Shown here: piece after piece, positions 1 through 62,533 of the stretch
Layout: the number at the start of each line of letters is the position of its first letter
How positions within the stretch are numbered: position 1 is the stretch's first letter
Assembly (NCBI GenBank): GCA_018268515.1
Contig: JAFDWK010000001.1
Location: 1-62,533 of the forward strand
Length of the DNA: 62,533 nt
Direction: 5' to 3'
Source: Actinomycetota bacterium
Lineage (GTDB): Bacteria > Actinomycetota > Actinomycetes > Actinomycetales > Microbacteriaceae
Program-made: the position numbers and the translations under genes
The notes under the pieces: generated by a model
Databases searched by the model: none
Told to the model about the DNA's origin: nothing
What the model saw: the letters and a program-made list of their open reading frames with translations, nothing else

Positions 1-765
1 CCCGCACACCGGACACGGCTCGCCCCGGCGGGCGTGCACCTGCATGCCGCGCCTTTTGGCGTCCTTGAGGTCGGCCGGCGGCTTGCCGCTCGCCGCGGCG
101 ACGGCCTCGCGCAGCGTCGACTGCATCGCGTCGTAGAGGCGGGTGACATCGGCGTCGCCCAGGCCCCCGGCCGGCGCATAGGGCGACATCCGCGCGGCAT
201 GCAGGATCTCGTCCGAGTAGGCGTTGCCGATCCCGCCGATCACGGCCTGGTCGCGCAGCAGTCCCTTGATCTGGGTGCGCCGGCCGGTGAGCAGCGCAGC
301 GAATGCGTCACGGGTGAACGACGGATCCAGCGGATCCGGCCCCAGCCGGGCGATTCCCGGCACGTCCGCCGGGTCACGGACGATGTAGACGGCGAGCGAC
401 TTCTTCGTGCCGGCCTCCGTCAGATCGAAGCCGCTGCCGTCGTCGAACGCGATCCGCAGCGCGATCGGGGACTTCCCGGGGCGGATCAGCGTGGCGGGAA
501 GGGTGTCGTACCAGCGCAGCCACCCGGCCTTGGCGAGGTGGAACACCAGGTGCAGGTGCGGTTCGTCGTCGCTTTCCAGCGTCAGATCCAGGAACTTTCC
601 CTGTCGTTCCACGCCATCGACGCGGGATCCGGCCAGCGCCGTCACCGGAGGGTCGTACGTCTTCAGCGCCGCGATGGCCGACACCGAGGCGCGTGTGACG
701 GTCAGCCCGATGGCGCGCTCCGCGAGGAAGTCGACCAGCCCCTGCACCTCTGGCATCTCCGGCAT
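1..765 (-). CDS. Fpg/Nei-family DNA glycosylase (3' end outside window)
   Basis: Base-excision repair enzyme of the formamidopyrimidine/endonuclease VIII family. It removes oxidised bases and cuts the abasic site. The N-terminus reads MPEMPEV, the family start in which the residue after Met is the catalytic proline, followed by a glutamate. The last visible residues, CPVCG, are the first half of the C-terminal zinc finger, so only a short tail is missing beyond base 1; 255 residues are visible. The start is fixed by the MPE motif and by a -10-like box 6 bases upstream with no ribosome binding site. Whether it prefers 8-oxoG (Fpg) or pyrimidine lesions (Nei) cannot be told from this sequence. 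Confidence 0.9.
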   Translation of the reverse strand, partial: MPEMPEVQGLVDFLAERAIGLTVTRASVSAIAALKTYDPPVTALAGSRVDGVERQGKFLDLTLESDDEPHLHLVFHLAKAGWLRWYDTLPATLIRPGKSPIALRIAFDDGSGFDLTEAGTKKSLAVYIVRDPADVPGIARLGPDPLDPSFTRDAFAALLTGRRTQIKGLLRDQAVIGGIGNAYSDEILHAARMSPYAPAGGLGDADVTRLYDAMQSTLREAVAAASGKPPADLKDAKRRGMQVHARRGEPCPVCG

Positions 766-771
766 GCGTTC

Positions 772-777
772 ATCCTG
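772..777 (-). promoter_or_regulatory. Putative leaderless -10 box of the glycosylase gene
   Basis: CAGGAT on the minus strand, 6 bases before the ATG. It fits the TANNNT-like box seen before many genes here, apart from the first base. No -35 element is obvious. Confidence 0.4.
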
Positions 778-846
778 CCACCCGTGCCCGACATCCGGGC
801 GGCCCGATGCCGACGCCGGTCCGAGGTGTGACCGAGGTCATGCGGC

Positions 847-1431
847 TCAAAGCGGGTCGTCGCCGCCCAGGTCGACAGGCCAGGGCACGGGGCTGCGGTC
901 GTCATCGCGCAGGAGCCCGGCGACCCACCCGTCGTCCCGGCCGCGAGGCCCCGGCAGCGCCTGACGCGACATGCCCTCGTAGCGGAATCCGAGGGCGCGG
1001 GCGCTGCGAGCCGACGGCACGTTGCCGACCACGGCCCGCCACCCGATGCGGATCAGCCCGAGGTCGGTGAATCCCCAGTCCAGGACGACGTGCGCCGCCT
1101 CGGAGAGGTAGCCGCGTCCGCGCGCCGGAGCGGCGGTCCAGTACCCGATCTCGGCATCGCCACCGGCCGGATGCGGGGTGATGCGATGCAGGCCGATCGC
1201 GCCGACCAGGGTGTCGTCCGCGATGATCGTCCACGCCGCCTGGGATCCGTCCTCCCATGACTGCTCGCAGAGACGGACGAACTGCGCCGCATCCTCGCTC
1301 GTGTACGGGCTCGGGACCGTGGTCCACCGGGGGATCTCGGGGTCCTGGCATGCCGCGGTGAGCGCATCGATGTCGCCGGGCACCGGGGCCCGCAGGATCA
1401 GACGTGGGGTGCGGAGTGTCACGGGTTCCAT
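847..1431 (-). CDS. GNAT-family N-acetyltransferase (RimJ/RimL type)
   Basis: 194-residue acetyltransferase. The first residues (TLRTPRLILRAP) are the typical opening beta strand of RimJ/RimL-type proteins. The acetyl-CoA loop appears as ARGRGYLSEA around residues 123-132, and a VVGNVPSARSARALGFRYEG segment follows, the usual N-terminal acetyltransferase C-terminal motif. The substrate is unknown; the family acetylates ribosomal protein N-termini, antibiotics or small amines. It probably has its own leaderless promoter and does not overlap its neighbours. Confidence 0.85.
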   Translation of the reverse strand: MEPVTLRTPRLILRAPVPGDIDALTAACQDPEIPRWTTVPSPYTSEDAAQFVRLCEQSWEDGSQAAWTIIADDTLVGAIGLHRITPHPAGGDAEIGYWTAAPARGRGYLSEAAHVVLDWGFTDLGLIRIGWRAVVGNVPSARSARALGFRYEGMSRQALPGPRGRDDGWVAGLLRDDDRSPVPWPVDLGGDDPL

Positions 1432-1437
1432 CAGGTC

Positions 1438-1443
1438 ACCCTA
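1438..1443 (-). promoter_or_regulatory. Leaderless -10 box TAGGGT
   Basis: TAGGGT on the minus strand lies 6 bases before the ATG of the acetyltransferase gene, and no ribosome binding site lies between. Confidence 0.5.
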
Positions 1444-1454
1444 AGCGACCCGTG

Positions 1455-2342
1455 TCAGCGCTTCGCCGTGCGCACCCTGCGGTAGGGGTGGGTGTCGACC
1501 CGGTCGGTGACCTCGGTGACGACCTTCTCGTAGGAGCGATTGCCGCGCGCGAAGCCGATCATCCGCCGGGTGGAGCGGGCGGCGCGGCGCAGGTTCATGG
1601 GCCGTCCCTCGACGCCGTAGAGCAGGAGCGCCCAGTCGGGCAGCAGCGAGAGCACGCCGTCCTGGATGACGATCGATGTCCACGACGCGATGGGGTTGCC
1701 GCTCAGCCGCGGGGCGCGCAGGCCCCGGGTGACCTCGGCGGCGGGCAGCGTCAGCGCCATCCAGTCCTTCTGCGCGTCGATGTACTCCTCGAGTGCGGCG
1801 CGCGTGGCGGGCAGGCGCTGCGGATCGCAGCCGACGAGCTCGGCCGCGATGTGCTGCTCGACGACGAACCGATCCTGTTCGGCGGGTGTCAGGTGCAGGC
1901 CGAAGGCCTCGGCCGCGCGCAGCAGGGCGAACACGAGCGTGTTGTGCGTCCAGTCCAGCCACGCGGGCTCATCGGCGCGGAGCACCTGCCCGGTCTGCGG
2001 ATCCGTCCAGCTCGCGTGCGCGTGCATGCGGCGGACCGACTGGGCCGCAGCATCGGCGTGCGCCTTGTCGCCGAACACCGTCGTCTCCAGGTAGCGACCG
2101 GTGCGTTCGCTCCGCCCGGCGGGGTCGTCGTAGGACGCTGTCGCGGCGGAGAAGACGCGCATCATGTTCGGGTTGAGGGCCTGCAGCAGCAGCGCCGCCA
2201 TGCCGCCGAGCTTGGTCGCCGGGTCGCTGAAGACCTTCCACGACACCGACTCGGGGCCGAAGTATCCGTCATCGGCGCGGGTCGCGCCCGCGGAGGAGCG
2301 GGCGGTCAGGGAGTCGATTCGAGGGGACGCGGGCGAGGGCAT
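1455..2342 (-). CDS. MpaB/DUF2236-family oxygenase-like protein
   Basis: 295 residues, matching the oxygenase MpaB (DUF2236) family related to latex-clearing and mycophenolate-biosynthesis oxygenases, which bind haem through conserved histidines. Visible family features are the early FGPESVSWKVFSDPATKLGG segment, an RRMHAHASW motif near residue 104 and a WTHNTLVFALLRAAEAFG stretch after it. A clear ribosome binding site (AAGGAG) precedes the ATG. It is transcribed away from a TetR gene across a palindrome-rich spacer, so it is probably the regulator's target. The substrate cannot be inferred. Confidence 0.75.
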   Translation of the reverse strand: MPSPASPRIDSLTARSSAGATRADDGYFGPESVSWKVFSDPATKLGGMAALLLQALNPNMMRVFSAATASYDDPAGRSERTGRYLETTVFGDKAHADAAAQSVRRMHAHASWTDPQTGQVLRADEPAWLDWTHNTLVFALLRAAEAFGLHLTPAEQDRFVVEQHIAAELVGCDPQRLPATRAALEEYIDAQKDWMALTLPAAEVTRGLRAPRLSGNPIASWTSIVIQDGVLSLLPDWALLLYGVEGRPMNLRRAARSTRRMIGFARGNRSYEKVVTEVTDRVDTHPYRRVRTAKR

Positions 2343-2374
2343 GGCAGCTCCTTGGACGGCGACGATGACGAGAA

Positions 2375-2405
2375 ATGGATTCCATCCAAAGATGGACTAA
2401 GTCCA
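2375..2405. promoter_or_regulatory. Candidate TetR operator cluster (proximal)
   Basis: Overlapping palindromes between the MpaB-like gene and the TetR gene. ATGGATTCCATCC occupies 2375-2387. TCCATC-CAAA-GATGGA (2381-2396) is an inverted repeat. TGGACT-A-AGTCCA (2393-2405) is a perfect 13-base palindrome with a central A. The density of symmetric elements in a divergent spacer is typical of autoregulated TetR sites. Confidence 0.5.
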
Positions 2406-2459
2406 CTCTAGAGGGAGGCGAAGGTCGGATGCCATGGGGGTGTCGTGCGACATATTGCT

Positions 2460-2472
2460 GGATGGGATCCAT
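2460..2472. promoter_or_regulatory. Candidate TetR operator (distal copy)
   Basis: GGATGGGATCCAT at 2460-2472 matches the reverse complement of the 2375-2387 element at 12 of 13 positions, so the same motif occurs twice in opposite orientation 38 bases before the TetR start. Confidence 0.45.
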
Positions 2473-2510
2473 AATCGGATGGTGTCCACCTCGGAACCGG
2501 AGCCGCTGCG

Positions 2511-3140
2511 ATGACACCTGGGCTCAGGGAACGCAAGCGCCGCGAGACCCGGGTGGCGATCGAGCGCGCCGCGGTCGGTCTCGCGTGCGAACGCGGCTGT
2601 GCGGAGGTGACGGTGGCCGATGTCTGCGCCCGGGCGGACGTCTCACGCAGCACGTTCTTCAACTACATGCCGTCGCTGGACGCCGCGATCTTCGGACGTC
2701 CGCTCGTGCTCGAGGATGAGGAGGCGGCGCTCGCCGTGCTGGATGAGCACGGCGCGAACATCCCGCGTGCGCTGAATCTCGTCTCCGTGGCCGCCTCCGA
2801 TGACGACGTCGTCGATTCGGAGGTCATGTCCGGCCGGCGGCGGCTGATCGCGGAGCAGCCGGACACGATCGGCCGGTGGGAGGAGACGTTCTCCCCGCTG
2901 CGGCACCAGCTGGTCGGCCTCACCGCGCGGTGGCTGCACGCGCACCCCGAACGGCGCGTGCTGGGGGAGGACGAGCTGGTGCGCGAGGCGCTGCTGCTGG
3001 TCAACGCCTCGGGCGCCGTCGCGACCGTGCTGATGGATCGGTGGGCGGACGGTCCCCAGGGCGGAGAGGTCGTCGCCACGGCGGAGGACTTCGACCGCGG
3101 GTTCGCCGATCTCAAGCGCGTGATCGCCGCGCACCGCTGA
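2511..3140 (+). CDS. TetR/AcrR-family transcriptional regulator
   Basis: 209 residues. The N-terminal helix-turn-helix spans about residues 10-57 and includes VTVADVCARADVSRSTFFNY, with the family's T-F-F/Y-x-Y signature at the recognition helix. The ligand-binding C-terminus is divergent, as is usual. It is divergent from the MpaB-like oxygenase gene with palindromes in the spacer, so I infer that it represses that gene and itself. The ligand is unknown. Confidence 0.85.
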   Translation: MTPGLRERKRRETRVAIERAAVGLACERGCAEVTVADVCARADVSRSTFFNYMPSLDAAIFGRPLVLEDEEAALAVLDEHGANIPRALNLVSVAASDDDVVDSEVMSGRRRLIAEQPDTIGRWEETFSPLRHQLVGLTARWLHAHPERRVLGEDELVREALLLVNASGAVATVLMDRWADGPQGGEVVATAEDFDRGFADLKRVIAAHR

Positions 3141-3150
3141 GCGCCCGCTG

Positions 3151-3196
3151 CCGGCACGCAGTCCGTGGCGCGCGTGTCGTGGAGAGCGCGTGCCGG
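3151..3196. terminator. Candidate bidirectional terminator hairpin
   Basis: CCGGCACGC at 3151-3159 pairs with GCGTGCCGG at 3188-3196 across a 28-base loop, between the convergent TetR and trpS genes. There is no T-tract. The long loop makes this only moderately convincing. Confidence 0.35.
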
Positions 3197-3209
3197 TATG
3201 CGCCGCGTC

Positions 3210-4262
<1,053 letters not shown>

Positions 4263-4269
4263 CTATCGG

Positions 4270-4286
4270 TCAGACTACTGGTCTGA
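4270..4286. promoter_or_regulatory. Candidate TetR operator upstream of the FAD monooxygenase
   Basis: TCAGAC-TACTG-GTCTGA, a perfect 6-5-6 inverted repeat ending 7 bases before the monooxygenase ATG and overlapping its ribosome binding site (GAAGGAGG). A protein bound here would block transcription or translation of the monooxygenase-TetR pair. The co-transcribed TetR regulator is the likely binder. Confidence 0.55.
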
Positions 4287-4293
4287 AGGAGGC

Positions 4294-5475
4294 ATGATGA
4301 GGATCCTCATCGTCGGCGCGGGTATCGCCGGCCCCACGCTCGCCTACTGGCTGCATCGGTTCGGAAACGAACCTGTGCTCGTTGAGGTCTCGCCGCATCT
4401 GCGCGAGGGCGGCTACCTGGTCGATTTCTGGGGAGCCGGATTCGAGGTCGCGCACCGGATGGGACTCACCCCACGACTCAGAGACGAGGGTTACCGCATA
4501 CGCGAGGTTCGTGAGGTCTCGCGGACGGGCCGGCGGATCGCGCATTTCAACCCGCTTCCCGTCCTCGATCGGATCGGGGACCGCTACGTCAGCATCAGGA
4601 GATCGGATCTGGCCAAGGCGATCTTCGAGTCCTCGGAAGGAGAGGTCGAGACGATCTTCGGCGACACCGTGCAGGCGCTCCAGGACACGGGAGATCGCGT
4701 CGAGGTGTCGTTCGGCAGTGGTGCTCAGCGAACGTTCGACCTCGTCATCGGCGCCGATGGACTCCATTCGCGTGTACGCGCACTCAGGTTCGGGCCCGAG
4801 CGCGACGTCGAACGTGACCTGGGCATCGCGGTGAGCGTGTTCGACGTGCCCGGCTACGCTCCGCGTGACGAACTCGTGGCCGTGACGCACACCGAGGTGG
4901 GCACGCAGGCGCTTCGCGTCGCACTGCGCGACGGGGCGACGATGTTCTGCTTCATGTTCAGACAGGAGGGTGCTCTTCCTGCGGGACGCGAGGGGCAGGA
5001 ATCCCTGCTGCGCCGTCGTCTGGGCCGCATGGGGTGGGAGGTGCCCTCGATCCTGGCGCAGATGCCGCAGGCACGCACGTTCTATCTCGACCGCGCCAGC
5101 CAGATCCTGATCCCGTCCTGGTCCCGCGGTCGGATCGCGCTCGTCGGCGACGCCGCAGCCGCACCCTCGCTGCTGGCGGGGCAGGGAACGGCGCTCGCGA
5201 TGGTGGAGGCTTACACGCTAGCCACGGCGATTGACGCCGCGCCGGGGAACCACCGGATGGCTTTCGAGACATGGGAACGCGGCCTTAAGCCTCTCGTACG
5301 CGCGAAGCAGGACGCGGCCGTTGGAATGGCGTCGGCGTTCGCCCCGAGGAACCGGGCCCAGCTGCTGCTTCGCGACGGCGTCGTGGGACTCATGGGGATC
5401 CCCGGAGTCGCGAATGCCGTGATGGGCCGGAGCCTGCGCGATCCGATTCGGCTCCCGCCGCTACCGAGCGGTTGA
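4294..5475 (+). CDS. FAD-dependent monooxygenase (PheA/TfdB/TetX-like)
   Basis: 393-residue class A flavoprotein hydroxylase. The Rossmann FAD motif GAGIAGP is at residues 8-14. A DG-type motif (LVIGADGLHSRVR) and the second FAD segment GDAAAAPSLLAGQGTALAM are present. Such enzymes hydroxylate aromatic compounds or inactivate polyketide drugs such as tetracyclines and rifamycins. Closest by feel are TetX/geranylgeranyl-reductase-like FAD oxidoreductases, but the substrate is not determinable. A strong ribosome binding site precedes ATG 4294. The downstream TetR gene starts within or just after the stop codon, giving a self-regulated two-gene operon. Confidence 0.85.
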   Translation: MMRILIVGAGIAGPTLAYWLHRFGNEPVLVEVSPHLREGGYLVDFWGAGFEVAHRMGLTPRLRDEGYRIREVREVSRTGRRIAHFNPLPVLDRIGDRYVSIRRSDLAKAIFESSEGEVETIFGDTVQALQDTGDRVEVSFGSGAQRTFDLVIGADGLHSRVRALRFGPERDVERDLGIAVSVFDVPGYAPRDELVAVTHTEVGTQALRVALRDGATMFCFMFRQEGALPAGREGQESLLRRRLGRMGWEVPSILAQMPQARTFYLDRASQILIPSWSRGRIALVGDAAAAPSLLAGQGTALAMVEAYTLATAIDAAPGNHRMAFETWERGLKPLVRAKQDAAVGMASAFAPRNRAQLLLRDGVVGLMGIPGVANAVMGRSLRDPIRLPPLPSG

Positions 5476-5483
5476 ATGATCGC

Positions 5484-6098
5484 ATGGCCCGTCCCCGATT
5501 CCAGAGGCTCACCGACGCGCAGCGGAATCTCGTTCTCGACGCCGCGTTGGAGGAGTTCGCCGCCTTCGGATATGAAAGAGCCTCGCTCAACCGCATCATC
5601 GTGGCGGCGGGACTCTCAAAAGGTGCGATGTACTACTACTTCGACGGCAAGGAGGATCTGTACTCGGACGTTCTGCGCCGGCAGATCGAGCGTCTCGTCG
5701 TCGCGGGCGGCCCGGCACCGGTGCTCGCCGAGGCGGATCCCGATGCGTTCTGGGCGATGCTGGAGGACTATTACGTGCGGCTCTTGAGACTGCTTTCAGG
5801 GGATCCCCGCACTGCCGCTCTGCTGCGCGGCTGGCTCAGCGGAGCGGTGCCCGCCATGCAGACTGCACAGCACGACGCTGAGCGGGCAGCCGCACCGTGG
5901 TTGGCGCAGGCAGTCACCGCCGGTCAGCAGACGAGGGCGGTGCGCACCGACCTTGCACCTGAGCTGATCATCGCTGTCGCGTTCGGACTCGGCCAGGCCA
6001 TCGACACCTGGCTGATCGCGCGTCCGCCGGCGGATCACGACTTGCCGGCTGCTGTGCGCCCGCTGTTCGACCTGATGCGTCGCGCGCTCGCGCCCTGA
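5484..6098 (+). CDS. TetR/AcrR-family transcriptional regulator
   Basis: About 204 residues from ATG 5484. A TTG at 5472, overlapping the monooxygenase stop, would add four residues and cannot be excluded. The N-terminal helix-turn-helix (RASLNRIIVAAGLSKGAMYY) is typical, with the YYYF ending. Translationally linked to the FAD monooxygenase, so it probably represses its own operon through the inverted repeat at 4270-4286 and responds to the enzyme's substrate (inference). Confidence 0.85.
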   Translation: MARPRFQRLTDAQRNLVLDAALEEFAAFGYERASLNRIIVAAGLSKGAMYYYFDGKEDLYSDVLRRQIERLVVAGGPAPVLAEADPDAFWAMLEDYYVRLLRLLSGDPRTAALLRGWLSGAVPAMQTAQHDAERAAAPWLAQAVTAGQQTRAVRTDLAPELIIAVAFGLGQAIDTWLIARPPADHDLPAAVRPLFDLMRRALAP

Positions 6099-6139
6099 CG
6101 AACTTGGATCGACGGCACCCTGTTCGCGGCTCCGGGCGG

Positions 6140-7033
6140 TCAGAAGGTGTAGTCGGCGATCACGGGGGTGTGGTCGCTCCAGCGCTCGGCGTAGCTCGCG
6201 GCGCGGGCCACGCGGTAGTTCGTCGCGCGTTCGGCGAGCGGCGCCGTGGCGAGGTGGTAGTCGATGCGCCAGCCGGAGTCGTTGTCGAAGGCCTGGCCGC
6301 GCATGGTCCACCAGGTGTACGGGCCCGCGACCTCGCCGGCCGCGACGCGTCCCACATCGACCCAGCCGAGGCCCTTGCCGTCGCCCTCCGCTACATAGGG
6401 GCGCGTGTCGCTGAGCTGCCCGACCATTCCCCGGCCGATGCCCTCCTGGCCCGCGGCGGGCTCGCCGGCGGCGCCGAGGAAGCGGTCGAAATAGGCCCGC
6501 TCACGAGCCAGATAACCGGACTTCTTGACATTGCCCTTCCAGTTCAGGATGTCGAGGGGCCGGTGCCCCACGTTGAGGTCGCCGGTGACGAGCGCCATCG
6601 CGCCGTCGGCACCCAGCTCGCCCATGCGCGTGGTCATCGCGTCCAGGAACTTCCACTTCTCGTCCTGCTTCGGGGTGTCGGCCTCGCCGCTGTGCACATA
6701 GGCGCTGACCACGGTCAGCGGGGCGCCGCCGAGGGAGAAGTCGGCCTCGAGCCAGCGTCCCTTCGAATCGAAGTCCTCGGCGCCGAGCGCGGTGCGCGAC
6801 GCGAGTGCCGGCTCGCGGCTCAGCACGGCGACCCCGGCGCGACCCTTCGCCGTCGCCTCGTCATGCAGGATCGACCACCCGGGGAAGGCCGCCTCGAGAT
6901 GCTCGTCCTGCGCGCGCACCTCCTGCAGCGTGAGCACATCGACGCCGGCATCGTCGAGCCAGCCATGCATTCCGTTGCGGACCGCGGCGCGGATCCCGTT
7001 GACGTTGACCGTGGCGACACGCAGGTGGGGCAT
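6140..7033 (-). CDS. xthA: Exodeoxyribonuclease III / AP endonuclease
   Basis: 297 residues of the exonuclease-endonuclease-phosphatase fold. The N-terminus (RVATVNVNGIRAAVRNG) and the LTLQEVRAQ segment carry the metal-binding Asn and Glu. The catalytic VTGDLNVGHRPLDI segment and the C-terminal RIDYHLATAP and SDHTPVIADY motifs are intact. It repairs abasic sites, which fits functionally with the glycosylase at the window start. The frame stays open upstream, but the start at MPHLRVATVN is fixed by homology and by a leaderless -10 box 7 bases upstream. A longer start would run into the YihY gene. Confidence 0.93.
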   Translation of the reverse strand: MPHLRVATVNVNGIRAAVRNGMHGWLDDAGVDVLTLQEVRAQDEHLEAAFPGWSILHDEATAKGRAGVAVLSREPALASRTALGAEDFDSKGRWLEADFSLGGAPLTVVSAYVHSGEADTPKQDEKWKFLDAMTTRMGELGADGAMALVTGDLNVGHRPLDILNWKGNVKKSGYLARERAYFDRFLGAAGEPAAGQEGIGRGMVGQLSDTRPYVAEGDGKGLGWVDVGRVAAGEVAGPYTWWTMRGQAFDNDSGWRIDYHLATAPLAERATNYRVARAASYAERWSDHTPVIADYTF

Positions 7034-7040
7034 GGATCCC

Positions 7041-7046
7041 AGCCTA
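7041..7046 (-). promoter_or_regulatory. Leaderless -10 box of xthA inside the upstream stop codon
   Basis: TAGGCT on the minus strand, 7 bases before the xthA ATG. Its first three bases are the TAG stop codon of the YihY-family gene, so promoter and stop codon share sequence. Confidence 0.5.
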
Positions 7047-8261
7047 ACGAGGGCCTCGGACGTTCGGATCCGGCGATCCCGCCGCGAGGGTCCGCAGCCG
7101 CCCGACGACGGTGGATTCTGTGGCGGCGACCCGCTCGGCGTCGGCCTCGGCGAGCAGCGACTCCGCGTGCGCCAGAGCGGCCTCGGCGCGGCGGAGCTCG
7201 CGCGCCGCGCGTCGCCGCCGGTACCAGGGGGCGGCGTGCAGGGCCGCTGTCGCGCCGCGCACCTGTACCCGCGCGGCGACGCAGATGGCCTCCCGCTCCG
7301 CCCGTCGGCGGGCGTGCTCATCCTCGGGGACCAGCGGCTGGTCCCGATCGGAGGCCGACACCGCGATCCACGCGCTGGCCACGAGAATGACGATCGCGAT
7401 CAGCCGGAACCAGAGCAGGAAGCCGATCACGACGGAGAACGTGGCCAGCAGAGGATTCGTGGGGGAGTAGAGGAACAGCAGACCGGCTCCGACTTGGAGG
7501 ACGGCCAGTGCTGCGCCGCCCAGGAGCGCGCCGGGCCAGATCGTCCGCCACGGCAGGTGCGTTCCGGTGAGGAAGTGCACCAGCAGCGCGATCGCGGTCG
7601 CATTGATGCCGAAGGAGACCAGCAGCGACAGTGCTTGGCTGAGGAAGTTGGCCAGCGCCGGGAGGCCGTCGACGCCGAGGAGCTTCAGAATGCCGCGCAG
7701 CGCGCCGGTGCCGAGCACGCCGAGCGCGGAGGCGAGAGCCTGGGCGAGGCCGAACAGGAGGGCGGCGACCAGATCCCGCGCCTTGAGCAGCAGGTAGTTG
7801 CGTCCGTCGAACGGCAGCCCGAAGATGTCCCGTACGGCGCGGCGGGCGAAGGTCACGAACCCGATCGCGGTCCACAGCGCGACCACCAGCGCCACGGCAC
7901 CGGTCGCCACCAGCACGCCCGAGCTGTTGGTGGCGATCGTGGCCACGGCCTCGGGGGTGGCCAGACCGTGCTCGCTGATCAGGTTGGGGACGGCACCGTT
8001 GATGATGTCGATCATCCGAGTGATCGCGAGTTCGCTGCCGCCCAGCCACAGCCCGACGATCGCGAACGCCGTGTACAGCACCGCGAACACCGCGAACAGC
8101 GACTGGTAGCTCAGACTCGCGGCGAGCAGGAAGCCGTTGCGCTGCAGGAACCGCCGCCATACCCGGATCGGGAAGGCCTGCATCGTACGGCGGGTGATCG
8201 CCGCCGCACGTTCGATGGGCGCTTCGAGGCGCGCACGCAGATCCGGCCCGGGTTCCACCAC
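7044..8261 (-). CDS. YihY/BrkB-family integral membrane protein
   Basis: 405 residues with about six predicted membrane segments, for example LLAASLSYQSLFAVFAVLYT, VALVVALWTAIGFVTFARRA and FSVVIGFLLWFRLIAIVILV. The family was once called ribonuclease BN in error; its function is unclear (envelope integrity and serum resistance have been proposed for BrkB). The C-terminal 120 residues are cytosolic and rich in Arg, Ala and Glu, probably helical. The start is GTG 8261 with a TAAGGT box 6 bases upstream. A YihY-type gene also lies beside trpS in mycobacteria. Confidence 0.88.
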   Translation of the reverse strand: MVEPGPDLRARLEAPIERAAAITRRTMQAFPIRVWRRFLQRNGFLLAASLSYQSLFAVFAVLYTAFAIVGLWLGGSELAITRMIDIINGAVPNLISEHGLATPEAVATIATNSSGVLVATGAVALVVALWTAIGFVTFARRAVRDIFGLPFDGRNYLLLKARDLVAALLFGLAQALASALGVLGTGALRGILKLLGVDGLPALANFLSQALSLLVSFGINATAIALLVHFLTGTHLPWRTIWPGALLGGAALAVLQVGAGLLFLYSPTNPLLATFSVVIGFLLWFRLIAIVILVASAWIAVSASDRDQPLVPEDEHARRRAEREAICVAARVQVRGATAALHAAPWYRRRRAARELRRAEAALAHAESLLAEADAERVAATESTVVGRLRTLAAGSPDPNVRGPR

Positions 8262-8267
8262 GCTCTC

Positions 8268-8273
8268 ACCTTA
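8268..8273 (-). promoter_or_regulatory. Leaderless -10 box TAAGGT
   Basis: TAAGGT on the minus strand followed by GAGAGC and then the GTG start of the YihY-family gene. The same GAGAGC-GTG arrangement follows TAGGGT at 47921. Confidence 0.5.
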
Positions 8274-8311
8274 GCGAGTGACGCGGAGCCGCCGGACGGC
8301 GAGGGGAGACG

Positions 8312-8347
8312 CGAAGAGGCGTCACCCGATCGGGTGACGCCTCTTCG
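8312..8347 (-). terminator. sdh operon terminator hairpin
   Basis: A perfect 36-base palindrome centred between 8329 and 8330; the left arm begins CGAAGAGGCGTCACCC and the loop is about GATC. It starts 12 bases after the sdhB stop. There is no T-tract, which is common in high-G+C actinobacteria. It could work in both directions and insulate the downstream YihY gene. Confidence 0.8.
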
Positions 8348-8358
8348 GAGGGCAGGGG

Positions 8359-9132
8359 TCAGGCGCGGCCGCGCAGGACGGCCTGCTTGACCTCGGCGAT
8401 CGCCTTGGTGACCTCGATACCGCGGGGGCACGCCTCGGTGCAGTTGAAGGTCGTGCGGCAGCGCCACACGCCCTCCTTGTCGTTGAGGATGTCCAGGCGC
8501 ACGTCCGCGGCGTCATCGCGGGAGTCGAAGATGAACCGGTGCGCGTTCACGATCGCGGCGGGGCCGAAGTACTGCCCGTCCGTCCAGAACACGGGGCAGG
8601 AGGAGGTGCACGCGGCGCACAGGATGCACTTGGTGGTGTCGTCGAAGACGGCGCGGCCGGCGATCGACTGGATGCGCTCCTTGCCCTTCTCCGGCTCGCT
8701 CTTCGCGAGCAGGAACGGCTTCACCTCGCGGTAGGAGGCGAAGAACGGCTCCATATCCACGACCAGATCCTTCTCCAGCGGCAGGCCCTTGATCGCCTCG
8801 ACGTAGATCGGCTTGGAGATGTCCAGGTCCTTGATCAGGGTCTTGCAGGCGAGGCGGTTGCGGCCGTTGATGCGCATCGCGTCGGATCCGCAGACGCCGT
8901 GCGCGCAGGAGCGGCGGAAGGTGAGGGATCCGTCGACCTCCCACTTGATCTTGTGCAGCGCGTCGAGCACGCGGTCGGTGGCGTACAGCTCCACGTCGTA
9001 GTCGACCCAGTGCGGCTCGCTGTCGACCTCGGGATCGAAGCGACGGATGTTGAACGTGACCAGGAACGACTGCACGCCGGTGTCCTCGACGACGGCCTCG
9101 GCGGCGACTTCCTCAACGACGGCGGCGGACAT
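8359..9132 (-). CDS. sdhB: Succinate dehydrogenase iron-sulfur subunit
   Basis: 257 residues; passes electrons from FAD in SdhA to the quinone site. The plant-type ferredoxin domain has Cys76, Cys81 and Cys96, with Asp84 at the usual third ligand position as in E. coli SdhB. The 4Fe-4S and 3Fe-4S motifs are CILCAACTSSCP and CRTTFNCTEACPRG. The ATG shares one base with the sdhA stop, so the two are translationally coupled. Last gene of sdhCDAB, followed by a strong hairpin. Confidence 0.97.
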   Translation of the reverse strand: MSAAVVEEVAAEAVVEDTGVQSFLVTFNIRRFDPEVDSEPHWVDYDVELYATDRVLDALHKIKWEVDGSLTFRRSCAHGVCGSDAMRINGRNRLACKTLIKDLDISKPIYVEAIKGLPLEKDLVVDMEPFFASYREVKPFLLAKSEPEKGKERIQSIAGRAVFDDTTKCILCAACTSSCPVFWTDGQYFGPAAIVNAHRFIFDSRDDAADVRLDILNDKEGVWRCRTTFNCTEACPRGIEVTKAIAEVKQAVLRGRA

Positions 9133-10958
9133 CAGTACTTCCTCTCCAGCGGCGGGTAGTTCAACTCGCCCTGCTCGTTCTTCGTGAACACGACCGGCTT
9201 CCAGTCCAGGCGGATGTGGTCGGTCGCGTCCGCGGAGTGCGCGTCGCCGACCAGGTAGGCCATGGTGTGCTTCATGTAGTTCTCGTCGTCGCGCTTCGGG
9301 AAGTCGTCGCGCATGTGCCCGCCGCGGCTCTCCTCGCGGTTCTGCGCGGCGTAGACGACGACCTCGGCGATGTCGAGGAGGAAGCCCAGCTCGACGGCCT
9401 CGAGCAGATCGGTGTTGAACCGCTGACCCTTGTCGTCCACGTGCACGTTCTTGTAGCGCTCGCGGAGCTCTTCGATGACGCCCAGCACGTGCTGCAGCGA
9501 CTCGTGGGTGCGGAACACCTGCGCGCCCTTGTCCATCTCCTCCTGCAGCTTCTTGCGGAGCACGGCGATGCGCTCGGTGCCGCTGTTGTTGCGCAGGCCC
9601 TCGAGCATCTCCCGGACCGCGGTCTCAGGAGACTCGGGCAGGGGCAGGAACTCGGCGGTCTTGACGTACTCGACCGCGTTGCGGCCCGAGCGCTTGCCGA
9701 ACACGTTGATGTCCAGCAGCGAGTTGGTGCCGAGGCGGTTGGCGCCGTGCACCGACACGCACGCGCACTCGCCGGCCGCGTACAGGCCGGGCACGATGGT
9801 GTCGTTGTCGGCGAGCACCTCACCGCTGTTGTTGGTCGGGATACCGCCCATCGCGTAGTGCGCGGTCGGCATCACCGGCACCGGCTCGACGACGGGGTCG
9901 ACGCCGAGGTAGGTGCGGGCGAACTCGGTGATGTCCGGGAGCTTGGTCTCCAGGACCTCGGCGCCGAGGTGCGTGCAGTCCAGCAGCACGTAGTCCTTGT
10001 GCGGGCCGGCGCCGCGGCCCTCCGCGACCTCCTGCACCATGCAGCGGGCGACGATGTCGCGCGGTGCGAGGTCCTTGATGGTGGGCGCGTAGCGCTCCAT
10101 GAAGCGCTCGCCCGAGGCGTTGCGCAGGATGGCACCCTCACCGCGGGCGCCCTCGGTGAGGAGGATCCCGAGGCCGGCGAGGCCGGTCGGGTGGAACTGG
10201 AAGAACTCCAGGTCCTCCAGGGGCAGGCCCTTGCGCCACACGATGCCCACGCCGTCGCCGGTCAGGGTGTGCGCGTTCGAGGTGGTCTTGAAGATCTTGC
10301 CGAACCCGCCGGTCGCGAAGATCACGGCCTTGGCGTGGAACACGTGCAGCTCACCGGTGGCCAGGTCGTACGCGACCACGCCGGCGATGCCGGTCTTGCC
10401 CGCCTCGTCCTTCACCGTGATCAGGTCGAGCACGTAGAACTCGTTGAAGAAGTTGATGCCGAGCTTGACGCAGTTCTGGAACAGCGTCTGCAGGATCATG
10501 TGGCCGGTGCGGTCGGCCGCGTAGCACGCGCGGCGCACGGGCGTCTTGCCGTGCTCGGCCGTGTGGCCGCCGAAGCGGCGCTGGTCGATCTTGCCCTCTG
10601 GCGTGCGGTTGAACGGCAGGCCCATGTTCTCGAGGTCGATGACCGCGTCGATGGCCTCCTTGGCGAGGATCTCCGCCGCGTCCTGGTCGACGAGGTAGTC
10701 GCCGCCCTTGACGGTGTCGAAGGTGTGCCACTCCCAGCTGTCCTCCTCGACGTTCGCGAGCGCCGCGGCCATGCCGCCCTGCGCCGCGCCCGTGTGGGAG
10801 CGGGTGGGGTAGAGCTTCGAGATGACCGCGGTCTTCGCGCCGGGGCCGGCCTCGATCGCCGCGCGCATCCCGGCACCGCCGGCGCCGACGATCACGATGT
10901 CGAACTGATGGTGGTGCACGCCGTTCTTCACGACGGAATCCTGGGTCTCAGTGGTCAC
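9132..10958 (-). CDS. sdhA: Succinate dehydrogenase flavoprotein subunit
   Basis: 608 residues; oxidises succinate to fumarate in the TCA cycle and complex II. The FAD Rossmann motif GAGGAG is at 25-30. [10 protein letters not shown] at 53-62 includes the histidine that carries covalent FAD (His55). HPTGL and the active-site [11 protein letters not shown] segment are present. The start is GTG 10958. The 71-base gap to sdhD is unusually long for an otherwise overlapping operon and holds two GTTCGCCG copies of unknown meaning. Confidence 0.97.
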
Positions 10959-11029
10959 TGGTTCTGCCTATTCTCTGAGCTTGTTCGCCGCTGCCGCTGG
11001 GGGCTTGTCTCTCGCTGGCGTTCGCCGGG

Positions 11030-11485
11030 CTACTTGCCCAGCGCCTTGCAGGTGTCCCACATGGCGCCGCTTTCGAACACGCCGTTGCAGGGGTCGAAGG
11101 TGAACACGACGAGGGTGCCGAGCACGATGAGCAGCGCGGCGGCCAGGCCGAGCACGACCAGCAGCGTCTTGCGGATGCCGGCGTGGCCGACATAGTCGTT
11201 GACGATCGTGCGCATGCCGTTGGCGCCGTGGATGAGCGCCAGCCACAGCATCAGCACGTCCCACCACTGCCAGAACGGCGTGGCGTACTTGCCGGCGACG
11301 AACGCGAAGTCGAGGGCGTGGATGCCCTCGCCGAGCATGAGGTTCACGAACAGGTGACCGAAGATCAGCACGACGAGCACGACGCCCGAGACGCGCATGT
11401 AGATCCAGCCCCACTTCTCGAGGTTGATCCCCTTGTTGCGGCGCGCCGCCGCCATGTGCTGCGTGGTGAAGACGTCGGCGGCCAT
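11030..11485 (-). CDS. sdhD: Succinate dehydrogenase membrane anchor subunit
   Basis: 151 residues with three membrane segments (VSGVVLVVLIFGHLFVNLML, the WDVLMLWLALIHGANGMRTI region and LLVVLGLAAALLIVLGTLVV). The histidines GH in helix I and IHG in helix II are candidates for haem and quinone binding. The ATG overlaps the sdhC stop by one base, which fixes the start although the frame is open further upstream. Confidence 0.93.
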   Translation of the reverse strand: MAADVFTTQHMAAARRNKGINLEKWGWIYMRVSGVVLVVLIFGHLFVNLMLGEGIHALDFAFVAGKYATPFWQWWDVLMLWLALIHGANGMRTIVNDYVGHAGIRKTLLVVLGLAAALLIVLGTLVVFTFDPCNGVFESGAMWDTCKALGK

Positions 11486-11919
11486 CAGCTCGCACCTCCC
11501 ACGTGAGAGAACACGTTGATCAGGTGGCGCGGCACGAAGCCGGCCAGCAGCACCAGCCAGAGGCCGATCACGATCCAGAACATCTGCTTCTGGTACTGGG
11601 CGCCCTTCGACCACACGTCCACCAGGATGATCCGCAGCCCGTTCAGGGCATGGAACACGATCGCGGCGACGAGGACCGTCTCGCCGAGGCCCATGATCGG
11701 GTTCTTGTACGTGCCCAGGACGGCGTTGTACGCCTCGGGCGACACCCGGATGAGCGACGTGTCGAGCACGTGCACCAGGAGGAAGAAGAAGATGGCGATT
11801 CCGGTGATGCGATGCAGAACCCAGGACCACATGCCTTCGCGACCCCGGTAGAGGGTGCCGCGCGGCGTCTTGGACGTGGTTTCCGCAATCGAAGGTGTCA
11901 AGCGAGTGCTTGCGGACAC
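11485..11919 (-). CDS. sdhC: Succinate dehydrogenase cytochrome b556 subunit
   Basis: 144 residues from GTG 11919. HRITGIAIFFFLLVHVLD is the SdhC signature with haem-ligand histidines, and three membrane helices can be recognised. I chose the GTG because a strong ribosome binding site (AGGGAGG, plus-strand positions 11926-11932) lies just upstream; an ATG 18 codons earlier would give a non-homologous extension. First gene of the operon. Confidence 0.93.
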   Translation of the reverse strand: MSASTRLTPSIAETTSKTPRGTLYRGREGMWSWVLHRITGIAIFFFLLVHVLDTSLIRVSPEAYNAVLGTYKNPIMGLGETVLVAAIVFHALNGLRIILVDVWSKGAQYQKQMFWIVIGLWLVLLAGFVPRHLINVFSHVGGAS

Positions 11920-12008
11920 AGTCGTCCTCCCTGATCTAAGCGGCGGATCGTGGCGCGCAGGCGTCCGATCCACCTCATCCTATTCCTGTCAGCTGGCTGG
12001 GAGCGACG

Positions 12009-12020
12009 AAGGCGAGCCTT
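12009..12020. promoter_or_regulatory. Possible iron-regulator-like palindrome upstream of sdhC
   Basis: AAGGC-GA-GCCTT, followed by AGC, lies about 90 bases upstream of sdhC. The wider AGCCTTAGC string resembles parts of actinobacterial DtxR/IdeR boxes, and sdh is under iron control in corynebacteria. The match to a full 19-base box is poor, so this is speculative. Confidence 0.25.
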
Positions 12021-12137
12021 AGCACGATGCGGTTCTGCGATCGACACCATGCACGATCGCGATCGTCCGGGAGCGGGCCCGCCGCGGCCGCCGCACGCGC
12101 AGCGCCTCGCGGACGGCGCCCGGATCGGCCTCACCGA

Positions 12138-12143
12138 TACCCT
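12138..12143 (+). promoter_or_regulatory. Leaderless -10 box TACCCT
   Basis: TACCCT followed by six bases and the ATG of the guanylyltransferase gene, with no ribosome binding site. Confidence 0.5.
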
Positions 12144-12149
12144 GGTGCC

Positions 12150-13265
12150 ATGCGCGAGCCGATCCCCGACTTCTACGCCGTCATCCCCGCAGGGGGCATC
12201 GGCAGCAGGCTGTGGCCGCTGTCCCGCGCCGATGCGCCCAAGTTCCTGCACGACCTCACCGGTTCGGGCCAGTCGCTGCTGCGCGACACCTGGGACCGGC
12301 TCGTGCCGCTGACCGGCCCCGACCGGATCGCGGTGGTGACCGGTCGTGCGCACCGTGCGGCCGTCGAGGCGCAGCTGTCCGGCATCGCCGACCGGAACGT
12401 GTTCCTGGAGTCGGAGCCGCGCGAGTCGGCGGCGGCGATCGGCCTGGCTGCGGCGATCCTGCACCGGAGGGATCCGGACGTCATCATCGGATCCTTCAGT
12501 GCCGACCACGTCATCCGAGGCACCCGCGTGTTCGAGTTCGCCGTCCGCGATGCCGTCGAGGTCGCGCGGCAGGGCTACATCGTCACGATCGGCATCACCC
12601 CGACCGAGCCGGCCGTCGGCTTCGGATACATCAAGCAGGGTGCGGAGCTCGTGGTCGAGGGGGCGCGCGAGGCGGCCCTCGTGGAGCGCTTCGTGGAGAA
12701 GCCGGATCTCGCCACAGCCAAGACGTACGTCGCCGATCGCAGCTACCTGTGGAACGCGGGCATGTTCATCAGCCGTGCCGACGTGCTGCTGGCCGAGCTC
12801 GAGCGGCATCAGCCCGCCCTGCACGCCGGGCTCCTGGAGCTCGCGGAGGCGTGGGACGACCGCGACCGCCGCGGCCCCGTGGTCGACCGGGTGTGGCCGT
12901 CGCTGCCGAAGATCGCGATCGACTACGCCGTCGCCGAGCCCGCCGCTGAGCGCGGACGGCTCGCCGTCGTGCCGGGCCATTTCGACTGGGACGACGTGGG
13001 GGACTTCGCCTCGCTCACCAAGCTCATCCTCAACGGGCGCAAGAACGACCTCGCCGTGCTCGGACCCTCGGCGCGCGTGCTCTCGGATGCGGCGAGCGGG
13101 ATCCTGGTCAGCCAGACCTCCCGGGTGATCAGCCTGGTCGGCGTGCAGGACATCGTGGTCGTGGACACCCGGGATGCGCTCCTGGTCACGACCACCGAGC
13201 ACGCGCAGCGGGTGAAGGGCGTCGTGGAGTCGCTCAAGCTCAACGGTCGCAGCGACGTGCTCTGA
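12150..13265 (+). CDS. manC: Mannose-1-phosphate guanylyltransferase
   Basis: 371 residues; makes GDP-mannose from mannose-1-phosphate and GTP for glycans and lipoglycans. The nucleotidyltransferase signature AVIPAGGIGSRLWPLSRADA begins at residue 9. Further motifs are FVEKPD, YLWNAGMFI and the late FDWDDVGDF. The frame is open for 41 codons further upstream, but that part is not homologous, and ATG 12150 follows a leaderless -10 box. The phosphohexomutase at 36842-38566 could supply mannose-1-phosphate. Confidence 0.93.
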   Translation: MREPIPDFYAVIPAGGIGSRLWPLSRADAPKFLHDLTGSGQSLLRDTWDRLVPLTGPDRIAVVTGRAHRAAVEAQLSGIADRNVFLESEPRESAAAIGLAAAILHRRDPDVIIGSFSADHVIRGTRVFEFAVRDAVEVARQGYIVTIGITPTEPAVGFGYIKQGAELVVEGAREAALVERFVEKPDLATAKTYVADRSYLWNAGMFISRADVLLAELERHQPALHAGLLELAEAWDDRDRRGPVVDRVWPSLPKIAIDYAVAEPAAERGRLAVVPGHFDWDDVGDFASLTKLILNGRKNDLAVLGPSARVLSDAASGILVSQTSRVISLVGVQDIVVVDTRDALLVTTTEHAQRVKGVVESLKLNGRSDVL

Positions 13266-13331
13266 GCGGATCGCCTCCGCGCCCACAGATGCGCACGAAC
13301 GTGCTCCTAAGCGGGGATCGGGTGAGGGGTC

Positions 13332-13345
13332 TGCTCATATGAGCA
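13332..13345. promoter_or_regulatory. Perfect palindrome upstream of the nucleoside operon
   Basis: TGCTCAT-ATGAGCA, a perfect 14-base palindrome about 135 bases before the BMP lipoprotein gene, followed directly by a third half-site-like CGAGCA. It is a plausible operator for a regulator of nucleoside uptake. The protein is not encoded nearby. Confidence 0.45.
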
Positions 13346-13478
13346 CGAGCAGGCGCAGATGATCTCAGGTCTGTAACCATTGCCTCAAGCCCGTCGGACG
13401 AGGATGCCCGATCTTCGTCACTATGGGTAACTTTCAAGTGTCCCGCGATGGCCGCGGGCTCGTTTTCTGGAGGCCCGA

Positions 13479-14594
13479 GTGACCATCTCCCTCACCAAGA
13501 AGCTGATCGGCGCGACCGTCGCGGCCGGTGTCATCGTCGCCCTGTCAGGATGCGGTTCTGCTCCTGCCCCGGCGAGCTCGAGCGGGGCGAAGCCCGCCGA
13601 CGCCAACTTCAAGCCCTGCCTCGTCTCCGACAGCGGCGGGTTCAACGACAAGTCCTTCAACGAGTCGGCGAAGAACGGCATCGAGAAGGCCGGCAAGGAC
13701 CTCGGCGTCAAGCCGATCACGGTCGAGTCCAAGGCGGACGGCGACTACAAGCCGAACATCGACTCCCTCATCGCCGGCAAGTGCACCCTGATCATCGGCG
13801 TCGGCTTCAAGCTGGACCAGGCGATCGCCGATGCGGCCATCGCCAACCCGAAGCTCAACTTCGGCATCATCGACTCGATGGCCGACCCGAAGAACACCGG
13901 AAAGCCGGCGGCGCCGAACATCAAGCCGCTGCTGTTCGACACCGCTCAGGCGGCCTACCTCGGCGGCTACGCCGCGGCGGCATGGTCGGCGCAGTCCGGT
14001 GCCAACAAGGTCGGCACCTTCGGCGGCATGAAGATCCCGCCCGTGACGATCTTCATGGACGGCTACGTCGACGGCGTGAAGAAGTACAACGAGGACAAGG
14101 GCGCCAACGTCGCCGTCGTCGGCTGGGACAAGGACAAGCAGGACGGCTCCTTCACCGGTGCGTTCCAGGCGAACGACGTCGCCAAGCAGACCGCGAACTC
14201 GGTGCTGGACCAGGGTGTCGACCCGATCCTCCCGGTCGGCGGCCCGATCTACCTGTCCGCCAGCGCCGCGATCAAGGACAGCGGAAAGAAGACGGTCATG
14301 CTCGGCGTCGACTCCGACCTCGCCGTGGCCGACCCGACGGTCGCCGACCAGATCCTGGTCTCGATCATGAAGCGGATCGACGACGCCGTCTACACCACGG
14401 TCACCGAGACCGCGAAGGGCTCCTTCGACCCGACCGCATACGTCGGCACGCTGGAGAACAACGGCGTGGGCCTGTCCTCCTTCCACAGCTTCGAGTCGAA
14501 GCTCCCGAAGGGGCTGACCGACGAGCTGAAGGCACTGCAGGAGAAGATCATCAAGGGCGAGATCAAGGTCACCTCGCCCAGCTCCCCGAAGTAA
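13479..14594 (+). CDS. BMP-family nucleoside-binding lipoprotein
   Basis: 371-residue substrate-binding lipoprotein of the Bmp/PnrA family. The signal peptide runs from residue 1 to about 24, with lipobox ALSGC and lipidated Cys25. The mature protein has the family segments CLVSDSGGFNDKSFN and ADGDYKPNID. PnrA-like proteins bind purine nucleosides, and the following genes for nucleoside-salvage enzymes support the same ligand class here. The start is GTG 13479 with upstream GGAGG. A large hairpin separates it from the ABC genes, which could favour production of the binding protein over the membrane complex. Confidence 0.92.
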   Translation: MTISLTKKLIGATVAAGVIVALSGCGSAPAPASSSGAKPADANFKPCLVSDSGGFNDKSFNESAKNGIEKAGKDLGVKPITVESKADGDYKPNIDSLIAGKCTLIIGVGFKLDQAIADAAIANPKLNFGIIDSMADPKNTGKPAAPNIKPLLFDTAQAAYLGGYAAAAWSAQSGANKVGTFGGMKIPPVTIFMDGYVDGVKKYNEDKGANVAVVGWDKDKQDGSFTGAFQANDVAKQTANSVLDQGVDPILPVGGPIYLSASAAIKDSGKKTVMLGVDSDLAVADPTVADQILVSIMKRIDDAVYTTVTETAKGSFDPTAYVGTLENNGVGLSSFHSFESKLPKGLTDELKALQEKIIKGEIKVTSPSSPK

Positions 14595-14605
14595 CCCCCT
14601 CTGAC

Positions 14606-14667
14606 GCGGGGCGTCCCGATCCCGTCGTCGCTGCCGGAAGGCGCGACGACGGGGTCCGGCGCCCCGC
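14606..14667 (+). terminator. Intra-operon hairpin after the binding-protein gene
   Basis: Nested stem: GCGGGGCG (14606-14613) pairs with CGCCCCGC (14660-14667), and CCCGTCGTCGC (14621-14631) pairs with GCGACGACGGG (14643-14653). CTCTTCTT follows. It resembles a terminator or a 3'-stabilising structure that lets the first gene accumulate more than the ABC genes. Confidence 0.7.
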
Positions 14668-14695
14668 GCTCTTCTTGAGTCACCCCCTTCCCGGA

Positions 14696-14701
14696 TAGGG
14701 T
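14696..14701 (+). promoter_or_regulatory. -10 box TAGGGT of the ABC ATPase gene
   Basis: TAGGGT, seven bases, then ATG. The box just after the hairpin suggests that the transporter genes also have their own leaderless promoter. Confidence 0.5.
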
Positions 14702-14708
14702 CACAGTT

Positions 14709-16223
14709 ATGAAGCTCGAGCTCCGCGGCATCACCAAACGCTTCGGATCCCTGGTCGCCAATGATCACATCGACGTGGTCGTCGAAGGCGGCGAGATCCA
14801 CGCCCTGCTGGGCGAGAACGGGGCCGGCAAGTCGACCCTGATGAACGTTCTCTACGGCCTGTACCAGGCCGATGAGGGCGAGATCCTGCTCGACGGCGTG
14901 CCGCAGCACTTCCGCGGCCCGGGCGACGCCATGGCCGCCGGCATCGGCATGGTGCACCAGCACTTCATGCTCATTCCGGTGTTCACGGTCGCCGAGAACG
15001 TGATGCTCGGGCACGAGCAGTCCAAGGCGCTCGGCGTGCTGGACATCGCGGCCGCCCGCGAGCACGTGCGCCAGGTCGCCTCCCGCTTCGGCTTCGAGGT
15101 CGACCCCGATGCGATCGTCGGCGATCTCCCCGTCGGCGTGCAGCAGCGCGTGGAGATCATCAAGGCGCTGAGCCGCGACGCGAAGGTGCTCGTCTTCGAC
15201 GAGCCGACCGCCGTGCTCACGCCGCAGGAGACCGACGAGCTCATGGAGATCATGAAGCAGCTGCGGGATGAGGGCACGGCCATCGTGTTCATCACGCACA
15301 AGCTGCGCGAGGTGCGCGCGATCGCCGACACGATCACCGTGATCCGGCTCGGCAAGGTGGTCGGCGAGGCCGACCCCAAGTCCTCGAACACCGAGCTCGC
15401 CTCGATGATGGTGGGACGCGCGGTCGAGCTCACCGTGCACAAGGATCCGCCGAAGATCGGCGAGGGCGGTCTGCACGTGAAGGACCTGCGTGTGATCGCG
15501 CCCGACGGCGTCGTGGTCGTCGACGACGTGAGCTTCGACGTGCGCCCGGGCGAGGTGCTCGCGATCGCCGGCGTGCAGGGCAACGGCCAGACCGAGCTCG
15601 CCGAGGCGATCATCGGACTCGGATCCCGCGTGACGGGATCCATCTCGCTGAACGGCGTCGAGCTGGTCGGCCGCAACGTGCACCAGGTGCTCGACGCCGG
15701 TGTCGGCTTCGTGCCGGAGGACCGCAACGAGGACGGCCTGGTCGGCGCGTTCTCGGTCGCCGAGAACCTCATCCTGGACCGCTCCGACGACCCGGCGTTC
15801 AGCCGATTCGGGACGATCATGCGCGGCGTGCTCGACGATTTCGCGAAGGCGCGGATCTCCGAGTTCGACATCCGCACCCAGGGGCCTGGCCAGGCCGCGG
15901 GCTCCCTCTCCGGCGGAAACCAGCAGAAGGTCGTGATCGCTCGCGAGCTCAACCGCGACCTCAAGCTGCTGCTGGCATCGCAGCCGACCCGCGGCGTGGA
16001 CGTCGGATCCATCGAGTTCATCCACAAGCGCATCGTCGCCACGCGCGACTCGGGTGTTCCCGTGATCGTGGTGTCGACCGAACTGGACGAGGTCACCGCC
16101 CTCGCCGACCGCATCGCGGTCATGTATCGCGGACGCGTCGTCGGGATCGTCCCCGGAGACACCCCGCGCGATGTGCTCGGCCTGATGATGGCCGGCGAGA
16201 ACCCGACGGAGGCTGCCGCATGA
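14709..16223 (+). CDS. Nucleoside ABC transporter, double ATPase subunit
   Basis: 504 residues with two ABC domains. The first Walker A is GENGAGKST at 35-43, and VHQHFMLIPVFTVAENVMLG is the Q-loop segment typical of the YufO/NupO/RnsB group. The first Walker B is VLVFDEPTAVLTP. The second half (from about residue 255) has a degenerate P-loop (AGVQGNGQTEL) and the signature LSGGNQQKV. It energises import with the two permeases that follow and overlaps the first permease gene at ATGA. Confidence 0.93.
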   Translation: MKLELRGITKRFGSLVANDHIDVVVEGGEIHALLGENGAGKSTLMNVLYGLYQADEGEILLDGVPQHFRGPGDAMAAGIGMVHQHFMLIPVFTVAENVMLGHEQSKALGVLDIAAAREHVRQVASRFGFEVDPDAIVGDLPVGVQQRVEIIKALSRDAKVLVFDEPTAVLTPQETDELMEIMKQLRDEGTAIVFITHKLREVRAIADTITVIRLGKVVGEADPKSSNTELASMMVGRAVELTVHKDPPKIGEGGLHVKDLRVIAPDGVVVVDDVSFDVRPGEVLAIAGVQGNGQTELAEAIIGLGSRVTGSISLNGVELVGRNVHQVLDAGVGFVPEDRNEDGLVGAFSVAENLILDRSDDPAFSRFGTIMRGVLDDFAKARISEFDIRTQGPGQAAGSLSGGNQQKVVIARELNRDLKLLLASQPTRGVDVGSIEFIHKRIVATRDSGVPVIVVSTELDEVTALADRIAVMYRGRVVGIVPGDTPRDVLGLMMAGENPTEAAA

Positions 16224-17527
16224 GCACCGCGACCGAACCGCAGGCGCCGGCGCCCGAGCCGCCGATCACCCGCAACATCCAGGAGATCCCGGTCTCGAAC
16301 CGCGTGCTCCGGGAGATCCTGCGCGGAAGCGCGGTCACCACGGTGCTCGCGATCGTCCTCGCCCTCGTCGTCGGCGGCGTGCTGATCGCCGTCACCAGCC
16401 CCGAGGTGCAGGCCGCGTCCGGCTACTTCTTCGCCCGCCCGGGAGACACCCTGGGGGCGGCGTGGACGGTCGTCGCCGGCGCCTACACGGCGCTGTTCAA
16501 CGGATCCGTCATCGATTTCAGCGCCACCGACTTCTGGTCCGCGGTCAAGCCGCTGGGCAGCACGATCGCCTTCGCGGCGCCGCTCATCGCGGCCGGGCTC
16601 GGCATCGCGGTCGCGTTCCGGGTGGGCCTGTTCAACATCGGCGCGCGAGGCCAGATGCTCATCGCCTGCGCGGCCGCGGCCCTGGTCACGTTCCAGCTGA
16701 ACCTGCCGGCGCTCATCCAGATCCCGCTCACGCTCATCGTCGGGATCGTCGCCGGTGCGCTCTGGGGCGGGCTCGTGGGGCTGCTCAAGGCGCGCACGGG
16801 CGCGCATGAGGTCATCCTCACGATCATGCTCAACTACATCGCGTTCTACCTCGTGGCGTGGATGGTGCAGGTGCCGCAGCTGCTGCAGCGGCCCGGTCAG
16901 ATCCAGCCGATCTCGCGGCCGACGCCGGCGAGCGCGGTGCTGCCCAAGCTCCCCGGTCTCGGCCTGATCGACTGGGGCTTCCCGATCGTCATCGTCGCGA
17001 CGCTGTTCGTGTGGTGGCTCGTCGAGCGCTCGAGCCTCGGCTTCCGGATGCGGGCCGTGGGGGAGAACCCCAGCGCCGCCCGGGCCGCGGGCATCAGCGT
17101 GCCGCGCGTCTACATCTACGCGATGCTGTTCTCCGGCGGACTGGCGGGCCTTGCCGGCATGTTCCAGATCCAGAGCACGATCACGGGCGGCTTCGACGGC
17201 GGCATCGACGCCGGCATCGGCTTCACCGCCATCACGGTGGCGCTGCTCGGTCGCAGCCGCGCCTGGGGCACCTTCTGGGCGGGGCTGCTGTTCGGCGCGC
17301 TCAAGGCCGGATCGTTCCCGATGCAGGCGCTGCAGTCGATCCCGGTCGACATCGTGCTCGTGGTGCAGTCGCTCATCGTGCTGTTCATCGCCGCGCCCCC
17401 GCTGATCCGCACGATCTTCTTCCTGCCCAAGGACGACTCCGAGCGTTCGCAGCGCTCAAAGGCCCGCATCGCGCGACGCGCCCTGAAGAACTTCGATTCC
17501 TCCGACACGAAGGCGGCGGCCGCATGA
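16220..17527 (+). CDS. Nucleoside ABC transporter permease 1
   Basis: 435 residues with about nine to ten membrane segments and an N-terminal cytosolic tail. FNIGARGQMLIACAAAALVT and ARTGAHEVILTIMLNYIAFY are family hallmarks of the BPD_transp_2 (CUT2/BMP-type) permeases. The start codon overlaps the ATPase stop and the stop overlaps the next start (ATGA), so stoichiometric coupled translation is expected. Confidence 0.92.
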   Translation: MSTATEPQAPAPEPPITRNIQEIPVSNRVLREILRGSAVTTVLAIVLALVVGGVLIAVTSPEVQAASGYFFARPGDTLGAAWTVVAGAYTALFNGSVIDFSATDFWSAVKPLGSTIAFAAPLIAAGLGIAVAFRVGLFNIGARGQMLIACAAAALVTFQLNLPALIQIPLTLIVGIVAGALWGGLVGLLKARTGAHEVILTIMLNYIAFYLVAWMVQVPQLLQRPGQIQPISRPTPASAVLPKLPGLGLIDWGFPIVIVATLFVWWLVERSSLGFRMRAVGENPSAARAAGISVPRVYIYAMLFSGGLAGLAGMFQIQSTITGGFDGGIDAGIGFTAITVALLGRSRAWGTFWAGLLFGALKAGSFPMQALQSIPVDIVLVVQSLIVLFIAAPPLIRTIFFLPKDDSERSQRSKARIARRALKNFDSSDTKAAAA

Positions 17528-18810
17528 GCACCTCCCTCACCTCGGCGCCCGTGCTCGACGCGCCGACCGTCGTCAAGGTCCGCTCCCTGAAGACGCCGAT
17601 CACGCTGCTCGCGATCGCCGTGCTCCTGGGCCTGCTGTTCCTGTTCGCGCCCCGCTACGGGACCACGACCTTCCGCCTGTCCGAGGCGAGCGCGGCGATC
17701 CACCTGGGCGACATCCCGGTGCCCGCGGGCCCGCTGCTGTGGATCGCGTGGGCGCTCGCGCTCGTGCTCGGCGTCCTCGCACTCGTCGCGGCGTTGCAGT
17801 ACCGCAAGATCGCCCTGTGGCTGCCGATCGTCTACGCCCTCCTGGCGATGACGGCGTTCCTCACCTGGGCCGGCGCCGGCGCCGGAGGCGCGATCACCCT
17901 GACCGGCCTGCTCGGCGGATCCATCTCGCTCGCGGTGCCGCTCGTGTTCGGCGCTCTCGCCGGTGTCATCGGCGAGCGCGCGGGCGTCGTGAACGTCGCG
18001 ATCGAGGGGCAGTTCCTGCTCGGCGCCTTCACCGCGGCGATCCTCGGATCCCTCACGCACAACGCGTTCGTGGGTCTCATCGGCGCGATGTTCGGCGGCA
18101 TCCTCATCTCGCTCGTGCTGGGCGCCTTCGCGATCAAGTACCTCGTGGATCAGGTGATCGTCGGCGTGGTGCTGAACGTGTTCGCCTCGGGACTCACCGG
18201 ATTCCTGTACCAGGGCGTGCTCGCCCCGAACGCGCAGACGCTGAACAGCCCCACCCGGTTCTCCCTCATCAAGATCCCGATCCTCGGCGACATCCCCGTG
18301 ATCGGTCCGGCGCTGTTCAATCAGACCTTCCTCGTGTACCTGATGTACGTCGTGGTCGCGATCGTCGCCTGGGCGATGTACCGCACCCGCTGGGGTCTGC
18401 GCGTGCGCGCGGTCGGCGAGCACCCGCACGCGGCCGACACCGTCGGCATCAAGGTCAACCCGACCCGGTTCTGGAACCTGCAGCTCGCGGGCGCCATCGC
18501 CGGCATCGGCGGCGCGTACTTCACGCTCGTCTCCGTGCCGCAGTTCACCAAGGACATGACCGCGGGCCTCGGCTTCATCGCACTCGCCGCCGTGATCTTC
18601 GGCCGATGGGATCCGCTGCGCGCGGCCCTGGCGGCACTGCTGTTCGGCTTCGCCACGAACCTGCAGAACCTGCTCACGGTGCTGCGCACGCCGATCCCCG
18701 GCGAGTTCATGCTGATGCTGCCCTACGTCGTGACGATCCTCGCCGTGGTCGGCTTCGTCGGCCAGATCAAGGCGCCGGCGGCGGACGGCAAGCCCTACAT
18801 CAAGTCCTAG
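17524..18810 (+). CDS. Nucleoside ABC transporter permease 2
   Basis: 428 residues from ATG 17524, which overlaps the stop of permease 1. Hydrophobic throughout. The BPD_transp_2 motifs GERAGVVNVAIEGQFLLGAF and RAVGEHPHAADTVGIKV are present. This is the second half of the heterodimeric pore. The frame is open well upstream in permease 1, but homology and the overlap fix the start. Confidence 0.92.
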   Translation: MSTSLTSAPVLDAPTVVKVRSLKTPITLLAIAVLLGLLFLFAPRYGTTTFRLSEASAAIHLGDIPVPAGPLLWIAWALALVLGVLALVAALQYRKIALWLPIVYALLAMTAFLTWAGAGAGGAITLTGLLGGSISLAVPLVFGALAGVIGERAGVVNVAIEGQFLLGAFTAAILGSLTHNAFVGLIGAMFGGILISLVLGAFAIKYLVDQVIVGVVLNVFASGLTGFLYQGVLAPNAQTLNSPTRFSLIKIPILGDIPVIGPALFNQTFLVYLMYVVVAIVAWAMYRTRWGLRVRAVGEHPHAADTVGIKVNPTRFWNLQLAGAIAGIGGAYFTLVSVPQFTKDMTAGLGFIALAAVIFGRWDPLRAALAALLFGFATNLQNLLTVLRTPIPGEFMLMLPYVVTILAVVGFVGQIKAPAADGKPYIKS

Positions 18811-18820
18811 GAGGACATTC

Positions 18821-19231
18821 GTGGACATCGACTGGGATGAGCTGCGCCGTGTCGCCGACGAGGCGCAGCAGAAGGCGTATGCCCCGTACTCGCACTACCG
18901 GGTGGGTGCGGCCGCGCTCGTCGACGACGGCCGGATCGTCTCCGGCTGCAACGTCGAGAACGCCTCCTACGGCGTCACGCTGTGCGCCGAGTGCGCGATG
19001 GTCGGCGACCTGTTCATGTCGGGCGGCGGGCGCCTGGTCGCCTTCCTGTGCGTGAACGGCGAGGGCGAGACGATCATGCCCTGCGGCCGCTGCCGTCAGC
19101 TGCTGTACGAGCACTCCGCGCCGGGGATGCTGCTGGAGACCGTGTCCGGGATCAGGACCATCGACGAAGTGCTGCCCGACGCGTTCGGGCCGAGAGATCT
19201 TCGACAGGCTCAGGGACCGGAAGGATATTGA
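18821..19231 (+). CDS. cdd: Cytidine deaminase with an atypical C-terminal tail
   Basis: 136 residues; converts (deoxy)cytidine to (deoxy)uridine. Zinc ligands are Cys55, Cys88 and Cys91, and Glu57 is the catalytic base (CAEC and PCGRC). GTG start with a strong AGGAGG ribosome binding site 10 bases after the permease stop. After the usual FGP ending the last dozen residues are encoded by TTCGACAGGCTCAGGGACCG (19200-19219), a sequence I recognise as a dispersed actinobacterial repeat half, so the tail is probably acquired. deoA begins one base after the stop. Confidence 0.95.
   Translation: MDIDWDELRRVADEAQQKAYAPYSHYRVGAAALVDDGRIVSGCNVENASYGVTLCAECAMVGDLFMSGGGRLVAFLCVNGEGETIMPCGRCRQLLYEHSAPGMLLETVSGIRTIDEVLPDAFGPRDLRQAQGPEGY
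19200..19220. repeat. REP-like repeat half inside the cdd 3' end
   Basis: TTCGACAGGCTCAGGGACCG plus one more G. From memory, its complement (ending CTGAGCCTGTCGAA) is part of a palindromic repeat scattered in many high-G+C genomes. Only one arm is present, and it encodes the last residues of cytidine deaminase. Confidence 0.5.
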
Positions 19232-19232
19232 G

Positions 19233-20525
<1,293 letters not shown>

Positions 20526-20615
20526 GCTGATCCCGGGCGCAGCGCCCATGCCCGGTTCCTCTCCCGGAACATCCCTGACGACTCCCATCGATCGACCGCT
20601 GAGGAAGGATCCGTC

Positions 20616-21731
20616 ATGCCCATCGACGCGAACGGCGACCTGGAGGTCGAGGGCCTGTCCCTCCGCGCTCTGCCGAAGGTCTCCCTGCACGACCACCTGG
20701 ACGGCGGCGTCCGCCCCGCCACGATCATCGAGCTGGCGGACGCGGCCGGCATCGAACTGCCGCACACCGATCCGACCGCGCTCGCGATGTGGTTCCGCAC
20801 CCAGGCGTCGGCCGGGTCGCTGGTCGACTACCTGAAGACCTTCGACGTGTCGCTGTCGGTCATGCAGAGCGCCGAGAACCTGCGCCGGATCTCGCGTGAG
20901 TTCGTCGAGGACCTGGTGCGCGACGGCGTCGTCTACGGCGAGGTGCGCTGGGCGCCCGAACTGCACGTGACGGCGGGGCTCAGCCTGCAGCAGGCGGTCG
21001 ACGCCGTGCAGGACGGCATCGACGAGGCCGAGGACGGCGCGGAGCGTCAGGGGCGGAGCATCCGCGTGGGACAGCTGCTGTCCGCGATGCGGCAGACCGA
21101 CCGGGTGCGGGAGATCGCCGAGCTCGCGGTAGCCAACCGCGACCGCGGCGTGGTCGGCTTCGACACGGCGGGGCCCGAGGCGGGCTATCCGTCGTCGCGC
21201 TACCGTGAGACCTTCGAATACCTGGCGGGGCAGATGTTCCCGGCCACCGTGCACGCCGGGGAGGCGGCGGGGCCCGACTCGATCCGCTCCGCGCTCATCG
21301 ACGGGCGCGCGTTGCGCCTCGGGCACGGTGTGCGCATCGCGGAGGATCTGGAGATCGTGAACCGCGACGGCGAAGAGGTGCAGGTGCGGTTCGGCGACCT
21401 CGCCCGCTGGGTGCGGGACCGGGAGATCCCGCTCGAGCTGTCGCCGTCGTCGAACCTGCAGACGGGGGCGATCGCTGCCTGGGGCACCGAGTTCGCCGAT
21501 CATCCGTTCGACCTGCTCTATCAACTCGGCTTCGCGGTCACCGTGAACGTCGACAACCGCACCATGAGCGCGACGTCGCTGACGCGCGAGATGGCGCTGC
21601 TGGTCGACGCGTTCGGCTACGACCTCGAGGACCTGGAGTCGTTCCAGTTCAACGCCGCCGCCGGCGCCTTCCTCCCCGTCGAGGAACGAGAGGAGCTCGT
21701 CGATCTGATCGCCGAGGGCTTCGACGAGTGA
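20616..21731 (+). CDS. add: Adenosine deaminase
   Basis: 371 residues; converts (deoxy)adenosine to (deoxy)inosine. Zinc ligands begin with His25 and His27 in SLHDHLDGG. The catalytic HAGE motif is at 213-216. SPSSNLQTG and NVDNRTMSAT carry later active-site residues. A GAGGAAGG ribosome binding site precedes the ATG. The product feeds the purine nucleoside phosphorylase at 38563-39393. Confidence 0.95.
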   Translation: MPIDANGDLEVEGLSLRALPKVSLHDHLDGGVRPATIIELADAAGIELPHTDPTALAMWFRTQASAGSLVDYLKTFDVSLSVMQSAENLRRISREFVEDLVRDGVVYGEVRWAPELHVTAGLSLQQAVDAVQDGIDEAEDGAERQGRSIRVGQLLSAMRQTDRVREIAELAVANRDRGVVGFDTAGPEAGYPSSRYRETFEYLAGQMFPATVHAGEAAGPDSIRSALIDGRALRLGHGVRIAEDLEIVNRDGEEVQVRFGDLARWVRDREIPLELSPSSNLQTGAIAAWGTEFADHPFDLLYQLGFAVTVNVDNRTMSATSLTREMALLVDAFGYDLEDLESFQFNAAAGAFLPVEEREELVDLIAEGFDE

Positions 21732-21779
21732 CCTCGCGGCACGGGTGGCGTCGATGAGCCCCGGGGCGGACGGCGCCGC

Positions 21780-21920
21780 ATGCCGGCGGCGATCGTGCTC
21801 GAGGTCGGCGCCACGCCGAGCCTGCGGGTCGTGTCGACCGGCGGATCCGGGTGGTGGCCGATCGCGGTCGTGATCGGCTACGGCGGGGCGTTCTGGCTGG
21901 TCGAGGCGGGCACGCATTGA
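21780..21920 (+). CDS. Putative small membrane protein, 46 residues
   Basis: ATG 21780 opens a 46-residue frame with strongly G/C-biased third codon positions like its neighbours. One hydrophobic segment (WWPIAVVIGYGGAFWLVEAG) lies near the C-terminus. There is no clear ribosome binding site, and no homolog is recognised. It lies 48 bases after add, in the 305-base gap before the convergent epimerase gene, and may be a real small protein or the remnant of a larger one. The remaining bases, 21921-22035, hold nothing I can identify. Confidence 0.35.
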   Translation: MPAAIVLEVGATPSLRVVSTGGSGWWPIAVVIGYGGAFWLVEAGTH

Positions 21921-22035
21921 CGCCGGAGCCGTCGGCTTTGGACGGCGACATCCATCCGGAGGCCGTCACAGCGGTGGTGGCCCTCCCCGCGAGATCGGCG
22001 TGCACCGGAGCTTCCGCGGCACGGACGACGCGAGC

Positions 22036-23028
22036 CTACGGCCGGGGCGTGCCCGAGGTGTCCACCAGCGAGGACTGACGCTCCCGCGCCACGTCCGGGT
22101 GCGTGCGCACGTATGCCTCGAAGGCCTCGGCGGAGGTGAGACGCGGGGTGTAGCCGAACTCGTCCTTGAGCCGGTCGTTGCGCAGCACGGGGCGGTAGCG
22201 CAGGAAGCGGATCTTCTCCGGTCCGTGTTCGGTCAGTCGCAGCATGCTGCCGATCGCGAGGGCCACGGTGAGCAGCGGTGCGGGAACGGTGAGCAGCGGC
22301 TTGCCCAGACGGCGGGCGATCTGCGGCACGGTGAGCGCACCGTCGCCCGCCACGTTGTAGATGCCCGCAGGCCCTTCGCCGACCGCCGCGCGTACCATCG
22401 CCGCGGCGACGTCGTCCACCCAGATGAAGACGAACGGGGAATCGGATCCGGCGATGTGCAGGATCCGCTTCGCATCCCACAGCGCCGTGATCTGGTTGTG
22501 CACGGTCGGGCCGAGGATCGTGCCGATCCGGAAGACCACCTGCTCGAGACCCGGGTGCATGATGCGCGCGGTCGCGAGCATCTCCTCGATCATGCGCTTG
22601 TGCCGCGAGTACGGGAACTGGTCGTTGCCGCGCAGCGCGTCCGTCTCCACGATCCAGTCCGGGTTGTCGGCGTGGTATCCGTACGCCGCGCCGGAGCTGG
22701 ACACCACGAGGCGGCGCACCTCGGCTTCCACGCACGCGGCCAGCACGTTGGCGGAGCCCTGCACGTCGACGCGGAACTCGCCCTGCACGTCGCGACCGGG
22801 ATTCACGATCGCCGCGAGATGGACGACCGTGTCGATCCGGTGCTGCAGGAGCAGCTCCGGAAGCGTCAGCGGATCGGTGACGTCCACGGGCACCGACACC
22901 ACGCCCGGCACCTCCGACTCGCGCAGATCGCCGGAGAACACGACGTCGACCTCGGGGCGATCCGCGAGCAGTCTCGTGACCCTGCTGCCCAGGAAGCCGG
23001 CGCCGCCGGTGACCAGAACCCGCCTCAT
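22036..23028 (-). CDS. NAD-dependent epimerase/dehydratase (extended SDR)
   Basis: 330 residues. The N-terminal Rossmann motif is VTGGAGFLGS. The catalytic Tyr-x-x-x-Lys is YSRHKR near residue 138. IVNPGRD and the downstream YNVAGDG segments fit UDP-sugar-epimerase-like enzymes. ATG 23028 overlaps the symporter stop by four bases, so it is the third gene of a three-gene operon with the flavin monooxygenase. The substrate is unknown, and a role on the monooxygenase product is possible but unproven. Confidence 0.85.
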   Translation of the reverse strand: MRRVLVTGGAGFLGSRVTRLLADRPEVDVVFSGDLRESEVPGVVSVPVDVTDPLTLPELLLQHRIDTVVHLAAIVNPGRDVQGEFRVDVQGSANVLAACVEAEVRRLVVSSSGAAYGYHADNPDWIVETDALRGNDQFPYSRHKRMIEEMLATARIMHPGLEQVVFRIGTILGPTVHNQITALWDAKRILHIAGSDSPFVFIWVDDVAAAMVRAAVGEGPAGIYNVAGDGALTVPQIARRLGKPLLTVPAPLLTVALAIGSMLRLTEHGPEKIRFLRYRPVLRNDRLKDEFGYTPRLTSAEAFEAYVRTHPDVARERQSSLVDTSGTPRP

Positions 23029-23978
23029 CGTGCTCCCGCCGGGTTCGCGTGCCGGGAGGCGTCGCCGGAGAGCGAACCGGTGCGGCGCGTGGTGTGCATG
23101 CCCCAGAGCGTAGCGACTGCGAGGCCCGCCACGATGTCCCACACACCCCACCAGCCGGCCACGACGGCCATGCCGCCGAGACCGCCGAAGAACGCGAACA
23201 CCAACCCGAGACCGAGGCCGGCGTTGCGGATGCCCACTTCGAACGTCATCGCCTTGCGCTCGCGCGTGCCGAGCCCGCCCAGCACGGCGGTGCCGTAGCC
23301 GATCGCGAGCGAGACCGCGTCGTGGATCGCGACCACGAGCAGCACGGATCCGATCACGCTGAGGAAGACGGCCCAGTTGCCGGCGAGCGCACCGATGATG
23401 AAGCCCAGCAGCGCCAGCAGGCTGAACCAGCGCACGAACGGCTGCACCCGCGAGGCGAGCCGCGGCAGCCGGGCGCGCAGCAGCAGGCCCGCGGCGAACG
23501 GCACTCCGATGATGAGCATGATCTCCAGCAGCATCTGCCACGGGTTCAACGCGACCTGGTGCAGCAGACGATGCGCGGTCGGGTGCACGGATCCCCAGAA
23601 CGCGATGCTCAGCGGCATGGCGACGAGGTAGAGCAGATTGCCGACCGCGGTCATCGACACGGACAGGGCGACGTTCCCGCCGGAGCGGTGGGTGAGCACC
23701 TGGGAGATGTTGCCGGGCGGGCAGCACGCCACCAGGATCATGCCGAGCGCCATCGACGGCGTCACCGGCAGGATCAGGGTCAGGCCGAAGGTGACGGCGG
23801 GCAGCACGAGCAGCTGCGCGAGGATCGCCACGATGAAGGGCTTGGGGTGCGTGAGCACGACTCGGAAGTCCTTGGGGGAGGTGTCCAGCGCGATGCCGAG
23901 CATGATCAGGCCGAGCACCACGTTGAGAATCGTCAGCGCGCCGGGCGCGAAGTGGACGACCACGTCGTCGACGTTCAT
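23025..23978 (-). CDS. BASS-family (bile acid:sodium symporter-like) transporter
   Basis: 317 residues with nine to ten membrane segments. GMILVACCPPGNISQVLTHR and GGNVALSVSMTAVGNLLYLV are the paired conserved motifs of BASS/SBF proteins, which move organic anions with sodium. KAMTFEVGIRNAGLGLGLVF is the late signature helix. It overlaps both flanking genes by four bases. Translational coupling suggests it moves a substrate or product of the flanking enzymes. Confidence 0.9.
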   Translation of the reverse strand: MNVDDVVVHFAPGALTILNVVLGLIMLGIALDTSPKDFRVVLTHPKPFIVAILAQLLVLPAVTFGLTLILPVTPSMALGMILVACCPPGNISQVLTHRSGGNVALSVSMTAVGNLLYLVAMPLSIAFWGSVHPTAHRLLHQVALNPWQMLLEIMLIIGVPFAAGLLLRARLPRLASRVQPFVRWFSLLALLGFIIGALAGNWAVFLSVIGSVLLVVAIHDAVSLAIGYGTAVLGGLGTRERKAMTFEVGIRNAGLGLGLVFAFFGGLGGMAVVAGWWGVWDIVAGLAVATLWGMHTTRRTGSLSGDASRHANPAGAR

Positions 23979-25300
23979 GAGCGTCCCCGGATCCCTTCGA
24001 CGAGCGCGGACCTCTCCGCGTTCACGGCACGCCGGTAGGCGTCCTTGTTCACGTAGTACGACATGCGTGCGAGCCCGAGGTAGTGGTAGCCGCCGGTGAG
24101 GTCGGGCCAGGAACCCGTCCGGACCCGCTCGCGGAATCGGGCGGCGCGCGCCGGATCCTCATCCTGGGCGGCCAGATAGGCGGCGATCAGCTCGGCCTGT
24201 TCGTAGCGGCCCTGCCAGCCGATGCCGCTGGCCTCGATCATGCCGCACACGAAGAGCCCGTTGAACGACGGCGGGAACACGTTCAGGAACAGCCGTGGCG
24301 AGGCACCCGTCCAGTTCAGGTGCTCCCGGTCGACGAACGGATAGTCCAGCCGGTATCCGGTGGCCAGCAGGATGAGGTCGTAGTCGCCGGCGGTGCCGTC
24401 GCGGAAGCGCACGGTCGATCCGTCGAAGCGGTCGACGTCGGCGCGGACCCGCAGGTCGCCCTGGCCGAGATGGTTCAGCACCAGGGTGTTCACGATCGGG
24501 TGCGACTCGTAGATGCGGTAGTCGGGCCGGGGGAAGCCGAACCGCACCGGGTCGCCCGTGAACGCTCGCAGCACCCGGGAGTCGATCGCCTGCTTGATCC
24601 GGGCGGGCAGCGGCCTGCCCTGGTTGAGGGTGTCGCTCGGCCGGCCGAACAGGTAGCGCGGCACGAAGTAGTAGCCGCGGCGCACGCTCATGTCCACGCT
24701 CTCCGCGTGGTGCACGGCGTCGACCGCGATGTCGCAGCCCGAGTTGCCGGCGCCGATGATGAGCACGCGCCGGCCGGCGAGCTGCGACGGATCCTTGTAT
24801 GCGCTGGTGTGCATGATCTCGCCCGAGAACCCGCCGGCGAACGTGGGGATGTTCGGCTCGGCGAGCGTGCCGTTCGCGAGGATCACTCCGCGATGGCGGT
24901 GCTCGGCCACGCGCTGCGCCCCGCGCGCGTCGGTCGTCGTCGTGCGCAGGATCCAGCCGTCGCCCTCGGGCGTCAGACGGTCCACGTGCGTGCCGAACCG
25001 GAACCGCTCGCGCAGCCCGAACGCGTCGGCATAATCGTCGAAGTAGCGCTTCAGGATGCGATGACCGGGGTAGTCCACGTCGCTGTCCATCGGGAACTCG
25101 GTGAACTCGGTGGTCGTGCGGGAGGAGATCAGGTGGGCGGAGGAGTACATCGTGCTGCGCGGGTTGGTGATGTCCCAGAGGCCCCCGACGCCGTGTGAGG
25201 CCTCGTATCCGGTGGCATCGATGCCCGCCTTCTGCAGCGCCCGCGCGACGGCGAGGCCCGACGGGCCCGCACCGATCACGGCGTACGAGGTGGCGGTCAT
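23975..25300 (-). CDS. Flavin-containing monooxygenase
   Basis: 441-residue class B flavin monooxygenase. The FAD motif GAGPSG is at 11-16. The FMO fingerprint FxGxxxHxxxY is intact as FSGEIMHTSAY at 158-168. The NADPH motif GAGNSG is at 183-188. Members oxygenate soft nucleophiles (N, S) or perform Baeyer-Villiger reactions. A GAAGGAG ribosome binding site precedes the ATG. First gene of the operon with the BASS transporter and the epimerase. Confidence 0.9.
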   Translation of the reverse strand: MTATSYAVIGAGPSGLAVARALQKAGIDATGYEASHGVGGLWDITNPRSTMYSSAHLISSRTTTEFTEFPMDSDVDYPGHRILKRYFDDYADAFGLRERFRFGTHVDRLTPEGDGWILRTTTTDARGAQRVAEHRHRGVILANGTLAEPNIPTFAGGFSGEIMHTSAYKDPSQLAGRRVLIIGAGNSGCDIAVDAVHHAESVDMSVRRGYYFVPRYLFGRPSDTLNQGRPLPARIKQAIDSRVLRAFTGDPVRFGFPRPDYRIYESHPIVNTLVLNHLGQGDLRVRADVDRFDGSTVRFRDGTAGDYDLILLATGYRLDYPFVDREHLNWTGASPRLFLNVFPPSFNGLFVCGMIEASGIGWQGRYEQAELIAAYLAAQDEDPARAARFRERVRTGSWPDLTGGYHYLGLARMSYYVNKDAYRRAVNAERSALVEGIRGRS

Positions 25301-25408
25301 GGTCTCCTTCGACGGCGCGGCCGGGTCATCGCGCGCAGTGCCCCGATCCTATCCCTCAGCTGGGAGAACGGTGGGAGCGGCGAGAGCGGAACAGGCGACC
25401 CGGATCCC

Positions 25409-25438
25409 TTGACGCCGACGGCATCGCGGCGGGATCGT
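25409..25438 (+). promoter_or_regulatory. Possible promoter of the sensor kinase gene
   Basis: TTGACG (25409-25414), 18 bases, then GATCGT (25433-25438), about 45 bases before the kinase start. The -35 is good and the -10 weak. Confidence 0.3.
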
Positions 25439-25482
25439 GAGAGCGCGGATCGGCTCGGTCCCGCGCACAGATCGGAGTGACG

Positions 25483-27228
25483 ATGGCGGATCCGCAGACG
25501 CCGGACGGGCGATCCGCCATCGCGCGGTCGCTGGATCGGTCGCTGCTGATGCTCGGGGTCGCCGGGCTGACGCTGGGCGTGATCTACCTCGCGCTGACCT
25601 TGCCGGTCCACGAACAGTGGTGGGCCTACGCACTGGCCATCGTCGCGTTCTGGACGTTCATCGCGGCCGGCATCCTGGCCTGGCAGCGCCGGCCGAGCAA
25701 CGGGATGGGCGCACTGATCGTGTTCGGCGGGTTCTCGCTCTACGTCGGCATGCTCGCCGACACCGGCGTGCCGATCCTGGCCGCCGTCGGCGTGCTGTGC
25801 GCGACGCTGCTGCTGGCGGTCACGCTGCATCTGCTGCACGCGTTCCCCTCCGGACGGCTGCGCGGACGGTTCTCCCGCGCGACCGTGATCGGGGGGTATC
25901 TGGTCTGCACCGTGCTGCAGGCGCCGCTGTTCCTGTTCGATGGGAACAGCCCCTCGCCCGAGCTGGTCATCGCGGACCGCCCGGACTTCGTCGCCCTGGG
26001 CGGCGTGATCCAGCAGGTCGCGGGCCTGCTGGTCACACTCGCCACCGTTGTCGTGCTGGCGTCGCGGCTGCGGCGCAGCGACGCCGTGCACCGGCGGGTG
26101 CTGATCCCGCTGTTCGGCTATGGGATCTTCGCGGTGCTGTTCGGCCCGTTCGGGCCGATGCTGCTCACAGCGCTGACCGGGATGGCGCCCGACCAGGGGG
26201 TGATCGTGCAGCTGCTGGTCTACATGGGCATCCCGATCGCGTTCGCGCTGAGCGTGCTGCGCGGCGGGTTCGCCCGCAGCGGCGAGCTGCAGGAACTCGG
26301 CACCTGGCTGGGCGGGAGCGACGGCACGCATCCGGAGCTGCGGTCGGCGCTCGCACGCACACTGGGCGACGACTCGCTGCGCGTGCTGTTCTGGGTGCCG
26401 GAGAGGGACGTCTTCGTCGACGCCGACGGCGTTCCGACCCGGCTGCCGCAGGGCGACGGGCGGGCGGCCGTCGATGTCGAGCTCGATGGCCGCCTGATCG
26501 GCGCGATCGAGTACGACTCGGACCTGATCGCCGAGGACGGCCTCGTGCGCATGGCGGGACGGATCGTCGCGATCGCGGTGGAACGCGATCGCCTCACTGC
26601 GGAACTGCTGGCGAGCCGGCGCGAGCTGCTCAGATCCCGAGCCCGGCTGGTGGAGACGGCAGAGCGCGAGCGCCGCAGGATCGCCCGGGACCTGCACGAC
26701 GGACTGCAGGTGCGGCTGGTGCTGCTCGGGATGCACGCCGGGGCGCTGGCGCGCGCCGAGGAGGCGTCCGACGGGTTCCGACGGGATGCGACCGCGCTGC
26801 GCGAGGGCATCGACAGTGCCGCGGGGGAGCTGCGCCGCTTCGTGCACGCGGTGATGCCCTCGACGCTCATCGAGCAGGGACTGGCCGCCGCGGCTGAGGA
26901 TCTGGTGGACCGGATGCCGGTACCCACCGCACTGGAGCTCGGGCTGGGCGAGGCGGATCTGCCCCAGACCATCGAGAGCGCGGCCTACTTCGTCATCGCC
27001 GAGGGGCTCGCGAACGCCCTCAAGCATGCCGAGGCGACGGCCTGCGCGGTGCGCGTGATCCACGACGGCGACGTGCTCAGCCTCGAGGTGGGCGACAACG
27101 GCGTGGGCGGCGCGGCCGCCCCGGTCGGGCTGCGCGATCGCATCGAGGCGGTCGGCGGCGTGCTGAAGGTCGACAGCCCCGCCGGGGGCGGGACGACGTT
27201 GAGAGTGGAGTTGCCGTGCGAGTGGTGA
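25483..27228 (+). CDS. Sensor histidine kinase (NarL-type two-component system)
   Basis: About 581 residues from ATG 25483, with CGGAG five bases upstream; a GTG at 25477 is an alternative start. The N-terminal half has roughly eight to nine membrane helices, followed by a soluble sensor-like region. The HisKA_3 dimerisation motif is RRIARDLHDGLQVRL with the phospho-accepting His, and the ATPase lobe shows EGLANALKHAEATA and GDNGVGGA. The response-regulator gene overlaps its 3' end, so they are a cognate pair. The signal is unknown. Confidence 0.9.
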   Translation: MADPQTPDGRSAIARSLDRSLLMLGVAGLTLGVIYLALTLPVHEQWWAYALAIVAFWTFIAAGILAWQRRPSNGMGALIVFGGFSLYVGMLADTGVPILAAVGVLCATLLLAVTLHLLHAFPSGRLRGRFSRATVIGGYLVCTVLQAPLFLFDGNSPSPELVIADRPDFVALGGVIQQVAGLLVTLATVVVLASRLRRSDAVHRRVLIPLFGYGIFAVLFGPFGPMLLTALTGMAPDQGVIVQLLVYMGIPIAFALSVLRGGFARSGELQELGTWLGGSDGTHPELRSALARTLGDDSLRVLFWVPERDVFVDADGVPTRLPQGDGRAAVDVELDGRLIGAIEYDSDLIAEDGLVRMAGRIVAIAVERDRLTAELLASRRELLRSRARLVETAERERRRIARDLHDGLQVRLVLLGMHAGALARAEEASDGFRRDATALREGIDSAAGELRRFVHAVMPSTLIEQGLAAAAEDLVDRMPVPTALELGLGEADLPQTIESAAYFVIAEGLANALKHAEATACAVRVIHDGDVLSLEVGDNGVGGAAAPVGLRDRIEAVGGVLKVDSPAGGGTTLRVELPCEW

Positions 27229-27863
27229 TCGCCGAGGACGAGGCCCTGCTGCGCCAGGGGCTCGCGCTGATGCTGAGGCAGGCCGGATTCCAGGTGGAGG
27301 GGACGGTCGCCGACGCAGAGCGGCTGATCAAGACCGTCGCAGAGCGGCGTCCCGACATCGTGGTCACCGACATCCGGATGCCGCCGACCTTCACCGACGA
27401 AGGCATGGTCGCGGCCCTGCACATCCGCGCCGCGTTTCCTGACACGGCCGTGATGGTGCTCTCGCAGTACGTGCAGCGAGGGTATGCGCGCGAACTGCTC
27501 GACACGCCGTCGGGTGGCGTGGGCTACCTGCTGAAGCAGCGGATCTCGGATGCGGACAGCTTCTGCGACGCGCTGCGGCGGATCGCGGCAGGCGGGACGG
27601 CACTGGATCCCGAGGTCGTCTCGATGATGGTCGATCGCGCGGGCAGGAGCGAGGAGGGGGTCGGCCGGCTCACGCCCCGGCAGCGCGAGGTACTGACGCT
27701 GATGGCGCAGGGGCGCAGCAACGGGTGGATCGCCGCGCACCTGTTCCTCAGCGAGAAGGCCGTCGTCCAGCACACCTCGAACATCTACGACGCGCTCGGC
27801 CTGCCGGTCGACGCCGACGACCACCGTCGCGTGCTCGCCGTGCTGCGCTACCTCGCGCACTGA
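27216..27863 (+). CDS. LuxR/NarL-type response regulator
   Basis: 215 residues from a GTG inside the kinase gene. The receiver domain has the acidic pair ED near residue 7 and the phospho-acceptor Asp in IVVTDIRMP. The conserved Lys sits in GYLLKQRI. The C-terminal helix-turn-helix begins at LTPRQREVLTLMAQGRSN. Its regulon is unknown. The closest downstream gene on the same strand is the NHLP-type peptide gene 130 bases away, a candidate target. Confidence 0.92.
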   Translation: MRVVIAEDEALLRQGLALMLRQAGFQVEGTVADAERLIKTVAERRPDIVVTDIRMPPTFTDEGMVAALHIRAAFPDTAVMVLSQYVQRGYARELLDTPSGGVGYLLKQRISDADSFCDALRRIAAGGTALDPEVVSMMVDRAGRSEEGVGRLTPRQREVLTLMAQGRSNGWIAAHLFLSEKAVVQHTSNIYDALGLPVDADDHRRVLAVLRYLAH

Positions 27864-27993
27864 GACCCCCGGCCCGCGCCGAAGCCGCCGAGCGCGGCGA
27901 CAGGTCCTGGGTCTATGGTCGCCGGAGCCCGCCCGGACGAGGCTGGGGGCACCGGTCGGACATCGATCGGACGAGGTACGGAGGAGGGGCAAC

Positions 27994-28272
27994 GTGGCAG
28001 AGCGGACCGGGCCGGAGAAGGCGCTGGCGGCGATCGTCGTGCGCAGCTGGAGCGACGAGGCGTTCCGCATCGATCTGCTGGCCGACGGCTCGGCAGCGCT
28101 GGAATCCAACGGATTCACCGTGCCGGAGGGCAAGCAGGTACGGGTGGTCGCGGACACCGAGGACGTCGTCCACCTGGTGCTGCCCCTGCGTCCGGCCGGG
28201 CTGACGGACGAGGAGCTCGAGGCCGTCGAGGAAGGATGGGCTCCCGTCCCGCCGTGCGATTTCGCCCCGTGA
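27994..28272 (+). CDS. NHLP-type (nitrile hydratase-like leader peptide) RiPP precursor, orphan
   Basis: 92 residues from GTG 27994 with a very strong GGAGGAGG ribosome binding site. Residues 9-66 align by eye with the N-terminal part of nitrile hydratase alpha: VVRSWSDEAFRIDLLADG, then GFTVPEGKQVRVVADTEDV and HLVLPLRP. The metal-binding CTLCSC motif of the enzyme is absent and is replaced by LTDEELEAVEEG, as in NHLP (TOMM-type) precursor leaders. The last 11 residues (WAPVPPCDFAP, with one Cys) would be the core if cleavage follows EEG. No YcaO, lanthionine, radical-SAM or peptidase-transporter gene is nearby. Secreted product or unmodified orphan: undecided. Confidence 0.7.
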   Translation: MAERTGPEKALAAIVVRSWSDEAFRIDLLADGSAALESNGFTVPEGKQVRVVADTEDVVHLVLPLRPAGLTDEELEAVEEGWAPVPPCDFAP

Positions 28273-28305
28273 GGGCGCCCGCGCGGACCGGCCGGCGGGA
28301 TCGGC

Positions 28306-28893
28306 TCAGCGGCGCTTGTCGAGTCGTGCGTCCAAGCCGTTGCGGACCGCCGGCCACTCGTGGGGGAGGATCGAGTACACCACGGTGTCGCGGAAGGCGC
28401 CGTCGGCTCCGATCCGGTGATTGCGCAGGATCCCGTCCTGCTTCGCGCCGAGCCGCTCGATCGCCGCACGGGACTGCCGGTTGTGGAAGTGCGTGCAGAA
28501 CTGCACCCGGATCGCGTCGCACGTTTCGAAGGCGTGCTCCAGCAGCAGGCGCTTGGCGGACGGGTTCACGGCGGTGCCGTGCACCTCGGGCGAGAGCCAG
28601 GTGTAGCCGATCTCCACGACGCGGTTGGGCTGGTCGATGGCGCAGTAGCTCGTCATCCCCACGGCGCGCCCGGTGTCCAGCCGCACGACGGCGAACGGGT
28701 TCATGAATCCGTCGGCGCGCCGGGCGAGACGCCGCACGATCTCCTCCGGAACGTCCTCGGCGGAAGGCACCGAGGTGTACCAGCGGTCCTCGAGCCCCGC
28801 GGTGGCGGCGGCGAGGTCCTCGGCGTGCTCGGGTGCGAGCGGCTCCAGTCGTACGAAGTCGTTCTCGAGGGTGACCGGCGTGAGGAAGTCCAT
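28306..28893 (-). CDS. GNAT-family N-acetyltransferase
   Basis: 195 residues. The N-terminal VTLENDFVRLEPL strand, EIGYTWLSPEVHGTAVNPSA core and RAAIERLGAKQDGILRNH tail fit the RimJ/RimL acetyltransferase_3 group, whose members acetylate small molecules or protein N-termini. It is convergent with the NHLP-type peptide gene, ending 34 bases from its stop, and probably has its own leaderless promoter. A link to modifying that peptide is conceivable but not supported. Confidence 0.85.
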   Translation of the reverse strand: MDFLTPVTLENDFVRLEPLAPEHAEDLAAATAGLEDRWYTSVPSAEDVPEEIVRRLARRADGFMNPFAVVRLDTGRAVGMTSYCAIDQPNRVVEIGYTWLSPEVHGTAVNPSAKRLLLEHAFETCDAIRVQFCTHFHNRQSRAAIERLGAKQDGILRNHRIGADGAFRDTVVYSILPHEWPAVRNGLDARLDKRR

Positions 28894-28899
28894 GGTCCG

Positions 28900-28905
28900 A
28901 GCGTA
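28900..28905 (-). promoter_or_regulatory. Leaderless -10 box TACGCT
   Basis: TACGCT on the minus strand, 6 bases before the acetyltransferase ATG, no ribosome binding site. Confidence 0.45.
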
Positions 28906-28943
28906 CCGGGACGCATGGGGCGTCCCGATACGCTCGCCGGGGC

Positions 28944-30095
28944 TCAGAGCGCGGCCTGGCGGGCCCTGACGGCCTCGCGCACGGCCGGGAACAGCGGGTG
29001 GTCCGCGTCGAGGCCGGTGACCTCCGCGACCAGCTCCTCCGCGACCAGCGTGCGCAGCATCCCCTGCAGCCGCACGGCCTCCTCATCGGCCGGGTCCGCG
29101 AACGCCAGCGCAGCGCCCATCGCCCCCACCAGCGCGGCGGTGCCGAGTCCCCTCTCGGCGGCCTCCGCGGCGGGTTCTGTGAAGCGCTCGTGGCGCGACA
29201 GCTTGCGCAGCGGCTGCCGTCCCACGCGCTGCACGGTGTCGGGCAGCGCGGGGTTGCGGAACCGGTCGATGATCTTCGCGCGGTAGTCGGCGAGGTCCTG
29301 CGGATCCAGCCCGTGGCGCGCGACCAGCACGGCCGAGGTCTCGATGAGGGCTGCGCCCACCGCGGTCTCGATCGCGGGATCGGCGAGCGATTCCGCGATC
29401 GTCGCGTGCCCCGCCGCGGCGCCGAGGTAGGCGGTCGCGGCATGACCCGTGTTGACGGTGAACAGCTTGCGCTCGATGTACGGCGCCAGAGAGTCGACGA
29501 AATGGGCGCCCGGGATCCTCGGGGGGTTCCCCGCGAACGGCACGGCCTCGATCGCCCACTCGAAGTACGGCTCCACGGTGACGTCGATGCCCGCGGAGGC
29601 CTGCGGCGCCGGGACGATGCGATCGACCGCGGTGTTGGCGAACACGGCCCGTGCCAGCAGCTCCTCGGCGCGGTCGCCCGCGGCGGCGGCGATCTCGTCG
29701 CGCAGCCGGTCGGTCGCGCCGATGGCGTTCTCGCATGCCATGATCGCGACCGGGGGCGCCTCCGACCCGCGGCGTTCGAGCCCCGCGGCGATCACCGGGG
29801 CCACGAAGCGGAGCACGGTCGGGCCGACCGCGGTGGTGACGACGGCGGCCGAGGCGACGGCGTCGGCCGCCGCCTCGGGGGCGCGGCGGCTGTCGACCGC
29901 CCTGAATCCGGTCACCACGTGGTCGCGGCCGCCCGGCCCGGCCTCATGCACGGTGTACTCCGACGCCGCGTTGATGGCGTCGACGAGCTCGGAGGCGACA
30001 TCGGAGAACACCAGGTCGTAGCCGGCCTCGTGCAGCAGCAGGCCGACGAAGCCGCGCCCGATGTTGCCCGCGCCGAAGTGCACCGCGATGGGCAT
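28944..30095 (-). CDS. mtlD: Mannitol-1-phosphate 5-dehydrogenase
   Basis: 383 residues; oxidises mannitol-1-phosphate to fructose-6-phosphate with NAD. GAGNIGRGFVG at 8-18 is the family NAD motif. The ERKLFTVNTGHAATAYLGA segment carries the conserved active-site Lys-x-x-x-x-N-x-G-H. It overlaps the EIIA stop by one base and is the last gene of the PTS operon. Confidence 0.96.
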   Translation of the reverse strand: MPIAVHFGAGNIGRGFVGLLLHEAGYDLVFSDVASELVDAINAASEYTVHEAGPGGRDHVVTGFRAVDSRRAPEAAADAVASAAVVTTAVGPTVLRFVAPVIAAGLERRGSEAPPVAIMACENAIGATDRLRDEIAAAAGDRAEELLARAVFANTAVDRIVPAPQASAGIDVTVEPYFEWAIEAVPFAGNPPRIPGAHFVDSLAPYIERKLFTVNTGHAATAYLGAAAGHATIAESLADPAIETAVGAALIETSAVLVARHGLDPQDLADYRAKIIDRFRNPALPDTVQRVGRQPLRKLSRHERFTEPAAEAAERGLGTAALVGAMGAALAFADPADEEAVRLQGMLRTLVAEELVAEVTGLDADHPLFPAVREAVRARQAAL

Positions 30096-30526
30096 CAGCC
30101 GTTCACCGCCGAGAGCAGCGCGTACAGCTCCTCCGCGGTGGCCGCGGCGGAGAGGCGGGCGACGTCGTCCTCCTCGGAGAACGTGATCGCGATCTGCGAC
30201 AGGATCTCCAGGTGCTCGTCGCCCCTGCCGGCGATGCCGATCACGAAGGTCACCGGGTCACCCGCCCAGTCGACGCCGCCGTCGTAGCGGATCACGCACA
30301 GGGCGGACGCGAGGATCTCGTCCTTCGCCTCGTTCGTGCCGTGCGGGATGGCCAGGCCGTTGCCCATGAAGGTGGACACCGTCTGCTCGCGCTGGCGCAT
30401 CGCGTCGAGGTAGGCGGGGGTCACCGCGCCGGCCTCGACGAGGAGGCCTGCGGCTTCCTGCAGCGCCTCCTCCTGCGTGGCGGAGCCGGCATGGACGCGG
30501 ACGCGGTCCGGGGTCAGGATGCTCAT
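30095..30526 (-). CDS. mtlF: Mannitol PTS EIIA component
   Basis: 143 residues, PTS_EIIA_2 fold. The phospho-accepting histidine is His62 in AIPHGTNEA. It receives phosphate from HPr and passes it to the EIIB domain of the permease encoded just upstream. Stand-alone EIIA next to an EIIBC permease is the Gram-positive arrangement, in contrast to the fused E. coli MtlA. Confidence 0.95.
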   Translation of the reverse strand: MSILTPDRVRVHAGSATQEEALQEAAGLLVEAGAVTPAYLDAMRQREQTVSTFMGNGLAIPHGTNEAKDEILASALCVIRYDGGVDWAGDPVTFVIGIAGRGDEHLEILSQIAITFSEEDDVARLSAAATAEELYALLSAVNG

Positions 30527-30550
30527 CTCGGATTCCTCTCGTGGATCGGG

Positions 30551-32161
30551 TCAGGCGTCGCCGTCGGTCTGACGGCGGACCATCTCGACGACCTCGTCGT
30601 ATTGGGGTGCGTTCATGAAGTTGTCCACCGACACGTGGATCGCGTCGCCGTTGCGCGCCTTCGCGCGGTCGGTGAGCTGCTGCTGGGTGACGATCAGATC
30701 CTCCGAGCCGTCGAGGTTCGCGATCGCGCGGTTGGTGACCTCGATCCCCTCGACGCCGGCCTTCTTGATCTTGTTCCGCAGCACGCTCGCCCCCATCGCG
30801 GACGACCCCATCCCGGCGTCGCAGGCGAAGACGATGCGCGAGATGCGCCGGTCGGTCGCGACGGGTGCCGCGGCGGAGGCCGCGCCGGCCGTCGACGCGC
30901 GCAGCGCGTCCATCGCGGCGGAGGACTTGCCCTTGTTCGCCTCGGTCTGCGCGATCGCCGCGCCGAACGTGTCGGCCTCGGTCGCCAGGTCGCGCTTGCG
31001 CGAGGCGCGCAGGATCACGCCGGCGATGAGGAACGTGACGGTTGCGGCGAGCAGCACCGACAGGTACACGATCAGCAGGTTGCCGAACCCTCCGGCCGCA
31101 GGGCTGAGGGCGGCAGCGGTGACGGCGATGATGCTGCCGGGCGCGGCCGGGAAGGCCAGACCTCCGCCGAGGACCATGTTCGTCGTGACGCCGGTCGCGC
31201 CGCCCGCGATGAGCGCGAGGATCGTCATCGGCTTGCTCAGCGCATACGGGAAGTAGATCTCGTGGATGCCGCCGAAGAAGTGGATGATGATGGCTCCCGG
31301 CGCCGAGGCCTTCGCCTCGCCGAGACCGAAGAAGGTGAAGGCGAGCAGCAGGCCGAGACCCGGTCCGGGGTTCGCCTCGATGAGGAACAGGATCGATTTG
31401 CCGACGTTCGTCGCCTGCTCGATGCCGAGCGGCGTGAACACGCCGTGGTTGATGGCGTTGTTCAGGAAGAGCACCTTGGCGGGCTCGACGATGATCGAGA
31501 CGATCGGGAGCAGGTGGATCGACACCAGCCAGGCGACCACGGTGCCGAGCACGGCGCTGATCCCGAGCATCACGGGGCCGAATCCGAAGAATCCGACGAT
31601 CGCGAGCAGCATGCCGAGGATGCCGGCGGAGAAGTTGTTCACCAGCATCTCGAAGCCGGGTCTGATCTTGCCGTCCCAGATCCGGTCCATCCACTTGGTG
31701 AGCAGACCTGCGAGCGGGCCCATGATCATCGCGCCCAGGAACATCGGGATGTCCGTGCCGACGATCACGCCCATCGTGGCGATGCTCGCGACCACGCCGC
31801 CGCGCTCGCCGTACACGATGCGTCCGCCGGTGTTGGCGATGAGCAGCGGCAGCAGGTACGTCACCATGGGGCCGACGAGGCCGACGTACTGCAGGAAGGT
31901 GGTGCCGTCCGGGGCCTTCGCGAGCGCGGTCATCGCGCCCTTCCAGCCGATCGCGTCGGCGTTGCCGAAGCCGCCGAGCAGGTCGGCGACGGGGTGCCAC
32001 TGGCCGAGCCAGCCCACCGCGATGAAGAGCATCGTGATGAAGCCCCAGGCGATGAAAGCGGCGATGTTGGGCATGATCATGCCCGAGAGGAAGGTTCCGA
32101 AGCGCTGGACCCCGACTCGGGCCCTGTTCACTCCGGAGGGGGTTGCTGACGTCGTCGTCAT
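30551..32161 (-). CDS. mtlA: Mannitol PTS EIICB permease
   Basis: 536 residues. The EIIC membrane domain spans about residues 20-395, with the conserved GIHEIYFPY loop starting at 298. An Ala/Thr-rich linker follows, and the EIIB domain has its phosphocysteine at Cys447 in FACDAGMGSS. It imports mannitol with phosphorylation. The ATG has an upstream GGAGAGAT ribosome binding site. Confidence 0.96.
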   Translation of the reverse strand: MTTTSATPSGVNRARVGVQRFGTFLSGMIMPNIAAFIAWGFITMLFIAVGWLGQWHPVADLLGGFGNADAIGWKGAMTALAKAPDGTTFLQYVGLVGPMVTYLLPLLIANTGGRIVYGERGGVVASIATMGVIVGTDIPMFLGAMIMGPLAGLLTKWMDRIWDGKIRPGFEMLVNNFSAGILGMLLAIVGFFGFGPVMLGISAVLGTVVAWLVSIHLLPIVSIIVEPAKVLFLNNAINHGVFTPLGIEQATNVGKSILFLIEANPGPGLGLLLAFTFFGLGEAKASAPGAIIIHFFGGIHEIYFPYALSKPMTILALIAGGATGVTTNMVLGGGLAFPAAPGSIIAVTAAALSPAAGGFGNLLIVYLSVLLAATVTFLIAGVILRASRKRDLATEADTFGAAIAQTEANKGKSSAAMDALRASTAGAASAAAPVATDRRISRIVFACDAGMGSSAMGASVLRNKIKKAGVEGIEVTNRAIANLDGSEDLIVTQQQLTDRAKARNGDAIHVSVDNFMNAPQYDEVVEMVRRQTDGDA

Positions 32162-32239
32162 GGTGGATCTCTCCTGATTCTCGGTGTGCGGTGCGGCCCC
32201 CGGAGCGGCCGTTTCGGGTTGCGGTGGTTCTGGGTGTGG

Positions 32240-33892
32240 CTATCCGGCGGCGTCCAGGGCGGCCGCGCGTGCCGAGGCGGCGTCGTCCACAGCGAGCGCC
32301 GCGGCGGCGATGCGCCGGGCGTCGTCGAGCGTCTGCCCGGCGAGCGCGTGGCGCACGTCCGCCAGGGCGGAGGGCGCCATCGAGAGCGAGCCGACGCCGA
32401 GGCCTGCGAGCACGACGGCCAGCAGGGGATCGGCGGCGGCCTCGCCGCACACCCCCACGGGCTTGCCGAGCGCGCTGCCCGCCCGCGCCACCTCGGCGAC
32501 CAGGCGCAGGACCGCGGGGTGCCAGGGATCCTGGAAGGAGGCGACGGATCCGAGCAGGCGGTCGGCGGCCATCGTGTACTGGGTGAGGTCGTTCGTCCCG
32601 ATCGACGCGAAGTCGGCGTGCGCGAGCAGGCGGTCGGCGAGGAGCGCCGACGCGGGCACCTCGACCATGATCCCGGCCGTGCGCAGGCCGTGCTCCCGGG
32701 CGAGGGCCGTGAAGTACGCGGTCTCCTCGACGGTGGCGACCATGGGGGCCATGACCCACAGATCCGCCTCGGTCTCCGCGTCCGCCTCGGCGAGCGCGGT
32801 GAGCTGCTCGCGCAGGATGTCCTCGCTGGCCCGGAGCGCGCGCAGGCCGCGCAGCCCGAGCGCGGGATTCTCCTCGTGCGCGTCGTTGAGGAACGGCAGG
32901 GGCTTGTCGGCACCGGCGTCGAGCACGCGGACGACGACCTTCTTGCCGGCGAACGCGGAGAGCAGCTCCCGGTACGCCGCGCGCTGCTGGGAGACGGTCG
33001 GTGCGTGCGTCGCGGACAGGAAGAGGAACTCGGTGCGGAACAGGCCGACACCCTCGGCCCCACGGGCGACGGCGTCGGCGGCGTCGCCGGGCTTGCCGAG
33101 GTTCGCGAGCAGGGCGATCGGCGTGCCGTCGGCCAGCGCGCCGGGGCTCGGCGGCGCATCGTCGGCGGCCCGGCGTTCGGCGGCGCGTTCGGCGGCCCGC
33201 CCGAGCTCTTCCGCGGTGGGCTCCGTGACGACCGTGCCGCTCGCGGCGTCCACGATCACGGTCTCCCCGTCGGCGAGTGCCGTCGCATCCCCGGCTCCGA
33301 CGATCGCGACGATGCCCTTCTCCCTCGCCAGGATCGCGGTGTGCGAGGTCGGACCGCCGTCGGTCGTGACGAGGGCGAGCACCTTGTCGAGGTCCAGCAG
33401 CGCGGTGTCCGCCGGTGCGAGGTCGCGTGCGACGAGCACGAACGGGTGGCCCGGATCCGGGACGCCCGGTGCAGGAACGCCGCGGAGGCGTGCGAGCACG
33501 CGCTGCGCGATGTCGTCGAGGTCGGCGGCGCGCTCGCCGAGATAGCCTCCGACCGCCTCGAGGGAGGCGCGGAAGCCGGCGAACGCGTCGTGCACGGCCC
33601 ACTCCGCGGTGGAACCCGCGGCGATCCGCTCCTCGACCTCGTCGGCGAGCGTCGGGTCCTCGGCGATCATGGCCTGCGCCTCGAGCACCTCCGCCGCGGC
33701 ACCGTCCACGGCCCCGGCGCGCCGGGTGAGATCGGCGGCCACGTGCGAGATCGCCTCCTGCACGCGCACACGCTCGGCAGCGGCACCCGCCGTGCTCGGC
33801 GCCTGGTCCGGCGCGGGGAGCGCCTCCGCCATCCGCTGGACGGGCCCGGTCGCGACGCCCTGACCGATCCCGACGCCTCTGAGCGCGGCCAT
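32240..33892 (-). CDS. ptsI: PTS enzyme I
   Basis: 550 residues; takes phosphate from PEP and passes it to HPr. The active His is His184 in GGPTSHTAILARE. The PEP-binding TEFLFL and the C-terminal VGVCGEAAADP with the catalytic Cys are intact. It is a little short of the usual 570. The first residue overlaps the HPr stop. In this genome the general PTS genes share an operon with the mannitol permease, so mannitol may control the whole PTS. Confidence 0.96.
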   Translation of the reverse strand: MAALRGVGIGQGVATGPVQRMAEALPAPDQAPSTAGAAAERVRVQEAISHVAADLTRRAGAVDGAAAEVLEAQAMIAEDPTLADEVEERIAAGSTAEWAVHDAFAGFRASLEAVGGYLGERAADLDDIAQRVLARLRGVPAPGVPDPGHPFVLVARDLAPADTALLDLDKVLALVTTDGGPTSHTAILAREKGIVAIVGAGDATALADGETVIVDAASGTVVTEPTAEELGRAAERAAERRAADDAPPSPGALADGTPIALLANLGKPGDAADAVARGAEGVGLFRTEFLFLSATHAPTVSQQRAAYRELLSAFAGKKVVVRVLDAGADKPLPFLNDAHEENPALGLRGLRALRASEDILREQLTALAEADAETEADLWVMAPMVATVEETAYFTALAREHGLRTAGIMVEVPASALLADRLLAHADFASIGTNDLTQYTMAADRLLGSVASFQDPWHPAVLRLVAEVARAGSALGKPVGVCGEAAADPLLAVVLAGLGVGSLSMAPSALADVRHALAGQTLDDARRIAAAALAVDDAASARAAALDAAG

Positions 33893-34173
33893 CAGGCGGC
33901 TCCCTCGTCATGGTCGGTCGAGAGCAGGTCGGAGAGCAGGTCCAGAGCCGCCTCGGCGGTGTCGCCCTCGGCGGTGAGGGTCGCATAGTCGCCCTGCTCG
34001 AGGCCGAGCGCGATGACGCCGAGGATGCTCGCGGCATTCACCGCCTTGCCCGAGTCCTTCGCGATCGTCACGGGGATCCCGGTCTCCTTGGCGGCCTGTG
34101 CGAAGAGCTTCGCGGGGCGGGCGTGCAGCCCGTGCGAGGATCCGATGCGGACGGTGCGGGTGAGCGCGGTCAT
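33892..34173 (-). CDS. ptsH: PTS phosphocarrier HPr
   Basis: 93 residues. The phospho-histidine is His17 in GLHARPAKLF. A Ser at 49 in AASILGVIAL is at the position of the regulatory Ser46 of Firmicutes HPr. An acidic C-terminal tail (STDHDEGAA) is present. It overlaps EIIB upstream and EI downstream by 1-4 bases. One of two HPr-like genes in the window. Confidence 0.95.
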   Translation of the reverse strand: MTALTRTVRIGSSHGLHARPAKLFAQAAKETGIPVTIAKDSGKAVNAASILGVIALGLEQGDYATLTAEGDTAEAALDLLSDLLSTDHDEGAA

Positions 34174-34481
34174 GGCGTTCCTTTCGATGCGTTCTCGTCG
34201 AGGAGGGCGTGCACGAGGGCGAGCGTGCGCGTGCCCTGGAGGTCGGCGAAAGCCTCCTCCGGAAGTACCGCGATGCGGGCGCGCGGCGCTCGCGCGCCGA
34301 TCTCCTCGCGTCGTTCGGCGATGTGAGGGCCCACGAGGATCACATCGGCGAAGGGATCGATGCGGTCCACCGAAGCGGCCGCGACCTCCCAGCCGTGGCC
34401 GTCCGCCTGTGCTGCTCTGCGCAGCCGTCCGGCGACGAAGGTGCTGGAGGCACCGGCGCCGCAGATCACCTGGATCCTCAT
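34170..34481 (-). CDS. Stand-alone PTS EIIB component (lactose/cellobiose type)
   Basis: 103 residues. VICGAGASSTF near the N-terminus is the phosphocysteine loop (Cys7), and the alternating beta/alpha pattern fits the PTS_IIB lactose/cellobiose family. DVILVGPHIAERREEI matches the middle of that fold. No matching EIIC or EIIA of that family lies in the window. ATG 34481 is chosen by homology. It is the first gene of the PTS operon and could be a regulatory phospho-carrier, for instance acting on the divergent MtlR. Confidence 0.8.
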   Translation of the reverse strand: MRIQVICGAGASSTFVAGRLRRAAQADGHGWEVAAASVDRIDPFADVILVGPHIAERREEIGARAPRARIAVLPEEAFADLQGTRTLALVHALLDENASKGTP

Positions 34482-34541
34482 CGATTCATCCCTTCCCGGC
34501 CATTCTTCGGAGGGAGGGAGGACCGGGGCCACCAGGATCTC

Positions 34542-34572
34542 TTCCGCCCCGGCGGAACGACGGTTCCGCCCC
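34542..34572. promoter_or_regulatory. Candidate MtlR operator repeats
   Basis: TTCCGCC-CC-GGCGGAA (34542-34557) is a perfect inverted repeat, and TTCCGCCCC recurs at 34564-34572 in direct orientation. The elements sit in the divergent spacer between the PTS operon and the activator gene. Confidence 0.45.
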
Positions 34573-34640
34573 TCAACGTCGCGGATCCTGACATGATGAA
34601 GAAGGCCCGTGCGGGGCGCGGGGAAGGCGAAGGGACAAGG

Positions 34641-36575
34641 GTGTCGACTCGACGGCAGGACCGGCTGCTGAGCGCGCTGCTGCGTGAGGACGCGTGGATC
34701 GCGGGCCCGCGTCTGGCGGATCTGCTCGGGGTGACCCCGCGCAGTGTCCGTGCCTACGTCACGGCGCTCAACGCGCGGGTGCCCGGAGGAGACGCCGTGC
34801 TCTCCGGCTCCTCGGGCTACCGCGCCGGAGCGTCCGCGCGCGCCGCACTCGCCGCGCGCTCGGGGGACGACGCGACGCCGCGGGCGCGACTGCATGTCCT
34901 GGTCCGCTCACTCCTGGACGAGGCGGACGGCATCGACGTCTTCGACACCGCGGAGCGCCTGCACGTGAGCGAGGCGACTCTCGAGGCGGATCTCGCAAAG
35001 GTGCGTTCGCTGCTGGACGGCGCGTCTGCAGACGGCGGGCTCGTGCTGGAGCGCGACCGCGACATCGTGCGGCTGCGCGGCGGTGAATGGGAGCAGCGCC
35101 GGTTGCTGAGCCGGCTCGCGCACGACGAGATGGACGCGGCCGAGTTTCCGGTGGATCCGTTCCGGCTCGCTCTCGGCGGCGGAACGATCCCGGCCGAGGC
35201 GGTCGGGCCGTTCCGCACGGCGCTGGTCGCGGCGCTGAGCGACCTCGGCTACTACGTCAACGAGCTCGCGATCGCCGACGTCCTGCTGCACATCGCGATC
35301 GCCGCCGATCGCGTGGCGTCGGGGCGGGAGCTGGACGGAGCCGAGGCGAATGCGGAGCCGGTACCCGATCCCGTCGCCGAGGTGATCGGGCGGCTCGCCC
35401 GCACTCAGCTCGGGGTGGAGCTCGGCACCGGCGATCTGGCGCATCTCGCCCGGCTGGTGCTGACGCGGATCGTGACGCCGGGCGGCACGGATCCCGCGAC
35501 GCTGGCGCGGGCCGGCCTCGACCCCGTCGTCGAGGCCGCGGTGCGGGAGGTCGTGCGGCAGGCGTCGACCGACTACCAGGTCGATCTGGACGACGACGCG
35601 TTCGTGCTCCGGCTCGCGCTGCACGTGCAGAACCTGCTGCGTCGCGTGCAGGAGGAGTCGCGCACCCGCAATCCGCTCACGCGCTCGCTCAAGTCGGCCT
35701 ATCCGATGCTCTTCGAGGTCGCGGTGTCGGTCGTGAGCGGTCTGCAGGAGCGGCTGGGCCTGCGTGCCGACGACGACGAGATCGCCTACGTCGCGATGCA
35801 CATCGGAGGCCGGCTCGAGCGCAGTCGACGCGCGGAGTCCCTCCTCACCGCGACGATCGTCTGCCCCGGCTACTACGAACTGCACGAGGTGCTCCGCTCC
35901 CGCGTGGACCACTCGCTCGGGCAGGGTATCGAGGTCGTGCGCGTCATCACCGCGATGGATCCGGGCGAGGACGAGATCGACACCGACCTCGTGCTCAGCA
36001 CGGTCCCCTTGCCGGGGGCCGCGGAGCGGGTGGTGCTCATCCAGCCGTTCCTCACCGAGGCCGACGTCGAGCGGGTGCAGCAGGCGGCGGCCCGGCTGCG
36101 GCGCGCCCGTCGTCTCACCCGGCTGCGCGAAGAGCTCTCCCGCTATCTGTCCGCGGACGCGTTCGTGTCCCCGCTGCCCGATGCGGGGGAGGAGGAGATC
36201 ATCCGTCTCCTCGGAGGGCGTCTGATCCAGGCGGGCCTGATCGGCGAGGACTACATCGAGAACACGATCCAGCGGGAGCGGCTCTCCTCGACGGCGTTCA
36301 GCGACGCGCTCGCGGTGCCGCATGCGCTGCAGATGACGGCGCAGCGCACGGCGATCGCCGTGGGGGTCGCGGCGGGCTCGGTGGCGTGGGGGCTGGGGCG
36401 CGTGCGGGTGGTCGCGCTCGCGGCCTTCAGCGAGCAGGACAGGGACGCGTTCCAGACCGTGTTCGAGCAGCTCGTGGAGGTGTTCGGCGAAGGGGACAGC
36501 GTGCAGCGCATCGTCCGTCGCAGCGCGACGTTCGCCGGCTTCCTGGACGAGCTCGTCGCCGTGATCGACGGCTGA
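34641..36575 (+). CDS. mtlR: MtlR-like PTS-controlled transcriptional activator
   Basis: About 644 residues from GTG 34641, which follows GAAGGGA; ATG 34593 or 34596 are alternatives. Domains in order: N-terminal helix-turn-helix (about 10-60), a second winged-helix-like segment, two PRDs (about 190-410), a degenerate EIIB-like segment with VCPGYYELHEVLRSRVDH, and a C-terminal EIIA-type domain with DALAVPHALQ, the histidine equivalent of the EIIA site. Phosphorylation by HPr and EII components should report mannitol flux. It is divergent from the PTS operon. Confidence 0.88.
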   Translation: MSTRRQDRLLSALLREDAWIAGPRLADLLGVTPRSVRAYVTALNARVPGGDAVLSGSSGYRAGASARAALAARSGDDATPRARLHVLVRSLLDEADGIDVFDTAERLHVSEATLEADLAKVRSLLDGASADGGLVLERDRDIVRLRGGEWEQRRLLSRLAHDEMDAAEFPVDPFRLALGGGTIPAEAVGPFRTALVAALSDLGYYVNELAIADVLLHIAIAADRVASGRELDGAEANAEPVPDPVAEVIGRLARTQLGVELGTGDLAHLARLVLTRIVTPGGTDPATLARAGLDPVVEAAVREVVRQASTDYQVDLDDDAFVLRLALHVQNLLRRVQEESRTRNPLTRSLKSAYPMLFEVAVSVVSGLQERLGLRADDDEIAYVAMHIGGRLERSRRAESLLTATIVCPGYYELHEVLRSRVDHSLGQGIEVVRVITAMDPGEDEIDTDLVLSTVPLPGAAERVVLIQPFLTEADVERVQQAAARLRRARRLTRLREELSRYLSADAFVSPLPDAGEEEIIRLLGGRLIQAGLIGEDYIENTIQRERLSSTAFSDALAVPHALQMTAQRTAIAVGVAAGSVAWGLGRVRVVALAAFSEQDRDAFQTVFEQLVEVFGEGDSVQRIVRRSATFAGFLDELVAVIDG

Positions 36576-36584
36576 GGCGCAGGG

Positions 36585-36839
36585 TCAGGGCTGCAGCACC
36601 CGCGCGAGTGCGTCCAGCAGCCCCTCCGCGTCCGATCCCTGCGCCGTGAGCACCACCTCGTCGCCGGCGACGAGGGCCAGATCCATCACCGCGAGGACGC
36701 TGCGGAGATCGACGGTGCGCCCCTCGGAGGTGGTCAGCTCGACGGATCCCTCATGGGCGAGGGCGAGCCGTACGAGCTCCGCGACGGGACGCGCATGCGC
36801 GCCGCCCGCTGCGCGGATCACGACCGTGCGGCTCGCCAT
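36585..36839 (-). CDS. Second HPr-family protein
   Basis: 84 residues. The HPr histidine motif is GAHARPVAEL (His15), and a Ser at 46 occupies the regulatory position (DLRSVLAVMDLAL). It begins two bases after the stop of the phosphohexomutase gene, so the two are co-transcribed. It may be a specialised phosphocarrier, such as an HPr-like regulator or part of a dihydroxyacetone kinase-type relay, or simply a paralogue of ptsH. Confidence 0.88.
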   Translation of the reverse strand: MASRTVVIRAAGGAHARPVAELVRLALAHEGSVELTTSEGRTVDLRSVLAVMDLALVAGDEVVLTAQGSDAEGLLDALARVLQP

Positions 36840-36841
36840 CG

Positions 36842-38566
36842 TCAGCTCAGCCGCGCCAGCAGATTCCTGATCGCGGAGTCGAGCGCCGCGATGGCATCGC
36901 GTGCGGCCTCGCCGGAGTCGGCACGCGCATCGAGGTACACCTTGAGCTTGGGCTCGGTGCCGCTCGGGCGAACGATCACCCGGGAGCCGTCGGCGAGACG
37001 GTAGCGGAGCACGTCTCCCGCGGGCGCGCCCTCCGCGGCGGAGAGCAGGTCCTCGGCCGAGGAGATCGGGGTCTCGCCGAACGCCGTGGGGGGATCCTGC
37101 CGCAAGGCGGCCATGATCCGTCCGATCGCGGACACGTCGTCGACGCGGATCGACACCTGACCGCTCGCGAAATGGCCGACCTCGGCGGCCACCTCGTCGA
37201 GCAGGTCGGCGATGGTCGCATCGCGTCCGCGCGCTTCGGCGGCGAGCCCGAGCAGGGCGACGGCGGCGGAGATGCCGTCCTTGTCGCGCACCGTGCCGGG
37301 GTTCACCAGGTACCCCAGGGCCTCCTCGTAGCCGAAGGTGATGCCGGGGGCGCGGGAGATCCATTTGAAACCGGTGAGGGTCTCGTGGAAGTCCAGCCCG
37401 TAGTGCTCGGCGACGGCGCCGAGCGCGGGGGAGGACACCAGCGAGCACGCGAGCGAGGTCCCCGGCGCGGCAGGACCGTCTGCGGTGACCGCGCGGGCGG
37501 CGCGCCAGCCGAGCAGCAGGCCCACCTCGTTGCCGGTCAATCGGCGCCAGCCGCCCTCGGCGGTCTCGTCGGGGATGCCGACGGCGAGCCGGTCCGCATC
37601 CGGGTCGTTCGCGATGACGAGCTCGGCGCCGAGCGCGCGGGCCTTCGCGAACGCGAGGTCCATCGCGCCCGGCTCCTCGGGGTTCGGGAACGAGACGGTG
37701 CGGAAGGTCGGATCCGGGTCGCGCTGCTCGCTCACCGTCCACGGCGCGGGATAGCCGGCCTCGCCGATGACGCGGGAGAACGTCTCCCAGCCCACCCCGT
37801 GCATGGCCGTGTAGACCCAGCGCAGCCCTGCCGTGCCGACGGGGGCGGGGGCCACGGCCGCGGTCGCGGCGACGTAGGCCGCGAGGACGTCCTCGGCCGC
37901 TGTCTCGTAGGCCTCCGAGCGGGGGATGCCGAGCGCATCGCCGCGGTCGGCCACCTGCTGGATGTGCGCGGCGATCTCGGCATCGGCGGGGGACACGATC
38001 TGTGAACCCTGGTCGGCGCCGCCGAGGTACACCTTGTAGCCGTTGTCGTTCGGCGGGTTGTGGCTCGCGGTCACCATCACGCCGGCGTCCGCGCCGAGGT
38101 GGCGCACCGCGAAGGCGAGCACGGGGGTCGGCAGCAGCCGGGGCAGCAGGATCGCTCGCAGCCCGGCGCCGGCGAAGATCTCGGCCGAATCCGTCGCGAA
38201 CACGCGGGAGTTCCGGCGACCGTCGTACCCGATCACGACGGTCGGCGCCTTTTCGGACGCGGCGCCGGCGGCGGTCGGCGTGCCGCCCGATGCCTTCTCG
38301 GTCAGGTAGGCGGCGAAGCCGGCCGCCGCCTGCGCCACGAGCACCCGGTTCATCCGGTTCGATCCGGCGCCGAGTTCGCCGCGCAGGCCCGCGGTGCCGA
38401 AGTCGAGCCTCGTCGAGAAGCGGTCGGCGAGGTCGGCGCGGGCCGCCTCGTCACCGGATCCGGCGCGGGTGATGAGGCCGGCGAGCTCGTCGCGGGTCTC
38501 CGGATCCGGATCCTGACGCAGCCAGGCGCGCGCCTGCGCGAGCAGCGCCGACTCCTGGCCGCTCAC
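36842..38566 (-). CDS. pmmB: Phospho-sugar mutase (phosphomannomutase/phosphopentomutase-like)
   Basis: 574 residues of the alpha-D-phosphohexomutase family. The active-site phosphoserine is Ser158 in VTASHNPP. The metal loop DPDADR, the sugar loop GYEEALGY and the C-terminal phosphate loop RPSGTEPKLKVYLDA are intact. It is translationally coupled to purine nucleoside phosphorylase (4-base overlap). Because nucleoside phosphorylases release (deoxy)ribose-1-phosphate and no deoB lies in the window, phosphopentomutase activity is as likely as phosphomannomutase. The mycobacterial neighbour of deoD carries the pmmB name. Confidence 0.9.
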   Translation of the reverse strand: MSGQESALLAQARAWLRQDPDPETRDELAGLITRAGSGDEAARADLADRFSTRLDFGTAGLRGELGAGSNRMNRVLVAQAAAGFAAYLTEKASGGTPTAAGAASEKAPTVVIGYDGRRNSRVFATDSAEIFAGAGLRAILLPRLLPTPVLAFAVRHLGADAGVMVTASHNPPNDNGYKVYLGGADQGSQIVSPADAEIAAHIQQVADRGDALGIPRSEAYETAAEDVLAAYVAATAAVAPAPVGTAGLRWVYTAMHGVGWETFSRVIGEAGYPAPWTVSEQRDPDPTFRTVSFPNPEEPGAMDLAFAKARALGAELVIANDPDADRLAVGIPDETAEGGWRRLTGNEVGLLLGWRAARAVTADGPAAPGTSLACSLVSSPALGAVAEHYGLDFHETLTGFKWISRAPGITFGYEEALGYLVNPGTVRDKDGISAAVALLGLAAEARGRDATIADLLDEVAAEVGHFASGQVSIRVDDVSAIGRIMAALRQDPPTAFGETPISSAEDLLSAAEGAPAGDVLRYRLADGSRVIVRPSGTEPKLKVYLDARADSGEAARDAIAALDSAIRNLLARLS

Positions 38567-39393
38567 AGCGCACCGATCACACGGGCCAGCAGATCCGAGA
38601 TGACGGGCTCCGCCTCGCGGCCGGCCTCGATCACCTCGGCGTGACTGAGCGGGGTCTTCTGGATCCCGGCGGCGAGGTTGGTGATGAGGGAGAAGCCGAG
38701 GATCTCCATGCCGGCCTGCCGGGCGGCGATCGCCTCGAGCGCGGTGGACATGCCGACGATGTGCCCGCCGATGGTCTTCGCCATCTGCACCTCGGCCGGG
38801 GTCTCGTAGTGCGGGCCGCGGAACTGGGTGTAGACGCCCTCGTCCAGGCTCGGATCGATGGTGCGGGCGAGGTCGCGCAGCCGCATGCTGTACAGGTCGG
38901 TGAGGTCGATGAAGGTCGCGTCCTCGAGCGGAGAGTCGGCGGTGAGGTTGAGGTGGTCGCTGATCAGCACCGGCTGCCCGGGCTTCCAGGTCTCGCGGAT
39001 CCCGCCGGCGCCGTTGGTGAGGACCATGGTCTTCGCCCCGGTCGCGGCGGCGGTGCGCACGCTGTGCACGACCCGGCGGACGCCGTGGCCCTCGTAGTAG
39101 TGGGTGCGCGCGCCGATCACGAGCACGTTCTTCCCGCCGGGGGTGACGATGCTGCGGAGCGTGCCGACGTGGCCCTCCAGCGCGGGCTTGGAGAAGCCGG
39201 TGACCTCGGTGGCGGGGATCGTCGCGACGGTCTCGCCGATGAGCTCCGCGGCCTTGCCCCAGCCGGAGCCGAGCGTGACCGCGATGTCGTGACGCTCGAC
39301 ACCGGTGAGCCGGTGGATGTCGGCGGCGGCCTCTGCGGCGATCGCGAAGGGGTCGGCACTCGGGTCGTCGAGGGGGTGGTTCCAGTCAGCCAT
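38563..39393 (-). CDS. deoD: Purine-nucleoside phosphorylase
   Basis: 276 residues of the trimeric type. LGSGWGKAAE (41-50) is the phosphate loop, GPHYETPAEV carries the purine-site residues, and GMSTALEAIAARQAG and LGFSLITNLAAG are family motifs. It cleaves inosine and guanosine (and the deoxy forms) to base and sugar-1-phosphate, completing the salvage route that starts with the uptake operon. A leaderless -10 box lies directly upstream. Confidence 0.94.
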   Translation of the reverse strand: MADWNHPLDDPSADPFAIAAEAAADIHRLTGVERHDIAVTLGSGWGKAAELIGETVATIPATEVTGFSKPALEGHVGTLRSIVTPGGKNVLVIGARTHYYEGHGVRRVVHSVRTAAATGAKTMVLTNGAGGIRETWKPGQPVLISDHLNLTADSPLEDATFIDLTDLYSMRLRDLARTIDPSLDEGVYTQFRGPHYETPAEVQMAKTIGGHIVGMSTALEAIAARQAGMEILGFSLITNLAAGIQKTPLSHAEVIEAGREAEPVISDLLARVIGAL

Positions 39394-39400
39394 GTGATCG

Positions 39401-39406
39401 AGGATA
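39401..39406 (-). promoter_or_regulatory. Leaderless -10 box TATCCT
   Basis: TATCCT on the minus strand followed by seven bases and the ATG of the phosphorylase gene. Confidence 0.5.
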
Positions 39407-39574
39407 CGGCCCCGCGCCCGGAGCGGGCGAGGAGGGCGCGGAAGAGCGTGCGCGCCCGGCCATCGCGCTCAGCGTGCACCGTCCTGGGGAACGCGCGGGG
39501 AACGGTCGCCGAACGCTCCGGCCGCCGGCCGGGCCGGATCACGATCGCGCGGCGGATGCGGAAGAATGGATCCC

Positions 39575-41014
39575 ATGACCTTGATGTTCGAGCGCTCTCA
39601 GCGTGTCGCCGTGCTCGGCGGCGGTCCCGGCGGTTACGAGGCGGCGCTCGCCGCGGCCCAGCTCGGGGCGGAGGTGACGCTCGTCGAGCGGGTGGGCGTG
39701 GGCGGATCCGCGGTGCTGACGGACGTGGTGCCGTCCAAGAGCCTGATCGCGACGGCCGACGCCGCGGTCGCGATCAGCGAGGCCAGCGACCTGGGCGTGC
39801 AGTTCTACGCGAAGGGCGCCGAGGGCAAGCCGCTCAAGCCGCAGGTCGCGATCAACCTCGCCGCCGTCAACAAGCGCCTGATGGCGCTGGCCGGACAGCA
39901 GTCCGAGGACATGCGCCGGACTCTGCTCGACGCGGGCGTGACGATCCTGTCGGGCCACGGCCGCCTGGACGGCCCGAACGCGATCGTCGTGTCGACCTCC
40001 GAGGACGGCACCGACTTCGATCGCGTCGAGGCCGACACCCTCATCGTCGCCGTGGGCGCGTCCCCGCGCGAGCTCGACTCCGCCAAGCCCGACGGCGAGC
40101 GGATCCTCACCTGGACCCAGCTCTACGACATGAAGACGCTGCCGGAGCACCTCATCGTGGTCGGCTCGGGCGTCACCGGCGCGGAGTTCGCCTCCGCCTA
40201 CATGAACCTCGGTGCGAAGGTCACCCTGGTCTCCAGCCGCGACCAGGTGCTCCCCGGCGAGGACCAGGATGCGGCGCACGTGCTGGAGAAGGTCTTCAAG
40301 CGCGGCGGCATGCAGGTGCTGTCCAAGTCCCGTGCCGACAAGGTCGAGCGCACCGGGAAGGGCGTCACGGTGACGCTGTCGGACGGGCGCACGGTCGAGG
40401 GCAGTCACTGCCTGATGGCGGTCGGATCCATCCCGAACACCGCCGGGATCGGCCTCGAGGACGTCGGCGTCGAGCTGACCGCCTCCGGCCACATCCGCGT
40501 CAACCGGGTCGCACGCACCTCGGTGTCCAACATCTATGCGGTCGGCGACTGCACCAACTTCTTCCCGCTCGCCTCCGTGGCCTCGATGCAGGGCCGCACG
40601 GCCGTGTTCCACGCGCTCGGCGACATCGTGATCCCGCTCGAGAAGCTGAAGATCACCGCGAACATCTTCACCGCGCCGGAGATCGCCACGATCGGCTTCA
40701 GCGAGAAGGACATCGAGGACGGCGTGGCCGACGGCATCGCCTACAAGCTGCCGCTCGCCGCCAATCCGCGCGCCAAGATGCAGGGGATCCGGGACGGCTT
40801 CGTCAAGATCATCGCGCGCAAGGGATCCGGCACCGTGATCGGTGCGGTGATCGTCGCGCCGCGCGCCTCGGAGCTGATCTACCCGCTCGCCATCGCCGTG
40901 GAGCGCCGCCTCAACGTCGACCAGGTGTCGCGGGTGTTCGCCGCGTACCCGTCGATCACGAGCAGCATCACCGACGCCACCCGCGCGATGCACCAGGTGT
41001 ACATCGCGAACTGA
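39575..41014 (+). CDS. lpdA: LpdA-type NAD(P)H quinone reductase
   Basis: 479 residues, flavoprotein disulfide-reductase fold. FAD motif GGGPGG is at 15-20, and the NAD(P) motif VVGSGVTGAEFASAY and C-terminal dimerisation domain are present. The segment that in lipoamide dehydrogenases carries the CxxxxC disulfide reads GVGGSAVLTDVVPSKSL, with no cysteine, so it cannot reduce lipoamide. That matches mycobacterial LpdA, a quinone reductase. ATG 39575 has GGAAGA nine bases upstream; ATG 39566 is less well spaced. Confidence 0.9.
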   Translation: MTLMFERSQRVAVLGGGPGGYEAALAAAQLGAEVTLVERVGVGGSAVLTDVVPSKSLIATADAAVAISEASDLGVQFYAKGAEGKPLKPQVAINLAAVNKRLMALAGQQSEDMRRTLLDAGVTILSGHGRLDGPNAIVVSTSEDGTDFDRVEADTLIVAVGASPRELDSAKPDGERILTWTQLYDMKTLPEHLIVVGSGVTGAEFASAYMNLGAKVTLVSSRDQVLPGEDQDAAHVLEKVFKRGGMQVLSKSRADKVERTGKGVTVTLSDGRTVEGSHCLMAVGSIPNTAGIGLEDVGVELTASGHIRVNRVARTSVSNIYAVGDCTNFFPLASVASMQGRTAVFHALGDIVIPLEKLKITANIFTAPEIATIGFSEKDIEDGVADGIAYKLPLAANPRAKMQGIRDGFVKIIARKGSGTVIGAVIVAPRASELIYPLAIAVERRLNVDQVSRVFAAYPSITSSITDATRAMHQVYIAN

Positions 41015-41027
41015 GCGTTGCCCGCCG

Positions 41028-41222
41028 GTGCTGAAGCGCATCAACGCTCTGCTGGCGGACATCGTCCGCAACGGGAACGAAGGGGTCGGCAAGCCGGAGC
41101 CACTCAAGCACGATTTCTCCGGATACTGGTCGCGGCGGATCGCAGAGGAGCACCGTCTGATCTACCGCGTGTCCGATATCGAGGTGCTGTTCGCCGACTG
41201 CCGCTATCACTACGGGCGATGA
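41028..41222 (+). pseudogene. Truncated YoeB/Txe-family toxin without antitoxin
   Basis: The frame from GTG 41028 gives 64 residues matching YoeB from about residue 23 to the end: KRINALL, KPEPLKHDFSGYWSRRI, EEHRLIYRV and CRYHYGR. YoeB is about 84 residues, and the N-terminal strand and helix are missing. Reading upstream in frame gives lpdA sequence in another phase, not the toxin N-terminus. The residues known for catalysis in E. coli YoeB (Glu46, Arg65, His83, Tyr84) all have equivalents. No YefM antitoxin is adjacent. Most likely a decayed toxin-antitoxin remnant. Confidence 0.75.
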
Positions 41223-41339
41223 GGCCCGCCGCGGCATTCTCTTCGCGTCCGGCCAAGGTGCTCGGAGGGTCGATCCAAGATCGTTCAGAGATATGAGAAA
41301 AAGTCTCGAGCCGTGCTTCCAAGTATCGAATATAGATGC

Positions 41340-41345
41340 TAGATT
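41340..41345 (+). promoter_or_regulatory. Leaderless promoter of the HNH gene
   Basis: TAGATT at 41340-41345, five bases before ATG 41351, with TTCCAA (41317-41322) 17 bases upstream as a weak -35. The surrounding 70 bases are clearly more A+T-rich than the window average. Confidence 0.5.
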
Positions 41346-41350
41346 GGGGT

Positions 41351-42718
41351 ATGGACTTCTTCACGGATCAGGACGATGGGCGGGGCGACATCCTCGACGT
41401 CGAGGTGGTCCGTGAGCGGGTGGACGACACATTTCTGACGGCGCGGATGCTGGACGGGCTGGTCGAGGATGAGTTCGCGATCAATCGCCGCGCATTCCGC
41501 CGTGCGGTCGGTGTCCAGGAGGTCGTGGCGCATGTGCGCCGACATCCTGAGATCTACACCGTCGGGGATCGTGTCGACGATCTCGACCATGCATTCCGCT
41601 CGGTCGTGTTCGAGGTGTCGCTGCGCCTGCAGATCTCGGAGGACGAGGTGCGTCGCACGCTGTGCACTGTGGAGACGGCGCAGGAGTCGTTGCCGCTGAT
41701 GTGGGAGCGCGCGGAGGATGGTTTCGCGGCGATGCGGTTCGTGGATGCGGCCGTGGGGGCCGCCCTGCGGCTGCGTGCTCCGGTGGGCGCGACGCCGGAG
41801 CAGCAGGAGTACGCGACGGGGGCGATCGCGCTGATCGACCGGGCGAGCGCGGAATGGGTGCTGCATCTGTCGCTGCCGGCGTTCCGGCGGCGGCTGAAGG
41901 TCCTCGCGGACCGGCTGGACCCGGAGCCCGCCGCGCAGCGGCATGGGCGCGGCATGGCGGACCGGCGGGTCGTGCTCGAGGAGGCCGAGGATGGCATGAG
42001 CTGGATCATGGCGCTCGTGCCGACGGTCAAGGCCGTCGCGATCAAGCGTCGCCTGACGTCGACCGCGAAGCACCTGCAGAAGGACAAGCGGGAGCAGCGC
42101 ACGCGCGACCAGCTCCGGGCAGATCTGTTCACAGACTGGCTGTGCGGGGTCGGCACGTCGACGGCGGTGAAGACCACGGTGTTCGTCACGGTCCCGGTCG
42201 GGTTGCTGTCCGGCGGCTCGCCGACGGACAGCGCGAGCGAGGGCACAGTCGCTCCCGGGGGTGTCCCTTTCGCGTCGGGCGAGGCGCGCAACCCGGTCAC
42301 GTCGCTCGGGTGGGCGCAGCTCGTCGGCCACGGCCCGATCGACCCGCTCACGGCTCGGCAGGCGTTCCTCGACGCGCCGGCGTTCCGGCGGGTGATCACG
42401 GATCCGGTTCGCGGCGTCGTCCTCGACATGGACCGCCGCACCTACCGGCCGACCACGGCGCAGCGCGATTGGCTGGTACTGCAGTACGGCACCTGCGCCC
42501 GCGACGGCTGTACGCGCCTCGCACTCGACGCCGATCTCGACCATGAGCGGATGTGGGCGCGGGGCGGTCGCACCGATGTCGGAAACCTCCGCCCGCTGTG
42601 CCCCGCGGATCACGCCCGCAACCACCGCACCCGGTTCCATCTCCGCAGCCGGCCCGATCGCACCGTCCAGGTCACCAGCCCCACCGGATTCCACACCACC
42701 GACCCACCTCCGTTCTGA
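41351..42718 (+). CDS. DUF222-domain HNH endonuclease
   Basis: About 455 residues from ATG 41351. The N-terminal two thirds is the DUF222 domain, containing ALIDRASAEWVLHLSLPAFR. The C-terminal HNH nuclease is CARDGCTRLALDADLDHER then NLRPLCPADHARNHRTRF, with zinc-binding Cys pairs and the catalytic His. The family is multi-copy in actinobacteria (for example the 13E12 family of mycobacteria); its role is unknown and may be mobile-element related. ATG 41336 would add five residues. Confidence 0.85.
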   Translation: MDFFTDQDDGRGDILDVEVVRERVDDTFLTARMLDGLVEDEFAINRRAFRRAVGVQEVVAHVRRHPEIYTVGDRVDDLDHAFRSVVFEVSLRLQISEDEVRRTLCTVETAQESLPLMWERAEDGFAAMRFVDAAVGAALRLRAPVGATPEQQEYATGAIALIDRASAEWVLHLSLPAFRRRLKVLADRLDPEPAAQRHGRGMADRRVVLEEAEDGMSWIMALVPTVKAVAIKRRLTSTAKHLQKDKREQRTRDQLRADLFTDWLCGVGTSTAVKTTVFVTVPVGLLSGGSPTDSASEGTVAPGGVPFASGEARNPVTSLGWAQLVGHGPIDPLTARQAFLDAPAFRRVITDPVRGVVLDMDRRTYRPTTAQRDWLVLQYGTCARDGCTRLALDADLDHERMWARGGRTDVGNLRPLCPADHARNHRTRFHLRSRPDRTVQVTSPTGFHTTDPPPF

Positions 42719-42896
42719 CACGATTCACAGCGAGCGCTCCGGCGCGCGTGCGCATTGAGGCGCGCGGGGTCGATGTGGTACAGGTGATCCTGCCGGTCGT
42801 CGAGCTGTGCCGCCGACATCCCACCGCATGACCTGTGAGAATGAATGTCATGCGGCTCCTCCCCGATAGCACTTCCCGGTCGGGCACCCTCCCAGG

Positions 42897-43829
42897 ATGC
42901 GCACGGTGAGCGTGACGGAAGACGCCTCCCGCGCCGTCCCGGTGCCCTGGCCGGAGGAGTGGGGAGAGCCCCACCCGCCGCGGAACCGGGGGATGCTCGG
43001 CGTCGGCATCGCGTTGCTCGCTCTCGGCACTGCGTTCCTCGCGACCACCGCCGGCGCCGCGGGGCCGGTGGCCGGAGGAACTGTGTTCGCGCTGTTCGGC
43101 TTCACCGCTCTCACCGTCGGGCTGCACCGGCCGTTCGGATCCGGGCGCCCGCGCCTGATCAACGCGGTGACGCTGACTCGTGCGCGGGTCGCGCCCCCCG
43201 ACTCGTGGGTGCACTTCACGCGGGAGCGCCGCCTCGGCGCCGGGTATGCGCTCCTGGCGTGGGCCTGGGCGGCGGGGATGTCGGCGCTGGCGGTCTCGGC
43301 CATCGTGATCGGGCTCGGTGGGCGGGTCGCGGGCTGGGTCGCGCTGCCGTTCACGCTCGCTCTGGCCGCTCCCGTCTGGTATCTCGCGGTCCGCAGCTCG
43401 ATCTCCCAGCATCGGTTGAACTCGTTCGGGCGCCGCCCGGTCGGGATCAGCCTCGGCCCCGGCGGGCTCGGCGGGCTCGGCGGGCTCGGCGGGCTCGGCG
43501 GGCTCGGCGTGCTCCGTCTCGCGGATCCGGTGTACATCCCGTGGAGCGCCATCCGCGGCATCCGGTCGGAGGTAACGGCTCCCCGGCGCGGCACCGCGCA
43601 GCAGCCGCTGATCCTGATCCGGGTGGATCCGCATCAGGTGCTCGCACCGGACGGCACTACGGTGCCGTCCACCGTCACGATCATGCCGGCGAATCTGAAC
43701 CTGCATCCGCACGTGCTCTGGGCCGCGCTCAGCGCGTCTGCGCGGATGCCCGATCTGCGCGACTCGCGGGGCACCTCCGCGGGGCAGCAGCTGCTCGAGT
43801 CCTGGTGCGCCGAGACCGCGCGCCGCTGA
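42897..43829 (+). CDS. Membrane protein of unknown function with Gly-Leu-Gly repeats
   Basis: 310 residues. Four hydrophobic segments are visible (LGVGIALLALGTAFLATTAG, VAGGTVFALFGFTALTVGL, ALLAWAWAAGMSALAVSAIV, VAGWVALPFTLALAAPVWYL). A cytosolic domain follows. Between them lies a run of five GGLGGL-type repeats (about residues 188-204) encoded by tandem GGGCTCGGC units. No family recognised. It is a monocistronic gene between the HNH gene and the carboxylase, with a strong terminator after it. Confidence 0.6.
   Translation: MRTVSVTEDASRAVPVPWPEEWGEPHPPRNRGMLGVGIALLALGTAFLATTAGAAGPVAGGTVFALFGFTALTVGLHRPFGSGRPRLINAVTLTRARVAPPDSWVHFTRERRLGAGYALLAWAWAAGMSALAVSAIVIGLGGRVAGWVALPFTLALAAPVWYLAVRSSISQHRLNSFGRRPVGISLGPGGLGGLGGLGGLGGLGVLRLADPVYIPWSAIRGIRSEVTAPRRGTAQQPLILIRVDPHQVLAPDGTTVPSTVTIMPANLNLHPHVLWAALSASARMPDLRDSRGTSAGQQLLESWCAETARR
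43459..43509 (+). repeat. 9-base tandem repeat in coding sequence
   Basis: Five near-perfect copies of GGGCTCGGC encode a Gly-Leu-Gly run inside the membrane protein gene. The unit length keeps the reading frame, so copy-number change by slippage would alter linker length, not frame. Confidence 0.85.
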
Positions 43830-43868
43830 GCCGCGGCGGCGTCGCCCGACGTGAGCTCCTCTGACGCG

Positions 43869-43901
43869 AACGACCCCCGTGCAGCGAGCGCGGGGGTCGT
43901 T
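43869..43901. terminator. Bidirectional terminator
   Basis: AACGACCCCCG (43869-43879) pairs with CGGGGGTCGTT (43891-43901), 11 base pairs with an 11-base loop, between the convergent membrane-protein and carboxylase genes. A short T run (TTT) follows on the plus strand. Confidence 0.8.
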
Positions 43902-43940
43902 TCAGCGAAGGGACGGCGGCGACGTGCCGTGCGGATCCGA

Positions 43941-45725
43941 TCAGCTGATGGTGAGGAGCTGGTGGCCGGCGGAGACGGTCGCACCCGCGTCGGCGTTGAT
44001 GTTGCCGATGACGCCGTCCTTGTGCGCCTGCAGCGGCTGCTCCATCTTCATCGCCTCGAGCACGACGACCAGGTCGCCCTTGACGACCTGCTGGCCCTCC
44101 TCGACGGCGACCTTGACGACCGTGGCCTGCATCGGCGACTTCACCGCGTCGCCGGACGCACCGGCATTCACGGTCTTGGCGTGGCTGCGCCGCGAGGGCG
44201 GCACCGCGGCGGGGCGGCCGCCCGTGCTGACGACAGACGCGGCGACACGATCGGGCAGGCTCACCTCGAGGCGCTTGCCGGCGACCTCGACGACGACCGT
44301 GTGCCGGCCCTTGGGCTCGGCCGCGGCCTCCAGCTCGCCGTCCCATGCGGGGATGTCATTGACGAACTCGGTCTCGATCCAGCGCGTGAACACGCCGAAC
44401 GTGCCGTCCTCCGCGGTGAAGGCGGGGTCGTTCACCACCTTGCGGTGGAACGGCAGCACGGTCGGCAGGCCCGCCACCTCGAACTCGTCCAGCGCGCGCC
44501 GCGCGCGTTCTAGCGCCTCGGCGCGGTCCTTGCCGGACACGATGATCTTCGCCAGCAGCGAGTCGAACGCGCCCGAGATCTCGTCGCCCGCGGTGACGCC
44601 GGAGTCGAGTCGCACGCCGGGGCCGCCGAAGGTCTTGAAGACGTGCACCGGGCCCGGCTGCGGCAGGAAGCCGCGACCCGGATCCTCGCCGTTGATGCGG
44701 AACTCGAACGAGTGCCCCTGCGGGGCGGGGTCGTCGTAGTCGAGCGTGCCGCCGGCCGCGATGCGGAACTGCTCGCGGACGAGGTCGATGCCGGTGATCT
44801 CTTCGGATACGGGGTGCTCGACCTGCAGGCGGGTGTTCACCTCGAGGAAGGACACGGTGCCGTCGGCGCCGATGAGGAACTCGCAGGTGCCGGCGCCGAC
44901 GTAGCCGACCTCCTTGAGGATGGCCTTGGACGCGGCGTACAGCTGCGCGTTCTGCTCGTCGGTGAGGAACGGCGCGGGTGCCTCCTCCACGAGCTTCTGG
45001 TGGCGGCGCTGCAACGAGCAGTCGCGCGTCGAGATGACGACGACGTTGCCCTCGGCGTCGGCGAGGCACTGGGTCTCGACGTGGCGCGGCTTGTCCAGGT
45101 ACTTCTCCACGAAGCACTCGCCGCGTCCGAACGCCGCGACGGCTTCGCGGGTGGCCGACTCGAACAGCTCGGCGACCTCGTCGAGCTCGCGTGCGACCTT
45201 GAGCCCGCGCCCACCACCGCCGTACGCGGCCTTGATCGCGATGGGCAGGCCCACCTTCTCGGCGAACGCGACGACCTCGGCGGCCGTCTCGACGGGCCCC
45301 GGCGTACCGGGTGCGAGCGGCGCGCCCACCTTCTCCGCGACGTGGCGGGCGGTGACCTTGTCGCCGAGCGCCTCGATGGCCTCGGGGGAGGGGCCGATCC
45401 ACACCATCCCCGCGCCGATCACGGCACGGGCGAACTCGGCGTTCTCGGCCAGGAAGCCGTAGCCGGGGTGCACGGCGTCGGCGCCGGCGCGACGGGCCAC
45501 AGACAGGATCTTGCCGATCTGCAGGTAGGTCTCGGCGCTGGTCGAGCCGTCGAGGGCGTAGGCCTCGTCGGCGAGCCGGGTGTGCATCGCGTCGCGGTCC
45601 TGGTCCGCGTAGACGGCGACGGAGGAGAGACCGGAGTCGCGCGCGGCGCGGATGATGCGGACGGCGATCTCGCCACGGTTGGCGACGAGCACCTTGGAGA
45701 GCGGTGCCTGTTCGGTCTGGGGCAT
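43941..45725 (-). CDS. accA3: Acyl-CoA carboxylase biotin carboxylase/carrier subunit
   Basis: 594 residues. Biotin carboxylase N-domain starts at [20 protein letters not shown], the ATP-grasp region holds [13 protein letters not shown], and [15 protein letters not shown] is the catalytic segment. The C-terminal carrier has biotinyl Lys560 in [10 protein letters not shown]. It carboxylates biotin for transfer by AccD-type beta subunits to acetyl- or propionyl-CoA, feeding fatty-acid synthesis. The start at MPQTEQAP is supported by homology and a leaderless -10 box. The beta and epsilon subunits are at 51262-53069. Confidence 0.95.
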
Positions 45726-45732
45726 GAGTGCC

Positions 45733-45738
45733 AGCCTA
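45733..45738 (-). promoter_or_regulatory. Leaderless -10 box TAGGCT
   Basis: TAGGCT on the minus strand, seven bases before the carboxylase ATG, the same arrangement as before xthA. Confidence 0.5.
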
Positions 45739-45795
45739 TCGACAGCGCCGCCGATATTTTTGACGACCCTCCACAAGAATGATCGCGGATCACCT

Positions 45796-45821
45796 CTCGG
45801 ATCCTACGAAGCGGATCCGAG
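45796..45821 (-). terminator. Hairpin after maf
   Basis: CTCGGATCC (45796-45804) pairs with GGATCCGAG (45813-45821), nine base pairs with an 8-base loop, 12 bases downstream of the maf stop. No T-tract on the minus strand. Confidence 0.55.
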
Positions 45822-45832
45822 CAGGAGCCGGG

Positions 45833-46492
45833 TCAGGAGGCCGGCGGCACCGCGTTCCAGAGATCCGTCCAGCGGATCCCGAGCTGCCCGGTGAGGTGCC
45901 GGAGCGTGGACAGGGACATGCCGACCACCGTTGACGGGTCTCCGTCCACCCGTTCGATGAACGCGCCGCCCAGGCTGTCGACGGTGAACGCGCCCGCCAC
46001 CAGCAGCGGCTCGCCGGTGGCGACGTACGTCTCGATCTCGGCGTCGTCGATGTCGGCGGCGAACGTGACGGACGCCTCCGCGACCGCATGCACCTCCTGC
46101 GGCGCGGTGTCGGGGACGACCCGGATCACGCTGTGGCCGGAGTGCAGCACGCCGGTGCGGCCGCGCATGGCATGCCACCGGGCGATCGCGTGCTCGGGCC
46201 GGTGCGGCTTGCCGTGCACCTCGCCGTCGAGCTCGAACATCGAGTCGCCGCCGATCACGATCCCCTCGAAGCGCGGGTGCTCGTCATGGATCCGGCCCGC
46301 GACGTCGGCGGCCTTCGCGCGGCCGAGCAGCAGCACGACCTCCTCGGGGGCGAGAGCGCGGCCGAGCCGTTCTGCCTCCGCGGCGGCGACCGCGTCCTCG
46401 TCGACGTCGGGGGAGAGGCACAGCGGCTCTATGCCGCTCTGCCGGAGCAGGGCGAGACGGGCGGGCGAGGTGGAGGCGAGGCACACGCGCAT
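45833..46492 (-). CDS. maf: Maf-family nucleotide pyrophosphatase
   Basis: 219 residues. The N-terminal CLASTSPARLALLRQSGIEP is the Maf signature, and GIVIGGDSMFELDGEVHGKP holds the catalytic Asp. SVTFAADIDDAEIETYVATG is the later substrate motif. Maf proteins hydrolyse non-canonical nucleoside triphosphates (dTTP/UTP or m7GTP) and were first named as septum inhibitors. The start is set by the MRVCLAST motif and a -10 box. maf also lies beside the carboxylase genes in mycobacteria. Confidence 0.93.
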   Translation of the reverse strand: MRVCLASTSPARLALLRQSGIEPLCLSPDVDEDAVAAAEAERLGRALAPEEVVLLLGRAKAADVAGRIHDEHPRFEGIVIGGDSMFELDGEVHGKPHRPEHAIARWHAMRGRTGVLHSGHSVIRVVPDTAPQEVHAVAEASVTFAADIDDAEIETYVATGEPLLVAGAFTVDSLGGAFIERVDGDPSTVVGMSLSTLRHLTGQLGIRWTDLWNAVPPAS

Positions 46493-46498
46493 GGCTCC

Positions 46499-46504
46499 AC
46501 GGTA
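46499..46504 (-). promoter_or_regulatory. Leaderless -10 box TACCGT
   Basis: TACCGT on the minus strand, six bases before the maf ATG. Confidence 0.45.
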
Positions 46505-46576
46505 GTCGGCGGGCCGCGGATCCGGATCCCGGGTCGCCGCGGGAAGGAGCACGTCGAGGTCTGGGATGATCGAGGG

Positions 46577-47848
46577 GTGATCGATTCCGATGCGACCGAC
46601 GGCGCCCTGCTCGACCTCGACGTGACCGCGATCGCGCATGGCGGAGTGTTCGTCGCCCGGCACGAGGGGCGCGTCGTGTTCGTCTCGGACGCGATCCCCG
46701 GGGAGCGCGTCCGCGCCCGGCTGACGGAGCCGGCGGCGGGCTCAGGAGCCGGCGGCGCCGACTCCCGCTCGTTCTGGCGGGCGGAGACGGTCGAGGTGCT
46801 CGATGCGTCCGAGCATCGGCGCCCGCACGTGTGGCCGGAAGCCGACGTGTCGCGCGCGCCGGAGCGGCGGCCGGGCGGGGCGGACCTCGGGCACATCGCG
46901 ATCGCGCATCAGCGCGCGCTCAAGCGCCGCGTGCTGCAGGAGGCGCTGGACCGCTTCGCCGGCGGCGGGCTCGACGCACCCGAGGTCGAGGCCACCGGCA
47001 TCGACGAGAACTGGCGCACCCGGATCACGCTGCATGTCGACGACCAGGGGCGCATCGGGCCGTACGCCGCCCGCAGCCACCGCGTCGTCCCCGTCGTGGC
47101 GCACGTGCTCGCGCGTCCCGCGATCGACGCCGCGGCGCGGGAGCTGCGCGGGCTGCCCGAGGGGCGGATCGAGCTCATCGAACCCGCCGACGGCGCGGTG
47201 CGGCAGGTGCTGCGCACCGAGGCCGAGCGGACCGCGCACGGACCCCGTGGCCGTCGCGGGCCACGCCGCCCGGCCCCCGCGGCGATCGTCGAACGGGTCG
47301 GCGAGCGCTCCTTCACCCTCGATGCCGACGGGTTCTGGCAGATCCACCCGGCCGCCGCGTCCCTCCTGGACGGCGCGGTCGCCGACCTGCTCGACGGGGG
47401 AGTGGATCCGCAGGCGCCGCACCTCGATCTGTACGGCGGTGTCGGCTTGTTCTCGGCCACGCTGGCCCGCCTCGGCGCCCGGCGCATCACCACGGTCGAG
47501 TCCTCACCGCGCGCCACCCGGCACGCGGCCGCGAACCTGCGCGACCTCGGCGTGCAGGCGGTCACCGCGCGCGTGGACCGCTTCCTGCGCTCAGACGACG
47601 CCGGCGCCGAGGCGACGGGTGGCGTGGTGATCCTGGATCCTCCCCGTTCCGGCGCCGGACGCGCCGTGGTCGAGGACGTCGCCGCGCGGGATCCCGCCTC
47701 GGTCGTCTACGTCGCGTGCGATCCCGTCGCGCTCGCGCGGGATCTGGCCACGTTCCGCGGACTCGGATTCGAGCCGCGCCGGATGCGTGCCTTCGACCTG
47801 TTCCCGCACTCGCATCACCTGGAGACCGTGGTCCTGCTCACGCGGTGA
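46577..47848 (+). CDS. TrmA/RlmD-family RNA (uracil-5-)-methyltransferase
   Basis: 423 residues from GTG 46577. An N-terminal TRAM-like RNA-binding segment comes first (VTAIAHGGVFVARHEGRVVF to about residue 60). The SAM-binding core is LDLYGGVGLFSATLA. VILDPPRSGAGR is the family DPPR motif, and the nucleophilic Cys is in VVYVACDPVALARDL. It methylates U in tRNA or rRNA. The iron-sulfur cysteine cluster of RlmD/RumA is not evident. There is no ribosome binding site; GATGAT six bases upstream could be a weak -10. Confidence 0.88.
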   Translation: MIDSDATDGALLDLDVTAIAHGGVFVARHEGRVVFVSDAIPGERVRARLTEPAAGSGAGGADSRSFWRAETVEVLDASEHRRPHVWPEADVSRAPERRPGGADLGHIAIAHQRALKRRVLQEALDRFAGGGLDAPEVEATGIDENWRTRITLHVDDQGRIGPYAARSHRVVPVVAHVLARPAIDAAARELRGLPEGRIELIEPADGAVRQVLRTEAERTAHGPRGRRGPRRPAPAAIVERVGERSFTLDADGFWQIHPAAASLLDGAVADLLDGGVDPQAPHLDLYGGVGLFSATLARLGARRITTVESSPRATRHAAANLRDLGVQAVTARVDRFLRSDDAGAEATGGVVILDPPRSGAGRAVVEDVAARDPASVVYVACDPVALARDLATFRGLGFEPRRMRAFDLFPHSHHLETVVLLTR

Positions 47849-47920
47849 GACCACGACGCCGTACCCGCCCGCGTGTGACGTGCGGGGTCGGCGGCGTCCC
47901 GCGCGGCGCAGCCGCAGGGA

Positions 47921-47926
47921 TAGGGT
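47921..47926 (+). promoter_or_regulatory. Leaderless -10 box TAGGGT
   Basis: TAGGGT, GAGAGC, then the GTG start of the response regulator. The spacer is identical to that before the YihY-family gene on the other strand. Confidence 0.5.
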
Positions 47927-47932
47927 GAGAGC

Positions 47933-48598
47933 GTGAGCAGTGTAGCCCTGATCGACGACCACGAGTCGGTGCGTCTGGGACTCGCCGCCGCGCTCGAACG
48001 GGCGTCCTTCGACGTCGTGTTCGCCGGCGCGGGCGTGGCCGAGTACCTCGACGCCCGCACGCGTGTCGGGGCGGTACCGGCCGACGTCGTCGTGCTGGAT
48101 CTCACCCTCGGCGACGGTACGACGGTCACCGAGAACGTGACCAGGCTCGTGCTCGCCGGCTCCAGCGTGGTGATCCACAGCGTGGCCGATCGTCCGGCTG
48201 CCGTGCGCGAGGCGCTCGCCGCGGGCGCGGCCGGCGTGATCAGCAAGTCCTCGCCGCTGGACGACGTGATCGCTGCGGTGCGCACGGTCGCGCGCGGAGA
48301 GGCGCTGAACAACGTCGAGTGGGCCAACGCGGTCGACGGCGACACAGCCTTCGCCGATGCGCAGCTGTCCACCCGTGAGCGCGAGGTGCTGCGTCTGTAC
48401 GCGACGGGGCTGCCGCTGAAGGCGGTCGCGGAGCGGCTCGGCGTCGCCTACTCGACCGCCAAGGAGAACATCACCCGGATCCGGGTCAAGTACGTGGAGG
48501 TGGGGCGGCCCGCGCCCACCAAGGTCGACCTGCTGCGGCGCGCGATGGAGGACGGGATCGTCAACACCGGGCAGGAGGATCCGCAGGGTGTGGGCTGA
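47933..48598 (+). CDS. LuxR/NarL-type response regulator
   Basis: 221 residues. The receiver domain starts VALIDDHESVRLG with the acidic pair, and the phospho-acceptor Asp is in VVVLDLTLGD. The C-terminal helix-turn-helix starts near LSTREREVLRLYATGLPLKA. The first of three same-strand genes with the kinase and a degenerate kinase. In this helix-turn-helix class the targets are often its own operon; the signal is unknown. Confidence 0.9.
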   Translation: MSSVALIDDHESVRLGLAAALERASFDVVFAGAGVAEYLDARTRVGAVPADVVVLDLTLGDGTTVTENVTRLVLAGSSVVIHSVADRPAAVREALAAGAAGVISKSSPLDDVIAAVRTVARGEALNNVEWANAVDGDTAFADAQLSTREREVLRLYATGLPLKAVAERLGVAYSTAKENITRIRVKYVEVGRPAPTKVDLLRRAMEDGIVNTGQEDPQGVG

Positions 48599-48656
48599 GC
48601 GCGCCGGCCGGCGATCGGGCCGGCTGAGCGCGACGTCGCGCCGGACGGGCTGAGCG

Positions 48657-49886
48657 ATGTCCGCGGATCCGGGTCTCAGGGAGGCGTGGGAGAAGATCCC
48701 CACGCCCGGTGAGGTCGGTCAGGAGCTGGAGCGCTTCGCCGGACGGCGCATGGAGCGCATTATCACCATCGTCGTCGGCGTCGGGGCGCTCGCCCTCGGC
48801 ACCCAGGCGCTGGTGAACGCCCTGGTGAAGATGAGCGTCATCGACTTCCCACACCTCCTGATGATGTCGGTCGTGTTCGTGCCGTGGCTGGTGATGCTGG
48901 TGTGCTGCGTGCTCGGGCGCGGCGTGCGTGTGGCCGCGGGTGTGTTCTTCGTGGCGTATCTGGTCGATCTCCTGCTCTGGCCGTTCGTCGCCGGCCGCGG
49001 TCCGATGGTGATCCCGACCGACCAGCCCTGGATCTTCTTCCTCGTCAACGTCGCCGGCGTCGCGGCCGTGGTGGCGTTCCCGTTCGGCGTGCAGGTGGGT
49101 TGGGCGCTGGTGGGGCCGTTCATCTACGGAGCCGTGCGGCTGGTGCAGGGCGGTTTCCGGGACGAGTTCTGGAGCGTCACCGCGTTCGACGTGTCGTTCA
49201 CGCTGATCCTCGGCCTCGTGCTCGTGGCGCTCGGATGGATGTTCCGCTCCGTCGCGAACGGCGTGGACGACGCCCGGGGGCGCGCCGTGGCCCTGTACAC
49301 CGAGGCCGCGTCGGCCGAGGCCGCGGAGCACGAGCGGGTCGCCGTGGCCGCGCTCATGCACGACAGCGTCCTGGCCGCACTGATCGCCGCCGAACGCGCA
49401 GGAACCCAGCGGGAGCGCGCCCTGGCCGTGGAGATGGCGCGGGAGGCGCTCACCCGGCTCGCGAACGCCGAGGCTCCCGCCCAGGAGGGCAGCGACGAGC
49501 CGGTGCAGATCGAGCTGATCGCCGAGGATCTGCGCAGCGCGGTCACGCAACTGGGGGTGCCGATCGAGATCGAGCACTTCGGGCACGGCGCCGTACCCGA
49601 CCGCATCGCGAGGGCGATGGCCCTCGCCGCACGTCAGGCCATCGGCAACGCGGTCTCCCACGCATCGGCCCGCGGTCTCGCCGTGGTCGTGGAAGGCCAC
49701 GGCGACACCGGTCTCACGATCAGGGTCAGCGACACCGGCGGCGGATTCGACCCCTCGCAGGTGGGCGCCGACCGGCTCGGCATCCGGGCCTCGATCCTGG
49801 CCAGGATGGCGGCGGTCGGCGGAGTCGCCACGATCGACTCCGACCGCCACGGCACCGTGGTCACGCTGGGGTGGTCGCAGACATGA
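48657..49886 (+). CDS. Sensor histidine kinase
   Basis: 409 residues. Five to six membrane helices occupy residues 35-200, for example LLMMSVVFVPWLVMLVCCVL. A linker helix follows with VAVAALMHDSVLAALIAAER; the His is the likely phospho-site. The ATPase domain has QAIGNAVSHASARG (N box) and VSDTGGGFDP (G box). It partners the regulator 58 bases upstream and overlaps the next gene at ATGA. Confidence 0.85.
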   Translation: MSADPGLREAWEKIPTPGEVGQELERFAGRRMERIITIVVGVGALALGTQALVNALVKMSVIDFPHLLMMSVVFVPWLVMLVCCVLGRGVRVAAGVFFVAYLVDLLLWPFVAGRGPMVIPTDQPWIFFLVNVAGVAAVVAFPFGVQVGWALVGPFIYGAVRLVQGGFRDEFWSVTAFDVSFTLILGLVLVALGWMFRSVANGVDDARGRAVALYTEAASAEAAEHERVAVAALMHDSVLAALIAAERAGTQRERALAVEMAREALTRLANAEAPAQEGSDEPVQIELIAEDLRSAVTQLGVPIEIEHFGHGAVPDRIARAMALAARQAIGNAVSHASARGLAVVVEGHGDTGLTIRVSDTGGGFDPSQVGADRLGIRASILARMAAVGGVATIDSDRHGTVVTLGWSQT

Positions 49887-50890
49887 GGCTGACCGTCCGC
49901 ATCGTCGCGACCGTGCTCGCCCTCATCTTCGCGGGCTATTTCGCGGCGCGCGCCCTGTGGTGGACCCAGCTGCCGGCGCGGCCGCTGCTGGTGCTGCTCG
50001 CGGTCGTGATCTATCTCGGCACGTTCGCGGCGATCACCGTCGGGGGAGCCGGCCGAGAGGTGCGCATGCCGCCCTGGGCGGCGGCACTCGCACTGGCCGC
50101 CACGGTGGCCGTTCCGCAGCTGAGCAACCTCGGGATGGACGACGCAGCGCTGCGTGCGCCGTACGCCACCTGGTACATCGGCGCCCTAGGGCTGGTCGGC
50201 GTCGTCTGCATCGTGCGCCGGCGAGCGCTGATCGGCTGGCTGGTGCTGGCCGTGCTGACCATCTCGTCGATGGCGTGGATCGGGTTCGCCGATGCGCTAG
50301 GACTGGGACTGGTCGGGTCCGCGGTCTGGATGGTGATCGCACGGCTGCTGGTCGCCTTCTGGCGGCGCGCGGTGCGCGACACCGACCGGCTCGCGAGCAT
50401 CCAGCAGGCGGCCTCGGCCTGGCAGGCGACGCAGGTCGCGCGTCAGCGCGAGCGGCGGGAGCGGGTGCAGTACGCGCTCGCCGTGGCGGGCCCCGTCCTC
50501 GGCCGCGTGATCGAGACCCGCGGAGACCTGTCCGCCGAGGAGCGCGGTGCCGCCCACCTCGCCGAGGGGCGGCTGAGGGACGAGATCCGCGGCGGCGAGC
50601 TGCTCAACGAGCGGGCCCGCCATGCGATCGAAGCGGCGCGGGCGCGAGGTGCCTCGGTGACGGTGTTCGATGACGGGGGCCTCGAGGGGCTCGCCGAGCA
50701 CGAGAAGAACCGGATCAGGGAGCGGCTGGCCGATGTGCTGGCGGATTCCTCCTCCGCGCGGCTGATCATCCGCGCACCCAAGGATGAGCGCATCGCAGTC
50801 ACGGTGGTAGGCCGTTCGGCGGCGGGGGAGTCGTCGGACGAGGACTCCGTGGAGCTCTGGCACGAGATCCCGCGCGCGATCACGGACTGA
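49883..50890 (+). CDS. Membrane protein with degenerate kinase-like cytoplasmic domain
   Basis: 335 residues from an ATG overlapping the kinase stop. Five to six N-terminal membrane helices (about 5-155) are followed by a charged helical region (about 165-230) and a C-terminal alpha/beta domain that resembles the end of a histidine-kinase ATPase (RLADVLADSSSARLIIRAPK), but I find no H box, N box or G box. Probably a pseudokinase or accessory sensor for the preceding pair. The acidic stretch GESSDEDSVE lies near the end. Confidence 0.6.
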   Translation: MRLTVRIVATVLALIFAGYFAARALWWTQLPARPLLVLLAVVIYLGTFAAITVGGAGREVRMPPWAAALALAATVAVPQLSNLGMDDAALRAPYATWYIGALGLVGVVCIVRRRALIGWLVLAVLTISSMAWIGFADALGLGLVGSAVWMVIARLLVAFWRRAVRDTDRLASIQQAASAWQATQVARQRERRERVQYALAVAGPVLGRVIETRGDLSAEERGAAHLAEGRLRDEIRGGELLNERARHAIEAARARGASVTVFDDGGLEGLAEHEKNRIRERLADVLADSSSARLIIRAPKDERIAVTVVGRSAAGESSDEDSVELWHEIPRAITD

Positions 50891-51261
50891 GCCGGGTCAC
50901 CCGTCGAGTGTCGCGAGGACGCTCTGCGTGACGCGGACCGCGTCGTCCTCGCCGGGAACGACGCCGTCGTTCGGCAGGAGGCGGTGCGCACGGAGCACAG
51001 TTGCGCACGGAGCACTGTGAAGAGAAGGGCGAGGGGCGGCGAAGCCGCCCGCCCCTCGCCAGGTGCGGAACAGTTACCCGAAAACCGTCCGCAAAGACCG
51101 GAGATCGTCCGCCTACCCTGTGGCGGAGATCCGGTCGAACGCGAAGCGTTGCAAGAAAGAGTCTTCCGGGTCGCAACAAAGATGTCTGTAGGTATTTTGG
51201 GGGACAAATCCGCACAGGTCGGGAAACCGGATCCCTCTCGGGGATCCGCCCGCAGACCCGG
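50891..51261. other. 371-base intergenic region with direct repeats and a strong hairpin
   Basis: No clear gene. It holds two direct copies of TGCGCACGGAGCAC (50985-50998 and 51002-51015, 17-base period), the hairpin at 51028-51060, and a minus-strand micro-frame (50897-50998, 33 residues, including LLPNDGVVPGEDDAVRVTQS) with coding-like codon use. The right part, about 51061-51230, is less G+C-rich than the flanks (for example TAGGTATTTTGGGGG). It could be the scar of a lost gene. Confidence 0.5.
51028..51060. terminator. Strong intergenic hairpin, probably bidirectional terminator
   Basis: GGCGAGGGGCGG (51028-51039) pairs with CCGCCCCTCGCC (51049-51060) around a 9-base centre, between the convergent kinase-like gene and accE. 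Confidence 0.7.
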
Positions 51262-51483
51262 TCAGCCCGAGTAGCGACCCCAGGGGATGTCCCGGCGCAG
51301 CGGCGTGCGCAGTGCGCGCTGAGTGCGCCCCCAGGCCGACACCGGCTTCTCGGCGGCGACGGCGTCGGCCTCCTCGGCGACGTAGGCATCGGAGAGCACG
51401 GCGATGAGCGCCGCGAGCTCCTCCTCGGTGGCGGTGCCGCGCAGCACCTGGATCTCGACCGCCCCGGTGTCGTCCGTGCTCAC
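51262..51483 (-). CDS. accE: Acyl-CoA carboxylase epsilon subunit
   Basis: 73 residues; the small actinobacterial subunit that stabilises alpha-beta carboxylase complexes. The N-terminal [20 protein letters not shown] and the basic C-terminal [12 protein letters not shown] are the family pattern. It overlaps the beta-subunit stop by four bases. In mycobacteria and streptomycetes epsilon proteins are encoded next to accD5/pccB. Confidence 0.92.
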
Positions 51484-53069
51484 AGCGGGATGTTCCCGTG
51501 CTTCTTCGGGGGCAGTTCGGCGCGCTTGCCGCGCAGCGAACGCAGCGCCTTCGCGATCGAGACGCGGGTGTTCGCCGGCTCGATGATGCCGTCCAGCTCG
51601 CCGCGCTCGGCGGCCAGGAACGGGCTGGTCACGTTGTAGGTGTACTCGTTGGCGAGACGGGTGCGCACCGCGGCGACATCCTCACCGGCCTCCTCGGCGC
51701 GCTTGATCTCGCCGCGGTAGAGGATGTTCACGGCGCCCTGACCGCCCATGACCGCGATCTCCGCCGTCGGCCAGGCGAGGTTCACGTCCGCGCCGAGCTG
51801 CTTGGAGCCCATCACGATGTAGGCGCCGCCGTAGGCCTTGCGCAGGATCACGGTCACCAGCGGCACGGTGGCCTCGGCGTAGGCGTAGATGAGCTTTGCG
51901 CCGCGGCGGATCACGCCGGTCCACTCCTGGTCGGTGCCGGGCAGGTAGCCGGGCACGTCGACGAGGGTGACGATCGGGATCGAGAACGCGTCGCAGAAGC
52001 GCACGAAGCGGCTGGCCTTCTCGCCGGCCTCGATGTTCAGCGTGCCGGCCATCTGCGAGGGCTGGTTGGCGATGATGCCGACCGAGCGGCCCTCGACGCG
52101 GCCGAAGCCGATGACGATGTTCGGGGCGAACAGCGGCTGCACCTCGAGGAACTCGCCGTCGTCGACCACGTGCTCGATGACCGTGTGGATGTCGTAGGGC
52201 TGGTTCGGCGAGTCCGGGATGAGCGTGTTCATCGTGCGGTCGGCGTCGGTGGTCTCGAACGCGAAGTCGCTGGCATAGGTCGGCAGCTCGGCCATGTTGT
52301 TGTCCGGCAGGAAGCCGAGCAGCGTCCGTGCGTAGTCGATCGCGTCGTCCTCGTCCTCGGCGAGATAGTGCGCGACGCCGGAGCGGGTGTTGTGCGTGTA
52401 CGCGCCGCCGAGCTCCTCCATGCCGACGTCCTCGCCGGTCACGGTCTTGATCACGTCGGGGCCGGTGACGAACATCTGGCTGGTCTTGTCGACCATGATC
52501 ACGAAATCGGTGAGCGCGGGGCCGTACACCGCGCCGCCCGCGGCCGGGCCCATGATGATCGAGATCTGCGGGATCACGCCCGAGGAGCGGGTGTTCGCGC
52601 GGAAGATCTCGCCGTACTTGCTGAGCGCGAGCACGCCCTCCTGGATGCGCGCGCCGCCGGAGTCGAGGATGCCGATGATCGGCACGCCGCTGCGCAGCGC
52701 GAACTCCATGATCTTGATGATCTTGTCACCGGAGACCTCGCCGAGCGAGCCGCCGAAGGTCGTGAAGTCCTGGGAGTACACCGCGACGGTGCGGCCGTTG
52801 ATGGTGCCGGTGCCGGTCACGACGGAGTCGCCGTAGGGACGGTTCTTGTCCATCCCGAACGCGGTCGTGCGGTGCCGCACGTACTCGTCGAACTCGACGA
52901 AACTGCCCGGATCCACCAGCAGCTCGATGCGCTCACGGGCGGTCATCTTGCCCTTGGCGTGCTGCTTCTCCTTGGCCTTCGCCTCGGCCGCGACGACGGC
53001 CTCGTCGTAGCGGGCGCGGAGGTCGGCGATCTTGCCGGCGGTCGTGTAGAGGTCAGGGGTGTCCGTCAC
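51480..53069 (-). CDS. accD: Acyl-CoA carboxylase beta subunit (carboxyltransferase)
   Basis: 529 residues from GTG 53069 ([10 protein letters not shown]). The crotonase-fold carboxyltransferase has [17 protein letters not shown], the oxyanion-hole [29 protein letters not shown], and the C-terminal [20 protein letters not shown]. It transfers carboxyl from biotin on the alpha subunit to acetyl- or propionyl-CoA. The frame extends upstream, but the GTG follows a TAGTGT box by seven bases. Divergent from birA. Confidence 0.95.
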
Positions 53070-53076
53070 GGTCTCC

Positions 53077-53082
53077 ACACTA
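53077..53082 (-). promoter_or_regulatory. Leaderless -10 box TAGTGT
   Basis: TAGTGT on the minus strand, seven bases before the GTG start of the beta-subunit gene. Confidence 0.5.
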
Positions 53083-53191
53083 GCGCCGGGGCCTCGGCCT
53101 CCGTTGGATGGGAGGCACAACACCCGGCCCGGATCCTCTGTGCGGACCCTCCGATCGGGCGAGGCGCTGCGGGGTGCTCCGGCCGCGCGGA

Positions 53192-53197
53192 TAAGGT
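53192..53197 (+). promoter_or_regulatory. Leaderless -10 box TAAGGT
   Basis: TAAGGT, GACCGC, then the birA ATG. No ribosome binding site. Confidence 0.5.
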
Positions 53198-53203
53198 GAC
53201 CGC

Positions 53204-53971
53204 ATGAGCTTCCCGCACAGCGCCGCGGCCGCCGCGCGTCTCGAGATCGTCGCCTCGACCGGATCCGCCAACGCGGACCTGCGGGCGCATGCGGACGACG
53301 AGGCGGGATGGCCCCACCTGTCGGCGATCCTGACCGAGGATCAGGTCGCAGGGCGCGGGCGTCTCGACCGGATCTGGACGGCGCCCGCGGGCTCGGCGCT
53401 GGCCTTGTCGGTGCTGCTGCGGGTGCCGCGCATCCCGGTCGCCCAGCGCGGCTGGATCCCGCTCGCCGCGGGTCTCGCCATGGCGGAGGCGATCGCGGCG
53501 CAGCTCCCCGAGCGGAGCGTCGGCGTGAAGTGGCCGAACGACGTGCAGGTCGCCGATCGCAAGATCTGCGGGATCCTCGCCGAGGTGGCCGGATCCGACG
53601 CCGTGGTCGTGGGATCCGGCGTCAACACGTCGATGACGGCCGAGCAGCTGCCGGTCGAGACCGCGACCTCGTTCGCCGTCGAGGGCGTGATGGCGGACCT
53701 CGATCTGCTGATCGCCGGCTACCTGGCGCGGCTGGACGGGTGGATCGAGGGTCTCGCCGAGCACGGCTCCGCCGTCGCGAGCGGCCTGCGCGACGCCGTC
53801 GCCGCGCGCTGCGTCACGCTCGGCCGCACGGTGCGGGTGATGCTCCCGGGCGGCGCGGACCTGATCGGCGAGGCGACCGGGCTCGGCGAGGACGGCTGCC
53901 TCCTGGTGGCGGCGGAAGGCATGGAGCACCGCATCGCGGCGGGCGACATCGTGCACTTGCGCCTCGCGTGA
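53204..53971 (+). CDS. birA: Biotin--[acetyl-CoA-carboxylase] ligase
   Basis: 255 residues; attaches biotin to the carrier lysine of the carboxylase alpha subunit. The adenylate loop is GRGRLDRIW at 50-58, and [18 protein letters not shown] carries the catalytic lysines (Lys109, Lys120). There is no N-terminal helix-turn-helix, so it is a ligase only and not a repressor. A C-terminal SH3-like domain is present. Divergent from accD, as in mycobacteria. Confidence 0.94.
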
Positions 53972-54023
53972 GCCGGCCGGCACGCCACGCGATTCCGGGT
54001 GCGCCGAGTGAACCGGAAGCTGT

Positions 54024-54080
54024 CGAGTGCACGGCATCTTGACGCGAACTTCCCGTGCACTCGTCATGATCCCGTGCACC
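54024..54080. promoter_or_regulatory. GTGCACGG inverted repeats upstream of the ABC-F gene
   Basis: CGAGTGCACGG (54024-54034) and CCGTGCACTCG (54053-54063) form a perfect 11-base inverted repeat separated by 18 bases, and CCCGTGCACC recurs at 54071-54080. They could be a birA terminator or a regulator site; TTGACG at 54039-54044 inside the loop may be a -35. Confidence 0.45.
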
Positions 54081-54147
54081 CGCGGCGGTCGGAGCGCGCG
54101 CGGAGGAACGGCGCGGGATCCCGAACGCAGCCCGGAGCAGGCGCGAC

Positions 54148-54153
54148 TACCCT
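54148..54153 (+). promoter_or_regulatory. Possible -10 box TACCCT of the ABC-F gene
   Basis: TACCCT ten bases before the ATG. GGAAG between them could be a weak ribosome binding site. Confidence 0.35.
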
Positions 54154-54163
54154 GGAAGCCGAC

Positions 54164-55993
54164 ATGGCACATCTTCTCGGGGCCGAAGGGCTCCACCTCT
54201 CCTTCCCCACCCGGATCGTCTTCGACGCCGTCACCCTCGGCATCGAGGAGGGGGACCGGATCGGCATCGTCGGCCGCAACGGCGACGGCAAATCCAGCCT
54301 GCTCGCGATGCTCGCCGGCCGGCTGGAGCCCGACGCCGGACGCGTGACCGTGCGCGGGGGCACCACGATCGGCGTCCTCGACCAGGCCGACGTGCTCGAC
54401 GACGCGCTCACGGTCGGCGGGGCGATCGTCGGCGACACCCCGGAGCACGAGTGGGCGGGGGATCCGAAGGTCCGCGACGTGATCGACGGCCTTGTCAGCG
54501 ACCTGGATTGGACCGCCTCGGTCGCCGATCTCTCGGGCGGTCAGCGCCGCCGCGTGGCGCTCGCGAAGCTGCTCGCCGGAGACTGGGACATCATCGCGCT
54601 CGACGAGCCGACCAACCACCTCGACGTGGAGGCGATCGGCTGGCTCGCGGAGCACCTGAAGCGGCGCTGGCCCGCGAACCAGGGCGCCCTCATGGTCGTC
54701 ACGCACGACCGCTGGTTCCTGGACGAGGTGTGCACCGAGACCTGGGAGGTGCACGACCGGATCGTCGAGCCGTTCGAGGGAGGCTACGCCGCCTACATCC
54801 TGCAGCGCGTCGAACGCGATCGGATGGCGGCCGCCTCCGAGGCGAAGCGGCAGAACCTCGCCCGCAAGGAGCTCGCCTGGCTGCGCCGCGGCGCCCCCGC
54901 CCGCACCTCGAAGCCGAAGTTCCGCATCGACGCGGCGAACGAGCTCATCGCCGACGTGCCCGAGATCCGCGACCGCATCGCCCTGCAGTCGCTGGCCGTG
55001 TCGCGGCTCGGGAAGGACGTCGTCGACCTCATCGACGCCGGCGTGACGTTCCCCGCGACCGGATCCGCGCCCGAGCGCGAAGTGCTGCGCGACGTCGAGT
55101 GGCGGATCGCGCCGGGCGAACGGACCGGCATCCTCGGCGTCAACGGCGCCGGCAAGTCGACCCTGCTCGGCCTCGTCGCCGGCACCCTCGCTCCGACGAG
55201 CGGCCGGGTCAAGCACGGCAAGACCGTGCAGGTGCGCACGCTCACCCAGCGCCTGGACGAGCTGCAGGGCGTCTGGGACGAGCCCGTGCGCATCGTGATC
55301 GGGCGCCTGCGCACGACCTACACGTTCGGGACCGGATCCAAGGCCGCAGAGCTCACCCCGGGGCAGCTGCTGGAACGCCTCGGATTCTCTTCGGCGCAGC
55401 TCTCCACGCCCGTCAAAGACCTCTCGGGCGGTCAGCAGCGTCGCCTGCAGGTGCTGCTGGTGCTGCTGGATCAACCCAACGTGATGATCCTCGACGAGCC
55501 GACGAACGACATGGACACCGACATGCTCGCCGCGATCGAGGATCTCCTCGACTCGTGGCCGGGCACGCTGCTGGTGGTGAGCCACGACCGGTACTTCCTG
55601 GAGCGGGTGACGGACCAGCAGTACGCGATCCTCGGCGGGCGGCTCCGGCACCTGCCGGGCGGCGTGGACGAGTACCTGCGGCTGCGTACGCTCGAGCAGG
55701 CGGAGTCTCAGGGCCGATCGGGATCCGGATCCGCGGGCGGATCCTCCGCACCGGCTGCCGAACCGGCGCTCGCGGGCGCCGAACGCCGCGCGGCGGAGAA
55801 GGAGCTGGCAGCGCTGGAGCGCCGCATGCAGAAGCTCGCTCAGCAGATCGACAAGGCCAAGCACGCCCTCGCCGACCACGATCAGACCGACTACGCCGGC
55901 CTCGGCGAGAAGATGAAGGCGATCCAGGCGCAGCAGGACGAGGTGGACGAGCTCGAGCTGCGCTGGTTCGAGCTCACCGAGCAGCTGGGCTGA
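54164..55993 (+). CDS. ABC-F family ATP-binding protein
   Basis: 609 residues with two ABC domains and no membrane segments. Walker A motifs are GRNGDGKSS and GVNGAGKST. Signatures are LSGGQRRRVALAKLLAGDW and LSGGQQRRLQVLL, and Walker B motifs end DEPTNHLD and DEPTNDMD. The C-terminus is an Ala/Glu/Lys-rich coiled coil after a Gly/Ser linker. ABC-F proteins act on the ribosome in translation control or antibiotic protection; Uup-like housekeeping is most likely. The upstream frame is open, but homology starts at MAHLLGAEGL. Confidence 0.92.
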   Translation: MAHLLGAEGLHLSFPTRIVFDAVTLGIEEGDRIGIVGRNGDGKSSLLAMLAGRLEPDAGRVTVRGGTTIGVLDQADVLDDALTVGGAIVGDTPEHEWAGDPKVRDVIDGLVSDLDWTASVADLSGGQRRRVALAKLLAGDWDIIALDEPTNHLDVEAIGWLAEHLKRRWPANQGALMVVTHDRWFLDEVCTETWEVHDRIVEPFEGGYAAYILQRVERDRMAAASEAKRQNLARKELAWLRRGAPARTSKPKFRIDAANELIADVPEIRDRIALQSLAVSRLGKDVVDLIDAGVTFPATGSAPEREVLRDVEWRIAPGERTGILGVNGAGKSTLLGLVAGTLAPTSGRVKHGKTVQVRTLTQRLDELQGVWDEPVRIVIGRLRTTYTFGTGSKAAELTPGQLLERLGFSSAQLSTPVKDLSGGQQRRLQVLLVLLDQPNVMILDEPTNDMDTDMLAAIEDLLDSWPGTLLVVSHDRYFLERVTDQQYAILGGRLRHLPGGVDEYLRLRTLEQAESQGRSGSGSAGGSSAPAAEPALAGAERRAAEKELAALERRMQKLAQQIDKAKHALADHDQTDYAGLGEKMKAIQAQQDEVDELELRWFELTEQLG

Positions 55994-56027
55994 GCGCGCA
56001 TCCGGGATTCGGAGGTGTGAGCGTATC

Positions 56028-56043
56028 CCCGCCTGCGGGCGGG
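56028..56043. terminator. Small hairpin between convergent genes
   Basis: CCCGCC-TGCG-GGCGGG (56028-56043), six base pairs with a tetraloop, between the ABC-F gene and the convergent WYL-regulator gene. Confidence 0.45.
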
Positions 56044-56071
56044 AAGCCGCACCGACGGCGCGCGATCGGAC

Positions 56072-56767
56072 TCAGAAGACGATGGTGGGCCTGGCATTCG
56101 GGGGAGGCGTCCCGATCTCGTCGATGGAATGACCCTGACATGGCGTCGCCGTGACGGTAGCCCGATCGATGCGGTCCGCGGTGAACCAGCGGATCGCCCC
56201 GCGCAGCCGGCACCAGCCGACGAGGTACCACCGTCCCGCCGTCGACGCGAACATCATCGGCTCGACCTCGCGGATGGTGGTCGCTGCGTCGTTCGCGGTG
56301 TAGCGGATCCGGACGACGCGCTGGTCGGCCATCGCCTGCTCCAACGCGGATCGGGTCGCCCGGGACGGGGCAGGGGGCGCGTCGACCCAGACCCGTCTCG
56401 CCAGCGCCTCGGCCCTCGCCTGCGTCTGGGGATCGAGGACATCGACGATCTTCCGGATCGCGGCGGTGGCCAGGTCGGAATAGGGCGCGTCGGAGGCGGC
56501 CGCGACGGCGGCGAGGAGCGCGACCGCCTGGGCCGATGACAGGCTGACCGGCGGCAGCGACGCGTGCGCCGCCAGGCCGTATCCGCCACCGGGGCCGGGG
56601 CGCGACCAGACCGGGGGGCCGCTGCCCGCCAGCGCGGCCAGGTCGCGCTTGATCGTGCGCACCGACACCTCGAACTCGGCCGCGAGCCTCCCCGCGGTGC
56701 GTCCGCGTGAACCGCTGCGGCGCAGCATCTCCGACAGCGCATGGAGGCGCTCGGCCCGCTTCACCAC
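56072..56767 (-). CDS. WYL-domain transcriptional regulator (YafY/DeoR-like)
   Basis: 231 residues from GTG 56767; GTG 56764 is equally possible. The N-terminal helix-turn-helix is RAERLHALSEMLRR to EFEVSVRTIKRDLAALAG. GPGGGYGL is the wing. The C-terminal WYL domain has RWYLVGWCRLRGAIRWF, the family's W-Y-L core, and RIDRATVTA. WYL proteins sense nucleic acids or small ligands. Divergent from the alpha/beta hydrolase, its likely target. Confidence 0.88.
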   Translation of the reverse strand: MVKRAERLHALSEMLRRSGSRGRTAGRLAAEFEVSVRTIKRDLAALAGSGPPVWSRPGPGGGYGLAAHASLPPVSLSSAQAVALLAAVAAASDAPYSDLATAAIRKIVDVLDPQTQARAEALARRVWVDAPPAPSRATRSALEQAMADQRVVRIRYTANDAATTIREVEPMMFASTAGRWYLVGWCRLRGAIRWFTADRIDRATVTATPCQGHSIDEIGTPPPNARPTIVF

Positions 56768-56825
56768 GGATCCCAGGAGAAATTCATGACATAGATGGTG
56801 ACCTGCCGTTGCCCGGGCAGCTCGA

Positions 56826-56831
56826 GAGAAT
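56826..56831 (+). promoter_or_regulatory. Possible leaderless -10 box GAGAAT
   Basis: GAGAAT six bases before the hydrolase ATG, sharing A at position 2 and T at position 6 with the other boxes. Confidence 0.35.
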
Positions 56832-56837
56832 CGGGCC

Positions 56838-57593
56838 ATGACAGCGACGAAGACCACCGCCGATCCTACGATCATCCCCATCCCGGGCCACTGGCTGGGG
56901 GCCTGGGCCTGGGACGAGGTGCGGGAGCACCTCTCCGGCGCCGGTGCGATCTCGGTGGCGTTGACCCTCCCGGGCCTGGAGCCCGGCGACGCTTCGCGAT
57001 CGTCCAGGACTCTGGATGACCAGGCGGCGGCGATCGAGGAGACCATCGATCGAGCGGAGGGCGACGCGGGCGTGGTCCTCGTCGCGCACAGCGGCGCGAA
57101 CGCCCCCGTCACCCTCGTCCTGGACCGGCATCCGGAGCTCGTCCGCCGAGTGATCTGGGTGGACTCGGGCCCGGTCGCTCCCGATGCCGTGTTCGCCCCC
57201 GATGCGTCGCGCGCTCTGGAGGAGCTTCCGCTGCCGCCGTTCGAGGCGCTCGCGCAGCAGGCCAGCTTCGAAGGGCTGAGCAGCGAGGCTCTCGATCGCT
57301 TTCGGGCTCGCGCCGTCCCCGAACCCGGCCCCGTGCTTCGCCAACCCGTGCGTCTCACGAACGACGCACGCCGGAGCGTGCCGACCACGCTGGTGTGCTG
57401 CTCGATCCCGAGTGCGCAGCTGTGGGAGCTCGCCCAGGCCGGTCACCCGATGTTCGCCGAGGTCGCCGTGCTGGGGCGGCGGGAGCTCATCGATCTGCCG
57501 ACCGGGCATTGGCCCATGTGGAGCCGCCCCGAGGACTTGGCGGCCGTGCTCCACGCCGCCGCCACCCGGGTCGATGAGGATCAGCCGCGCTGA
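56838..57593 (+). CDS. Alpha/beta hydrolase
   Basis: 251 residues. IPGHWLGAWAWDEV is the oxyanion-hole loop of the esterase/haloalkane-type fold. VLVAHSGANAPVTLVLDRHP carries the nucleophile elbow, with Ser in AHSGAN. The late IDLPTGHWPMWSRPEDL has the catalytic His. The substrate is unknown. Divergent from the WYL regulator; its 3' end is part of a hairpin shared with the convergent flavoprotein gene. Confidence 0.85.
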   Translation: MTATKTTADPTIIPIPGHWLGAWAWDEVREHLSGAGAISVALTLPGLEPGDASRSSRTLDDQAAAIEETIDRAEGDAGVVLVAHSGANAPVTLVLDRHPELVRRVIWVDSGPVAPDAVFAPDASRALEELPLPPFEALAQQASFEGLSSEALDRFRARAVPEPGPVLRQPVRLTNDARRSVPTTLVCCSIPSAQLWELAQAGHPMFAEVAVLGRRELIDLPTGHWPMWSRPEDLAAVLHAAATRVDEDQPR

Positions 57594-57598
57594 TCCTC
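57576..57598. terminator. Terminator overlapping the hydrolase stop codon
   Basis: GAGGATCAGC (57576-57585), CGC, GCTGATCCTC (57589-57598): ten perfect base pairs with a three-base loop. The hydrolase TGA lies in the right arm and the convergent flavoprotein stop is three bases beyond. Confidence 0.65.
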
Positions 57599-57600
57599 GC

Positions 57601-58560
57601 TCAGCCGGCAGCCGGGGCGGGTGCGGTGGCGAGACGGAAGTCCTCCTCGACGAGCGCTCCGTTGACGCCGGCACCCGCGATCGCGCCGGCGCCGATCGAC
57701 ATCGGCACCGTCGCCATGGGGTTAACGACGTTGCCCGCCGCCCAGACGCGCGGGTGCGATGTCCGTCCGACGGGATCCGCCTGCACGAAGGATCCGAGAC
57801 CGGACGGCAGTTCGGTGCGCACCAGGCCGAGGCCGCCGAGGAATCCGTCGTGCGGGATCGGCCGGCCGCCGGTGAAGACCGCATCGACCGGGATCTCGGC
57901 GCCGTCCGCGGTGCGGATCGCCGAGATCGAGGTGCCGTCGCCGACGACCTCGAGCGCGGGTGAGGTGACGATCTCGACGCCGCGAGCGCGCAGCAGGCGC
58001 TCCTCCGCGTCGTCGAGCGCGCCGAGGCCGGCGGAGAAGAGCACGACGTCGGCGCTCCACTGGCGCACCATCTTCGCCTGGTGCAGCGATGCGGGTGAGG
58101 TCGCGAGCACGCCGAGGCGCCGGTCGCGCACCTCCCAGCCGTGGCAGTACGGGCAGTGCAGCACGCTCGTGCCCCAGCGCTCGGCGAGCCCCGCGACCGC
58201 GGGGAGCTGGTCGGTGATGCCGGTGGTCACGACGATCGCACGGGCACGCTCGCGGGTGCCGTCCTCGAGTTCGACCAGGAGCGCGTCGCCCTCGTCGCGC
58301 ACCGTCGTCGCCGCCCCCTCCCGCGCGACGACGCCGTATGCGGTGGCTTCCGCCCTTCCGCGCTGTGCGAGGTCGAGCGGCGCCGTGCCCTCGTTGCCGA
58401 GGACGCCGTGCATGTGCGACGCGAAGCGGTTGCGCGGGCTGCCCGCATCGATCACGAGGGTGCGACGGCGCGCACGTCCCAGGAGCAGCGCGGCGGAGAG
58501 GCCGGCGGCCCCGCCGCCGATCACGATCACGTCCCAGGAGGAGGAGTTCACGGTTCCCAT
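57601..58560 (-). CDS. Thioredoxin-reductase-like FAD/NAD(P) oxidoreductase
   Basis: 319 residues. FAD motif GGGAAG is at 15-20. A CPYC redox pair is at 136-139 in TSVLHCPYCHGWEVRDRR. The late RTSHPRVWAAGNVV is the second FAD motif. It resembles TrxB-like proteins, but the NADPH loop between the Cys pair and the C-terminus is divergent, so the partner may not be classical thioredoxin. Divergent from the XRE-cupin regulator across a perfect palindrome, so a regulated function (redox or small-molecule) is likely. Confidence 0.85.
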   Translation of the reverse strand: MGTVNSSSWDVIVIGGGAAGLSAALLLGRARRRTLVIDAGSPRNRFASHMHGVLGNEGTAPLDLAQRGRAEATAYGVVAREGAATTVRDEGDALLVELEDGTRERARAIVVTTGITDQLPAVAGLAERWGTSVLHCPYCHGWEVRDRRLGVLATSPASLHQAKMVRQWSADVVLFSAGLGALDDAEERLLRARGVEIVTSPALEVVGDGTSISAIRTADGAEIPVDAVFTGGRPIPHDGFLGGLGLVRTELPSGLGSFVQADPVGRTSHPRVWAAGNVVNPMATVPMSIGAGAIAGAGVNGALVEEDFRLATAPAPAAG

Positions 58561-58580
58561 GCCTTCAGTTCACGGCTAGG

Positions 58581-58608
58581 ATCGCAAGATGGCAAATCAT
58601 CTTGCGAT
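58581..58608. promoter_or_regulatory. Perfect operator palindrome between the flavoprotein and XRE genes
   Basis: ATCGCAAGATG (58581-58591), GCAAAT, CATCTTGCGAT (58598-58608): 11 perfect base pairs, 28 bases in all. It overlaps a -10-like TAGGAT (58578-58583) and lies between the two divergent starts. Confidence 0.75.
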
Positions 58609-58650
58609 TTCGGCAAGTGACGGACTCGGCGGGACTCGGGGAGAAGGATC

Positions 58651-59220
58651 GTGCAGGACGAACTCTCGCAGGTCGGGCCGCGGCTGCGCGCGGCACGCCA
58701 CGCCCGCGGATGGACGCTCGACGAGCTGGCCGAGCGGGCGGGCATGTCGGCGAGCACGCTCTCGCGCCTGGAAGCGGGCAAGCGGCAGGCGAGCCTCGAG
58801 CTGCTGCTGCCGCTGACCCGCCGGCTCGGGATCCGCCTCGACGACCTGCTGCCCGCCGAGGCGCCGGATCCGCGGGTGCGCCGCCCGGTGATCCGCAGAG
58901 ACGGGCTCGTGATCGTGCCGCTCGCACCGGAGGGATCCGCGGTGCGCACCTATCGGATCACCTATCCGCCGCTGGCAGCCCTTCCAGCACTGCGCGTGCA
59001 CGACGGCTACGAATGGCTCTACGTGCTCTCCGGCCGGCTGCGGCTCCGGCTCGGCGGGCAGGATCTGGTGCTCGCGCGCGGGGAGGCCGCCGAGTTCGAC
59101 ACCCGTACGCCGCATGCCATGTCGGCGGCCGGTGGGAAGCCCGCCCAGATCATCAGCATCTTCAACGACGACGGCATGCGGATGCACACCCATGTCGCGG
59201 AGTCCGAGGGAGAGGTCTGA
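58651..59220 (+). CDS. XRE-family regulator with cupin domain
   Basis: 189 residues from GTG 58651 with GAGAAGGA upstream. Helix-turn-helix at about 5-60 (TLDELAERAGMSASTLSRLE). The C-terminal cupin has HDGYEWLYVLSGRLRLRLGG and GEAAEFDTRTPHAMSA, with His/Glu positions that may bind a metal or ligand. Cupin XRE proteins usually repress a neighbouring enzyme gene; here the divergent flavoprotein and the palindrome at 58581-58608 fit that role. Confidence 0.9.
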   Translation: MQDELSQVGPRLRAARHARGWTLDELAERAGMSASTLSRLEAGKRQASLELLLPLTRRLGIRLDDLLPAEAPDPRVRRPVIRRDGLVIVPLAPEGSAVRTYRITYPPLAALPALRVHDGYEWLYVLSGRLRLRLGGQDLVLARGEAAEFDTRTPHAMSAAGGKPAQIISIFNDDGMRMHTHVAESEGEV

Positions 59221-59363
59221 CGGCAGAGGGTCTGCCGCGTCGGCGTCGGACCGGCCGCCCGGTCTGTCGCCGGGGCCCGGCGGGGAATACCGTGGGTCCA
59301 GACGACGCTGTCCTCTGCGCGGGAAGGCGGTCGTCGTCTGCCGCAACCGCATCGGAGGCGCAC

Positions 59364-61214
59364 ATGCAAGGACTCGAGGTCACCGTCCTGCTGGGGCTCA
59401 CGATCCTCACCGGAGCCCTGCTCGCGCCGCGGCTGCGCCTCGCGCTGCCGCTGGTGCTCGTCATCCTGGGGCTCGCGCTGGGGTTCGTGCCGGCCCTTCG
59501 CGAGATCCAGCTGCCGCCGGAGACCGTGCTGCTGCTGTTCCTGCCGGTCATGCTGTTCTGGGAGAGCCTGACCACCTCGCTGCGCGCGATCCGGCGCGAC
59601 TTCCGTTACATCCTGCCGATGAGCACGCTGCTCGTGGTGGCGTCCGCCTTCGCCGTCGCCGGGATCGGGATCCTGTTCGGGCTGCCCTGGGAGACCGCGC
59701 TGATCCTCGGCGCCGCCGTGGCCCCGCCCGACGCGACCGCCGTCGCCGCGCTCGGCCGGCTGCTGCCGCGGCGCATGTTCATGAAGCTCAAGGCCGAGAG
59801 CCTCACCAACGACGGCACCGCCCTGGTGCTGTACGCGATCGGGATCTCGCTCGCGGTCGGCGGGCACGTCACCCCGCTCAGCGTCACCTGGTCCGTGATC
59901 GTGTCCTACGGCGGGGGCATCGCGGCCGGGGTGGCCGTGGCCGCCCTCGCATTCCTGCTGCTGCGCGCCGTCTCCTCGACGATCGTGATCAACACGACGC
60001 TGCTCCTGGTCCCGTTCGTCGCGTTCCTGCTCGCCGAAGTCATCGGTGCCTCCGGAGTGCTCGCGGTCGTCGTCGCGGGCGTGATCATCGCCTACGTGTC
60101 GCCCACTGTGACCACGGCGCAGTCCCGCAGGCAGGCGGAGTCCGCCTGGCCGTTCGGGGTGTTCCTGCTCAACGGCGCACTGTTCGTGCTGATCGGGCTC
60201 GAGGTGCAGTACGTCGTGCATCAGATCTCCGCGGGCGCGATCGGCCGGCTCGTGCTCGTCACGCTCGTGGTCTGGATCGCGCTGCTGGTGGTGCGCTACC
60301 TGTTCCAGTGGCTCAGCGTGCCGTTCTACCAGCGCACCGGTCCCCGCCCTCCACGCGGCGTCAGGGCGCGCTCGCGCGTGCTGAGCACGTTCGCGGGCAT
60401 GCGCGGGGCGGTGTCGCTCGCGATCGCGCTGTCGGTGCCCGCAGGCGCCGTCGCCGGGGGAGCGCTCGACGGCCGCGACGAGATCGTGTTCGTGACGGCC
60501 GGAGTCATCCTGCTGAGCCTGCTGGTGCAGGGAACGCTGCTTCCCGCGATCGTGCGCTGGGCGCGGATTCCCGCAGACCAGGGCGAGGTCGAGGAGTACG
60601 AGCTCGCCGAGCGCGCGATCTCCGGCGCCGCGCTGTCGGCGCTCGACGACCTCGCGGTGCGACACGAGATCAGCGACGAGGTGCGCGACCGGATCCGGTT
60701 CGAGGGCTACCAGATGCTCGAGTACACCAATGCGCGCACTCTCGCCCGTGAGCAGGCCCTCGTCGACGCGGAGGTGAGGGCGCTCGACGAGATGCTCGGC
60801 CAGCCCGACCCGCTCGCCGCAGGGACCCAGCCGGAAGAGGAGGCCTCCGGATCCGAGGGGATCGGATCCGACGGTTCGGCATCCGACTCGAGCGGATCCG
60901 ACGGGATGGGCGGCGAACCGATCGATGCCGGTGCGGACGGCTCCACGAGCGGATCCGCACCGCGTCGCACGCTGATCGAGGGGGCGACCCTGCAGATGAT
61001 CGCGACCTCGGAGGACGTCGACCTCCTGCAGCGCTCGCCGTTGATCCGCCACGAGGAGTTCACACGACTGAAGCTCGCGCTGCTGGACCGCAAGCGCGAG
61101 GTGCTGCTGGGCCTGCGTCGTTCCGGCACGGTCGACGACCTGGTCGTGCGACGGATCTCCGCGCGCCTGGACCTCGAGCAGTTGCGCCTGCAGGGGCTCG
61201 AGGAATTCGACTGA
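59364..61214 (+). CDS. Na+/H+ antiporter, CPA1 (NhaP-like) family
   Basis: 616 residues with GGAGG before ATG 59364. Twelve to thirteen membrane helices (about 5-420). The ion-binding region is AVAPPDATAVAALGRLLP and AESLTNDGTALVLYAIGISL (the ND pair is the CPA1 site). FAGMRGAVSLAIALSVPAGA is a late helix motif. The cytosolic tail holds a Gly/Ser/Asp-rich insert (about 490-535) and then charged helices. It exports Na+ or K+ for protons; the ion is not determinable. Confidence 0.92.
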   Translation: MQGLEVTVLLGLTILTGALLAPRLRLALPLVLVILGLALGFVPALREIQLPPETVLLLFLPVMLFWESLTTSLRAIRRDFRYILPMSTLLVVASAFAVAGIGILFGLPWETALILGAAVAPPDATAVAALGRLLPRRMFMKLKAESLTNDGTALVLYAIGISLAVGGHVTPLSVTWSVIVSYGGGIAAGVAVAALAFLLLRAVSSTIVINTTLLLVPFVAFLLAEVIGASGVLAVVVAGVIIAYVSPTVTTAQSRRQAESAWPFGVFLLNGALFVLIGLEVQYVVHQISAGAIGRLVLVTLVVWIALLVVRYLFQWLSVPFYQRTGPRPPRGVRARSRVLSTFAGMRGAVSLAIALSVPAGAVAGGALDGRDEIVFVTAGVILLSLLVQGTLLPAIVRWARIPADQGEVEEYELAERAISGAALSALDDLAVRHEISDEVRDRIRFEGYQMLEYTNARTLAREQALVDAEVRALDEMLGQPDPLAAGTQPEEEASGSEGIGSDGSASDSSGSDGMGGEPIDAGADGSTSGSAPRRTLIEGATLQMIATSEDVDLLQRSPLIRHEEFTRLKLALLDRKREVLLGLRRSGTVDDLVVRRISARLDLEQLRLQGLEEFD

Positions 61215-61221
61215 CCGCGGT

Positions 61222-61533
61222 TCAGCCGGCGAGCGCGGTGCGGAGCGCCGGCAGCAGCATCTCCGCCGTCGGGTGGCCGGTGGGGCCGGCCGGCGTGCGG
61301 TACACCCGGCACGCGAGATCCTGGATCGGCGCAGATCCCGGCACCGCATCGACGCCGTCGACGAGCACGGTCGGCGAGCCCGCGAACGCGGTCGCGGCCG
61401 CCTCCGCCGGGGTGCGGATCACCCGGATCGCGGGCTCCGTCCGGAAGTCGAGCTCCGCGAGTGCTCGCCGCACCTCACGCTCCGCGGCGGGTCCGTTCGG
61501 GCAGCCGTCGATGGTCAGGATCTCGATCCGCAT
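61222..61533 (-). CDS. Small thioredoxin-fold protein (function unknown)
   Basis: 103 residues. The N-terminus IEILTIDGCPNGPAAEREV is a thioredoxin-like strand with one Cys in the CPN position, and AFAGSPTVLVDGVDA is the cis-Pro loop. The second Cys of CxxC is absent. Another Cys follows in DLACRVYRTPAG. Similar proteins occur near mercury or arsenic genes, but no such context exists here. Convergent with the antiporter gene, ending eight bases from its stop. Confidence 0.6.
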   Translation of the reverse strand: MRIEILTIDGCPNGPAAEREVRRALAELDFRTEPAIRVIRTPAEAAATAFAGSPTVLVDGVDAVPGSAPIQDLACRVYRTPAGPTGHPTAEMLLPALRTALAG

Positions 61534-61570
61534 AGGACGATCATCCTCCCCTTCGCGGAGGCGGGCGCCG

Positions 61571-62518
61571 TCAGTGCGGTCGCGGTGCCTCCTGAAGTAC
61601 CCGCCGGGTGCGGAACTCGCGGGGTTCGCCCGTGAGCGGATCCGTGAAGCGCAGCTCCCGGGCGAGCAGCTGCAGGGGATGGGCGAAGTCGTCGGGGGCC
61701 TCGGGCAACAGCTCCGGGTAGAACGGGTCGTTCAGGATCCCCGCACCGAGCTCGGCGAGGTGCACGCGCAGCTGGTGCATCCTGCCCGAGTGCGGGCGCA
61801 GCAGGGTATGCAGCGCACGGTCGTCGAAGTCCAGCACCTCGATGAGCGTCTCCGCGTTCGGCTCGCGGTCCGGATCCACGCGGACGCAGACGTGCCCGCG
61901 GAGCTTGGAGATGTGGTTGCGATGGACGAGCGGGAGCGGGGATCCGCCGAGCGCCGGTGTCTGCGGATCCCAGCCCTCGGGCAGCAGGGAGACCGCCTCG
62001 TAGACCTTCTCGACCCGGCGGTTCTCGAACAGCAGCTGGTACGCGCCGCGGGTGACCGGCCGCGTCGAGAACATCAGCAGGCCCGCCGTCGCGCGGTCGA
62101 GGCGATGGATGGGCGTGAGCTCCGGATTGTCGAGCGCATTGCGCAGGCGCACCAGCGCCGAGTTCTGCAGATACTTGCCGCCGGGGGTCGTGGGCAGGAA
62201 ATGCGGTTTGTCGACGACGACGAGATCCGCGTCCTGATGCAGGATCTCGACGTCGAACGGGATCTGCTTCTCGACCGGCGGCTCCCGGTAGTACCAGACG
62301 AAGTCGTGCACACCGAGCGGGGTGTCGCGTGTGAGCGGGGCGCCGTCGAGCGCCACGATCTCGCCGCGGTCGAAGCGGTCGAGCAGCCGCTCGGGGTCGA
62401 GATGGAAGAAGCGCTCGACCATGAAGGCGCCCACGGTGGGCCACGGCCCCGCGTCGGGCACCCGCAGACGCGTCGCACCGACGCCGTCGCGCACGGGCAG
62501 GGGAGAGCGCATCGCCAT
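61571..62518 (-). CDS. RluA-family RNA pseudouridine synthase
   Basis: 315 residues. The catalytic motif HRLDRATAG is at 138-146 with Asp141. VVDKPHFLPTTPGG and LLRPHSGRMHQLRVHLAELG are the flanking family motifs. An N-terminal extension of about 90 residues may be S4-like. It isomerises U to pseudouridine in rRNA or tRNA. ATG 62518 follows a TAGGCT box by seven bases; ATG 62512 is an in-frame alternative. Confidence 0.92.
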   Translation of the reverse strand: MAMRSPLPVRDGVGATRLRVPDAGPWPTVGAFMVERFFHLDPERLLDRFDRGEIVALDGAPLTRDTPLGVHDFVWYYREPPVEKQIPFDVEILHQDADLVVVDKPHFLPTTPGGKYLQNSALVRLRNALDNPELTPIHRLDRATAGLLMFSTRPVTRGAYQLLFENRRVEKVYEAVSLLPEGWDPQTPALGGSPLPLVHRNHISKLRGHVCVRVDPDREPNAETLIEVLDFDDRALHTLLRPHSGRMHQLRVHLAELGAGILNDPFYPELLPEAPDDFAHPLQLLARELRFTDPLTGEPREFRTRRVLQEAPRPH

Positions 62519-62525
62519 TCGGCCC

Positions 62526-62531
62526 AGCCTA
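62526..62531 (-). promoter_or_regulatory. Leaderless -10 box TAGGCT
   Basis: TAGGCT on the minus strand, seven bases before the ATG of the pseudouridine synthase gene, at the very end of the window. Confidence 0.5.
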
Positions 62532-62533
62532 GT

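Follow-up and report, generated by a model that had tools for sequence, protein, structure and literature searches.

A nitrile hydratase-like leader protein beside a two-component system in a Microbacterium genome: a candidate orphan sharing an operator-like element with its congeners

NHLP leaders and the protein of the window

The closest described counterparts of the locus studied here are the leaders of TOMM and proteusin precursors, the nitrile hydratase-like leader peptides (NHLPs) covered by the curated model TIGR03793. According to the accessible part of a 2010 paper (PMC2887384), these leaders show, relative to the alpha subunit of nitrile hydratase (NHase alpha), a deletion around the metal site, and genomes that carry such leaders without known maturation enzymes are already mentioned there. 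The window, by which we mean the whole stretch of 62,533 nucleotides that was analysed, encodes a protein that shares with the precursors of that paper, as its accessible part describes them, the leader domain, the length, the short C-terminal tail and the kinship to NHase alpha without the metal motif. It differs from them, again as that part of the source presents them, in having no Gly-Gly cleavage site and a tail poor in heterocyclizable residues, in a genome without a detected YcaO or NHLM ABC1 gene, and in an adjacent two-component system (TCS) with an operator-like element.

Closer relatives of the locus are the YcaO-SagB-NHLM clusters of other Microbacterium genomes, with which it has the leader domain in common. 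In five of six such congeners a homologous LuxR-type TCS adjoins the cluster or the exporter. An element of the same type precedes leader, exporter and some kinase genes in these genomes, as it precedes the NHLP gene in the window. However, the window holds a TCS and a leader only, to which the Microbacterium clusters add YcaO, SagB and NHLM genes, and its leader and TCS run in the same direction, while the two are opposed in G185, G238, G239 and G283. The model TIGR03793 exceeds its cut-off in seven of 366 Microbacterium genomes, the window genome included; five further genomes have two matches each under the cut-off, which are presumed to be NHase alpha. In all six leader-bearing congeners, a fused YcaO cyclodehydratase and a SagB dehydrogenase adjoin a leader, and in G142, G185, G238 (Microbacterium sp. 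TPD7012), G239 and G283 (EST19A) the genes for NHLM HlyD, ABC1 and ABC2 are adjacent to the leader cluster. These family assignments rest on HMM matches for six proteins of G239 and for G188, and elsewhere on tblastn with the G239 proteins, to which identities were 54-99% for YcaO, 49-98% for SagB and 78-99% for ABC1. In M. rhizomatis JCM 30598 (G188), another leader, without YcaO/SagB, lies at a distance of 13 kb, and an NHLM-type HlyD with the start of an ABC1 stands beside a TCS at another place (L055). Within that genome these NHLM-type exporter genes lie at about 534k of C2, with a LANC_like protein (L095) encoded about 19 kb from them, distant from the leaders at 1174k and 1187k of C2.

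An earlier note on this DNA, made from the letters alone, had described an open reading frame of 92 residues behind a ribosome binding site, its product passing from LEAVEEG into a tail WAPVPPCDFAP, and all of this was borne out. Translation starts at a GTG at 27994, the gene occupies 27994..28272 of the forward strand, and the ribosome binding site GGAGGAGGGG lies at 27980-27989. The leader domain comprises residues 11-81 by its TIGR03793 match (28024..28236) and closes on LEAVEEG, after which the 11-residue tail (28237..28269) stands at the place of a core peptide. The note had also seen a likeness to NHase alpha without the CTLCSC motif, and had proposed that NHLP and NHase alpha profiles be compared; the likeness and the missing motif are both confirmed. 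The protein reaches 62.8 bits (E 1.9e-17) with TIGR03793, whose cut-off is 50.9, and 53.5 bits with PF02979, above the cut-off of that model, but 53.7 bits with the full NHase alpha model TIGR01323, whose cut-off is 249.85, and the metal motif (CxxCSC) is indeed absent. Its codon-position GC of 0.785, 0.473 and 0.871 is close to the window medians of 0.723, 0.482 and 0.925, and together with the scores for TIGR03793 and PF02979 this rules out a chance open reading frame. Among PDB sequences the closest by E-value are NHase alpha chains, and NHase alpha is matched in two overlapping stretches that flank the metal site.

AlphaFold2, run on 29 sequences, predicts helices at residues 7-20, 22-30, 32-38 and 72-79, with a mean pLDDT of 83, a pTM of 0.58 and less certainty in the tail; an earlier model from 8 sequences was poor (pLDDT 60.6) and was set aside. 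A Foldseek search with this model returned no match at E <= 0.001. Its best match was 8tb1, the NMR structure of a proteusin precursor (probability 0.99, E 0.041, rmsd 8.5), followed mostly by NHase alpha chains, and the likeness of the predicted fold to 8tb1 is no more than suggestive. When the protein served as query, the one match at E <= 1e-4 in a family sample of 398 genomes was the window itself, and 396 genomes of the order gave three weak others (E 4e-7 to 3e-5, reaching residues 63-73); the leader-bearing congeners were not among the matches of either sample and were presumably not drawn. Weak matches were also seen in G006 and G033 (E 0.005 and 0.007), and a contig search with the single protein as query gave no match. 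The earlier note had asked whether the tail varies faster than the leader, which it does among the seven congener leaders; for the window protein, no close orthologue was found in the genus, family, order, phage, viral, plasmid or contig searches.

The two-component system and its operator-like element

Upstream of the NHLP gene, on the same strand, lie the genes for a sensor histidine kinase of 583 aa (HisKA_3; 25477..27228; PF07730, PF02518) and a response regulator of 215 aa with receiver and LuxR/GerE domains (27216..27863; PF00072, PF00196). The stop of the regulator at 27863 leaves 130 bases before the NHLP gene, as the earlier note had counted, and the gap on the other side of the NHLP gene is 33 bases. 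The kinase is matched at E<=1e-60 in 54 of 361 Microbacterium genomes (its own included, with no more than three candidates per genome scored). This set contains all seven leader genomes (Fisher 1.2e-6, uncorrected for kinship, with G238 and G239 nearly the same genome and with samples of 366 and 361 genomes that were not identical), and 47 of the 54 have no leader over the TIGR03793 cut-off. Homologous TCS pairs adjoin the clusters of G185, G238, G239 and G283, whose flanking regulators are 67-68% identical to that of the window, and, in G188, the exporter genes; the kinase of G142 is located about 73 kb from the leader. An unrooted tree of 37 kinase-plus-regulator rows (29 loci and the cluster-flanking pairs, one pair being present twice) places the window pair on a long branch (0.67) among rows whose loci have other neighbours, outside an 18-row clade that holds all nine rows with NHLM neighbours. 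The link between this type of TCS and NHLPs is real, and it is looser than the descent of one fixed cluster, since the window pair stands outside the NHLM-neighbour clade. A possible parallel pairing of TCS and NHLP is seen on an 11.6 kb contig of a Desulfarculaceae MAG (L143), which carries a Gly-Gly-free NHLP and kinase and regulator homologues that match only weakly (74 bits each); the contig piece has no YcaO or ABC1 match.

That this TCS may control the NHLP gene, as the earlier note had surmised, is supported by a shared operator-like element. The pooled leader, exporter and kinase sites give the consensus GACCYRGGTCYATGG, in which YATGG follows the inverted repeat GACC-NN-GGTC. One putative copy, GTCCTGGGTCTATGG (27904..27918, forward strand), lies 75 nt before the NHLP start and has one mismatch to the consensus, and a weaker copy, GACCCGGATCCCTTG (25397..25411, forward strand), lies 65 nt before the sensor kinase and has three. 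The congener leaders have the common element 70-87 nt before their starts, their promoters showing 2-3 mismatches to GACCYRGGTCYATGG, and the NHLM HlyD promoters of G142, G238, G239 and G283 show 0-1. A weight matrix made from six congener sites, with the window left out, puts the window site in 6th place among 125,032 positions, all five higher positions lying inside called genes; the register of this matrix was set after the likeness to the window site had been noticed. Simulated gaps held a site as good as that upstream of the NHLP gene in 6 of 20,000 cases, and as good as that upstream of the kinase, which is the best in its gap, in 262 of 20,000. Furthermore, at up to three mismatches the window has ten sites, the only two intergenic ones being those before the kinase (65 nt) and the NHLP gene (75 nt).

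Across seven genomes, GACCYRGGTCYATGG occurs at 37 sites with at most one mismatch, against 6 for the reversed pattern. The window genome alone (3.7 Mb) has 3 sites, that before the NHLP gene among them, against 2 for this control, which makes the number of sites uninformative there and their position informative. The downstream genes, read at 30 of the 37 sites, include HlyD genes (78-82 nt), sensor kinases and secreted lipoprotein or hydrolase-like genes, as well as pairs of double-Gly peptides of 55-57 residues in G238 and G239 (69-70 nt); some sites are intragenic or have no convincing gene downstream. Across 29 loci (137 kb) that carry a relative of the window kinase, up to two mismatches give 15 sites against 1 for the control; a called kinase gene follows seven of these sites, and another three are close to one. 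Such placement before kinase genes suggests that the TCS may regulate itself through the element, while 16 of the 29 loci carry no element at up to two mismatches, and of the 18 loci that fall on the same side of the tree as the window, 13 lack one. From these sites we infer a candidate regulon of the NHLP-linked TCS, whose regulator would bind the element; the NHLP gene has the element that marks a member of this proposed regulon (one mismatch, 75 nt).

Maturation genes, the Gly-Gly site and the genome block

The earlier note had reported no maturation genes in the neighbourhood, an observation that we could extend to the whole available genome (G000; 3.7 Mb in 115 contigs, 96.17% complete). 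Profile searches of this genome gave no match to YcaO (PF02624; positive in 5 of 14 control genomes), to LANC_like (PF05147; 1 of 14, present in G188) or to SPASM (TIGR04085; 10 of 14), the last being also absent from all six leader-bearing congeners. For NHLM ABC1 (TIGR03796), with 75 of 114 candidates scored, the best match in the genome reached 345.9 bits against a cut-off of 853.3. None of the 83 matches listed for this model starts before profile position 139, and thus none reaches the C39-peptidase part. With four models searched at this completeness, maturation genes are likely absent from the window genome.

The end of the leader departs from that of the congeners as well. Where the seven congener leaders have AGG or AAG, the window protein has EEG, so that the Gly-Gly cleavage site is missing, which the earlier note had not remarked on, and Glu79 stands in the place of the invariant Ala. 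It keeps 20 of the 31 columns that are invariant among these leaders and aligns to them at 37-43% identity over the whole leader, and its tail has a single Cys and no Ser, Thr or Gly. How such sites go together with export genes was surveyed by a contig search of which the best 80 of 209 matches (79 loci) were kept; 30 loci resembled NHase or were too long, which left 49 leader-type rows. The Microbacterium loci account for four of these, three rows (L126, L137, L150) were assigned by eye, and some flanks are short. Among these 49 rows from the best 80 of 209 matches, all 18 leader-type NHLPs with a flanking NHLM ABC1 have a Gly-Gly-type site, and ABC1 is found in 0 of 16 fetched flanks of those without one (18/15 and 0/16, P 1e-4, uncorrected for kinship). 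Two rows are arguable, L155 (AAG), counted without a site, and L156 (EAG), counted with one, and neither has ABC1. In the same 49 rows, YcaO flanks 10 of the 16 NHLPs without a site, and 16 of the 49 have neither YcaO nor ABC1 in the flank, several of them on short contigs. A Gly-Gly-free leader in an NHLM-free genome therefore fits the pattern of the survey, in which ABC1 occurs only beside leaders of the Gly-Gly type. The surveyed NHLPs L118, L121, L122 and L153 resemble the window in having neither a Gly-Gly site nor a flanking NHLM ABC1, but they have YcaO in the flank, and here the window genome, in which none is found, differs from these four as from the ten of 16 at large.

Kinase, regulator, NHLP gene and a GNAT acetyltransferase gene (28306..28893, reverse strand; PF13302) together make up a block of 3.6 kb (25301..28943) that separates an FMO-like monooxygenase (23975-25300) from the mannitol-1-phosphate dehydrogenase mtlD (28944-30095). 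In four congeners (G001, G002, G004 and G005) this junction is closed: the FMO gene, at 77-79% identity, directly adjoins mtlD, and the GNAT gene is absent from the junction as well. The mtlD gene was matched in 19 congeners; in G008 and G013 the FMO gene is one gene away, and in the remaining congeners with an mtlD match the fetched 1.5 kb showed no FMO gene. The simpler reading is that the block would have been inserted in the window lineage rather than lost in the others. The 50-base gap that separates the GNAT gene from the mtlD stop holds a strong hairpin on the reverse strand at 28898-28936 (-35 kcal/mol for the whole gap), which is probably a terminator.

As to where the block came from, an origin from a phage or plasmid was rejected on the searches made. 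Neither phages, searched with the protein, nor viral contigs, searched with the alignment, gave an NHLP match. A plasmid search with the protein found only NHLP and NHase-like genes at less than 60% identity in nine records, and the 4.5 kb neighbourhood of the NHLP gene had no plasmid match. PADLOC gave no more than weak domain matches. The idea that the locus is the relict of a congener-type cluster after an internal deletion is weakened by the TCS tree, by the orientation of the genes and by the gaps of 130 and 33 bases. As the window TCS falls outside the NHLM-neighbour clade, a simple mid-cluster deletion is unsupported, and no cluster remnants are visible around the window NHLP gene.

Possible roles of a probably orphaned leader

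Our preferred reading, to which we give a probability of roughly 0.55, is that of an orphaned NHLP leader protein under its TCS, uncoupled from maturation and export and either relict or repurposed. It builds on what was directly seen, namely the family match, a gene block where FMO and mtlD meet directly in four congeners, the element shared with the leader-bearing genomes and the lack of any match to the machinery models. Kinase and regulator would respond to some signal, the TCS being autoregulated via its element, and the regulator would act at the GACC-NN-GGTC element, 75 nt ahead of the NHLP gene, to turn that gene on. The genes for maturation and export would have gone from the strain, or would never have arrived, and the Gly-Gly site would have been lost while the leader domain stayed folded. 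With no maturase or exporter detected, the product would stay as made, an unmodified 92-residue protein that is most likely kept inside the cell. Since TOMM leader, exporter and double-Gly peptide genes of the congeners have the same type of element upstream, the module of the window may represent a stripped NHLP bacteriocin regulon. Against this reading count the place of the window TCS outside the NHLM-neighbour clade, the 47 of 54 kinase-bearing genomes without a leader over cut-off, the 16 of 29 kinase loci without an element, the 2-3 mismatches in the congener leader promoters, the element being no commoner in the window's own genome than its control (3 vs 2), and the genome completeness of 96.17%. 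The intact domain, the strong ribosome binding site and the kept element likewise point to use rather than to a dead gene.

The earlier note had seen in the protein a candidate precursor of NHLP/TOMM layout, of which the leader domain stands by its TIGR03793 match. A working RiPP precursor in this strain is not supported, given the EEG site, the one-Cys tail without Ser or Thr, and the lack of a YcaO, LanC, SPASM or NHLM ABC1 gene. It could nonetheless be matured in trans, by an enzyme whose gene the assembly lacks, or by one of a class free of SPASM, LanC and YcaO domains, with some other protease releasing the tail, and we regard this as rather unlikely. NHLPs distant from their enzymes are established in the accessible part of PMC2887384, and 16 of the 49 leader-type NHLPs from the best 80 of 209 matches, several on short contigs, have no flanking YcaO or ABC1. 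In that same set, YcaO flanks 10 of the 16 Gly-Gly-free NHLPs and ABC1 none, so that a precursor free of Gly-Gly is no oddity, and the tail does offer one Cys. However, this Cys is the only one and comes without Ser or Thr, none of the four models finds its gene in a genome that is 96% complete, and the six congeners all retain their enzymes beside at least one leader copy. Far less probable is a truncated NHase alpha subunit, which would account for the PF02979 score over cut-off and for the NHase alpha chains closest by E-value in the PDB. We reject it, because TIGR03793 is over its cut-off and TIGR01323 far under (53.7 vs 249.85), because the matches lie on both sides of the metal site and overlap, a deletion of the kind described in the accessible part of PMC2887384, and because the protein aligns with the congener NHLP leaders at 37-43% along the whole leader.

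Another tentative proposal, which we consider possible though improbable, is that the NHLP domain now acts on its own to deliver output of the TCS or feedback to it, for example by binding the kinase or the regulator. In favour of it, the only two intergenic element sites of the window (<=3 mismatches) precede the kinase and the NHLP gene, the fold is predicted to be intact, and NHLPs contact a YcaO enzyme by protein-protein surfaces, as reported in the accessible part of PMC12455567. Conversely, the overlapping sets of 366, 398 and 396 genomes yielded no other copy of the module, and thus no conservation backs a function. Taken further, and held by us with similar reserve, the leader domain may have been taken over as a stand-alone output or feedback partner of the TCS and may no longer yield a peptide, the locus then being the minimal form of an undescribed autoregulated Microbacterium regulon that would join NHLP-TOMM precursors, NHLM exporters and double-Gly peptides.

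Orphan NHLPs themselves found mention as early as 2010; what is new here is an element common to these loci and a TCS-NHLP module of minimal form, neither of which was found in the literature searched, mostly at the level of titles. In the same literature we found no paper joining Microbacterium with NHLP, none joining Microbacterium bacteriocin, two-component system and double-glycine, and nothing judged related on a Microbacterium response regulator with a palindrome or autoregulation. A genome-mining RiPP study (PMC10036551) that turned up for Microbacterium, YcaO and leader peptide reportedly deals with ribosomal peptides with two amino termini. The case provides a handle on orphan NHLPs, with a regulator pair and one leader, a predicted operator, and congeners that have the complete system. 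Moreover, the element points to further candidate regulon members, namely exporters and the double-Gly peptides of 55-57 residues, and is a possible route to unlinked precursors. These peptides are encoded in tandem pairs in G238 (L193) and G239 (L194), with leaders that end in ELTDEQLAEVAGG and ELTEEQLEQVAGG. Neither peptide of L193 has a Pfam match, and the pairs are candidate substrates or signals for the NHLM exporter, to which they are not linked. A leader end of like style is seen in short peptides of L201 (G283) and L026 (9395-9574, G238), whose leaders end in TNEQLDEVAG and TDEQLAEVAGG and which are divergent from the NHLP leader operon.
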